Of a DNA stretch of 37,581 nucleotides, positions 1 to 37,581 are shown piece by piece. Origin of the DNA: an uncultured Lachnospiraceae bacterium (GTDB lineage Bacteria > Bacillota > Clostridia > Lachnospirales > Lachnospiraceae); contig CALWPC010000050.1 of the NCBI GenBank assembly GCA_944383325.1, positions 124,235 through 161,815 of the forward strand. The letters are read 5' to 3'. The notes under the pieces were generated by a model that did not search any database, was not told where the DNA came from, and worked only from the letters and a program-made list of their open reading frames with translations. Both the position numbers and the translations under genes were made by a program. The first letter of the stretch is position 1. Each line of letters begins with the position of its first letter.

Positions 1-746
1 CCTTCTTTAGGAGCGATTTCAATGACCGGAAGAGCCTTGCCGCCGAGTACTCCGACAGAAAACTCGCGTCCTGTGATACATTCTTCTGCAACCAGTTCCT
101 CCTCATAGGAAAATCCTATGGAAAGTGCCTCCTTTAGCTCCTGTAATGTCGATGCCTTGGACATTCCCACACTGGACCCGCCGCAACACGGTTTTACAAT
201 CAGCGGAAAATGCAGTTGTTCGGAGAGCTGTGCGGCAAGCGTGTCGACGGAGGTTCTGCGGACACAGAGTCCTTTTGGAACGGGAATCTGCTGTGCGGTC
301 AGAATATCTTTTGTCGTTTGTTTGTTCATAGAGATTGCACTTGCAAAACAGCCGGAACCGGTATAGCGGATGCCGAGCAAATCAAATGTTGCCTGTATTT
401 TTCCGTTTTCACCATTTTCGCCGTGAAGCGCCATAAATACAATGTCTGCCATTCGGCAAAGGTTCAGAACATTGGCGCCGAAAAAACCGTCGTGATGTTC
501 ACGCCTGGTATTTCGTATCGTGTCAAGATCCGGCGAGTCTTTGCCAACCGCATGAGCGGCCGGATCAGTTTGTTGTTCAGAGGAAAACAGGGAGGAGAGC
601 GGTGCGTCTGTCTCGACGCCTAAAAAGACGTCGACGAGATAGCAGCGGTGCCCCCGTTTTTGCAGCGCGCTGCAAACCTGTGCTCCGGTGCTCAGTGAAA
701 CGTCGCGTTCGGTGCTTGTTCCGCCGGCCAGTACAAGGATATTCAT
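1..746 (-). CDS. ddl: D-alanine--D-alanine ligase, 3' part cut off by the window edge
   Basis: Cytoplasmic ATP-grasp enzyme that joins two D-alanines for peptidoglycan precursors. I translated the minus strand from ATG 746-744: 248 codons stay open to the window edge, so roughly the last third of a typical ~350-residue ligase is missing. The N-terminus has LAGGTSTERDVSLSTG, the family's glycine-rich N-terminal motif. LHGENGENGKIQ and GIRYTGSGCFASAISMNK follow in the middle, then VKPCCGGSSVGMSK at the ATP-grasp domain. The start is supported by GGAGG just upstream on the minus strand. The gene diverges from gltB and has its own promoter. The family call is firm; D-Ala-D-Ala rather than D-Ala-D-Lac specificity is inferred, since the missing C-terminus carries part of the evidence. 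Confidence 0.9.
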   Translation of the reverse strand, partial: MNILVLAGGTSTERDVSLSTGAQVCSALQKRGHRCYLVDVFLGVETDAPLSSLFSSEQQTDPAAHAVGKDSPDLDTIRNTRREHHDGFFGANVLNLCRMADIVFMALHGENGENGKIQATFDLLGIRYTGSGCFASAISMNKQTTKDILTAQQIPVPKGLCVRRTSVDTLAAQLSEQLHFPLIVKPCCGGSSVGMSKASTLQELKEALSIGFSYEEELVAEECITGREFSVGVLGGKALPVIEIAPKE

Positions 747-801
747 GATATACCTCCGCTTTTCTATATATAATAAAATTAGTAAATATAATGCTTCTAC
801 T

Positions 802-830
802 AAGATATACCAATGGGAGATTTTTGTCAA
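802..830 (-). promoter_or_regulatory. Sigma-A promoter for ddl
   Basis: On the minus strand, TTGACA (830-825) is separated by exactly 17 bases from TATCTT (807-802). It lies about 55 bases upstream of the ddl start in an AT-rich stretch. Confidence 0.6.
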
Positions 831-916
831 TGGAAAGGGGGAATTGCATTAAAAATAAAGATAATTATGGGTTTAAAATAAATATATTCTGTTAATTATA
901 ATTTAAAAAATGAATA

Positions 917-931
917 GTCATATTATCTGAC
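917..931. promoter_or_regulatory. Candidate operator upstream of gltB
   Basis: GTCA-N7-TGAC is a short inverted repeat about 20 bases upstream of the gltB -35 box. Its geometry recalls nitrogen-regulator boxes such as TnrA (TGTNA-N7-TNACA) but is not a match. Its position fits activator binding. This is inference only. Confidence 0.25.
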
Positions 932-951
932 AATAAAAGAAAAAGAAACAC

Positions 952-980
952 TTTACATTTAGCTAGAAGTGTAGTATATT
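952..980 (+). promoter_or_regulatory. Sigma-A promoter for gltBD
   Basis: TTTACA (952-957), a 17-base spacer, then TATATT (975-980). The predicted start near 987 gives a leader of about 48 bases before gltB. Confidence 0.7.
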
Positions 981-995
981 ACCTGTAGCGACAAA

Positions 996-1014
996 TGTCT
1001 GCGTGACACAGACA
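996..1014 (+). other. Small inverted repeat in the gltB leader
   Basis: TGTCTG (996-1001) and CAGACA (1009-1014) pair around a 7-base loop in the short leader, ending 20 bases before the ATG. There is no T tract after it, so it is not an intrinsic terminator. It could be an mRNA 5' stabiliser or an operator. Confidence 0.35.
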
Positions 1015-1034
1015 CCTCAGAAAGGAAAGACAAT

Positions 1035-4000
1035 ATGAGCGAGCAAATGAATTATGACGGGAATGTCAGCAGAGGGTTATATGATCAACGCTTTGAACAT
1101 GACAACTGCGGAATCGGCGCCGTTGTGAATATCAAGGGCGTCAAGACGCACAAGACTGTGGAGGATGCCCTGCGCATTGTCGAACAGTTGGAACATCGTG
1201 CGGGCAAGGATGCGGAAGGGAAGACCGGAGACGGAGTCGGCATTTTGCTGCAGATCTCACATCGCTTTTTCTCCCGTGTGGCCGGAGAGCTTGGCATTGC
1301 ACTCGGAGAGGAAAGAGAGTACGGAGTTGGAATGTTCTTTTTCCCGCAGGAAGAGCTGAAGAGAAACCGTGCAAAAAAAATGTTTGAGATTATCGCTGAA
1401 AAGGAAGGTCTGCGGCTGCTCGGCTGGAGAGAGGTGCCGACCAATCCGGACGTGCTAGGAAGCAAAGCGGTGGAATGCATGCCGTATATTATGCAGTGCT
1501 TTGTGGAAAAGCCCGGGGATGTGGAGAAAGGCCTGCCGTTTGACCGCATGCTTTATGTGGCAAGACGTGAATTTGAGCAGAGCAATGACGATACGTACGT
1601 GGTGTCTCTGTCCAGTCGGACGATTGTTTATAAAGGGATGTTCTTAGTCGATCAGCTGCGGCTGTTTTTCCAGGATTTGCAGCAGCCGGATTATGAGTCG
1701 GCGATTGCTACCGTTCATTCGCGGTTCAGCACGAATACGAATCCAAGTTGGGAGCGCGCGCATCCGAACCGCTATATTGTGCACAATGGAGAAATTAACA
1801 CAATTCGGGGCAATGTGGACAAAATGCTCGCCAGGGAAGAGACGATGCAGTCGGAGTTTTTGGAGAAAGATTTTCTGAAAATTCTGCCGGTTGTCAATGG
1901 CTCCGGATCGGATTCATCCATGCTTGACAATACACTGGAGTTTTTGCTGATGAGCGGCATGGAGCTGCCTCTTGCGGTCATGATTACGATTCCTGAGCCG
2001 TGGGATAACAACATGACCATATCGCAAAAAAGCCGTGATTTTTATCAATATTATGCGACGATGATGGAGCCGTGGGACGGTCCTGCTTCAATTTTGTTCA
2101 GCGACGGGGATGTCATGGGCGCGGTTCTTGACCGCAATGGCCTGCGTCCTTCCCGCTATTATATTACAAGTGACGATACGTTAATTTTGTCCTCTGAAGT
2201 TGGTGTACTGGATATTGATCCGACCAGGATTCTTGTAAAGGAGCGTTTGCATCCGGGCAAGATGCTTCTTGTAGATACCGTGCAGGGGCGGGTGATTGAC
2301 GATCATGAGTTAAAGGAAATGTATGCTTCGCGTCAGCCCTACGGCGAGTGGCTTGACCGCAATCTGCTCCACTTAAAAGATCTTCATATTCCCAATCAGC
2401 GGGTGCCGGAGTATTCTGCGGAGGAGCGCGCGCGCCTGCAGAGGGCGTTTGGATATTGTTATGAGGAGTTTCGCACGTCAATTCTGACCATGGCGCGAGA
2501 TGGAGCCGAGGGGATCGGCGCAATGGGGATTGATACGCCGCTGCCGGTTCTTTCAAAGTCAAAACAGCCGCTGTTTAATTATTTTAAACAGATGTTTGCG
2601 CAGGTGACCAATCCGCCGATCGACGCCATCCGTGAGGAAATTGTCACGTCGACGTCCATTTATGTAGGAAGCGACGGCAATCTTTTGGAGGAGCATGCGG
2701 ATAACTGCCGGATGCTGCGCGTGAATAATCCGATTTTGACGAATACGGATATTTTGAAAATTAAAACTTTAAATCAGCCCGGCTTCAAGGTGCAGGTCAT
2801 TCCAATTATTTATTATAAGAGCACGAGTCTGGAACGCGCTATTGACCGCCTGTTTGTGGAGGTGGACCGCGCGTACGCAAAAGGATTTAATATTATTATT
2901 TTGTCCGACCGCGGCGTGGATGAGAATCATGTTCCGATTCCTTCCCTGCTTGCAGTTTCCGCTCTGCAAAAATATCTTGTAAAAACGAAAAAGCGTACAA
3001 AGCTTGCGCTGATTCTGGAGAGCGGAGAGCCGAGAGAGGTGCATCATTTTGCTACATTGCTCGGATACGGCGTCTGTGCGGTCAATCCGTACCTGGCGCT
3101 TGATACGATCAAGGAATTGATTGATCTGAAGATGCTTGACAAGGACTATTATGCGGCTGTTCAGGATTATAATAATGCAGTGCTGCACGGCATTGTAAAA
3201 ATAGCCTCTAAAATGGGAATTTCCACGATCCAGTCTTACCAGGGATCGCAGATTTTTGAGGCGCTCGGTATCAGTCAGAAGGTGATTGACAAATATTTTA
3301 CGGGTACGGTTACACGAATCGGCGGAATTGAACTGGAGGATATTGCCCGCGATGTGGACGAGCTTCATTCCAGGGCGTTTGATCCGCTCGGACTTGATAA
3401 TGATCTGACGCTTGACAGCATTGGACGTCATAAAATGCGGAGCAACGGCGAACAGCATTTGTATAATCCGCAGACGATTCATTTGTTGCAGCAATCGACG
3501 CGGAGAGGGGATTACAGTCTGTTCAAACAGTATTCTGCCGCTGTGCACGAGGAGACGTCGGTCGGCAATCTGCGCGGGTTGATGGATTTTAAATTTCCTT
3601 CGAAAGGCGTGCCGATCGAGGAAGTCGAGAGTGTAGATTCGATTGTTCAGCGTTTTAAAACAGGCGCGATGAGCTACGGTTCCATTTCGAAAGAAGCGCA
3701 CGAGGCGTTAGCGATTGCAATGAACACGCTGCATGGAAAATCAAACAGCGGCGAGGGCGGCGAGAGTCTGGAGCGGTTGGAAATCGGCCGCGACGGTAAG
3801 AACCGTTGCTCAGCCATCAAGCAGGTGGCAAGCGGACGTTTTGGAGTTACAAGCCGCTATCTGGTCAGCGCGCAGGAGATTCAAATTAAGATGGCGCAGG
3901 GGGCAAAGCCCGGTGAGGGCGGACATCTGCCGGGACAGAAAGTCTATCCCTGGATTGCAAAGACAAGGCATTCCACACCTGGCGTCGGGCTGATTTCTCC

Positions 4001-5591
4001 GCCGCCTCATCATGATATTTATTCCATTGAGGATTTGGCGCAGTTGATTTATGACTTGAAAAATGCGAACAAGGATGCGCGCATATCAGTTAAGCTCGTG
4101 TCCGAGGCGGGCGTCGGCACGATTGCGGCCGGCGTTGCAAAGGCGGGAGCGCAGGTAGTGCTGATTTCCGGCTATGACGGCGGTACGGGAGCGGCGCCGA
4201 GAAGCTCGATTCACAATGCGGGTCTGCCGTGGGAGCTTGGACTGGCGGAGACGCACCAGACGCTTTTGCAGAACGGGCTGCGCAATAAAGTCCGTATTGA
4301 GACGGACGGTAAATTGATGACCGGGCGGGATGTGGCGATTGCCGCGCTGCTCGGAGCAGAAGAATTCGGTTTTGCAACCGCTCCTCTTGTAACGCTTGGC
4401 TGTGTGATGATGCGCGTATGTAATCTGGATACCTGTCCGGTCGGCGTGGCTACGCAGAATCCGGAGCTTCGCAAGCGTTTTGCAGGTAAGCCGGAATATG
4501 TAATTCATTTTATGCGCTTTATTGCACAGGAGCTGCGGGAATATATGGCGAAACTCGGTTTCCGTACTCTCGATGAGATGGTTGGGCGTTCGGATATGCT
4601 CTGCAAACGGGAGAATCTGCCGTCTACAAAAGCGCAGCGGATTGATCTGTGCCGTATTTTGGAGAATGATTTTGCAAAGCCGGGTGATGCGGTGATTTTT
4701 GATCCGAAGCAGGTATACGATTTTAAACTGAATCAGACGCTTGATACAAAGGTGCTGTTAAAGTCGTTTAAGACGGCGCTCGACAAGAAACAGAAGAAAA
4801 GCATTGAGGTTGACGTTACCAATACAGACCGCGCGTTTGGGACGATGTTTGGAGCAGAAATCACAAGAAAATATCATGATACGCTTGATGAGGATACGTT
4901 TACCGTCAAATGTAACGGCGCCGGCGGGCAGAGCTTTGGCGCGTTTATACCAAAGGGACTTACTCTGGAACTGGTTGGCGAGAGTAATGACTATTTTGGC
5001 AAGGGACTTTCCGGAGGCAAGCTGATCGTATATCCGCCGAAGGGGGTCCGGTATCGTGCGGATCAGAATATTATTGTCGGCAATGTCGCCCTGTACGGAG
5101 CTACGAGCGGAGAGGCATATATCAACGGAGTTGCCGGAGAGCGTTTCTGTGTGAGAAATTCCGGCGCGATTGCGGTCGTGGAAGGCGTCGGCGATCACGG
5201 ATGTGAGTACATGACCGGCGGCCGCGTGGCGATTCTTGGAACAACCGGCAAAAATTTTGCCGCGGGCATGAGCGGAGGAATCGCGTATGTGCTTGATGAG
5301 AAGAGCGAGCTGTACAAGAATTTGAATAAAGATATGGTATCACTGGAAGACCTTACAGGTAAATACGATATTATTGAGCTCAAAGATATGATCAACGCGC
5401 ATGTGGCATATACAAATTCAAAGAAAGGCAAAGAAATTCTTGATAATTTTGATCAGTATCTGCCGAAATTCAAGAAAATTATTCCGCATGACTATGCGCG
5501 GATGCAGAAGAATATTTTAAAGCTTGAGGAAAAAGGACTCAGCGGCGAGCAGGCATCGATCGAAGCGTTTTACGAGGCTATTAAGCAGTGA
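1035..5591 (+). CDS. gltB: Glutamate synthase large (alpha) subunit
   Basis: Transfers the amide nitrogen of glutamine to 2-oxoglutarate to give two glutamates, together with GltD; this is the second half of the GS-GOGAT ammonia assimilation route in the cytoplasm. The protein has 1518 residues, the usual full length. Cys25 (in DNCGIGAV) is the expected N-terminal nucleophile after removal of a 24-residue propeptide. The amidotransferase domain spans about 25-430, a central domain about 480-780, the FMN-binding synthase domain about 850-1230 (GAMSYGSISKEAHEA near 877, GYDGGTGAAPRSS near 1046) and the GXGXG beta-helix the C-terminus. Cys1123, Cys1129 and Cys1134 form the C-x5-C-x4-C set that binds the [3Fe-4S] cluster. 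GAAAGGA precedes the ATG. gltD follows after 18 bases. Confidence 0.97.
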   Translation: MSEQMNYDGNVSRGLYDQRFEHDNCGIGAVVNIKGVKTHKTVEDALRIVEQLEHRAGKDAEGKTGDGVGILLQISHRFFSRVAGELGIALGEEREYGVGMFFFPQEELKRNRAKKMFEIIAEKEGLRLLGWREVPTNPDVLGSKAVECMPYIMQCFVEKPGDVEKGLPFDRMLYVARREFEQSNDDTYVVSLSSRTIVYKGMFLVDQLRLFFQDLQQPDYESAIATVHSRFSTNTNPSWERAHPNRYIVHNGEINTIRGNVDKMLAREETMQSEFLEKDFLKILPVVNGSGSDSSMLDNTLEFLLMSGMELPLAVMITIPEPWDNNMTISQKSRDFYQYYATMMEPWDGPASILFSDGDVMGAVLDRNGLRPSRYYITSDDTLILSSEVGVLDIDPTRILVKERLHPGKMLLVDTVQGRVIDDHELKEMYASRQPYGEWLDRNLLHLKDLHIPNQRVPEYSAEERARLQRAFGYCYEEFRTSILTMARDGAEGIGAMGIDTPLPVLSKSKQPLFNYFKQMFAQVTNPPIDAIREEIVTSTSIYVGSDGNLLEEHADNCRMLRVNNPILTNTDILKIKTLNQPGFKVQVIPIIYYKSTSLERAIDRLFVEVDRAYAKGFNIIILSDRGVDENHVPIPSLLAVSALQKYLVKTKKRTKLALILESGEPREVHHFATLLGYGVCAVNPYLALDTIKELIDLKMLDKDYYAAVQDYNNAVLHGIVKIASKMGISTIQSYQGSQIFEALGISQKVIDKYFTGTVTRIGGIELEDIARDVDELHSRAFDPLGLDNDLTLDSIGRHKMRSNGEQHLYNPQTIHLLQQSTRRGDYSLFKQYSAAVHEETSVGNLRGLMDFKFPSKGVPIEEVESVDSIVQRFKTGAMSYGSISKEAHEALAIAMNTLHGKSNSGEGGESLERLEIGRDGKNRCSAIKQVASGRFGVTSRYLVSAQEIQIKMAQGAKPGEGGHLPGQKVYPWIAKTRHSTPGVGLISPPPHHDIYSIEDLAQLIYDLKNANKDARISVKLVSEAGVGTIAAGVAKAGAQVVLISGYDGGTGAAPRSSIHNAGLPWELGLAETHQTLLQNGLRNKVRIETDGKLMTGRDVAIAALLGAEEFGFATAPLVTLGCVMMRVCNLDTCPVGVATQNPELRKRFAGKPEYVIHFMRFIAQELREYMAKLGFRTLDEMVGRSDMLCKRENLPSTKAQRIDLCRILENDFAKPGDAVIFDPKQVYDFKLNQTLDTKVLLKSFKTALDKKQKKSIEVDVTNTDRAFGTMFGAEITRKYHDTLDEDTFTVKCNGAGGQSFGAFIPKGLTLELVGESNDYFGKGLSGGKLIVYPPKGVRYRADQNIIVGNVALYGATSGEAYINGVAGERFCVRNSGAIAVVEGVGDHGCEYMTGGRVAILGTTGKNFAAGMSGGIAYVLDEKSELYKNLNKDMVSLEDLTGKYDIIELKDMINAHVAYTNSKKGKEILDNFDQYLPKFKKIIPHDYARMQKNILKLEEKGLSGEQASIEAFYEAIKQ

Positions 5592-5609
5592 TCAGAAAGG
5601 ACGGAAAAC

Positions 5610-7103
5610 ATGGGAAAACCTACTGGATTTTTGGAATACAGCAGACAGACAAGTCAGGAGATTGACCCGAAGACCAGAATACAGAATTTCGATGAATTCC
5701 ATATTCCGTTATCCCGGGAAAAACAGCGTCAGCAGGGTGCGCGGTGTATGTCCTGCGGGGTGCCGTTTTGTCAGTCAGGCGCTGTCGTCGCCGGGATGAC
5801 GATCGGATGTCCGCTTCATAATCTAGTGCCGGAGTGGAACGACCTGGTTTATAACGGAAGCTGGGAGCAGGCGTATAAAAGGCTGAAAAAGACAAACAAC
5901 TTTCCGGAATTTACGGCCCGCGTATGCCCCGCGCTCTGTGAAAAAGCGTGCACATGCGGTCTGAACGACGATCCGGTCAGCGTCAAGGAAAATGAATTTG
6001 CGATTATTGAGCATGCGTACGAAGAGGGATACGCGAAAGCGAAGCCGCCGAGTGTGCGCACTGGCAAAACGGTGGCGATTGTCGGCTCCGGTCCGGCAGG
6101 CCTGGCCGCCGCGGATCAGCTCAATAAGCGAGGGCATTCGGTGACTGTCTTTGAGCGCTCGGACCGTGTCGGCGGACTGCTCATGTACGGTATTCCGAAT
6201 ATGAAACTGGAAAAACGGATTATTGAGCGCAAGGTTGCTATTATGGAGGAAGAAGGCGTGACGTTTGTGACTAATACGGACGTCGGAAAAGATGTGCGCG
6301 CCGAAGATCTTATGAAGAATTTTGACCGCGTCATCCTTGCCTGCGGCTCGTCGAATCCGCGCGATATTAAGGCGCCGGGACGGGAATCCGGAGGAATTTA
6401 TTTTGCGGTGGATTTTTTGACGTCCACGACGAAAAGCCTTCTGGATTCGGGCTTAAAAGACGGAACTTATATTTCTGCCAAGGATAAGCATGTAGTGATT
6501 ATCGGGGGCGGGGATACCGGCAATGACTGTGTGGGTACGGCGATCCGGCACGGAGCAAAATCGGTCGTGCAGCTTGAAATGATGCCGAAGGCACCGGACG
6601 AGCGCGCGGCGGACAATCCGTGGCCGGAATGGCCGAAGGTGTGCAAAACAGATTACGGCCAGGAGGAAGCCATCCATCTGTTCGGACAGGATCCCCGTAT
6701 CTATCAGACGACGGTAAAAGAATTTATCTCCGATAAAAAGGGCAATGTCTGCAGGATTAAAACTGTAAAACTGGAGAGCAGGAAAGACGAAAAAACCGGC
6801 CGCTTTATGATGTCGGAAGTGGAGGGGAGCGAGTCGGAGATACCGGCAGACCTTGTTCTGATTGCGGCGGGATTTTTAGGAAGTCAGGATTATGTCACAA
6901 AAGCATTTGGCGTGAAGGTGAACGAGCGCACCAATGTGGAGACGGGCGAGGGGGATTATAAGACGAACGTCAGTCATGTGTTTGCCGCCGGTGATATGCA
7001 CCGAGGACAATCTCTTGTTGTCTGGGCAATTCGGGAGGGGCGTGAAGTTGCGCAGAGTGTCGATCAGGATCTGATGGGATTTACGAATCTGAGCACGCAA
7101 TAA
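5610..7103 (+). CDS. gltD: Glutamate synthase small (beta) subunit
   Basis: FAD- and NAD(P)H-binding subunit of 497 residues that feeds electrons to GltB. The N-terminal domain has cysteines 46, 49, 54 and 67, then 106, 110, 114 and 116, which match the two [4Fe-4S] sites of the family. A dinucleotide fold with VGSGPAGLAAADQL begins near residue 158. A second nucleotide fold with IIGGGDTGNDC lies near 298. The C-terminal FAADGM-like segment reads FAAGDMHRGQSLVVWAI. GAAAGGA precedes the ATG by 10 bases and the gene is clearly co-transcribed with gltB. An intrinsic terminator follows the stop, so the operon has just two genes. Confidence 0.96.
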   Translation: MGKPTGFLEYSRQTSQEIDPKTRIQNFDEFHIPLSREKQRQQGARCMSCGVPFCQSGAVVAGMTIGCPLHNLVPEWNDLVYNGSWEQAYKRLKKTNNFPEFTARVCPALCEKACTCGLNDDPVSVKENEFAIIEHAYEEGYAKAKPPSVRTGKTVAIVGSGPAGLAAADQLNKRGHSVTVFERSDRVGGLLMYGIPNMKLEKRIIERKVAIMEEEGVTFVTNTDVGKDVRAEDLMKNFDRVILACGSSNPRDIKAPGRESGGIYFAVDFLTSTTKSLLDSGLKDGTYISAKDKHVVIIGGGDTGNDCVGTAIRHGAKSVVQLEMMPKAPDERAADNPWPEWPKVCKTDYGQEEAIHLFGQDPRIYQTTVKEFISDKKGNVCRIKTVKLESRKDEKTGRFMMSEVEGSESEIPADLVLIAAGFLGSQDYVTKAFGVKVNERTNVETGEGDYKTNVSHVFAAGDMHRGQSLVVWAIREGREVAQSVDQDLMGFTNLSTQ

Positions 7104-7113
7104 AGTTTTGGAC

Positions 7114-7156
7114 GAAAAAGCGTCTGGATACCGTGAAGGTGTTCAGGCGTTTTTTT
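7114..7156 (+). terminator. Intrinsic terminator of gltBD
   Basis: A stem formed by GCGTCTGGATACC and GGTGTTCAGGCG (with G-U pairs) around a short GTGAA loop is followed by seven Ts at 7150-7156. An A run lies on the 5' side. Confidence 0.85.
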
Positions 7157-7182
7157 CTGTCAGGTTTTCGGAAGAATACATG

Positions 7183-7211
7183 TTGTAAACTGGTGATAAA
7201 TCTTCTATAAT
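7183..7211 (+). promoter_or_regulatory. Sigma-A promoter of the aldolase/dehydratase operon
   Basis: TTGTAA (7183-7188), a 17-base spacer, then a perfect TATAAT (7206-7211). It lies between the gltBD terminator and the RraA-like gene. Confidence 0.75.
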
Positions 7212-7267
7212 AAAAGCAGATTTGTGTAAAAAAGTTGTGCCAAGCACGTAAGGGGGACGAAAAAACA

Positions 7268-7930
7268 ATGGAATTTCAAAATGAGACACAGATGTTTGAA
7301 CTGATGAAGGAAAAGCTGTATACTCCGGTGGTGGGCGATATTTTGGACAGTCTGGGCTATACGCATCAGTTTTTACCGCCGTATATCCGGCCTCTCCGCG
7401 AGGAGATGAAGATCGCCGGAAAGGCGATGACGGTTTTGATGATTGACGTATTTGGTCCGCAGGAGGTGCCGTTTGGACGTCTCTGTGAATGTCTGGATCA
7501 GATTCAGGAAAATGAAATTTACATATGTACCGGCGGTACAAAGCGATGCGCATATTGGGGAGAGCTGCTCACGGCCACGGCAAAGACGCGGGGAGGCAGC
7601 GGAGCGGTGATTGACGGCTACCACCGCGACACTCCGAAGGTGCTTGAGCAGGACTGGCCGGTGTTCAGTATGGGATGTTATGCGCAGGATTCCAGTGTGC
7701 GCACGCAGGTAGTGAATTTTCGGTGTCCGATCGAAATTGGTCAGGTGACGGTGCATGACGGAGATTATCTGTTTGGCGATGTGGACGGCGTTGTAGTGAT
7801 TCCAAAGGAAGTGGCTTTACGGGTGATCGAAGAAGCTCTTGACAAAGCCAGTAAGGAAAAAGGACTTCGCAAGGCAGTCGAGGGTGGCATGCCGGTAACG
7901 GAGGCGTTTCAGATTTTTGGGGTATTGTGA
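7268..7930 (+). CDS. RraA-like / HMG-aldolase family protein
   Basis: Member of the RraA-like fold family that includes 4-hydroxy-4-methyl-2-oxoglutarate aldolase and other divalent-metal pyruvate aldolases, as well as the RNase E inhibitor RraA. From ATG 7268 it has 220 residues; an upstream in-frame TTG at 7235 lacks a ribosome site, whereas AGGGGG sits 11 bases before 7268. Visible family residues are [20 protein letters not shown] (residues 97-116), then Arg120-Asp121 in GYHRD, the substrate and metal ligands of the aldolases, and [10 protein letters not shown] near the C-terminus. First gene of a four-gene operon with a split UxaA-type dehydratase and an SDR enzyme. I infer an aldol or retro-aldol step that releases pyruvate from a sugar-acid or hydroxy-acid derivative. 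The substrate cannot be read from sequence. Confidence 0.85.
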
Positions 7931-8271
7931 TGAACAGAGAACAAAAGCAGACGGCATTTCAAATTCATCCGTCCGATAATGTGGCGACAGCGCTTGGGGC
8001 GCTTGAAGCCGGACGTGTCACGATCACCGGCGAAGCCTGCGCGCCGGAAATTCTGGCGGCAGAGCCGATCTCGGACGGGCATAAAATTGCGCTGAAAGAT
8101 ATTGAGGCAGGGATGCCGATAGTCAAATATGGCGTTCCAATCGGAACGGCAACTGTAAATATTGCAGCGGGTTCCTGGGTGCATTTGCATTGCATGCGCA
8201 GTAATTATGACGAGCGGAGCGCGCATTTGGATCTGATGACCGGCGTGCCGGTCGATTCTGAGTATGAATAG
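7930..8271 (+). CDS. UxaA-family SAF-domain small subunit
   Basis: Protein of 113 residues corresponding to the N-terminal SAF domain of altronate/galactarate-type dehydratases. It has a HPSDNVATAL start, then GHKIALKDIEAGMPIVKYGVPIG and a C-terminal GSWVHLHCMRSN. ATG at 7930 overlaps the TGA of the aldolase gene (TGATG), so translation is coupled; a GTG at 7927 is the alternative start. In single-chain UxaA or GarD this domain is fused to the catalytic part. Here it is separate, as in two-subunit family members such as sulfolactate sulfo-lyase SuyA/SuyB. It should pair with the product of the next gene. Confidence 0.85.
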   Translation: MNREQKQTAFQIHPSDNVATALGALEAGRVTITGEACAPEILAAEPISDGHKIALKDIEAGMPIVKYGVPIGTATVNIAAGSWVHLHCMRSNYDERSAHLDLMTGVPVDSEYE

Positions 8272-8284
8272 GGGGCGTCGTATT

Positions 8285-9520
8285 ATGGATTTTCAGACAG
8301 TGACCTGGCAGGCATATGCGCGCGCCGGCGGGCGCAAGGGAATTCGGAATAAAGTGCTTATTATTTATACAGTCGAATGCGCAAGCTTTGTGGCGAAAGA
8401 AATTTCGCGCCGGCTGAATCATCCGGATGTAGACGTGATCGGCTTTTCGGGGTGCACGGACAATGATTACGCGATTCGGCTGCTGATCAGCATGATCCGC
8501 CATCCGAATATTGGCGGTGTTTTGGCGGTGGGATTGGGGTGCGAGTATGTTCAGCCTGAAAAATTAGCCGATATTGCATGGCAGGAGGGAAAGTGCGCGG
8601 ACTGGCTGTTTATCCAGAACGAGGGCGGCACCCGAAAGGCCGTTGAGAAAGGAACCGCGTATGCGGAGGCGATGCTGCGGCAGCTTCAGAGTACACCGCG
8701 CGTTTCGATGGGCTTTTCGGAGCTTGTCGTCGGCGCGGAGTGCGGAGGAAGCGATTACACAAGCGGTCTTGCGGGAAATACGGTTGTCGGCGCGTTTTAT
8801 GATTTACTCGTCAGAGCAGGCGGCACCGCAATTTTTGAAGAGATCGTGGAGGCGGTAGGGCTGCTTGATCTGTTGGAGAAGCGGGCGGCTGATGAGCCGG
8901 CGCGCCGTCAGATTGCTGCTACATACAAAAAGGCTATGCAATACTGCCGGGATGTGCGGCAGTACTCGATCAGTCCCGGCAATTTTGTCGGAGGATTGAC
9001 GACGATTGAGGAAAAGAGTATGGGCGCAGTCGTCAAAAGCGGTTCCAGTCCCATTCAGGGCGTATTAAAAGTCGGTGAGAGACCGCGTTCTTCCGGACTA
9101 TGGCTGTTAGACAGCACGCCGGATCCGCATTGGATGCAGTTTGGCATTACCAATCCAAATGATAATGAGGGGCTGATGGATTTGATCAGTTGCGGGGCGC
9201 ATCTGGTCTTTTTAGTTACCGGACGGGGCAATGTGGTCGGAAGCGCGGTTGCGCCGGTGATTAAGGTAACGGGCAATCATCAGACGTTTGTGCGGATGTC
9301 GGAGGATATGGATTTTGACGCGAGTGAAATGCTGTGGTCGTCACAGCGTCTGGAGCCACTGGCTGAACGTCTTGCTTTGCTTACGGCAGATGTGTGCGGG
9401 GGGCAGCAGACGAACGCGGAGAAACTGGGACATAAAGAATATTTCATCCCTTATAAATATCAGGATAAACCTGCAGGAACATGTAAGGAAAGGTGGGAAC
9501 AGAAAAATGTTGGAATTTAA
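8285..9520 (+). CDS. UxaA-family dehydratase/lyase large subunit
   Basis: Catalytic part (411 residues) of the altronate/galactarate dehydratase family, metal-dependent lyases that dehydrate sugar acids or, in SuyB, remove sulfite from sulfolactate. Typical segments are GFSGCTDNDYA, a glycine-rich GVLAVGLGCE, FSELVVGAECGGSD and GNHQTFVRMSEDMDF. ATG 8285 is preferred over the in-frame ATG at 8264 because AGGGGG (8270-8275) lies 9 bases upstream of it; 8264 also overlaps the preceding gene. It lies 13 bases after the SAF gene and overlaps the following SDR gene by 14 bases. I see no gene for sulfonate handling, so altronate-like sugar acid and sulfolactate both remain possible. Confidence 0.87.
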   Translation: MDFQTVTWQAYARAGGRKGIRNKVLIIYTVECASFVAKEISRRLNHPDVDVIGFSGCTDNDYAIRLLISMIRHPNIGGVLAVGLGCEYVQPEKLADIAWQEGKCADWLFIQNEGGTRKAVEKGTAYAEAMLRQLQSTPRVSMGFSELVVGAECGGSDYTSGLAGNTVVGAFYDLLVRAGGTAIFEEIVEAVGLLDLLEKRAADEPARRQIAATYKKAMQYCRDVRQYSISPGNFVGGLTTIEEKSMGAVVKSGSSPIQGVLKVGERPRSSGLWLLDSTPDPHWMQFGITNPNDNEGLMDLISCGAHLVFLVTGRGNVVGSAVAPVIKVTGNHQTFVRMSEDMDFDASEMLWSSQRLEPLAERLALLTADVCGGQQTNAEKLGHKEYFIPYKYQDKPAGTCKERWEQKNVGI

Positions 9521-10277
9521 TCAGGCGTTTTCTCTGGATGGAAAAGTGGCGCTCATTACCGGAGGTGCAACCGGACTGGGACTTGCGATGACTAAATGTA
9601 TGAGCGCGGCCGGTGCGAAAGTGATCGTAGCTAGCTCCTCTCCGGCAGAGCGGTATGAAGAGACGCTGCGTCCGCTTGGAGAGCGCGCGGTTTACGAACA
9701 ATATGATGTCACCAATACGGAGGAAGCGCAGGTTTTTGTCGATCGGTTGATCAAGGAGCACGGGAAGATTGATATACTCGTCAATAATGCGGGAGTGCAC
9801 TGCAAAAAACCGATTGAAGAAATGGAAGTCGGAGAGTTTACGAGAGTACTGGACGTTCATCTGGTCGGTGCGTTTGCACTCTCAAAAGCTGTGATCCCGC
9901 ATATGAGAAAAAGAAAAAGCGGCAATTTGCTTTTTATTGCGAGCATGGCAAGCTATATCGGACAACCTTATATTGCAGGATATGCAGCTGCAAAATCCGG
10001 AGTGTTGGGAATGATTCGCGATTTGGCTGCGGAGGTTGGCCTGGACGGCATTCGGGTCAATGGAATTGCACCCGGATGGATTGATACGCCGATGCTGCAT
10101 CAGGCTGTGGACAATGACCCGGAGAGGCAGCAGAAAATTTTGGGGCGCACGCCGATGAAAAAATACGGCGATCCCGAGCAAATCGGTTGGGCCGCGGTGT
10201 ATTTATGCTCCGATGCGGCAGGCTTTGTTACAGGCACAGTGCTGCCGGTTGACGGCGGCGCAGTGAATGGCTTCTGA
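9507..10277 (+). CDS. SDR-family oxidoreductase
   Basis: Classical short-chain dehydrogenase, 256 residues, NAD(P)-dependent and cytoplasmic. TGGATGLG (18-25) binds the cofactor. NNAG (93-96), Ser146, Tyr159 and Lys163 make the catalytic set, and IAPGWIDTPM follows the active site. The length and C-terminal VTGTVLPVDGGAVNGF resemble gluconate 5-dehydrogenase and similar polyol or sugar-acid dehydrogenases. ATG 9507 overlaps the dehydratase gene by 14 bases and follows GGAAAGG, which fixes the start. It probably oxidises or reduces the keto/hydroxy group on the substrate of the neighbouring dehydratase. Substrate specificity is inferred from context only. Confidence 0.9.
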   Translation: MLEFNQAFSLDGKVALITGGATGLGLAMTKCMSAAGAKVIVASSSPAERYEETLRPLGERAVYEQYDVTNTEEAQVFVDRLIKEHGKIDILVNNAGVHCKKPIEEMEVGEFTRVLDVHLVGAFALSKAVIPHMRKRKSGNLLFIASMASYIGQPYIAGYAAAKSGVLGMIRDLAAEVGLDGIRVNGIAPGWIDTPMLHQAVDNDPERQQKILGRTPMKKYGDPEQIGWAAVYLCSDAAGFVTGTVLPVDGGAVNGF

Positions 10278-10320
10278 AACAATTCATTTTTGATGTTCAC
10301 AATTTGCTCTTTTGCACTCT

Positions 10321-10377
10321 GTCGTCACTGGTTACATATGATGAAGAGAAAGGGGTTGAGGTAACCAGTGAATCGAC
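10321..10377 (+). promoter_or_regulatory. Inverted repeat covering the DUF305 start codon
   Basis: CACTGGTTAC (10326-10335) and GTAACCAGTG (10361-10370) are a perfect 10-base inverted repeat around 25 bases. GTCG (10321-10324) and CGAC (10374-10377) can extend the stem beyond an internal loop. The 3' arm contains the GTG start codon and part of the GAGGT ribosome site, so folding would hide the start. It could equally be a protein operator. Confidence 0.55.
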
Positions 10378-10970
10378 AGTGTCATACGCATGCGCGTTCG
10401 TCAGAATCCGGTCAGTTGAGTCATGTTGCGAAGGATTATATGGACGCGTTTTTTTGCATTGTAGAGCAAATGATGAATGATATGATGAGGGCTGCGCTTT
10501 GCGGCAGTATTTCACACAATTTTATTGTGCAGATGATTCCGCATCATGAGGCGGCGATAGGAATGTCTGAGAATATTTTGCGGTATACGACCTGCATGCC
10601 GGTTCAGACATTCGCAGAGAGTGTGATTGGGGAACAGTCGGAGAGTATTGCCCAGATGCAGTCGATCCTGCAGGAGTGCAGCATGCAGTGTAATTCTGAG
10701 CAGGACGTCCGCCGGTATCAGTGTGAGGCGGATCAGGTGATGAATGCAATGTTTGAGGAACTGAGCCGGATGTGTGCTTCCAACCGGATCAATGCCGATT
10801 ATCTGCGGGCAATGATGATACATCACAGAGGGGGAATCGCATTGTGTGAATGTACGCTTCGCTATGATCTTTGCCCTCAGTTAAGAACGATGCTGCGAGA
10901 AATGATTATGTCGCAGAGAAAAGATATGCAGCAGATGCGTCGGATTCTGCGGTGCGCAGGCTGCCAGTAG
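10368..10970 (+). CDS. DUF305 family protein
   Basis: Protein of 200 residues with the DUF305 signature twice: MIPHHEAAIGMS with His59-His60, and MMIHHRGGIAL with His152-His153. The family is a helical ferritin-like fold often found near copper-handling genes, and the methionine- and histidine-rich helices fit metal binding. No signal peptide or membrane segment is seen, unlike many exported relatives, so it is predicted cytoplasmic. Cysteines are also frequent (ten or so, including Cys45, Cys104, Cys108 and a CAGCQ tail). The start is GTG 10368 behind GAGGT; no upstream in-frame ATG is open. The start lies in a strong inverted repeat. Its function is not established. Confidence 0.85.
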   Translation: MNRQCHTHARSSESGQLSHVAKDYMDAFFCIVEQMMNDMMRAALCGSISHNFIVQMIPHHEAAIGMSENILRYTTCMPVQTFAESVIGEQSESIAQMQSILQECSMQCNSEQDVRRYQCEADQVMNAMFEELSRMCASNRINADYLRAMMIHHRGGIALCECTLRYDLCPQLRTMLREMIMSQRKDMQQMRRILRCAGCQ

Positions 10971-11020
10971 ATAAATAAGTGTCGTCAGGAGCGCTTCAAT
11001 AAAACAGTATATTAGTTCGG

Positions 11021-11050
11021 GAAACGGCATGATTTCGGTCATGCCGTTTC
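11021..11050 (+). terminator. Perfect hairpin after the DUF305 gene
   Basis: GAAACGGCATGA (11021-11032) and TCATGCCGTTTC (11039-11050) form a perfect 12-base stem with a TTTCGG loop. No clean T tract follows, so it may be a weak or bidirectional terminator. It also marks the left edge of the mobile-element island. Confidence 0.6.
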
Positions 11051-11105
11051 TCCGTCGCTACCGTCCTAAAATATTTTTGCTTTTATTTGCATTCACCAAC
11101 AGAGT

Positions 11106-12591
11106 TTACACAAAATTCGGGATTGAGCCGCGGTCTGTGCGCCTCTTAACGGTGATTTTTTGTTTTCTGACCCCCCAAACACAAAGAGGAATTTTTTCGT
11201 ATGGAACAATAAGTTTGTTTTCTTTAATAAGCTCCTCTAACAAGAAAGCCGCAACGTCAAGTCGGTGATGGATCTTCGCAATATCGCTGCATTGTCCTTT
11301 GAGTGAAGTAGGAGTGTGTTTGGCAAGTATTTTCTCGGCTTTGTTTGATATATCAATCATACAGTTCGCCACTTCCTCTATAATGTCCGAAAGGATGCAA
11401 GTGATTTCTTCAAACACATCGCTATCAAAAACAAGGAAGTTTGCAGAAACGTTATCATCTTCGCAAAGAATAAATTTGTTCTCGATTAGCCACGCAAGCA
11501 TGGGATTATCCTTGTTGGCGTCTTTTCCAATAATCGCATCGCACATAGCTTCTGCTTTGTTTCGGAAATCGTAGTGATCATATATCTGTACCTGCTTGAT
11601 TGCTCTGTAGTTTTCTGCGGAGAACCACGCCGTTTCACCCTTGTTCCACGTTTCCAGTGTAACACCACAAAAATGATGATTTGCATAATCGTTATCATAT
11701 CCAAAGATCCAACCGTGGCCGCCAAGTGCAAGCGTGTTTGGATTCCCAAGAGGAGATTTCTTTGTTGACAAAATATAGCCTTTGATAAATGCGAGATTCA
11801 AAAGACCGAATAGAGTCCGTTATAATAACTATATTAGTCTGATATTTATCGCCCGTCCTTTTTAGCACTCCCGCAGCTTCCAAAATTTCAATTTCTTCCT
11901 CGAGATAAGGCATTGAAACTCCAAGCTCCACAGAAAGCGCTTCCGCAGTTATAGACTCATAATAAGCGGCAAGCACGATAGAACCAGGTAGTTTTCTTTT
12001 GAAAAGACCGCCGTACTTGTTTGTATCTCCTCAAAAATCAAGTCTAAACATTCCGGGATTATAACTTTTTTCTCCAAGTGTTCTCGTCATACCGATACCT
12101 TCCTTCAATAGTTTGCGTGTCTTAAATAAATGGTATTTTACCATTTCCACGCTGATATTTTGTTCTTTTGCAATCTGAGAACAACTTTTGTTATCGACAT
12201 AATAAGCAACGCATACCTCTCGGTGTGTTTTCTTCAAAAGAGAAAGCTCACGACGAAGTAGATATATCTCCTTGCTGTCAGTTTCCTTTTGTATATATTC
12301 TTGCTCCGGAGAGAGCTCATACACGCCTACATTTTCTTCTGTTAGTTCTATGATCTGCGCGGCAAGCTCATGTTTACGAATGAAGCGACGAAACGTATTT
12401 TCAGCAATCTTCCAAGCGAAGCCCCAAAAGGCTTCCTCGTTTTGCAAATTACGAGCCGAAACAATGATCTCATATACAATTTCGGATGCAAGATCTTCCA
12501 CTTTATCTTTATCATAGAGTTTGGAAAAGGCGTAGCCGTAAATTGCCGTCAGATTTTCGGACAGCAGTTCCGATGCTCTTTTGTCGGTCAT
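11106..12591 (-). pseudogene. Broken sigma-70-like RNA polymerase sigma factor gene
   Basis: Remnant of one long gene. The N-terminal part (ATG 12591, AGGAGA six bases upstream) gives 186 residues with sigma region 2 (about 10-80) and a region-4 helix-turn-helix (about 115-165, CSQIAKEQNISVEMVKYH). It stops at TGA after FRLDF. The same frame continues straight through as GGDTNKYGGLFKRKLPG and a winged-helix-like VELGVSMPYLEEEIEILE, so a single nonsense codon (TGG to TGA would restore it) breaks the gene. Near 11800 the reading shifts frame into GGHGWIFGYDNDYANHH and on to a stop at 11106. From memory of similar clostridial proteins the join lacks about 40 residues, so a deletion is likely. 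Any surviving product would be the N-terminal sigma-like part alone. Confidence 0.7.
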
Positions 12592-12796
12592 AGTTGTTCT
12601 CCTGTGTTTGAAAGCTTTCACTTATATAGTGTCGGAGATAGCGTATCGGTTAATGGATTTATAAAAGTAATTACAACCTATAATTTTGAATTATTCTATA
12701 GGAAAAGCATTTGTTACCACAAATGCAGTGCCTGTCAAAAAAAAGACAGAGAACTCTTATTCTTCTATGCCTGTGTGGTTGCTTATTCAAAAACAG

Positions 12797-12960
12797 CTAT
12801 GCTGCTTCCAAATCTGTCTGATGCTGCTCATAGTATTCTTCCGGCGTCAGATAGCCGTTTGCTTCATGAATTCGTTTACGGTTATAAAATATCCATATAT
12901 ATATTCAAATACGGCTGACTTTTCTTCCTCTCTGGTTTGGAAATGCTGTCCATTCAGCCA
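12797..12960 (-). mobile_element. IS3-family transposase remnant (C-terminal end)
   Basis: The minus strand encodes YNRKRIHEANGYLTPEEYY, then a QHQTDLEAA ending with a stop at 12799-12797. This is the typical C-terminal end of IS3-family OrfB integrase. Upstream, in another frame, QTREEEKSAVFEYIYG continues the same domain, so a one-base shift lies near 12890. The catalytic DDE residues are absent. The surrounding 12622-12978 holds no intact gene. A run of A followed by GACAG at about 12735-12752 may belong to the element's end. Confidence 0.7.
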
Positions 12961-12978
12961 TTGTGTAATCTCCTTCTA

Positions 12979-14286
12979 TTAGGCATCGGCTACAGCCTTA
13001 AGCTGATCGATCGCATACAGCGGCAGATTAACGAGCCATTCTTCTTTTTTGTAATCCGACATGGATGTACGGATAGAAATTTCAGGTGAGAATTTTTCCT
13101 GATAGGTTTTCAGGCTCTTGGCCCTAAGGTTCACCTCTGCCTTTACTTCAACGGGAACAATTTGCTCGCCTGTGTCAACGACAAAGTCAACCTCGCAGGA
13201 GCCTCTGTCGTTGGTATAATAGTAAACATCCAAGTCTTCGATGGTTTTCAACTGTTGACAAACGTACTGTTCTGTAAGAGCACCTTTGAACTCAACGAAA
13301 AGGTCGTTACCATCAAGTAATGTGCGCTGGCGGAGTCCTGCCATGCACCCCAGAAGTCCAACATCTACTACGAACAGCTTAAATGCTTTTAAATCCTCAT
13401 ACGCCCGTAGCGGGATACCTGCAGCATTAACTCGGCTGACCTTATGAACAAGACCGCAATCACTGAGCCACATAATTGCGGTTTCGTAGTCCTTCGCGCG
13501 AGCACCTTCACGGACGAGTCCGTAAATGAATTTTTTGTTTTCTTTGGCTAACTGAGAAGGAATACTGTGCCACAGCATACGAAGTCTCGGAACGATCTCA
13601 TTAGGAGCATGTTTGGAGAAGTCTTGTTCGTAGGCTGCAAGGATTCGCTTTTGAATTTCACGAACTTCGTTAAAGTCTTTGCTCTCTGCGAAGCTTTGCA
13701 CAGCTTCAGGCATACCACCGACAAAGTAGTATTGCTTTAAGGAATCGGTATATGTTTGTTTAAAGCATGTAATCATCCCAAAGTCTTGCTTATCAAGAAG
13801 TTCGGAAAAACGTTCCTTATCGGTTGCCATCAAAAACTCTTTGAATGAAAGAGGATAAAGCTTTAAGAAATCTACCTTGCCAACGGGAAAAGATGTGCCT
13901 TGATGCAAAGCGATACCAAGCAAAGAACCGGCACATACAATGTGGTACTGCGGAGCATTTTCGTAAAAATACTTAAGAGATGCCAATGCTCTTGGAACTT
14001 CCTGTACTTCATCAAAAATCAACAAAGAATTGTCTGGATCAATTTTGCGACCAGCATATAACTCTAATCCCATAATTAAGCGGTCAGTATCCAGGTCAGA
14101 AGCAAATAACTCTGCCATTCTGGAATTAGAGTCAAAATTGATATATATGGTATCTATATACGCCTTTTTGCCGAATTCTTTCATTAGCCAGGTTTTGCCA
14201 ACCTGACGTGCTCCTTCAATAATTAAGGGTTTACGGCGTTTGCTTTGTTTCCATTTTAATAGCTTTTCAATAGCAATTCGATACAT
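12979..14286 (-). CDS. AAA ATPase with DUF4143 domain
   Basis: Protein of 435 residues in the AAA_14/DUF4143 family, common in bacteria and archaea and often linked to mobile or toxin-like loci; its role is unknown. Walker A is GARQVGKT (25-32) and Walker B is SLLIFDEVQEVP (about 88-99). An arginine-rich helicase-like core is followed by a winged-helix part and DUF4143. The C-terminal CEVDFVVDTGEQIVPVEVKAE has the D-x(n)-ExK pattern of PD-(D/E)xK nuclease folds. ATG 14286 follows GGAGG by 7 bases and is preferred to the longer reading from 14331. It has its own promoter and looks intact, while its neighbours in the island are decayed. Confidence 0.88.
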   Translation of the reverse strand: MYRIAIEKLLKWKQSKRRKPLIIEGARQVGKTWLMKEFGKKAYIDTIYINFDSNSRMAELFASDLDTDRLIMGLELYAGRKIDPDNSLLIFDEVQEVPRALASLKYFYENAPQYHIVCAGSLLGIALHQGTSFPVGKVDFLKLYPLSFKEFLMATDKERFSELLDKQDFGMITCFKQTYTDSLKQYYFVGGMPEAVQSFAESKDFNEVREIQKRILAAYEQDFSKHAPNEIVPRLRMLWHSIPSQLAKENKKFIYGLVREGARAKDYETAIMWLSDCGLVHKVSRVNAAGIPLRAYEDLKAFKLFVVDVGLLGCMAGLRQRTLLDGNDLFVEFKGALTEQYVCQQLKTIEDLDVYYYTNDRGSCEVDFVVDTGEQIVPVEVKAEVNLRAKSLKTYQEKFSPEISIRTSMSDYKKEEWLVNLPLYAIDQLKAVADA

Positions 14287-14317
14287 ACATGCACCTCCGT
14301 CATCATAATGTAAGTAT

Positions 14318-14346
14318 AGTATATTATGCAATCACAAAAATTGCAA
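14318..14346 (-). promoter_or_regulatory. Sigma-A promoter of the AAA/DUF4143 gene
   Basis: On the minus strand TTGCAA (14346-14341), a 17-base spacer, then TATACT (14323-14318), about 30 bases before the start codon. Confidence 0.65.
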
Positions 14347-14420
14347 TGTGTTTTGGTGTAATAGTAACATTTTTTACAGCGATTAAAGTTGATAAGTTCC
14401 ACGATTTTCTGACAGATATT

Positions 14421-14461
14421 AAAATCAAGCGATGCTTGGTAGGTTTACCGAGCACCGCTTG
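14421..14461 (-). terminator. Terminator downstream of the TnpV remnant
   Basis: On the minus strand a 16-base imperfect stem (CAAGCGGTGCTCGGTA pairing with TACCAAGCATCGCTTG) with a 4-base loop is followed by ATTTTAAT. Confidence 0.65.
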
Positions 14462-14478
14462 CGTGTAGCTTTATTTAG

Positions 14479-14781
14479 TTAGCAACAAATCAATTCACTT
14501 TTGAGGATTTCTTCTGCACGATTGCGGATATTATTCATAGCGCCAACCCATGCCATCTTGTTAGTTGCTTTTAACTCCTCTGTCACGCCTTCAGAAGTTT
14601 TCATTTGCTCGATAATCAGCTCAAGACGGTTTTGTGCCTGCTCATTCAAATTCGCCAGATATGTCCATAGCTCTCCGGTCAAGCAAAGTTCATCAAAGCG
14701 GATGGGATTGGATTCTCTCAGATATTCTCTGTGCATCCGTCCCCATTTTCTTGTCGCACCCTGTACGGCAGCTACCCTATG
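14479..14781 (-). pseudogene. TnpV-like transposon protein, 5'-truncated
   Basis: The minus-strand frame is open from 14781 to a stop at 14479 and encodes about 100 residues. The C-terminal part, with GELWTYLANLNEQAQNRLEL, KTSEGVTEELKA and WVGAMNNIRNRAEEI, matches the small TnpV protein of Tn4451/Tn5397-like mobilisable elements. An ATG at 14736 gives 85 residues, but the TnpV homology (KWGRM) begins before it and a stop codon interrupts the frame at 14784-14782. The usual N-terminal half is absent. It is a relic marking the right side of the decayed island. Confidence 0.7.
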
Positions 14782-14822
14782 TCAGTAATGTTCTTATACT
14801 GTCTTATTGAAAGCTAACTCAG

Positions 14823-14862
14823 GAGGCGCTGCCATGCGGAATGCATGACGGCGCTCTTTTTT
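14823..14862 (+). terminator. Orphan intrinsic terminator
   Basis: GCGCTGCCATGC and GCATGACGGCGC pair around a 5-base loop, followed by a T-rich run (14855-14862). No plus-strand gene ends nearby. It may have served the gene now separated from it by the mobile island. Confidence 0.65.
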
Positions 14863-14918
14863 GGAAAATGCCGTATGCGGGTAAAATGTGAATTATTTTC
14901 GAATATTTAAGAAAATAG

Positions 14919-14947
14919 TTACTAGGTGCTGTGCTTTATGCTATAAT
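14919..14947 (+). promoter_or_regulatory. Extended -10 promoter of the ABC exporter operon
   Basis: TGCTATAAT (14939-14947) is a perfect extended -10. The -35 (TTACTA, 14919-14924) is poor. The 15-mer CTTTATGCTATAATA recurs exactly at the DUF5685 promoter. Confidence 0.65.
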
Positions 14948-14978
14948 AGAACGAATAAATGCGAAGGAGGCGTATGTC

Positions 14979-15683
14979 ATGAGCGCATTCGTGGAAGTCA
15001 GAGACGTCACTAAAGTTTATCATATGGGTGAAGTGGATATTCATGCGGTAGACGGCATGGATTTTGAAATTGAGCAGGGGGAGTTTGTTGTCGTGGTCGG
15101 TCCTTCGGGGGCAGGAAAGACGACGATATTAAATATTTTGGGCGGTATGGACAGCTGTACGTCAGGAAGCGTGATCATTGACGAGACGGATATTTCCGCC
15201 TTTGACGAGCATCAGCTTGCCGGGTATCGCCGCGATGATATTGGGTTTGTATTCCAGTTTTATAATCTGATCGGGAATCTGACCGCTCTTGAAAATGTTG
15301 AGCTTGCCCTTCAGATTTGCAAAGACCCTCTGGATGCGGTTGAAATTATGCGCGAAGTCGGCCTGGAGGAGCGCATGGACAATTTTCCGGCGCAGTTATC
15401 GGGAGGAGAGCAGCAGCGTGTGGCGATTGCGCGCGCGCTTGCCAAAAATCCAAAACTGCTGTTGTGCGATGAGCCGACGGGGGCGCTAGACTATCAGACC
15501 GGAAAATCAATTTTGAAGCTTTTGCAGGATACCTGCCGCGAAAAAAATAAAACGGTCATTGTGATCACACATAACCAGGCGCTCACGCCGATGGCAGATC
15601 GTGTAATTCATGTAAAAAACGGCCGGGTGAGCGAAATGACGGTCAACCGCAATCCGGTATCCATTGAGAGCATTGAGTGGTAA
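14979..15683 (+). CDS. ABC transporter ATP-binding protein (MacB/LolD type)
   Basis: ATPase of 234 residues that powers the large permease encoded next. Walker A GPSGAGKT is at about 41-48, the signature [15 protein letters not shown] near 139, Walker [13 protein letters not shown] near 160 and the switch histidine in VIVITHN. The short length, without a fused domain, is typical of the LolD/MacB/FtsE group that drives mechanotransmission rather than classical transport. ATG 14979 follows AGGAGG by 8 bases; an ATG at 14974 stops at once. The gene is 15 bases from the permease start. Confidence 0.93.
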
Positions 15684-15698
15684 GGAGCAGATAGACAA

Positions 15699-18600
15699 AT
15701 GAATTCAAATATGTTGGTTGTTGATTTTTTTATGGAAATCAGGAAAAACGTCACCCGGTTTTTGTCACTTCTCCTGATTGTGGCATTGGGCGTTGCGTTT
15801 TATTCGGGTATCCGTGCGGCGGAGCCGGACATGCAGCTCTCGGCGGACGCGCTTTATGACGATAGCCGGTTTATGGATATACGGATTGTCAGCACGCTCG
15901 GATTTACTTCGGAAGATGTGTTGGCGGTACAGGATTTAAAGGGTGTGGAGGCTGCAGAGGGATTTTATTCTGCAGACGTGCTTTGCGATGGGGAAGAAGA
16001 ACAGTTTGTTTTGCATCTGATGAGCGGAAGCGAGACAATGAATCAGTGCACGGTCAGCGAGGGCCGTCTTCCGGAGCGGCCGAGCGAGTGTCTGATCGAT
16101 GAATTGCTGGCCGAGCGTGCCGGTTTCAAAGTCGGAGACAAGCTTACGGTCTCTTCAGGAACCGGTGATGATATTATGGATACGCTCAATGTCAAGGAAT
16201 ACACGATTGTCGGGATCGGAGGACATCCGTCCTATATTTCCAGAGAACGCGGCACAAGCGCCGTCGGGGACGGATCGGTAGACGGTTTTGTTATTTTGGA
16301 TCCGATGGCCTTTTCTTTGACGGCATATACGGAAATTGACGTGCTTGTTGACCGCGCGGATATGTTGACATCATTTTCCTCTGAATATGAGGACGCGGTG
16401 CAGGTCGTGGCGGACCGCATCGAGGAAATCCAGGAGACGCGCAGTACGCTTCGTTATGACAGCGTGAAGGAGACTGCGGAGGCAGAACTTACGAAGGCGG
16501 AAACGGATCTTGTCGCGGCGGAACAGGAACTGACGGATTCCAGAACCAGACTGGAGCAGGCGGAGGCGGAGCTTGCACAGGCAAAAGCAGAGATTGAATT
16601 GAAAATTCAGGAGGTCATGTCCGGTCACACAACGATTGCGGAGCAGGAGGCGGCTCTGGCGGAGTCTACCACAAAACTTGCGCAGGCGAAAGCGGAGCTT
16701 GATGCGACAATGCTCGATCTGTCCGCGAAACAGCAGCAGCTGAATGTGGGAAAAGCGCAGTTGGATGCCAGTCGGGCAGAGCTTACGGACGCTTACAGCG
16801 AGTGGACGGATCAGAATAATGAGATTGTATCAAGATGGAATATGCTTGAACAGGCGGAGGCAAAATTACAGGAACAAAGAGAGACCCTAGAATCGAAAAA
16901 GGCGCAGCTTGAAGAACTGCTTGGCCAACAGGTCAGCATTCATGTGGAGCAGGCGGTATATGCGTCTTCTGCAGAAGGTGTGGTTTCACAGTCGTCGACG
17001 GATGGGGCGGCAGAGAATCCGGGTAATGTGGAGCCGACCGGTGATCCTGGGTTTGCAACAGAGATACCGCAGGCTACGCCGGAACCCACAGAAGGCCCGA
17101 CGTCGTCTCCGGTGGAGTCCGAACCGGCGCCGACGCCGACCGAACCGGTTGGCACCGACGATACGCAGCCGCCGTCCCAGGTGGATACGGCGCAGCTTGA
17201 ACAGGAAATAGCACAGCTTGAGTCTGATATTGCATCGCGGGAGAGCGAATTGTCTGCTCAGAGAAGTCAGCTTGAGGAGGCGACAAACGCGCTCAATTCT
17301 ACAAAATCTCAGCTTGATCAGCTCAATGCGCAGCTAGAGAATGAGGTGGCGCTGTATAATGCCTCCGTACAGGAACTGTCTCTTGCCTCTGCGCAGCTTG
17401 TATTGGGGGAGGCGGAATACAATAAGCAGAAAGCGACGTTGGATGCAGGTTTGCAGGCGCTGAATGTGGCAAAGCAGGCGCTTGAAAACGGACAGACAAC
17501 GATCTCCGATTCCCAGCTGCAGATTGCAGGTGCGGAACAGGAGCTTTTGCAGGGCAAACAAAATTACGAGGCTGCTGTGCAGGAGAGCGAACAGAAACTG
17601 AAGGATGCGCGCGAGGAGCTCAATGATAAAAAGCGTGAAGTTGCAAAAATGAGCGTGCCAAAGTGGTATATTCTCGACCGCAGCTACACAGAGTCCTGTG
17701 AGGGATTTCGCCAGGATTCGGAGAGAGTCGGAGCGATCGGCACGGTTTTCCCTTTGATCTTTTTTATTGTGGCCGCACTGGTCAGTCTGACAACCATCAC
17801 GAGAATGGTGGAGGAACAGCGCACGCAGATTGGTACGATGAAGGCGCTTGGTTTTGAAAAACACGTCATTGCCGGCAAATATATCTGCTATGCGATTGCA
17901 GCGAGTCTGATCGGCGGGGTACTTGGATTAGTGCTCGGACAGTTGATCTTGCCAAGAGTGATCATTAACGCTTATAAGATTTTATATACCGGAATTCCAA
18001 AAGCGATTACTCCGCTGAATTTCTGGTATTCGATCAGTTCCCTGGTTGTGGCTGTGGCGTGCACGGCAGTTGCCGCGTTTTTTGCCTGCTATCGGGAATT
18101 AAGAGCGGTTCCGGCCGAGCTGATCCGTCCGGTTGCGCCGAAAAACGGAAGACGGGTCATGTTAGAGCGTGTTCCGCTGATCTGGAAGCATCTGAATTTT
18201 TCGCAGAAGGCCGCGGTGCGCAATATGTTTCGGTATAAAAAGCGGTTTTTTATGACTTTGTTTGGCATTGCCGGCTGCATGGGCCTGCTGCTCGTCGGCT
18301 TCGGCGTGCGCGACAGTGTGATGAGTGTCGCAGACAAACAGTTTGGAGAGCTGACGGATTACACGGCCAGTCTGACGCTTGAGACAACGGATCTTGCGCC
18401 GGTGCGCACATTGGAATCCGCACTGGAACAGGATGAACGTGTGGAAAATCATTTGTCAGTGTATTCTGCGGCGCTGAGCGCGGAACTGGAAAACTCGGAG
18501 GAGAGCGTGTACCTTGTCGTGCCGGAAAACGGGGAGGCGCTAAGCGATTATATTACCCTGCGAAACCGCAGAGGCGGCAAATCGTTGAAATTGGAAGACG

Positions 18601-19334
18601 ACGGCGTCATTATTTCTGAAAAGCTTTCTGCCATTCTTGGCGTTAAGGCCGGTGACCTGATTACACTTGTGGATAATGACAATTACCACGTCGAGGTGAA
18701 GGTGTCCGGAATTACAGAAAATTATTTCCAGCATTATGTCTATATGTCGCCGGCTTATTATGACACGATTTACGGAGGCGAACCGGACTACAATACCATT
18801 TATGTAAAAAACAGCAGTCTTGATGAGGAAGAAATGCAGGAATTTCTGACAGACTGCAACGAATATGAGGCCGTTGGATCGGTAACCGATATTCAGAATT
18901 ATATTGATTCTATTCATGATATGTTAAAGAGTATGAATATGGTTGTGGTGGTATTGATTGTTTCGGCGGGATTGTTGGCGTTTGTTGTTTTATATAATCT
19001 GAATAACATTGCCATCACTGAGCGCAGGCGCGAACTGGCAAGCCTTAAAGTGCTCGGCTTTTATGACCGGGATGTGACGGTCTATGTGCTCCGTGAGAAT
19101 TTTATGATGGTATGTATCGGCATTCTCGGAGGGATTGTCGTCGGCGTGATTTTGCATCAGTTTGTCATCCGCACAGTCGAGGTTGATATGATGATGTTCG
19201 GACGCAGTATCTACTGGCAGAGCTATCTGTTCAGTATTTTGCTGACGATTGTTTTTGCTGTTGCCGTCAATATCATTATGCATTGGAAATTGAAAAAAAT
19301 TGATATGGTTGAATCATTAAAGAGTGTGGAATAA
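15699..19334 (+). CDS. FtsX/MacB-type ABC permease with giant coiled-coil insert
   Basis: Membrane protein of 1211 residues. A first membrane helix lies at about 17-37, then an extracytoplasmic MacB-like region (about 40-250). Two long coiled coils (about 255-405 and 495-650, rich in Ala, Glu, Gln and Leu) are separated by a Pro/Thr/Ser-rich linker at about 443-494. Helices at about 680-703, 728-755 and 775-800 form the first FtsX domain. A second single helix (850-870), another outer domain, and helices at about 1081-1105, 1132-1155 and 1174-1197 follow. The architecture fits a type VII ABC system that couples cytoplasmic ATP hydrolysis to work outside the membrane, such as peptide or lipid extrusion, stress sensing or cell-wall control. 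TAAGGAG precedes the ATG. The substrate is unknown. Confidence 0.9.
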   Translation: MNSNMLVVDFFMEIRKNVTRFLSLLLIVALGVAFYSGIRAAEPDMQLSADALYDDSRFMDIRIVSTLGFTSEDVLAVQDLKGVEAAEGFYSADVLCDGEEEQFVLHLMSGSETMNQCTVSEGRLPERPSECLIDELLAERAGFKVGDKLTVSSGTGDDIMDTLNVKEYTIVGIGGHPSYISRERGTSAVGDGSVDGFVILDPMAFSLTAYTEIDVLVDRADMLTSFSSEYEDAVQVVADRIEEIQETRSTLRYDSVKETAEAELTKAETDLVAAEQELTDSRTRLEQAEAELAQAKAEIELKIQEVMSGHTTIAEQEAALAESTTKLAQAKAELDATMLDLSAKQQQLNVGKAQLDASRAELTDAYSEWTDQNNEIVSRWNMLEQAEAKLQEQRETLESKKAQLEELLGQQVSIHVEQAVYASSAEGVVSQSSTDGAAENPGNVEPTGDPGFATEIPQATPEPTEGPTSSPVESEPAPTPTEPVGTDDTQPPSQVDTAQLEQEIAQLESDIASRESELSAQRSQLEEATNALNSTKSQLDQLNAQLENEVALYNASVQELSLASAQLVLGEAEYNKQKATLDAGLQALNVAKQALENGQTTISDSQLQIAGAEQELLQGKQNYEAAVQESEQKLKDAREELNDKKREVAKMSVPKWYILDRSYTESCEGFRQDSERVGAIGTVFPLIFFIVAALVSLTTITRMVEEQRTQIGTMKALGFEKHVIAGKYICYAIAASLIGGVLGLVLGQLILPRVIINAYKILYTGIPKAITPLNFWYSISSLVVAVACTAVAAFFACYRELRAVPAELIRPVAPKNGRRVMLERVPLIWKHLNFSQKAAVRNMFRYKKRFFMTLFGIAGCMGLLLVGFGVRDSVMSVADKQFGELTDYTASLTLETTDLAPVRTLESALEQDERVENHLSVYSAALSAELENSEESVYLVVPENGEALSDYITLRNRRGGKSLKLEDDGVIISEKLSAILGVKAGDLITLVDNDNYHVEVKVSGITENYFQHYVYMSPAYYDTIYGGEPDYNTIYVKNSSLDEEEMQEFLTDCNEYEAVGSVTDIQNYIDSIHDMLKSMNMVVVVLIVSAGLLAFVVLYNLNNIAITERRRELASLKVLGFYDRDVTVYVLRENFMMVCIGILGGIVVGVILHQFVIRTVEVDMMMFGRSIYWQSYLFSILLTIVFAVAVNIIMHWKLKKIDMVESLKSVE

Positions 19335-19339
19335 AGGAT

Positions 19340-21019
19340 ATGGAGACAGAAAAAGAGTCAATATTATTTGAAAACTTAGCTATTTCAGGAAAATTAAAGC
19401 GCGCCGTCAAAGAAATGGGTTTTGTGGAGGCGACGCCGGTGCAGGCGGAGAGCATTATGCCTATTTTAGAAGGGCGGGATCTTGTGGCCCAGGCGCCGAC
19501 CGGAACGGGGAAAACATGCGCATTTGGCATTCCGCTGATTGAGGGACTGGATAACCGGCAGGAAGTCGTACTTGGGTTAGTGCTCTGCCCGACAAGGGAG
19601 CTTGTGATTCAGACGACAGAGGAGCTGATGCGGCTGACGAAATTTAAACCTTCTGTGCGGATTACACCCATTTACGGAGGACAGAATATTGAGCGGCAGA
19701 TTGTTGCTCTGAAAAAGCGCCCCCAGATTCTGGTGGCAACTCCAGGACGCCTGATGGATCATATGAGGAGAAGAACAATACGGCTTGAGCATTTACAGTT
19801 TCTTGTGCTTGACGAGGCGGATGAAATGCTCGATATGGGATTTCGGGAAGATATTGACGAAATTTTAAAATCCGTGCCTGAGAAACGTCAGACCGTTCTT
19901 TTTTCCGCGACGATGTCGCGGGAGATTTTGGAAATTACAAGAAAGTATCTGCATGATCCGGTGCGCGTGCAGATTACGAGAAAAGAAGTGACGGTATCCA
20001 CGGTAGAGCAGAAGTATCTGGAAGTATCGAAAGATCAAAAACTGGACGTCCTGGCTCGACTGATTGACGTGAATCATTTTAAATTGTCAATTGTGTTTTG
20101 CAATACCAAGCGAATGGTGGATGAGCTTACGGAGTCGCTGCAGGCGCGCGGTTACAGCGCGGAGGGACTGCACGGCGATATGCGTCAGATGCAGAGGGAT
20201 CGTGTCATGCAGCGCGTGAAACGTGGAGAGCTTGAGATTCTTGTGGCTACGGATGTGGCGGCCCGGGGGATTGATATTGAGGATATTGAGGCGGTATTTA
20301 ATTTTGATTTGCCGACGGACTGCGAATATTATGTGCACCGGATTGGAAGAACGGGGCGGGCAAACCGCACCGGTGTCTCTTATTCGTTTGTCTCCCGCAG
20401 GGAAATGTATAAGCTGAGAGAAATCATGCGTTACACCCATGCGAAAATTAAACCGACCAGGGTGCCGAATGTCTCAGAAATTGAAGAAGTTCGTACAAAT
20501 CGAGTCTTGGAGGAATTGTTGGAGCTGATTCGCGATGGACGGCAGCTGCACTGTGCGGAGCTGATTGAAAAATATCTTGAGGATGCCGAACATGAAGATG
20601 TGACCACGCTTGATTTGGCCGCCGCTTTTTTAAGCAGGGAAATCCGTTCCGAGGAACTGGAAAAACTGAAAGATTTCACCGCCGTTCGCTCTGACCGTCA
20701 GCTTGGCAGCGGAGGGCACAGACGTATTTTGCCGGCAGACCGGAATGCTACGCGGTTGTTTTTAAATATCGGAAAAATGGATCAGATCCGAAAAAAGAAT
20801 ATTGCAGATCTGTTTCGGGATCGCGGACGGATTCCGGCCCGCAAGATCCGAAAGATGGAATTGTTGGACAAGTTTTCTTTCATCGACGTTTCATCGGACT
20901 GTGCAAATAAGTGCGTAAAAAATCTGAATGGAATTCGTCTAAACGGCAGAAAATTAAAAGTGGAGATTGCAAACGGAGGGCGCCAAGACCGCGGTTGGCT
21001 TTCCAAAAAACAGGCTTGA
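19340..21019 (+). CDS. DEAD-box RNA helicase with DbpA-type RNA-binding domain
   Basis: ATP-dependent RNA helicase of 559 residues. Motifs in order: Q motif ending TPVQAESI (about 32-39), motif I APTGTGKT (52-59), Ia PTRELVIQ, Ib TPGRLMDH, II DEAD near 158, III SATM near 189, IV IVFCNT, V VATDVAARGID and VI HRIGRTGR near 333. The C-terminal 470-545 (TRLFLNIGKMDQIRKKNIADL, ending LNGRKLKVEIAN) has the DbpA RNA-recognition fold that binds 23S rRNA hairpin 92, so a role in large-subunit assembly or mRNA unwinding is likely. The ATG lies 5 bases after the permease stop, with AAAGG almost touching it, so it may rely on translational coupling. An unrelated partner for an ABC exporter. Confidence 0.93.
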   Translation: METEKESILFENLAISGKLKRAVKEMGFVEATPVQAESIMPILEGRDLVAQAPTGTGKTCAFGIPLIEGLDNRQEVVLGLVLCPTRELVIQTTEELMRLTKFKPSVRITPIYGGQNIERQIVALKKRPQILVATPGRLMDHMRRRTIRLEHLQFLVLDEADEMLDMGFREDIDEILKSVPEKRQTVLFSATMSREILEITRKYLHDPVRVQITRKEVTVSTVEQKYLEVSKDQKLDVLARLIDVNHFKLSIVFCNTKRMVDELTESLQARGYSAEGLHGDMRQMQRDRVMQRVKRGELEILVATDVAARGIDIEDIEAVFNFDLPTDCEYYVHRIGRTGRANRTGVSYSFVSRREMYKLREIMRYTHAKIKPTRVPNVSEIEEVRTNRVLEELLELIRDGRQLHCAELIEKYLEDAEHEDVTTLDLAAAFLSREIRSEELEKLKDFTAVRSDRQLGSGGHRRILPADRNATRLFLNIGKMDQIRKKNIADLFRDRGRIPARKIRKMELLDKFSFIDVSSDCANKCVKNLNGIRLNGRKLKVEIANGGRQDRGWLSKKQA

Positions 21020-21044
21020 CAGAGATTTACTGGTGTGATAGATT
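21016..21044 (+). promoter_or_regulatory. Promoter of the Rrf2-rubredoxin operon
   Basis: A perfect TTGACA (21016-21021) overlapping the helicase stop codon, a 17-base spacer, then TAGATT (21039-21044) with an extended TG. Confidence 0.65.
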
Positions 21045-21059
21045 TTTCATATAAGATTT

Positions 21060-21072
21060 ATAGGAATTCTAT
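21060..21072. promoter_or_regulatory. Candidate Rrf2 operator
   Basis: ATAG-GAATT-CTAT is an inverted repeat centred just downstream of the predicted transcription start. It is in the right place for autoregulation by the Rrf2 protein encoded next. The match to a known Rrf2 box is not verified. Confidence 0.4.
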
Positions 21073-21098
21073 CCGTGAAAAGAACAGAGGTGTTAGGA

Positions 21099-21542
21099 AT
21101 GAAGATTTCTTCACGTGGCCGCTATGCGCTGCGACTCATGCTTGATCTTGTGGAGAACGGCGGAGATTCATGGACAACGCTTCGGGATATATCGGCGCGT
21201 CAGGGACTTTCGGTAAAGTATCTGGAACAGATTGTGCCGAGCCTGAGCAAAAGCGGACTGCTCCTTAGCGTGCGCGGACCGCAGGGAGGCTATAAGCTTA
21301 GCCGAAAGCCTCAGGAGTATACGATCGGAGATATACTGCGGGCTATTGAGGGAAATCTGGCGCCGATTGCATGCCTCAGCACGGAGGTGAATGACTGCGA
21401 GCATGCGGACACATGTGCAACACTTCAATTTTGGAAAGGACTGCACAATGTAGTCAATGAATATGTGGATTCGGTCACTCTGGATGATCTGGCTCACGCT
21501 GCGACATCCGGCAATCCGATTGAATCTTCATATAAAATTTAA
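21099..21542 (+). CDS. Rrf2-family transcriptional regulator
   Basis: Winged-helix DNA-binding protein of 147 residues, the usual Rrf2 length. The N-terminus MKISSRGRYALRLMLDL is typical, the recognition helix lies at about 29-50, and the wing contains SVRGPQGGYKL. Cys92, Cys100 and Cys106 match the cluster-binding cysteines of IscR in position, though the spacing is C-x7-C-x5-C instead of C-x5-C-x5-C. It could therefore sense an iron-sulfur cluster, redox state or iron. ATG 21099 has AGAGG 8 bases upstream; the in-frame GTG at 21075 has no such site. It is co-transcribed with rubredoxin, pointing to an oxidative-stress or iron role. No cysteine desulfurase gene is adjacent. Confidence 0.92.
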   Translation: MKISSRGRYALRLMLDLVENGGDSWTTLRDISARQGLSVKYLEQIVPSLSKSGLLLSVRGPQGGYKLSRKPQEYTIGDILRAIEGNLAPIACLSTEVNDCEHADTCATLQFWKGLHNVVNEYVDSVTLDDLAHAATSGNPIESSYKI

Positions 21543-21560
21543 AAAGAAAGGATGATAGAG

Positions 21561-21725
21561 ATGGGACAGGTTTATGTATGTACACCGTGCGGATATGAAT
21601 ATGATCCCGCAGTGGGCGACCCGGATAATGGCATTGAGCCGGGAACATTATTTGAGGATCTTCCCGACGACTGGGTTTGTCCGGTCTGCGGCGTAGGTAA
21701 GGATGAATTTGAGCCGGCACAGTAA
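21561..21725 (+). CDS. Rubredoxin
   Basis: Small electron carrier of 54 residues with one iron held by four cysteines: Cys7 and Cys10 in CTPCG, and Cys40 and Cys43 in CPVCG. The core segments [18 protein letters not shown] and [11 protein letters not shown] are canonical. ATG 21561 follows GAAAGGA and lies 18 bases after the Rrf2 gene. In anaerobes rubredoxin passes electrons to oxygen- or peroxide-reducing enzymes such as rubrerythrin; none is encoded in this window. A long terminator follows. Confidence 0.97.
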
Positions 21726-21762
21726 CCAGTAACCGGCGATATGGATAAACAGGATTGATCAG

Positions 21763-21835
21763 CGGCATCCGGTGGCTGTATCGGGCGAAAGTATTCGTAT
21801 TTTCACCTGATACAGTTATCGGATGCCGTTTTTTT
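21763..21835 (+). terminator. Long intrinsic terminator of the Rrf2-rubredoxin operon
   Basis: CGGCATCCG (21763-21771) pairs perfectly with CGGATGCCG (21820-21828). CTGTATC and GATACAG, then further bases, extend the stem inward. Seven Ts follow at 21829-21835. Confidence 0.9.
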
Positions 21836-21896
21836 GTTGTTAATGAGCTGCATGTCAACATGTTTGCACCGATGATAGGATTCAAACATAGACTGT

Positions 21897-21910
21897 TATT
21901 GTAAACAATA
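21897..21910. promoter_or_regulatory. Inverted repeat before cotJA
   Basis: TATTGT-AA-ACAATA is a perfect 6+2+6 palindrome 25 bases before the cotJA start. It sits where a sporulation promoter would be expected. A convincing sigma-E -10 (CATACAxT-like) was not found; CATAGACT just upstream (21886-21893) is only a partial match. Confidence 0.4.
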
Positions 21911-21934
21911 GTATATTCAGGAAGGAATTCTATT

Positions 21935-22456
21935 ATGTCAGATTGTAATCAAATGAACAATACTTCCTGCGGATGCGGCTCAAACGGAAATGGAATGCGC
22001 GGCGTAAACGCCGGACGTATGACAAACAATATGGGCTGCGGGTGCGGCATGGATGACAACCGCAGAGCGGGGGTTATGCATCACCATACAGACTGTGACT
22101 GTAATGCGGCCATGCCATGCGGCGCGCACAATTCGTTTGGAAGAACTGCCGGAAGAACAGACCGCGGAAATATGGCTTCCAACCAGAACCGTGAGGCAGC
22201 GCCCTTTGCGAGAAACCGGGAGCAAAGGACGTTTTCGGCACCGTGCCGGGAGCATGCTCACACTCACAGGCATTGCTGTCATCTCGCATGTCCGAATACG
22301 GATGATCAGGCGTCGTTTTCCTGTTATTCGGTTGCGATGGGATATGTACCGTGGCAGATGTTTCGGAATGTGTTTGAGCCGGAAAAGGGCTTTTCCCGCG
22401 GGACGATATTTCAAGATTTAGATTTACCATTTTTGGGGAATCGAGGTTGTATATGA
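21935..22456 (+). CDS. cotJA: Spore coat-associated protein CotJA, long Cys/His-rich form
   Basis: The C-terminal 40-45 residues (MGYVPWQMFRNVFEP, GTIFQDLDLPF) are the CotJA core, a protein of the spore coat made in the mother cell. CotJA is normally around 80 residues; this one has 173. The added N-terminal portion of about 120 residues is low-complexity and rich in Cys, His, Gly, Asn and Arg, with CGCG pairs, HHHTDCDC and HAHTHRHCC clusters, suggestive of metal binding or disulfide cross-linking in the coat. AGGAAGG precedes the ATG. It overlaps cotJB by 4 bases (ATGA). Sigma-E control is established for cotJ in Bacillus and is inferred here. Confidence 0.88.
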   Translation: MSDCNQMNNTSCGCGSNGNGMRGVNAGRMTNNMGCGCGMDDNRRAGVMHHHTDCDCNAAMPCGAHNSFGRTAGRTDRGNMASNQNREAAPFARNREQRTFSAPCREHAHTHRHCCHLACPNTDDQASFSCYSVAMGYVPWQMFRNVFEPEKGFSRGTIFQDLDLPFLGNRGCI

Positions 22457-22728
22457 TGACAAATCAAAATGCTGAGAGGTGTAAAGCATGCCGAAATATT
22501 CAGACGCTTGGCTTTACACTGTATGATTTATTACTGTTTTTAGATACCCATCCGTGCGATCAGGATGCGCAGAAAAGGTATTTTTCATGTTTAGAGCAAT
22601 ATAATAAGGCGTTGGCTGAGTATGCGGAACATTTTGGACCGATGAATGCCTCGACAGTGGTGCCGGGATGCGAACAGTGGGAATGGGTATGTACGCCGTT
22701 TCCTTGGGAATTGGGAGGTGGATGTTAA
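22453..22728 (+). CDS. cotJB: Spore coat protein CotJB
   Basis: Small coat-assembly protein of about 91 residues. The LDTHPCDQDAQKRYF segment and the C-terminal WEWVCTPFPWELGGGC are characteristic of CotJB. The start is ATG 22453, overlapping the cotJA stop by 4 bases, or the adjacent ATG at 22456; both are served by GAGG at 22443-22446. It is the middle gene of the three-gene cotJ operon, whose products are needed together for coat incorporation. Confidence 0.92.
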   Translation: MMTNQNAERCKACRNIQTLGFTLYDLLLFLDTHPCDQDAQKRYFSCLEQYNKALAEYAEHFGPMNASTVVPGCEQWEWVCTPFPWELGGGC

Positions 22729-22731
22729 ACT

Positions 22732-23361
22732 ATGTGGTCATATGAAAAGAGATTACAGTACCCTGTCAAGATAACACAGCCCAATCCGAAGATTGCTCAG
22801 GTGATCATAAGTCAGTACGGCGGTCCGGACGGAGAAATGGGCGCGTCGATGCGTTATCTTTCGCAGCGTTTTTCCATGCCGAACCGTATCTGCATGGGCA
22901 CATTGACTGATATTGGTACAGAAGAATTGGCGCACCTTGAAATTGTGGGAACGATTGTGCACCAACTGACGAGAAATCTGACGCCGGAAGAAATTCTGCA
23001 GCAGGGATTTCAAAATTATTATGTGGATCACACGACCGGAATTTGGCCGCAATCGGCAGGCGGGGTTCCGTTTAATGCTTGTGAATTTCAGTCTAAGGGA
23101 GATCCGATCACAGATTTATTTGAGGATATGGCGGCAGAGCAGAAGGCTCGCACGACGTATGACAACATTTTGCGGTTAGTCAAAGATCCGGAAGTCGCTG
23201 ATCCGATCCGCTTTTTACGGGCAAGAGAAATTGTGCATTTCCAGAGATTCGGTGAAGCGCTCAGAGCTCTTCAGGAGGACTTGAATTCGAAAAACTTCTA
23301 TGCATTTAACCCCAGTTTTGATTGTCAGGGGAATCAGGCAAATCATCGCTGTAACGCTTAG
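22732..23361 (+). CDS. cotJC: CotJC, manganese catalase-like spore coat protein
   Basis: Protein of 209 residues in the Mn-catalase family, a ferritin-like four-helix bundle. Metal-ligand motifs are EMGASMRY, EELAHLE with the ExxH pair near residue 65, and the later REIVHFQRFGEAL (ExxH). This fits a dimanganese catalase embedded in the spore coat that removes hydrogen peroxide. GGAGGTGG lies ahead of the ATG, 3 bases after the cotJB stop. It is the last gene of the operon, followed by a strong terminator. Confidence 0.95.
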   Translation: MWSYEKRLQYPVKITQPNPKIAQVIISQYGGPDGEMGASMRYLSQRFSMPNRICMGTLTDIGTEELAHLEIVGTIVHQLTRNLTPEEILQQGFQNYYVDHTTGIWPQSAGGVPFNACEFQSKGDPITDLFEDMAAEQKARTTYDNILRLVKDPEVADPIRFLRAREIVHFQRFGEALRALQEDLNSKNFYAFNPSFDCQGNQANHRCNA

Positions 23362-23400
23362 TTGTCAGTGTTTTGGTTACTGCGAATGACAGATGTGCAG

Positions 23401-23452
23401 CGGACTGTCACCGTGCGGATGAAAATCGCACGTGACAGTCCGGTTGTTTTTT
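23401..23452 (+). terminator. Intrinsic terminator of cotJABC
   Basis: CGGACTGTCA pairs with TGACAGTCCG, then CGTGCG with CGCACG after a one-base bulge, giving 16 pairs around a 9-base loop. T-rich sequence (GTTGTTTTTT) follows. Confidence 0.92.
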
Positions 23453-23457
23453 GACAG

Positions 23458-23486
23458 TTGCCGTTGCATTGATTTTGTAGTAAAAT
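23458..23486 (+). promoter_or_regulatory. Candidate promoter of the restriction-modification operon
   Basis: TTGCCG (23458-23463), a 17-base spacer and TAAAAT (23481-23486). It begins just after the cotJ terminator, about 50 bases before the nuclease gene. Confidence 0.45.
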
Positions 23487-23534
23487 AACGAATATGTATT
23501 GGCGTCATGTTTATACAATGAGAGAAGGTGAAGA

Positions 23535-24512
23535 ATGTACTACTATTTAAAAAGATGTGGTTTTCAGGAATTGGGAAGTGTCGGGGAAGACGGGGTCGTG
23601 CATCGGGGACGGTATTTGCTGACAACGATGGACGATCGCGTACTGCGTATCTTCCCTGCGCTTTCGACTACGCAGAAAAATGACGCCGCACTATTGGCGG
23701 TTTTGCCTTTGTATTCAGGGAAAAAGGTATATTGCAATTTTGTTTATCACAATGATAAGTTTCATCATTCTACAGCGAGGCATCCAAGAAACGAATACAG
23801 GCTGTATTTAAATCAGGAACTGGAAGAAGGCAGGCTGCTGTTTGAACAGGGCGATATTATGATTATGCGTCAGGCGCAGATCGAAGAAGAGGACGGTCCT
23901 CAGATTGTCTATGTGATGGATTTGGTCAAGCCGTCAGCCGGCGCGTTTTATGCCGAGTGCAGCCAGATTATAGAGGACTCTCCGCTTCCGAAAAATTATG
24001 GGATTTATGAGGGCGACCTTGCTGCGTTTGAGGAACAGGTGCGGTCGCTGCCCAATGCCGGGGAGACTGAGGTGGCTATCGACCGAACCGTGATGAGACA
24101 AATTTCGGCGATCGATCCGTCCGCAGTTGCCAGACTGTTTAGCGCCTCATCGTTTCGGGATTTTGTGCTCGTGGGGTATAATTACCGGTGCGGCATTACC
24201 GGTATGGTGATACGCAGCGGGGCATACAATAATCTGGAGGCTGCGCATATCCGTCCAAAGAGCCACGGTGGTTCGTTTTTGCCGAGCAATGGAATTGCGA
24301 TGTGCAGAGATTTGCACTGGGCGTTTGACAAGGGGTTTTTTACGTTCAGCGATGATCTGAAGGTGATCGTGCATCCGCAAGCGGACAGCGATTATCTGCG
24401 CCAGTTTGACGGCCAGTCGCTGCGGGTTCCGGACAATGTGTTTTTCGCGCCGGATCCGGAGCAGATTCAGTATCACAGAGAACATATTTACGGAATATTT
24501 ACAAGGAATTAA
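23535..24512 (+). CDS. HNH restriction endonuclease
   Basis: Protein of 325 residues. The C-terminal half holds an HNH nuclease domain (about 213-275): a YRCGITG start, LEAAHIRPKSHGG with the first catalytic histidine near 237, an Asn near 252 in NGIAMC, and a histidine near 261 in LHWAFDKG. The N-terminal half has segments such as RNEYRLYLNQELEEGRLLFEQ that could be a B3-like sequence-specific DNA-binding domain, as in EcoRII-type enzymes; that part is inference. Followed 30 bases later by two cytosine-C5 methyltransferases, so it is the cleaving component of a type II restriction-modification system. AGAAGGTG precedes ATG 23535. The target sequence cannot be told from the sequence. Confidence 0.88.
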   Translation: MYYYLKRCGFQELGSVGEDGVVHRGRYLLTTMDDRVLRIFPALSTTQKNDAALLAVLPLYSGKKVYCNFVYHNDKFHHSTARHPRNEYRLYLNQELEEGRLLFEQGDIMIMRQAQIEEEDGPQIVYVMDLVKPSAGAFYAECSQIIEDSPLPKNYGIYEGDLAAFEEQVRSLPNAGETEVAIDRTVMRQISAIDPSAVARLFSASSFRDFVLVGYNYRCGITGMVIRSGAYNNLEAAHIRPKSHGGSFLPSNGIAMCRDLHWAFDKGFFTFSDDLKVIVHPQADSDYLRQFDGQSLRVPDNVFFAPDPEQIQYHREHIYGIFTRN

Positions 24513-24542
24513 ACAACAGGTTGTACAGGGAGACGATATGTT

Positions 24543-25625
24543 ATGAATGCGGTTGATCTGTTCGCCGGCTGCGGCGGGTTATCAAAAGGTTTTATAGATG
24601 CGGGCTATCAGGTGTTGCTTGGCGTTGACAATGACGAGGCGGCGCTGAAAACATTTGCATTGAATCATCCCGGAGCGACGCCGGTGAATGCTGATTTGTC
24701 TGATGAGGACGAGCTTGAGCGCCTGATCGGCCTTGCGTCTGAACAGTCTGTTGATGTCGTGATTGCGGGGCCGCCGTGTCAGGGGTTTTCGCTCACCGGT
24801 CCAAGACATTTTGATGACGACCGTAACCGGCTGTACCTGGCTGTGTTTCGGATGGTCAAAGCGCTGCGGCCAAAGGCTTTGGTAATTGAGAATGTACCGG
24901 GAATGTCGACATTGTATAATGGACAGATTCAGGCGGAAATTTTGCGAAGATTTCGAAAACTTGGGTATCATATAGACAGCAAAATATTATGTGCTGCCGA
25001 TTTCGGAGTCCCGCAGATGAGAAAAAGACTCATTTTCATCGGAATCCGGGAGGACATTGGACCGGTGTCATTTCCGGCCGAGCTCGTCACACCGGAGCAC
25101 TATGTTACGTGCAGAGAGGCCATTTCAGATTTGCCGTCCAGAGCAGAAGAGATTGGTGAGGAAGTAGACGTGTACACGCATGATCCGATTACGGATTATC
25201 AGAAAAAAATGCGCGCAAATAATACGGTATTATATAATCACGTGGCAACCAGACATACAAAAATGGTTCAGGATACGATTGCGCTCGTGCCGGAGGGCGG
25301 AAATTATAAAGATTTGCCGCGCGGGGTTGGAGAGAGCAGAAAATTTCATGAGGCGTGGACGAGGTACGACGGCAATAAACCGTCAAGGACGATTGACACC
25401 GGCCATCGCAATCATTTTCATTATGAGTATAATCGCGTGCCTACTGTTCGCGAAAATGCGCGTTTGCAGTCGTTTCCCGACTCGTTTGTTTTCTGCGGGA
25501 CAAGAACCCAGCAAAACCGGCAGGTGGGCAATGCAGTTCCGCCGTTACTCGGCTATGCGATTGCCAGACATTTGCGTACACTGATTGGAGAAAAGGATCA
25601 TGAGCAAAAAAATCCAGATGATTGA
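24543..25625 (+). CDS. DNA cytosine-C5 methyltransferase 1
   Basis: Modification enzyme of 360 residues with all main C5-methyltransferase motifs: I DLFAGCGG (5-12), IV GPPCQGFS with the catalytic Cys79, VI ENVPG (116-120), VIII QMRKR (158-162), IX RENARLQSFPD and X QVGNAVPP. The target-recognition region lies between VIII and IX, about 175-305. AGGGAGA precedes ATG 24543. Placed between the HNH nuclease and a second C5 enzyme that it overlaps by 26 bases, so all three are one operon. Self-protection of the host DNA is the likely role. Confidence 0.95.
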   Translation: MNAVDLFAGCGGLSKGFIDAGYQVLLGVDNDEAALKTFALNHPGATPVNADLSDEDELERLIGLASEQSVDVVIAGPPCQGFSLTGPRHFDDDRNRLYLAVFRMVKALRPKALVIENVPGMSTLYNGQIQAEILRRFRKLGYHIDSKILCAADFGVPQMRKRLIFIGIREDIGPVSFPAELVTPEHYVTCREAISDLPSRAEEIGEEVDVYTHDPITDYQKKMRANNTVLYNHVATRHTKMVQDTIALVPEGGNYKDLPRGVGESRKFHEAWTRYDGNKPSRTIDTGHRNHFHYEYNRVPTVRENARLQSFPDSFVFCGTRTQQNRQVGNAVPPLLGYAIARHLRTLIGEKDHEQKNPDD

Positions 25626-26844
25626 TTTATTTGCCGGCTGCGGCGGATTGACGGAAGGCTTTGAGCAGTCCGGGCATTACCGGACGCTCGCCTGTGTTGA
25701 ATGGGAGGAGGCTCCCTGCCGGAATCTTCGCCATCGTCTGGGTCACAAGTGGCATTACCAGACATCGGATGAAATGGTGCTGCAGTTTGATATTCAAAGG
25801 ACAACGGAGCTGTTAAACGGTTGGGATGATAAAAAGTACGGCGTCTCAAGAGGCCTGGACGATTGTGTGAGAAAGCGGGGCGGCAGGGTGGATCTGATTA
25901 TCGGGGGACCGCCCTGTCAGGCGTATTCGATTGCCGGACGAATCAGAGATGAACATGGCATGCGGAATGACTACCGCAATTATCTGTTTGAAAGTTATAT
26001 AAAAATCGTACAGCATTATCAGCCAAAGGCGGTAGTGTTTGAAAATGTGCCGGGTATGCTGAGCGCCCGGCCCGGAGACGGAAGTCGTCTGGCGGTCGAT
26101 ATGGTCATGGAGGAGTTTGATAAGGCCGGATATGCGTGTATCAGTGATTTTAAGCGGGCGGTGATTGAGTTTGCGCAGTATGGTGTGCCGCAGTACCGAA
26201 AACGTGTGATTTTGCTAGGGCTTCGGAAGGATCAATTTCGTGCGCAGGATACGGATGAGATTCTAAACAAATTTTATGAGGAAATTTTGCCGTCTCATCA
26301 GTCCGATCAGGTCAAAACGGCGGGAGAGGCCATGGCAGGTTTGGAGCCTTTGTATCCGCTGCCGGAATGTACCAAGAAAAAGGGGAGGAAACAGTCCCAT
26401 AGCTTTCCGGAAGATGATACGATCAAAAATCATCTTCCGAGATATTGCAATCCGAGAGATATGCAGATTTTCAAACTTCTTGCAAATGACCGGGCGTGCG
26501 GAGCAAACCGCTATGCATCCGCGCAGGCTTTGAAGGAGCTTTATACAAGTATTACTGGAAGAGTGTCCAATGTGCACAAGTATCACGTGATCAGTCCGGA
26601 GGAACCGAGCAATACGGTGCCTGCGCACTTATATAAAGACGGGCTGCGCCATATTCATCCTGATCCGGAGCAGCAGAGAAGTATTACTGTGCGCGAGGCC
26701 GCCCGGCTGCAGACGTTTCCGGATGATTATAAATTTTTGTCGGGAATGTCGGATAATTATAAAATGATTGGAAATGCAGTGCCGCCTTTGTTTGCGCGGA
26801 TTTTAGGGGAAAGTGTGTATGAGCTGTTGTCCCGGTACGGATAA
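25600..26844 (+). CDS. DNA cytosine-C5 methyltransferase 2
   Basis: Second C5 enzyme, 414 residues, only distantly like the first. Motif I is DLFAGCGG, IV GGPPCQAYS with Cys106, VI ENVPG near 150, VIII QYRKRVILLG, IX REAARLQTFPD and X MIGNAVPP. It has an extra stretch between motifs I and IV and a longer recognition region. ATG 25600 follows GGAG by 9 bases and overlaps the upstream gene; a TTG at 25585 is less likely. Two different C5 methyltransferases with one nuclease usually means an asymmetric site, one enzyme per strand, or that each strand has a separate methylated base. Confidence 0.94.
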   Translation: MSKKIQMIDLFAGCGGLTEGFEQSGHYRTLACVEWEEAPCRNLRHRLGHKWHYQTSDEMVLQFDIQRTTELLNGWDDKKYGVSRGLDDCVRKRGGRVDLIIGGPPCQAYSIAGRIRDEHGMRNDYRNYLFESYIKIVQHYQPKAVVFENVPGMLSARPGDGSRLAVDMVMEEFDKAGYACISDFKRAVIEFAQYGVPQYRKRVILLGLRKDQFRAQDTDEILNKFYEEILPSHQSDQVKTAGEAMAGLEPLYPLPECTKKKGRKQSHSFPEDDTIKNHLPRYCNPRDMQIFKLLANDRACGANRYASAQALKELYTSITGRVSNVHKYHVISPEEPSNTVPAHLYKDGLRHIHPDPEQQRSITVREAARLQTFPDDYKFLSGMSDNYKMIGNAVPPLFARILGESVYELLSRYG

Positions 26845-26879
26845 CAGACGTTTTTTGATGGGAAAGGTGTGTGAACAAT

Positions 26880-27653
26880 ATGAGCAGAACCGTGTTAATT
26901 ACCGGTGCGTCGGGAGGTCTTGGCCTGGAATTGGCCAAGTTGTTTGCAAAAGATGGATACCGGCTTGTGTTGGTGGCGAGAAGCGAAGATAAACTGTGCG
27001 CGATAAAAACATATCTGGAGAGCCAATATCACACCGAGGTGGATGTGGTCGTCAAGGATCTGAGCAGAGTGAACGCAGCAATGGATATTTTCCGCTATAC
27101 AAAAGAACGGCGGATAGAAGTGGATATTCTGATCAACAACGCAGGATTCGGTGATTTTGGAAGCTTTGCAGGAACAGATTTGGACAAGCAGTCTGATATG
27201 GCCCAGGTGAATATGATTGCGCTCATGCAGCTGTGTCATCTGTATGTCAGGCCGATGATCAGGCGTGGTAACGGAAAAATATTAAATATGGCTTCGGTGG
27301 CCGCGTTTGAACCCGGTCCTCTGATGGCCGTGTACTATGCGTCAAAAGCGTTTGTCCTCTCTTTTAGCGAGGCGCTTTCGGTAGAATTAAAAGGCACGGG
27401 CGTGACTGTGACCGCGCTGTGCCCGGGACCGACCAAGACTGGCTTTGAAGAGCATGCCAATCTTGGTTCGTCCGGTCTTTTTAAACATCTGAAAAATGCC
27501 AGCGCAGCGGAAGTAGCCAGGTATGGCTATAAAAAGATGAAACAGCGCAGAGTGGTGGCGGTACCGGGGTTTATGAACAAGGCGGTTGTCGCTGCGGTTC
27601 ATTTCCTGCCGCGCACAGTCGTACGCCATCTCGTCTATACAATTCAAAAATAG
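26880..27653 (+). CDS. SDR-family oxidoreductase (DltE/YqjQ-like)
   Basis: Short-chain dehydrogenase of 257 residues with TGASGGLG near the N-terminus, NNAG near residue 90 (ILINNAGFG), catalytic Ser in MASVA and Tyr/Lys in YYASKAF. The C-terminus (KMKQRRVVAVPGFMNKAVVA) resembles the DltE/YqjQ branch, which lacks a known substrate. The ATG 26880 is preferred; GTG 26871 is only 3 bases from GGAAAGG. Translated in the same direction as the methyltransferases after a 35-base gap, with no promoter that I can see. Its end lies only 7 bases from the end of the opposing fucosidase gene. Confidence 0.9.
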   Translation: MSRTVLITGASGGLGLELAKLFAKDGYRLVLVARSEDKLCAIKTYLESQYHTEVDVVVKDLSRVNAAMDIFRYTKERRIEVDILINNAGFGDFGSFAGTDLDKQSDMAQVNMIALMQLCHLYVRPMIRRGNGKILNMASVAAFEPGPLMAVYYASKAFVLSFSEALSVELKGTGVTVTALCPGPTKTGFEEHANLGSSGLFKHLKNASAAEVARYGYKKMKQRRVVAVPGFMNKAVVAAVHFLPRTVVRHLVYTIQK

Positions 27654-27660
27654 CCGCTGT

Positions 27661-29088
27661 TTATTCCAACCTTAACGCAAATGCATGCGCGCCGCACGGC
27701 TGTTTGGGCAAGTCGATGCAGAGTGCTTCTTCCGTCTGAGTGTATGAAAGCGCCATGTTGTCTGCGCCGAGCAAGGTGATGCGATGAATACTTGGAAGCG
27801 CACCGCCGGTTCGGAATGTTTTGATGCGCAGACGATTGTCTGCAGGCCATCCCATGGCGATTGCGTAAACGCAGTCCCCTTTTTGCGTGAAGCGGAAATC
27901 TTTTGCCGTAAATGCCCCCAGACTGACATCTCCGGCCTCGCCCTGTGTATTTTCTAACTGAGCGTTGACCATTTCAATGTTGTAGTCTGCGTCGGATACC
28001 TGCGTCGGGCCCTCGGAGGCAACAGAGAATGGTCTTGTGCCATAGATCGCCTCTCCGTTGACGCGGAGCCAATCGCCGATTTCGCCCAGAGTGCGCACGG
28101 CGTCGGGATGGAAAGAACCGTCTGCATAGGGGCCGACATTGAGCAAAAGGTTTCCGTTTTTTGCAACAATATCGCACAGCTGATGGATAATGCGTGTTGC
28201 AGATTTATAGCGCGGGTTTTGTACCATACACCATGTGACGTTATCTTCCAGGCGGTCGTCCGTCTGCCACGGGGCGGCTTTTGCTTCCTCAAACCGTCCG
28301 CATTCAATGTCGTAAACGCCGACGCCCTCAGGAAAATCCTCTTGTTTATATGTGAGAATGGTGTCCGGACGTTCATAAAAATGTCTGGCCATCGCCTGAC
28401 GGGTGTGCGCGTCGATAATGCAGGTGCGGCTGTCAAAATAAATGACGTCTGGTTGGTAGAGATCGACAACCTCATTTACTTTGGCGAGCCAGGACGCGTT
28501 GAATTCTGCGTCCGGCATGCGGTAGGGCAGATAGCGGTTGGTTTCAAGCGGCAGCGCTTTTCCGTAATATCGCTCGTTTTCGGGGACATACACGTCGGCG
28601 TCGGGATCCGTCGACATAAACCAACCCCAAAGCCACTGATGATGGAAAGTAGCGAGAAATTTAATACCGCGTTTGCGGAACGCTTCGGCGCATTCGCCGA
28701 CGACGTCGCGCTTCGGCCCGTACTGTTTGGCGTTGACCGGATTCACCTTGCTGTCCCACATGGAAAAATTGTCGGCGTGTTCCGTAACCGGGCCGGCAAA
28801 CTTTGCTCCTGAGCGTTCTACAAGCTCCGCCCACTGCTCCGGGTCGAACTTCGCTCCGGTCATCATCGGGTAGAAGTCTTTGTATCCAAACTCGCTGACT
28901 TTTCCGTAGGTTTCCGTATGATACCGGTTAATGCTGTTTTTTTTGGCGTACATGTTGCGGGAGTACCATTCATTTTTGTAGGCGGGCACACTGTATGGAC
29001 CCCAGTGGAAAAATAGTCCGAATTTTGCATCCCGGTACCAGTCGGGCGCTTCCCGCTGCAGGTTGTCCCAGTTGCTCTTTTCGTTCAT
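27661..29088 (-). CDS. Alpha-L-fucosidase, GH29 family
   Basis: Retaining glycosidase of 475 residues that removes terminal alpha-L-fucose from host mucin glycans or oligosaccharides. The FFHWGPYS segment (26-33), TEHADNFSMWDSK (102-114) and the FHHQW block (148-152) are GH29 features. The catalytic nucleophile is Asp219 in VIYFDSRT. A small beta-sandwich follows after about residue 350. No signal peptide is present, so it works in the cytoplasm on imported sugars. Second gene of a two-gene minus-strand operon, 33 bases after the esterase, with AGAGAGGTG before the ATG. Together they suggest intracellular breakdown of acetylated, fucosylated mucin fragments; no transporter is in the window. 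Confidence 0.93.
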   Translation of the reverse strand: MNEKSNWDNLQREAPDWYRDAKFGLFFHWGPYSVPAYKNEWYSRNMYAKKNSINRYHTETYGKVSEFGYKDFYPMMTGAKFDPEQWAELVERSGAKFAGPVTEHADNFSMWDSKVNPVNAKQYGPKRDVVGECAEAFRKRGIKFLATFHHQWLWGWFMSTDPDADVYVPENERYYGKALPLETNRYLPYRMPDAEFNASWLAKVNEVVDLYQPDVIYFDSRTCIIDAHTRQAMARHFYERPDTILTYKQEDFPEGVGVYDIECGRFEEAKAAPWQTDDRLEDNVTWCMVQNPRYKSATRIIHQLCDIVAKNGNLLLNVGPYADGSFHPDAVRTLGEIGDWLRVNGEAIYGTRPFSVASEGPTQVSDADYNIEMVNAQLENTQGEAGDVSLGAFTAKDFRFTQKGDCVYAIAMGWPADNRLRIKTFRTGGALPSIHRITLLGADNMALSYTQTEEALCIDLPKQPCGAHAFALRLE

Positions 29089-29121
29089 GTTGTGTTCACC
29101 TCTCTTTGGATTTTGTTTGCG

Positions 29122-30513
29122 TTATGATTGTTCAATCGTAATTGGATACTTATAAAACGAAAGAGGAGGCAAGTAGGTTACCTCGTCTGTCAGCAATACC
29201 GTGGTCGGGTTACTCTGCCATGCGAAGGAGACGGTTGCGTTTGCAGCTACTTCTCGTGAAAGCGTCAGAGTCACCGTATTTTGTGCGGTAATCAGCCGGT
29301 CCTGCAGAGGGATTTCTCCCTGCTCATCCCGGACGGTGAAACCGCTGTCCTCGGGCAAATCGCTGCTCATGGCAAAACCGCGCTGTACATGATCAAAAGT
29401 CAGCGTAAGCTTTTGCTGCCGCAGAGTGGCGCTAGTAATCTCAGGGGCAAAAAATTCCGGTGTACCATATAGGACATTTGCACAGAGCCGCGCCATGCGC
29501 TCGCCGATCAGCATGCAGGAATGCGCGTTGTTGTGGATGCCGTCGGAGAGGCTGCAGTTTAGTGTCGGCAGTATGTACAAATTTTCAAAATCGTGAGCGG
29601 CTGTCCGCTGTGCTTCGCGTACCATGCCCCATCCGGGATCGTTTTCTCCGTTGATCTGACGATTGAGCTGAAATGTAAAAAACGTTACGGGATACCCGAG
29701 ATCTCTGCGGAATGCGTCTATAAACTGATAATATTTTTCTTTATATTCCGGAGCCCGGCGTTCGTTCGTATCGCTGCACCCCTGATACCAGAGCACACCG
29801 GCAATCGGCCCGCAGGCTTTGGCCTGCGCGAGCATATTTTTGTAAAGCGGTCCGCCGTCCGGGTTCCAGCGCTTCATTGGCATACCGCCCATTGCCGTGG
29901 CGATTAAGCCAACCGGGTAGTGGGAAAGCGCGGAAAAGCGTTTGCCAAAGGCAAGGTACGGGGAAACGCCGGAGACGCCCATTTCGGCATTTGGCGCGTC
30001 GGCGCCGAAACCGGATTCATTCATAGGATGACTTGCAATATCCCACGCGTGACGATTGCGGTACAGGTGTACGCCAAGCTGCGGGGGATCGAACGCGGTG
30101 TCTTTTCCGTAACCGGCCGAGTTGGACTGACCGGCGATCATGAACACATCACCTACCCCGAAGTGCAGTCGGGTGTCTCCACGAAATGTCCACTGTACGT
30201 TCGGAAGAGTACTTACGACTTTCAGACCAGTCTCCACGCGATACAGCCCTCCTGCCGGAACGGTCATCCGGATTGACCAACTGCCGCTGTTGACGGTATC
30301 GTCGGTCTCGTATTCGGCATCGGTCCAGGGAATAATCTGGACGTTGTCATCTTCACTCATGATGCGCGCCATGGGCTGTGCGGACGCTACGCCCTGTTTA
30401 ATTGCAGCTTTGGGCACAAGATAGGTTCCAGAAAGGGTAATTTCTGCGCTGCCGTTTTTGTGTTGGAGAATTTGCCAGTCTGATAAACCGTTTTCTATAA
30501 ATACTCCATGCAT
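29122..30513 (-). CDS. Sialate O-acetylesterase (SASA, SGNH-type)
   Basis: Protein of 463 residues in the sialic-acid acetylesterase family, which removes O-acetyl groups from sialic acids and similar sugars. The nucleophile is Ser130 in MIAGQSNSAGYG, and Asp324-x-x-His327 in SDGIHNN completes the triad. An N-terminal beta-rich region precedes it and a further beta domain with VTLTLSREVAANATVSF ends it. Usual WYQGE reads WYQGC here (near 242-246), an odd substitution close to the active-site region. No signal peptide, so cytoplasmic. GGAGGG lies before the ATG. It is the first gene of the operon with the fucosidase. Confidence 0.88.
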   Translation of the reverse strand: MHGVFIENGLSDWQILQHKNGSAEITLSGTYLVPKAAIKQGVASAQPMARIMSEDDNVQIIPWTDAEYETDDTVNSGSWSIRMTVPAGGLYRVETGLKVVSTLPNVQWTFRGDTRLHFGVGDVFMIAGQSNSAGYGKDTAFDPPQLGVHLYRNRHAWDIASHPMNESGFGADAPNAEMGVSGVSPYLAFGKRFSALSHYPVGLIATAMGGMPMKRWNPDGGPLYKNMLAQAKACGPIAGVLWYQGCSDTNERRAPEYKEKYYQFIDAFRRDLGYPVTFFTFQLNRQINGENDPGWGMVREAQRTAAHDFENLYILPTLNCSLSDGIHNNAHSCMLIGERMARLCANVLYGTPEFFAPEITSATLRQQKLTLTFDHVQRGFAMSSDLPEDSGFTVRDEQGEIPLQDRLITAQNTVTLTLSREVAANATVSFAWQSNPTTVLLTDEVTYLPPLSFYKYPITIEQS

Positions 30514-30555
30514 AATTGATACCCTCCATTTTTTTCAATAATGATCATTTTTTAC

Positions 30556-30584
30556 AGTATATCATAGAGAATTTTGATAGTAAA
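30556..30584 (-). promoter_or_regulatory. Promoter of the sialate esterase-fucosidase operon
   Basis: On the minus strand TTTACT (30584-30579), a 17-base spacer, then TATACT (30561-30556). A perfect palindrome AATGATCATT (30540-30549) overlaps the expected start point and could be an operator. Confidence 0.65.
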
Positions 30585-30630
30585 GTCTCAGATTGGAAGG
30601 TGAAAATGTTGTGAAATCAGTAAACATAGA

Positions 30631-30659
30631 TTGTCAGGACCTATACTTTATGCTATAAT
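30631..30659 (+). promoter_or_regulatory. Strong sigma-A promoter of DUF5685-DnaJ
   Basis: TTGTCA (30631-30636), a 17-base spacer, then an extended TGCTATAAT ending at 30659. It diverges from the esterase promoter, with about 50 bases between the -35 boxes. Confidence 0.8.
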
Positions 30660-30700
30660 AATCTGGATTTTGCAAAAAAATGATGGAAGAAAGGAAAAGC

Positions 30701-31552
30701 ATGTTTGGCCATGTGACAATCCATAAACCGGAATTAAAAGTCAGGGATTATGAGCGTTACCGAAGCTATTACTGCGGTCTGTGCCGCACGCTCGGCAAAC
30801 GGTACGGCATTACCGGAAAATTGCTTTTAAGCTATGATATGACATTTTTGGCCATATTATTTAGCGGACTGTATGAGCTTGAGGGATCGGGCGAGCGGAT
30901 GATCTGTCTGCTGCACCCGACGCGCCGGCAAACCGGTCTGTGTAATCCGGCTACGGAATATGCTGCGGATATGACAATGCTGCTGACCTATCATAAACTT
31001 CTGGATGACTGGGAGGATGATCGCCGGCTGACGGCATTGTTTACTAGCCGGTGGTTTCTGTGTCGCTATCGGAGAGTGCGGGCAGAATATCCGAGGCAGT
31101 GCGCCGCCGTTGAAGATGGAATGCACAGTCTTTCACAGGCGGAACGCCGCGGGGAGACATCTGCGGATGTCGTATCCGGTCTGTTTGGATCGATTCTGTC
31201 GGAAATCTTTGTCTGGCATGAAGATGAATGGTCGGATACGCTTAGGGAAATCGGTTTTTATCTCGGAAAATATATTTATTTGGCGGACGCCTATGTGGAT
31301 ATGGAGGAAGACCGGAAAAACCGCAGCTATAATCCGCTGTGGATATGGTATCAATCTCGAACGGAAGAAGAGTTTCATCATTTTTGCGAGCAGCAGTTCA
31401 ATCTCATTATGTCCGTATGCGCGCGCGCGTTTGAGCGCCTCCCCATTTTGCAGGAGGCGGGGCTGCTCCGAAATATTCTATATGCAGGTGTCTGGACGCG
31501 CTTTTATCAGGCGAGAAACAAACGGATGGAGGAAACGCATGGATCCATATAA
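30701..31552 (+). CDS. DUF5685 family protein, prenyltransferase-like pattern
   Basis: Protein of 283 residues with a DUF5685 N-terminus ([18 protein letters not shown], then YYCGLC). Function is unknown. The helical protein has two Asp-rich motifs: LLDDWEDD (101-107) and DAYVDMEED (196-204), the latter with the D-x3-D-x3-D spacing of squalene/phytoene synthases. ATG 30701 behind AAGAAAGGA is chosen over the ATG at 30680. CxxC is at 25-28. The last 14 bases overlap the dnaJ-like gene, so the two are translationally coupled. Whether it binds a prenyl diphosphate or is only a relic of that fold cannot be settled by eye. Confidence 0.82.
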
Positions 31553-32198
31553 AGTGTTAGGGGTTGACCCGGGGGCAACGGATGAGGAAGTGAAAAAAGC
31601 ATATCGAAAACTGAGCCGCAAGTATCATCCTGATGCCAATGTCAATAGCCCTCATCCGGAGGTGGCGGAAGAAAAATTTAAGCAGGTGCAGATGGCCTAT
31701 GAACAGATTATGCGGATCAGAGAGGGCCGCGAAGGCTATGGAGAAACCGGCGGCGGGTACGGTGGCTTTGGAGGCTTTGGAGGATTCGGCGGTTTTGGTG
31801 GTTTTGGTCAGGGGGCGAGCGGGCAGTCAGGGACGTCCGAGCAGGATATTCATTTACAGGCCGCCACTAATTATATCAATTCCGGCCACTATCAGGAGGC
31901 AATTAATGTTCTGAACCGTATGGACAACCGTTCTGCAAGATGGTATTACGTGCACGCGGCGGCAAACGCGGGATTGGGCAATACGAGCATGGCAATGGAT
32001 TCTGCAAAACGCGCTGTGGAGATGGAACCCAATAATGCGGAGTACCAGATGCTCTATCAAAGGCTGCAGGGAGGCGGCGGTTGGTATCAGAGCATGGGCG
32101 GAGGATACGGCCGTCAGAATATGGATATGGGTAATTTTTGCTGTGAGTTGATGCTTTGTAATATGTTGTGCAATGGCTGCTGCTGTGACTGTGCGTGA
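31539..32198 (+). CDS. DnaJ-domain protein with GGF repeats and Cys-rich tail
   Basis: Co-chaperone-like protein of 219 residues. The J domain occupies about 1-70, with the HPD motif at 30-32, which stimulates DnaK. A Gly/Phe linker with five GGF repeats (about 75-90) follows. Then come two helical tetratricopeptide-like repeats ([30 protein letters not shown]). The C-terminus is unusual: it ends [19 protein letters not shown], eight or more cysteines in 19 residues. No zinc-finger domain of classic DnaJ is present. ATG 31539 has GGAGGAAA upstream and overlaps DUF5685 by 14 bases. Coupling suggests it works with the DUF5685 protein. Confidence 0.88.
31761..31805 (+). repeat. GGF-coding tandem repeat in the DnaJ-like gene
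   Basis: Five consecutive 9-base units (GGN-GGN-TTY) encode Gly-Gly-Phe in the linker. Synonymous differences show they are not a recent perfect duplication. Confidence 0.9.
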
Positions 32199-32215
32199 CG
32201 GCAGCACGTTTTATT
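32178..32215 (+). terminator. Weak terminator after the DnaJ-like gene
   Basis: TGCTGCTG (32178-32185) pairs with CGGCAGCA (32199-32206), including one G-U pair, followed by a T-rich tract. The 5' arm lies inside the Cys-rich coding tail. A marginal call. Confidence 0.35.
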
Positions 32216-32269
32216 TTTACAGAGAAATGACTGGCGGCTTTTTGCATGTAAAAGAGAGGAGATCAGTGT

Positions 32270-33451
32270 ATGCAGTACCGTTTAAACCAAAAAAACGGCG
32301 ATTCGCTGTCGCTGCTTGGCTTTGGCTGTCTTCGGTTTCCGAGAAAGAACGGAAAAATTGATTTTGAAGAAACACAGCGGGAAATTTTGGAGGCTGTCCG
32401 CCTGGGAGTCAATTATTTTGATACCGCATATGTATATGGAGGAAGCGAGGAGACGCTCGGAAAAATTTTAGCGCAAAACGGGATCAGAAAAAGCGTATAT
32501 ATTGCGACAAAGCTTCCTCATTATTACATAAAAAAAACGGAGGATTTCGAACGCTTTTTTGCCGAGGAGCTGCAGCGGCTGCAGACGGATTATGTAGATT
32601 ATTATCTGATCCATATGCTGCCGGATGTGGCGACGTGGCGGCGCCTGCAAACATTCGGCATCGAGGAGTGGCTGCTGCAGAAGAAGCAGTCCGGCATGAT
32701 CCGCAATATCGGATTTTCTTATCACGGCAATACGGTGGCGTTTCAGGAGCTGCTCGATGTCTATGACTGGGATTTTTGCCAGATTCAGTATAATTATATG
32801 GATGAACACAGTCAGGCCGGAAGAGCCGGGCTGTTGAAGGCGGCTAAAAAGGGAATGCCGGTCATCATTATGGAGCCGCTTAGAGGAGGGCGCCTTGTTC
32901 ACGGTCTTCCCAAGGAGGCGGGGCATTTGTTTTCGAGGGCGAGGTCCGATTGGAGTCCGGCAGAATGGGGGCTTCGGTGGCTTTGGGATCAGCCCCAGGT
33001 TACCGTAGTACTCTCGGGCATGAATTCGATGGAGATGCTAAGAGAGAATGTGCGGATTGCGTCGGATGTCCGGGCGGGAGAGTTGGGAGAAGCAGAATTT
33101 GCGCTGTACCGTCAGGTGATCGCCGCCATTAACAGGCGCATGAAGGTACCGTGCACGGGGTGCGGCTACTGTATGCCGTGTCCGTCGGGTGTGGATATTC
33201 CGGGTGTTTTTCGATGTTATAATGAGCGGTATACGGATAATTACTATACGGGAATGAAGGAATATTTTATGTGTACGACTATGCGCGCAAAGCACAGCGG
33301 TGCATCTCAGTGCGTGCGGTGCGGGAAATGTGAGTCACATTGTCCGCAGCAGATTCCAATTCGTGAAAAACTGGCGGAGGCGGCGGGAAAGATGGAATCT
33401 CCGGTTTATCATGTTGCAAAGTGGGTGATGAAGCGTATCGGTCGTTTTTAG
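32270..33451 (+). CDS. Aldo/keto reductase with C-terminal iron-sulfur domain
   Basis: NAD(P)H-dependent oxidoreductase fold of 393 residues. The catalytic tetrad Asp51, Tyr56, Lys81 and His115 is complete. The C-terminus adds a 4Fe-4S ferredoxin-like region: CTGCGYCMPCPSGV (near 306-319) and CVRCGKCESHCPQ (near 354-366). This fused form is common in anaerobes and is thought to take electrons from ferredoxin or an NAD(P)H/cluster pair; its substrates are not known. AGAGAGGAG precedes ATG 32270. A 70-base gap follows the DnaJ-like gene. Confidence 0.92.
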   Translation: MQYRLNQKNGDSLSLLGFGCLRFPRKNGKIDFEETQREILEAVRLGVNYFDTAYVYGGSEETLGKILAQNGIRKSVYIATKLPHYYIKKTEDFERFFAEELQRLQTDYVDYYLIHMLPDVATWRRLQTFGIEEWLLQKKQSGMIRNIGFSYHGNTVAFQELLDVYDWDFCQIQYNYMDEHSQAGRAGLLKAAKKGMPVIIMEPLRGGRLVHGLPKEAGHLFSRARSDWSPAEWGLRWLWDQPQVTVVLSGMNSMEMLRENVRIASDVRAGELGEAEFALYRQVIAAINRRMKVPCTGCGYCMPCPSGVDIPGVFRCYNERYTDNYYTGMKEYFMCTTMRAKHSGASQCVRCGKCESHCPQQIPIREKLAEAAGKMESPVYHVAKWVMKRIGRF

Positions 33452-33520
33452 GGATGAAGCAAAAATAATAATAAATCAAGCTGTTTGATGGATTTTAAAC
33501 AAAATATTAAAAAATATCAA

Positions 33521-33538
33521 TAAAAATGATTAATTTTA
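33521..33538. promoter_or_regulatory. Imperfect inverted repeat upstream of the leuA-AraC gene
   Basis: TAAAAAT-GATT-AATTTTA (6 of 7 pairs) lies within a run of A and T tracts (about 33495-33557) upstream of the promoter. It could be an UP element or a binding site for the AraC-type domain. Confidence 0.3.
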
Positions 33539-33562
33539 TCACTGTTCGAAAGAAAAATCTTA

Positions 33563-33571
33563 TGGTATGAT
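33563..33571 (+). promoter_or_regulatory. Extended -10 promoter of the leuA-AraC gene
   Basis: TGGTATGAT is an extended -10 with TATGAT at 33566-33571. No good -35 is seen at 17 bases, which fits dependence on an activator. The start codon lies about 38 bases downstream. Confidence 0.45.
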
Positions 33572-33609
33572 TGCGTCAGATGAAAGAGTAATCATTGTTG
33601 GAGGTTGCC

Positions 33610-35601
33610 ATGAAAAATTTTGAAAAATATACAAAACAGTATTTTATGCCACCCGAGCCATGTTATGACTGGGTGCAAAAGGATTCGATAGAAAAGCCGC
33701 CTATTTGGTGCAGCGTAGATTTGCGCGACGGAAATCAGGCGTTAATTGAACCGATGAGCCTGGAACAAAAAATTACATTTTTCGAGATGTTGGTAAAGAT
33801 CGGATTTAAGGAGATCGAAGTGGGATTTCCGGCGGCGTCTGAAACAGAATATAATTTTTTGCGGGCGCTTATTGACCGCAATATGATTCCGCAGGATGTG
33901 ACGATCCAGGTGCTTACGCAGGCGCGGGAGCATATTATCCGGAAGACCTTCGAAGCGGTGAAGGGCGCTCCGCACGCGGTCATTCATCTTTACAATTCCA
34001 CCTCGGTAGCGCAGCGCGAGCAGGTGTTCAAAAAGAGTAAGGAAGAAATCAAACAGATTGCGGTGGACGGAGCAGAATTGCTCAAGCGTTTGGCTGATGA
34101 GACAGACGGTAATTTTTCGTTTCAGTATAGCCCGGAAAGTTTTCCGGGAACGGAAGTCGATTACGCGTTGGAAGTGTGCAATGCGGTTTTGGACGTATGG
34201 AAGCCATCTGCGGCTAATAAGGCGATTATCAATCTGCCCGCGACAGTGGAAAACGCAATGCCGCATGTGTTTGCTTCTCAGGTAGAATATATGAGCAAGC
34301 ATTTAAAGTACCGGGATCATGTGATTCTCTGTCTGCATCCTCATAATGACCGGGGAAGCGGTGTGTGCGACGCGGAGCTTGGAGTTTTGGCAGGGGCGCA
34401 GCGAATTGAGGGAACACTGTTTGGAAACGGTGAGCGGACCGGCAACGTGGATATTATCACACTGGCGATGAATATGTTTTCTCACGGCGTTGATCCGAAG
34501 CTTGACTTTTCCAATATGCCGGAAATTTGCAAGACGTACGAGGAACTTACCGGAATGCGCGTGTATGAGCGTCAGCCTTATGCGGGAGAGCTTGTGTTTA
34601 CCGCTTTTTCCGGGTCTCATCAGGATGCGATTGCCAAAGGAATGGCGTGGCGTGAAGAAAAGCAGTGCGAGTACTGGACGGTTCCGTATCTTCCGATTGA
34701 TCCGAAAGACGTCGGGCGGGAGTATGAGTCTGATGTGATACGTATCAACAGTCAGTCCGGCAAAGGCGGAGTCAGCTATATCTTAAAACAGAATTTCGGA
34801 ATGTCGATTCCGGACAAAATGAAAGAAGAAGTTGGCTATACAGTCAAAGGGGTGTCCGACAGGGAGCATAAAGAATTGTCTCCTGCCTGGATTTATCAGA
34901 TTTTTGAGGATAAATATATTTTAAATACCCCCAATTTCACCATTCCGGAATGTCATTTTAAACAGACAGACGGTATGGTTGCAGAGGTGACTATTGCGCA
35001 TGCGGGCGAGACCCGTGTTGTCACGGCGAATGGAAACGGGCGTATCGATGCGGTGAGCAATGCGGTAAAACAATATTTTAATGTCAGCTATGAACTTTCG
35101 GTTTATGAGGAGCATGCGCTGACCGAGGGGTCGTCCTCAAAGGCGGTTGCCTATGTGGGTATTTGCTGCCAGGGGAACATGCACTGGGGCGTGGGTATCC
35201 ATGAAGATATTATTCAGGCGTCGATTCATGCGCTTGAGGTGGCGGCCAATCAGCTAGAGGCCATCCGGTCTATGAGCGAGAGTCGTGACAGGCGGCTCAA
35301 CGATATTTTAAACTTTATTTCTGTAAATTACCGGACGGTGACACTGGAGGATTTGTCGGCGGAATTTTTCCTCTCCAAGCCGTATCTGTCGAAGTATATT
35401 AAAGAAAAGTCAGGGATGACATTCGGCGAGCTTGTCAAGAAAGTGCGGATGAAAAAAGCGCGCACCTTGTTGAAAAGCGGAGGTATGACGGTGGAGGCGG
35501 TCGCAGAATCGGTCGGCTATCAGAATGTGGAGCATTTTACGCGGCTGTTCAAAAAGAGGTACGGCATGTCGCCGGTGCAGTTTAAAAATCAGAAAAAGTG
35601 A
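33610..35601 (+). CDS. leuA: 2-isopropylmalate synthase fused to an AraC-type DNA-binding domain
   Basis: First committed enzyme of leucine synthesis (acetyl-CoA plus 2-oxoisovalerate), here with an unusual tail. Residues 1-about 554 are a complete LeuA of the ~560-residue class: [15 protein letters not shown] with the catalytic Arg-Asp pair, HPHNDRG metal ligands, [11 protein letters not shown], then the C-terminal leucine-binding regulatory domain ending near [20 protein letters not shown]. Residues about 555-663 are a full AraC/XylS double helix-turn-helix: [21 protein letters not shown] (582-602) and [22 protein letters not shown] (631-652), then MSPVQFK. The frame is continuous. ATG 33610 behind GGAGG is chosen over TTG 33595. 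An internal ATG (35272), with AGAGG 11 bases before it, could also yield the DNA-binding part alone. The product may sense leucine and act on DNA. Confidence 0.93.
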
Positions 35602-35613
35602 CGGGACATTTCC

Positions 35614-36093
35614 ATGGCCAGGGAATTAAAAACCAATGTAATGCGAATATTAGAGAAGAATCAAATTTCATATGAAGCGCTGCATTACGCGTGCGATCAG
35701 TTTATAGACGGCGTTCATGTGGCGGACCAGACCGGTACGCCGCATGAACAGTCTTTTAAGACGTTGGTCGCGCGGGGGAAAAGCGGCGCGTTTTATGTTT
35801 TTGTGCTGCCGGTTGAGCAGGAGGTCGACTTGAAAAAAGCGGCGCGCGTTTGCGGCGAAAAGTCTGTCGCGCTGCTGCATGTGCGGGAGCTGACCGCAGT
35901 GACCGGTTATATGCGCGGAGGATGCAGCCCGGTCGGGATGAAAAAACAGTTTCCGACTTTTTATGAGAAGTCGGCGGCTGAATTTCAGGAAATTTATATA
36001 AGCGGCGGAAGGGTTGGCCTGACGCTCAAAGTCCGTACAGACGCGCTGCTTTTCGTGACCGCCGGCCAGTATGCGGATTTTGCGGCAGTTTGA
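35614..36093 (+). CDS. ybaK: YbaK/EbsC-type Cys-tRNA deacylase
   Basis: Editing protein of 159 residues that hydrolyses Cys-tRNA(Pro) or related mischarged tRNA in trans. The motif TGYMRGGCSPVGMKK, and GVHVADQTGTPHEQSFKTL near the N-terminus, are typical of the YbaK branch. The start, ATG 35614, is 12 bases after the LeuA-AraC stop, with a weak ribosome site (GGGA), so it is probably read from the same transcript. No functional tie to leucine synthesis is evident. Confidence 0.92.
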   Translation: MARELKTNVMRILEKNQISYEALHYACDQFIDGVHVADQTGTPHEQSFKTLVARGKSGAFYVFVLPVEQEVDLKKAARVCGEKSVALLHVRELTAVTGYMRGGCSPVGMKKQFPTFYEKSAAEFQEIYISGGRVGLTLKVRTDALLFVTAGQYADFAAV

Positions 36094-36118
36094 TAAAACT
36101 TACTGGGAGAATATCGTT

Positions 36119-37581
36119 GTGAAAATAATAGAGCTTGCTAAAAAACGAAAATATTATCTGTTGGCGCTGTTGATTTTCTGGATTCTGGTGCTGTTTGTTT
36201 TTGACCCGTTGAATCCGTCAAAAGGGAATACGACAGAATACCGGTATGGTTTTGAAAGGGTCGGAGTGGCTTCGGAGATTGTGGAGGGGACGGTTCTGGA
36301 ACAGCGTTTTACGTCGCAGCAGAATCATCTGAAACAAATTTCTCTGTATATGGGTACTTATGAGAGGGAAAATACCGGTACTCTTCAGATCAGCGTGATC
36401 GATGAAGTTTCCGGCGATACGGTTGTCAAGAAAGAGGCAGACGTTTCTGATTTTGTGGACAATACATTTTATGAGCTGCCGTTTGAACCGCAGGCAATGT
36501 CTGAGGGCAGAACCTATGTGATCCGGCTGACGAGCGACGAGGGGACGATGGACAATTCCGTTACGGTTTTCGCAAGCAAAGTGGAGGACGGTTGCTTTGC
36601 GGCCGAGAAAAACGGCGAGACGTGTCCGTTTATGCTTGCGTTTAAGATCGGATACGACAATGCCGCGGTACAATACGTCAAGGTTGCAGCATGGCTGCTG
36701 TTGCTTGTGTTGTCTGTGATCTACATGCTTTTGGCGGGTTCGGCGGATGAAAAAACATTTTTAAAGTTTGCCTTTTTGTTGGGCGTTCTGGTTGTGATTT
36801 TTAATCCGTTTGCGCATTTTCTCGATGAAAGCACGCATTTTTTCCGATCTTATATGGTCAGCCAGGGCGACTGGCTAGACAGTGAACAAGACGATGAAAT
36901 CGGCGGCACAGTGGCGGAAAATTATGAGGAAATCATGGAGTCTGAGCTTACTCTGAAGTCTTATTTTTCGGATCCGGAATTTTGGAATCAGCGGTTTTCG
37001 GATCAGAAAGAATTTTATGTCAATCCTTATATGGCGTCCGTTGCCCCGCTCAATCATGCGGTCGCGGCAGTTGGTATTTTTATTGCCAATCTTTTGCATT
37101 TGCCGGCCGTGCTTGTGATCATTCTCGGAAGATTATGCGATTATCTGTTTTATGTGGGATTTTGCTATCTGGCGATCAAAAAAGCAACCCATTACAAAAG
37201 CCTGTTTTTTATTGTGGCGACGCTTCCGATGTCGGTCTGGCTTGCGGGATCGTTTTCGATTGATCCGGTGCTCGTCTCGGCGTCGCTGTTGTTTGCGTCT
37301 ATCTGCCTGAAGCATTATTTTGGCGGGGAGAGCATGATTCCGAAGGGTGAGATGGCGCTGCTTCTGGTGTGCGGCATTTTTATCGTTTCAGTAAAATACA
37401 TGATTTATACGCCAATTTTATTGTTGTTTTTCCTGATCCCGAGAAGTAAGTTTACAAAAAAGCAATATATAGGCGAACTTGCGGGGGCGATTGTCATTGT
37501 CCTGGCGATGGTGGCGCTGCAGGTATATCTGCTCGGCCGGTTTCAGTTTGAGGAGGATCGCAACGGAGATGTGGATGTCGG
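36119..37581 (+). CDS. DUF2142-like multi-pass membrane protein, 3' end cut off
   Basis: At least 487 residues are open to the window edge. One N-terminal membrane helix (about 14-31) is followed by a long outer beta-rich region (to about 170). Further helices begin near 182 and continue: LLLVLSVIYMLLAG, a conserved FNPFAHFLDESTHFFRSYMVSQGD block, AVLVIILGRLCDYLFYVGF, and several more. The NPFAH(x)nDESTHFFR pattern recalls DUF2142, predicted glycosyltransferase-like proteins of cell-surface polysaccharides. The start is GTG 36119 with GGGAGA 8 bases upstream. Function unknown; the family call is tentative. Confidence 0.75.
   Translation, partial: MKIIELAKKRKYYLLALLIFWILVLFVFDPLNPSKGNTTEYRYGFERVGVASEIVEGTVLEQRFTSQQNHLKQISLYMGTYERENTGTLQISVIDEVSGDTVVKKEADVSDFVDNTFYELPFEPQAMSEGRTYVIRLTSDEGTMDNSVTVFASKVEDGCFAAEKNGETCPFMLAFKIGYDNAAVQYVKVAAWLLLLVLSVIYMLLAGSADEKTFLKFAFLLGVLVVIFNPFAHFLDESTHFFRSYMVSQGDWLDSEQDDEIGGTVAENYEEIMESELTLKSYFSDPEFWNQRFSDQKEFYVNPYMASVAPLNHAVAAVGIFIANLLHLPAVLVIILGRLCDYLFYVGFCYLAIKKATHYKSLFFIVATLPMSVWLAGSFSIDPVLVSASLLFASICLKHYFGGESMIPKGEMALLLVCGIFIVSVKYMIYTPILLLFFLIPRSKFTKKQYIGELAGAIVIVLAMVALQVYLLGRFQFEEDRNGDVDV

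Follow-up and report, generated by a model that had tools for sequence, protein, structure and literature searches.

Why should an enzyme of leucine biosynthesis end in a DNA-binding domain, and does this domain read a site of its own? The question is raised by a leuA gene of an uncultured Lachnospiraceae bacterium (assembly GCA_944383325.1, contig CALWPC010000050.1), located in a stretch of 37,581 nucleotides that was analyzed as a whole and is referred to below as the window. A first, sequence-only reading had proposed that a complete 2-isopropylmalate synthase (IPMS, LeuA) runs into a complete AraC-type double helix-turn-helix (HTH), and that the allosteric leucine site may be a sensor reporting to transcription.

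Domain Architecture of the Fused Protein

The fusion gene starts with an ATG at 33610, preceded by a ribosome-binding GGAGG at 33600, and its stop codon ends at 35601; the listed frame starts instead at an upstream TTG, giving 668 aa. The gene, its domains and its downstream neighbor are as follows.

33610..35601, + strand: leuA-araC fusion gene, 663 aa, with its own ATG; full length in 80/80 of the best 80 of 564 relatives
33703..34527, + strand: catalytic barrel, HMGL-like, residues 32-306 (Pfam PF00682); aligned with Mycobacterium tuberculosis IPMS (MtIPMS, 1sr9)
34588..34788, + strand: IPMS post-catalytic domain, residues 327-393 (PF22615)
34876..35256, + strand: leucine-binding regulatory domain (LeuA_dimer), residues 423-549 (PF08502)
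35257..35289, + strand: short variable linker, about residues 550-560, from low conservation over 550-581 and a helix gap in the AF2 model
35290..35589, + strand: AraC-type DNA-binding domain, with HTH_18 at residues 582-660 (PF12833, PF00165)
35614..36093, + strand: YbaK-type Cys-tRNA(Pro) deacylase gene (TIGR00011, over its cut-off)

The proposed succession of a complete LeuA and a complete AraC double HTH in one frame is borne out, all Pfam domains being found in the single 663-aa protein: HMGL-like (E 5.4e-68), IPMS_D2 (E 4.3e-35) and LeuA_dimer (E 2.3e-23), then HTH_18 (E 2.1e-21, profile positions 1-79 of 80) and HTH_AraC (E 2.9e-13), the last two over the gathering score. The curated LeuA model NF002991 gives 803.5 bits against a cut-off of 455 and is matched from 3 to 549 of its 550 positions. 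As far as its sequence can tell, this is an enzyme and a DNA-binding domain in a single protein, in the layout of a trigger enzyme. A stop or frameshift was looked for near 35260-35280, at the junction, and the frame was found open in the window as in all 80 of the best-scoring relatives.

In the AF2 model, the AraC-type domain consists of seven helices, from H561-572 to H655-659, with a pLDDT of 79-90 in ten-residue blocks from 561 to 660. Helices stop at residue 553 and start again at 561, which leaves a linker of about 11 residues. The post-catalytic domain is modelled badly (pLDDT <50 at 321-344 and 354-384) and, since the overall pTM is 0.51, the placement of the domains is left out of the argument.

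Regarding the enzyme, D40, H243, H245 and H337 (H337 lying after the barrel) are invariant in an alignment of 30 fused proteins and align with D81, H285, H287 and H379 of MtIPMS, which we take to be metal-binding or catalytic. Also invariant across 30 fused proteins are G475-N476-G477 and Y499 in the leucine domain. Y360 of the fusion aligns with Tyr410 of the M. tuberculosis enzyme, whose Tyr-to-Phe mutant is leucine-insensitive (PMC10464499). By homology search, no second LeuA is found in the window's genome (2.0 Mb, 98% complete), where the other six matches are five AraC-type paralogues (23-33% over the HTH) and one match of 28% over residues 242-344.

The YbaK-type gene starts 12 bp 3' of the fusion gene and is possibly co-transcribed with it. 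Elsewhere, the window has what looks like a restriction-modification cassette (23535-26844), made up of a gene for an HNH endonuclease (23535-24512) and, after it, two overlapping genes for C5-cytosine methylases (24543-25625 and 25585-26844). A DUF5685 gene (30680-31552) overlaps a DnaJ-domain frame (31110-32198) on the same strand in a different frame; the DnaJ domain starts only near residue 145, so that the listed start of its frame is probably too early. An ABC ATPase gene (14931-15683) precedes a 1211-aa FtsX/MacB-type permease (15699-19334).

Occurrence and Conservation of the Fusion

The sequence-only reading had also asked how often the fusion occurs. Among genome contigs, the best 80 of 564 relatives are all one-frame, full-length fusions of 658-668 aa, the ranking being one that favors full-length matches and hence fusions; they span many Lachnospiraceae genera, together with Sporomusa and Pelosinus. 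In an evenly drawn sample of the family, LeuA is fused to its end in 24/109 genomes having a LeuA match (120 searched, window's genome included); one further genome (G061) has an HTH frame that adjoins LeuA. Across a phylum sample, the fusion is found in 4/191 genomes, again with the window's genome included. LeuA frames of 945-976 aa were considered as other fusions and rejected: in the three examined, the LeuA frame comes to a stop before a second one begins.

Neither part appears decayed, as had been proposed. In addition to the invariant residues of the enzyme, pN/pS over 8 independent pairs is 0.032 for the HTH, 0.031 for the catalytic domain and 0.056 for the leucine-binding domain, i.e., purifying selection on the HTH is as strong as on the catalytic domain. 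The second recognition region of the HTH, its recognition-helix block, is highly conserved.

Genes commonly found beside fused leuA are scpA/scpB/dacF-like genes on the 5' side and, in some cases, a decarboxylase-like cluster on the 3' side (labels assigned by eye). An operon logic was set aside, as these common neighbors are not leucine genes; fused leuA therefore usually lies apart from leuBCD.

Gain, Loss and Transfer of the DNA-Binding Domain

A tree of 77 rows was built by a quick method from the LeuA part alone. All 39 HTH-bearing rows fall inside one clade (SH-aLRT 98), whose 44 rows include five nested ones without the HTH, and the presence of the HTH requires at least six changes on the best tree. 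A single apparent gain of the HTH followed by about five losses is the simplest reading. Support is weak for many inner branches, the well-supported (starred) branches alone forcing four changes of the label "fused," and change counts by themselves cannot separate gain from loss.

In two relatives, from genomes G061 and G078, LeuA reaches a stop and the HTH follows at once in another frame. At the first (L088, G061:C54), the HTH frame may have its own start codon and ribosome-binding site, as judged by eye, and the putative operator described below is kept, so that LeuA and the DNA-binding domain may be made as two proteins. At the second (L092, G078:C6), eight consecutive A precede the shift of frame between LeuA and HTH, which may mark a slippage site, decay or an error of assembly.

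Next to the window's gene, the tree places those of Sporomusa and Pelosinus (SH-aLRT 85), a grouping suggestive of transfer from one class to another. At both of these Sporomusaceae loci (L008, L010), the fused gene, a T-box and the operator are all present, and the module has apparently moved as a whole.

A Conserved Putative Operator Upstream of Fused leuA Genes

Upstream regions of fused genes share a motif of about 40 bp, TTAAAATAnATCAAnnnAAnTGATTAAnTTnnCACT, with the core ATCAA-N6-TGATT. As an operator, it can be described about equally well as a dyad or as a direct repeat; for the repeat, 22 bp is the best shift and falls between the 95th and 99th percentile of column shuffles. AraC/XylS regulators bind direct-repeat half sites spaced by about two helical turns and overlapping -35; with its end at -35, the operator's position would fit this. 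The predicted elements in the window's promoter are the following.

33504..33543, + strand: predicted operator O1 (55.6 bits by PWM), at predicted positions -74 to -35; left half TTAAAAAATATCAA, dyad ATCAATAAAAATGATT at 33516-33531, right half ATCACT
33561..33571, + strand: extended -10 element TATGGTATGAT, at exactly +45 counted from the dyad's first base

Transcription is predicted to start near 33578. Another dyad-like stretch, ATCAAGCTGTTTGATG (33475..33490, + strand), lies 41 bp 5' of O1; this one-mismatch regex match scores only -5.7 with the matrix and is probably due to chance.

The extended -10 consensus, TATGnTAnnAT, stands at +45 from the first core base. It is found at exactly this distance with at least 7 of 8 bases in 63/68 sites, and is the best match nearby in 60. 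Training sites were picked partly by the -10, one locus (L083) being dropped, so that its spacing is independent evidence only at the 22 T-box loci and three leuCD sites considered below. With regard to the -35 region, no site has a good hexamer: the best matches to TTGACA comprise 4 of 6 bases (15 sites), 3 (43 sites) or 2 (10 sites), and none of the 68 reaches 5. Random sequence gives 5 or 6 in about 1% and 4 in 12%; with 15/68, the sites are slightly better than random in the latter class, not worse. Counted from the predicted start, the element covers about -74 to -35, where a class II activator would sit. A fixed distance between operator and -10, associated with the lack of a good -35, would resemble an AraC-activated promoter with its activator in class II position.

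A second operator copy scoring >0 is found downstream of the first in 38/65 leaders (58%), compared with 0.3% of shuffles; many of the 38 belong to related genera. It is spaced by 73 bp (23 leaders), 74 bp (10), 75 bp (3) or 63 bp (2), 73-75 and 63 bp being close to seven or six helical turns, and it would cover about -1 to +38. Such helical phasing hints at DNA looping. Neither the window's promoter nor any of the three at leuCD has a second copy.

The Putative Operator Accompanies the DNA-Binding Domain

Using a matrix built from 52 distinct sites, an operator of >20 bits is found within 1.5 kb upstream in 77/81 fused leuA genes. The four others are a locus with only 47 nt upstream (L057), two with weak in-place sites (L012, 8.5; L063, 8.6) and one with a shifted version of the operator, scoring 17.1 bits by profile (L077). 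When similar sites are left out of training, all 77 sites are still the best position, and resampled upstream regions exceed 5 bits once in 770. In L080 (operator at -1043) and L082 (at -1349), operator and leuA are separated by another gene-length frame, of 273 or 263 codons, which would make leuA the second gene of the transcription unit.

The T-box offers an independent set of loci. By pattern, a T-box core lies 5' of leuA in 26/32 HTH-less close relatives (within 350 nt) and in 22/81 fused genes. Rfam confirms the T-box (RF00230) in 10/14 loci submitted, with a specifier read as CUC, leucine, in four alignments; searching the window gave no Rfam T-box match at the gathering score for its leuA. 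Among the 22 fused T-box loci, none of them in training, the operator is found 270-474 bp upstream of the T-box core in all 22, with the -10 at +45 in 20. In one relative without the HTH (L091, 2322-2485, - strand), a Clostridiales-1 sRNA (RF01699) is located between T-box and leuA.

Matrix scores separate the rows of the tree set, ten of which are in training: none of the 32 rows without the HTH exceeds -1.8, and the 39 with it all reach about 5 or higher. Raising the threshold to 10 excludes three rows that have the HTH (L012, L143, L146). Each of the about five nested HTH losses is without the operator. The two split-frame genomes both have a site, strong in one (35.7) and weak in G078 (13.6). 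A pattern scan of 350 nt likewise gives the motif at 14/20 fused genes and at both split ones, compared with 0/32 HTH-less close relatives and 0/6 distant genes. The independent pairs on starred branches all agree at the lowest threshold, their number (n=3) being too small for p <0.05.

Genome-Wide Sites and Other Targets

In a profile scan of the window's genome, O1 is the only site above 20 bits, with 39.1, the next reaching 14.4. Over 29 HTH-bearing genomes, the best site is the promoter of the genome's own leuA in 25, with at least 19.6 bits in 22 and noise-level scores of 16.8-17.5 bits in the remaining three (G022, G077, G098). The best site of G261 is at leuCD, leuA coming third. In G005, G062 and G078, the own leuA is not among the matches listed by the profile scan, which scores up to 150 candidates per genome and may miss weak sites; the matrix gives 5.0, 8.7 and 13.6 there, respectively. 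For 25 genomes reached via named loci, 16 of which are in training, the own promoter is best by coordinates in 24 and leuCD in one. No site above 17.1 bits is found genome-wide in 29 HTH-less relatives.

Operators at leuC-leuD, none of them in training, are found in G261 and in two Butyrivibrio genomes (31.1, 32.6 and 32.9 bits). They have the same -10, at +45 or +46, and LeuC and LeuD at these loci pass the equivalog cut-offs. A broad regulon was rejected, as the operator occurs at only 1/30 leuC loci, that of G261, across 28 HTH-bearing genomes (the further leuC copies of some genomes being left out), the two Butyrivibrio genomes having come from another scan. The leuC of the window's genome and, counting it, of 27/28 HTH-bearing genomes is without the operator. 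A 21.8-bit site of G091 between ilvBN and a branched-chain aminotransferase gene, reversed and with an altered spacer, is a possible target. Further sites above 20 bits, in G047:C11 and G261:C15, have neighbor genes without a clear link to leucine.

Proposed Mechanism and Alternative Readings

The combination of the HTH with a matching operator at its own promoter makes it very probable that the enzyme also controls pathway genes. The preferred reading, highly likely as judged from sequence comparison, is that of a trigger enzyme, i.e., an IPMS whose AraC domain would bind the operator and thereby set transcription of leuA and, in some lineages, of leuCD. For this part, the original proposal is strongly supported by the co-occurrence of HTH and operator at the own promoter, and at leuCD in three genomes. 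That the HTH is the reader of the operator seems close to certain. Leucine as the signal, the other part of the proposal, is suggested by the intact leucine domain and by the targets and is likely, though it stays at that level. Activation instead of repression, to which the class II position points, is favored more cautiously.

According to this proposal, the AraC domain would bind the operator next to the weak -35 region of the fusion gene's promoter and, in some lineages, of the leuCD promoter, so that the enzyme's own state would determine how strongly the first steps of the leucine branch are transcribed. At low leucine, the fusion would activate its own promoter; leucine filling the regulatory domain would stop activation, inhibiting the enzyme and releasing or rearranging the DNA-bound dimer, with lower transcription as the result. 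In known IPMS, the leucine-binding domain is dimeric. In T-box lineages, the same gene would be under a second control reading the charging of tRNA-Leu. A more elaborate version can be put forward only tentatively: where a second operator exists, one leucine-binding event might both stop catalysis and shift the oligomer from the activating half sites of O1 into a loop between O1 and O2 (73 bp, seven turns), the operator module spreading with the gene and being recruited to leuCD in some lineages. The same conformational change would then set enzyme activity and gene expression together.

Among the alternatives, the HTH could be mainly an autorepressor, with leucine-bound protein on O1 and O2 blocking transcription and the free DNA active by default. 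The second copy does occupy a roadblock or loop position in many promoters, but neither the class II activator position of O1 nor the absence of any site with a good -35 hexamer fits such a role, and the promoter of the window and those at the three leuCD loci have no second copy; we consider it unlikely. Less probable again is a fusion that still reads the operator and responds not to leucine but to substrate supply (2-ketoisovalerate, acetyl-CoA) or to an active-site product. Catalytic residues are indeed conserved as well as the leucine site, and trigger enzymes such as PutA answer to their substrate (PMC8249747). However, the HTH directly follows the leucine-binding domain after a linker of only about 11 residues, and the co-occurring T-box, with its CUC specifier in four alignments, reads leucine tRNA.

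It is very improbable that a different transcription factor reads the motif, the HTH having an unrelated or purely structural role. Such a reading could draw on the near-palindrome in the motif, where a plain direct repeat would be expected of an AraC-type regulator, but the motif disappears together with the HTH in each of about five nested losses, precedes the gene in Sporomusa and Pelosinus after the apparent transfer, and has no strong site anywhere in the 29 genomes without HTH. Lastly, a decaying passenger or assembly artefact, which the two out-of-frame relatives and the several losses might recall, is extremely improbable as a general account, given that the best 80 of 564 relatives are all intact and that the HTH, with its conserved recognition-helix block, is under strong purifying selection.

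Relation to Known Systems

With its barrel, post-catalytic and leucine domains likewise complete, the enzyme part of the fusion belongs with LeuA of the PRK03739/MtIPMS class, the M. tuberculosis structure 1sr9 being the closest solved one. The LeuA family models and 1sr9 stop after the regulatory domain, whereas the fusion adds about 100 DNA-binding residues. With AraC of E. coli and the AraC/XylS family, it shares the seven-helix double HTH of about 100 residues and an operator beside the promoter. AraC senses through an arabinose domain; in contrast, the sensing part of the fusion is a whole biosynthetic enzyme, and its operator also has a dyad. AraC loops between araI1 and araO2 (PMC4760080), and the phased second operator of many relatives recalls this araI1/araI2/araO2 arrangement.

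Enzymes with DNA-binding domains are already known. PMC8249747 names five trigger enzymes of E. coli (PutA, BirA, NadR, PepA, and PyrH), LeuA not being among these five. Like them, the fusion would be an enzyme with a DNA-binding domain that controls its own pathway, and just as PutA binds next to putA, the fusion has one clear site at its own gene in most genomes scanned. It differs from the five in being a biosynthetic enzyme for leucine with an AraC domain, and in a promoter that looks activated, not repressed. Unlike the Leu T-box (RF00230), also found before leuA, which is RNA-based and reads tRNA charging, the fusion would exert control by a protein. A literature search, in which coverage of subscription journals was thin, found no description of a LeuA-AraC fusion; its dedicated operator is new here.

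Significance

Since operator and promoter are both defined, direct testing is possible. The fusion raises the question of how an allosteric end-product site that evolved for catalytic inhibition could come to govern DNA binding. The repeated exchange and overlap with the T-box provide a natural series for comparing RNA-based with protein-based control of one gene. If the preferred reading is true, a major family of gut bacteria would have a feedback-inhibited biosynthetic enzyme that doubles as the transcription factor of its own gene; this would provide a regulator of leucine genes for the Lachnospiraceae and a candidate part for a leucine biosensor.
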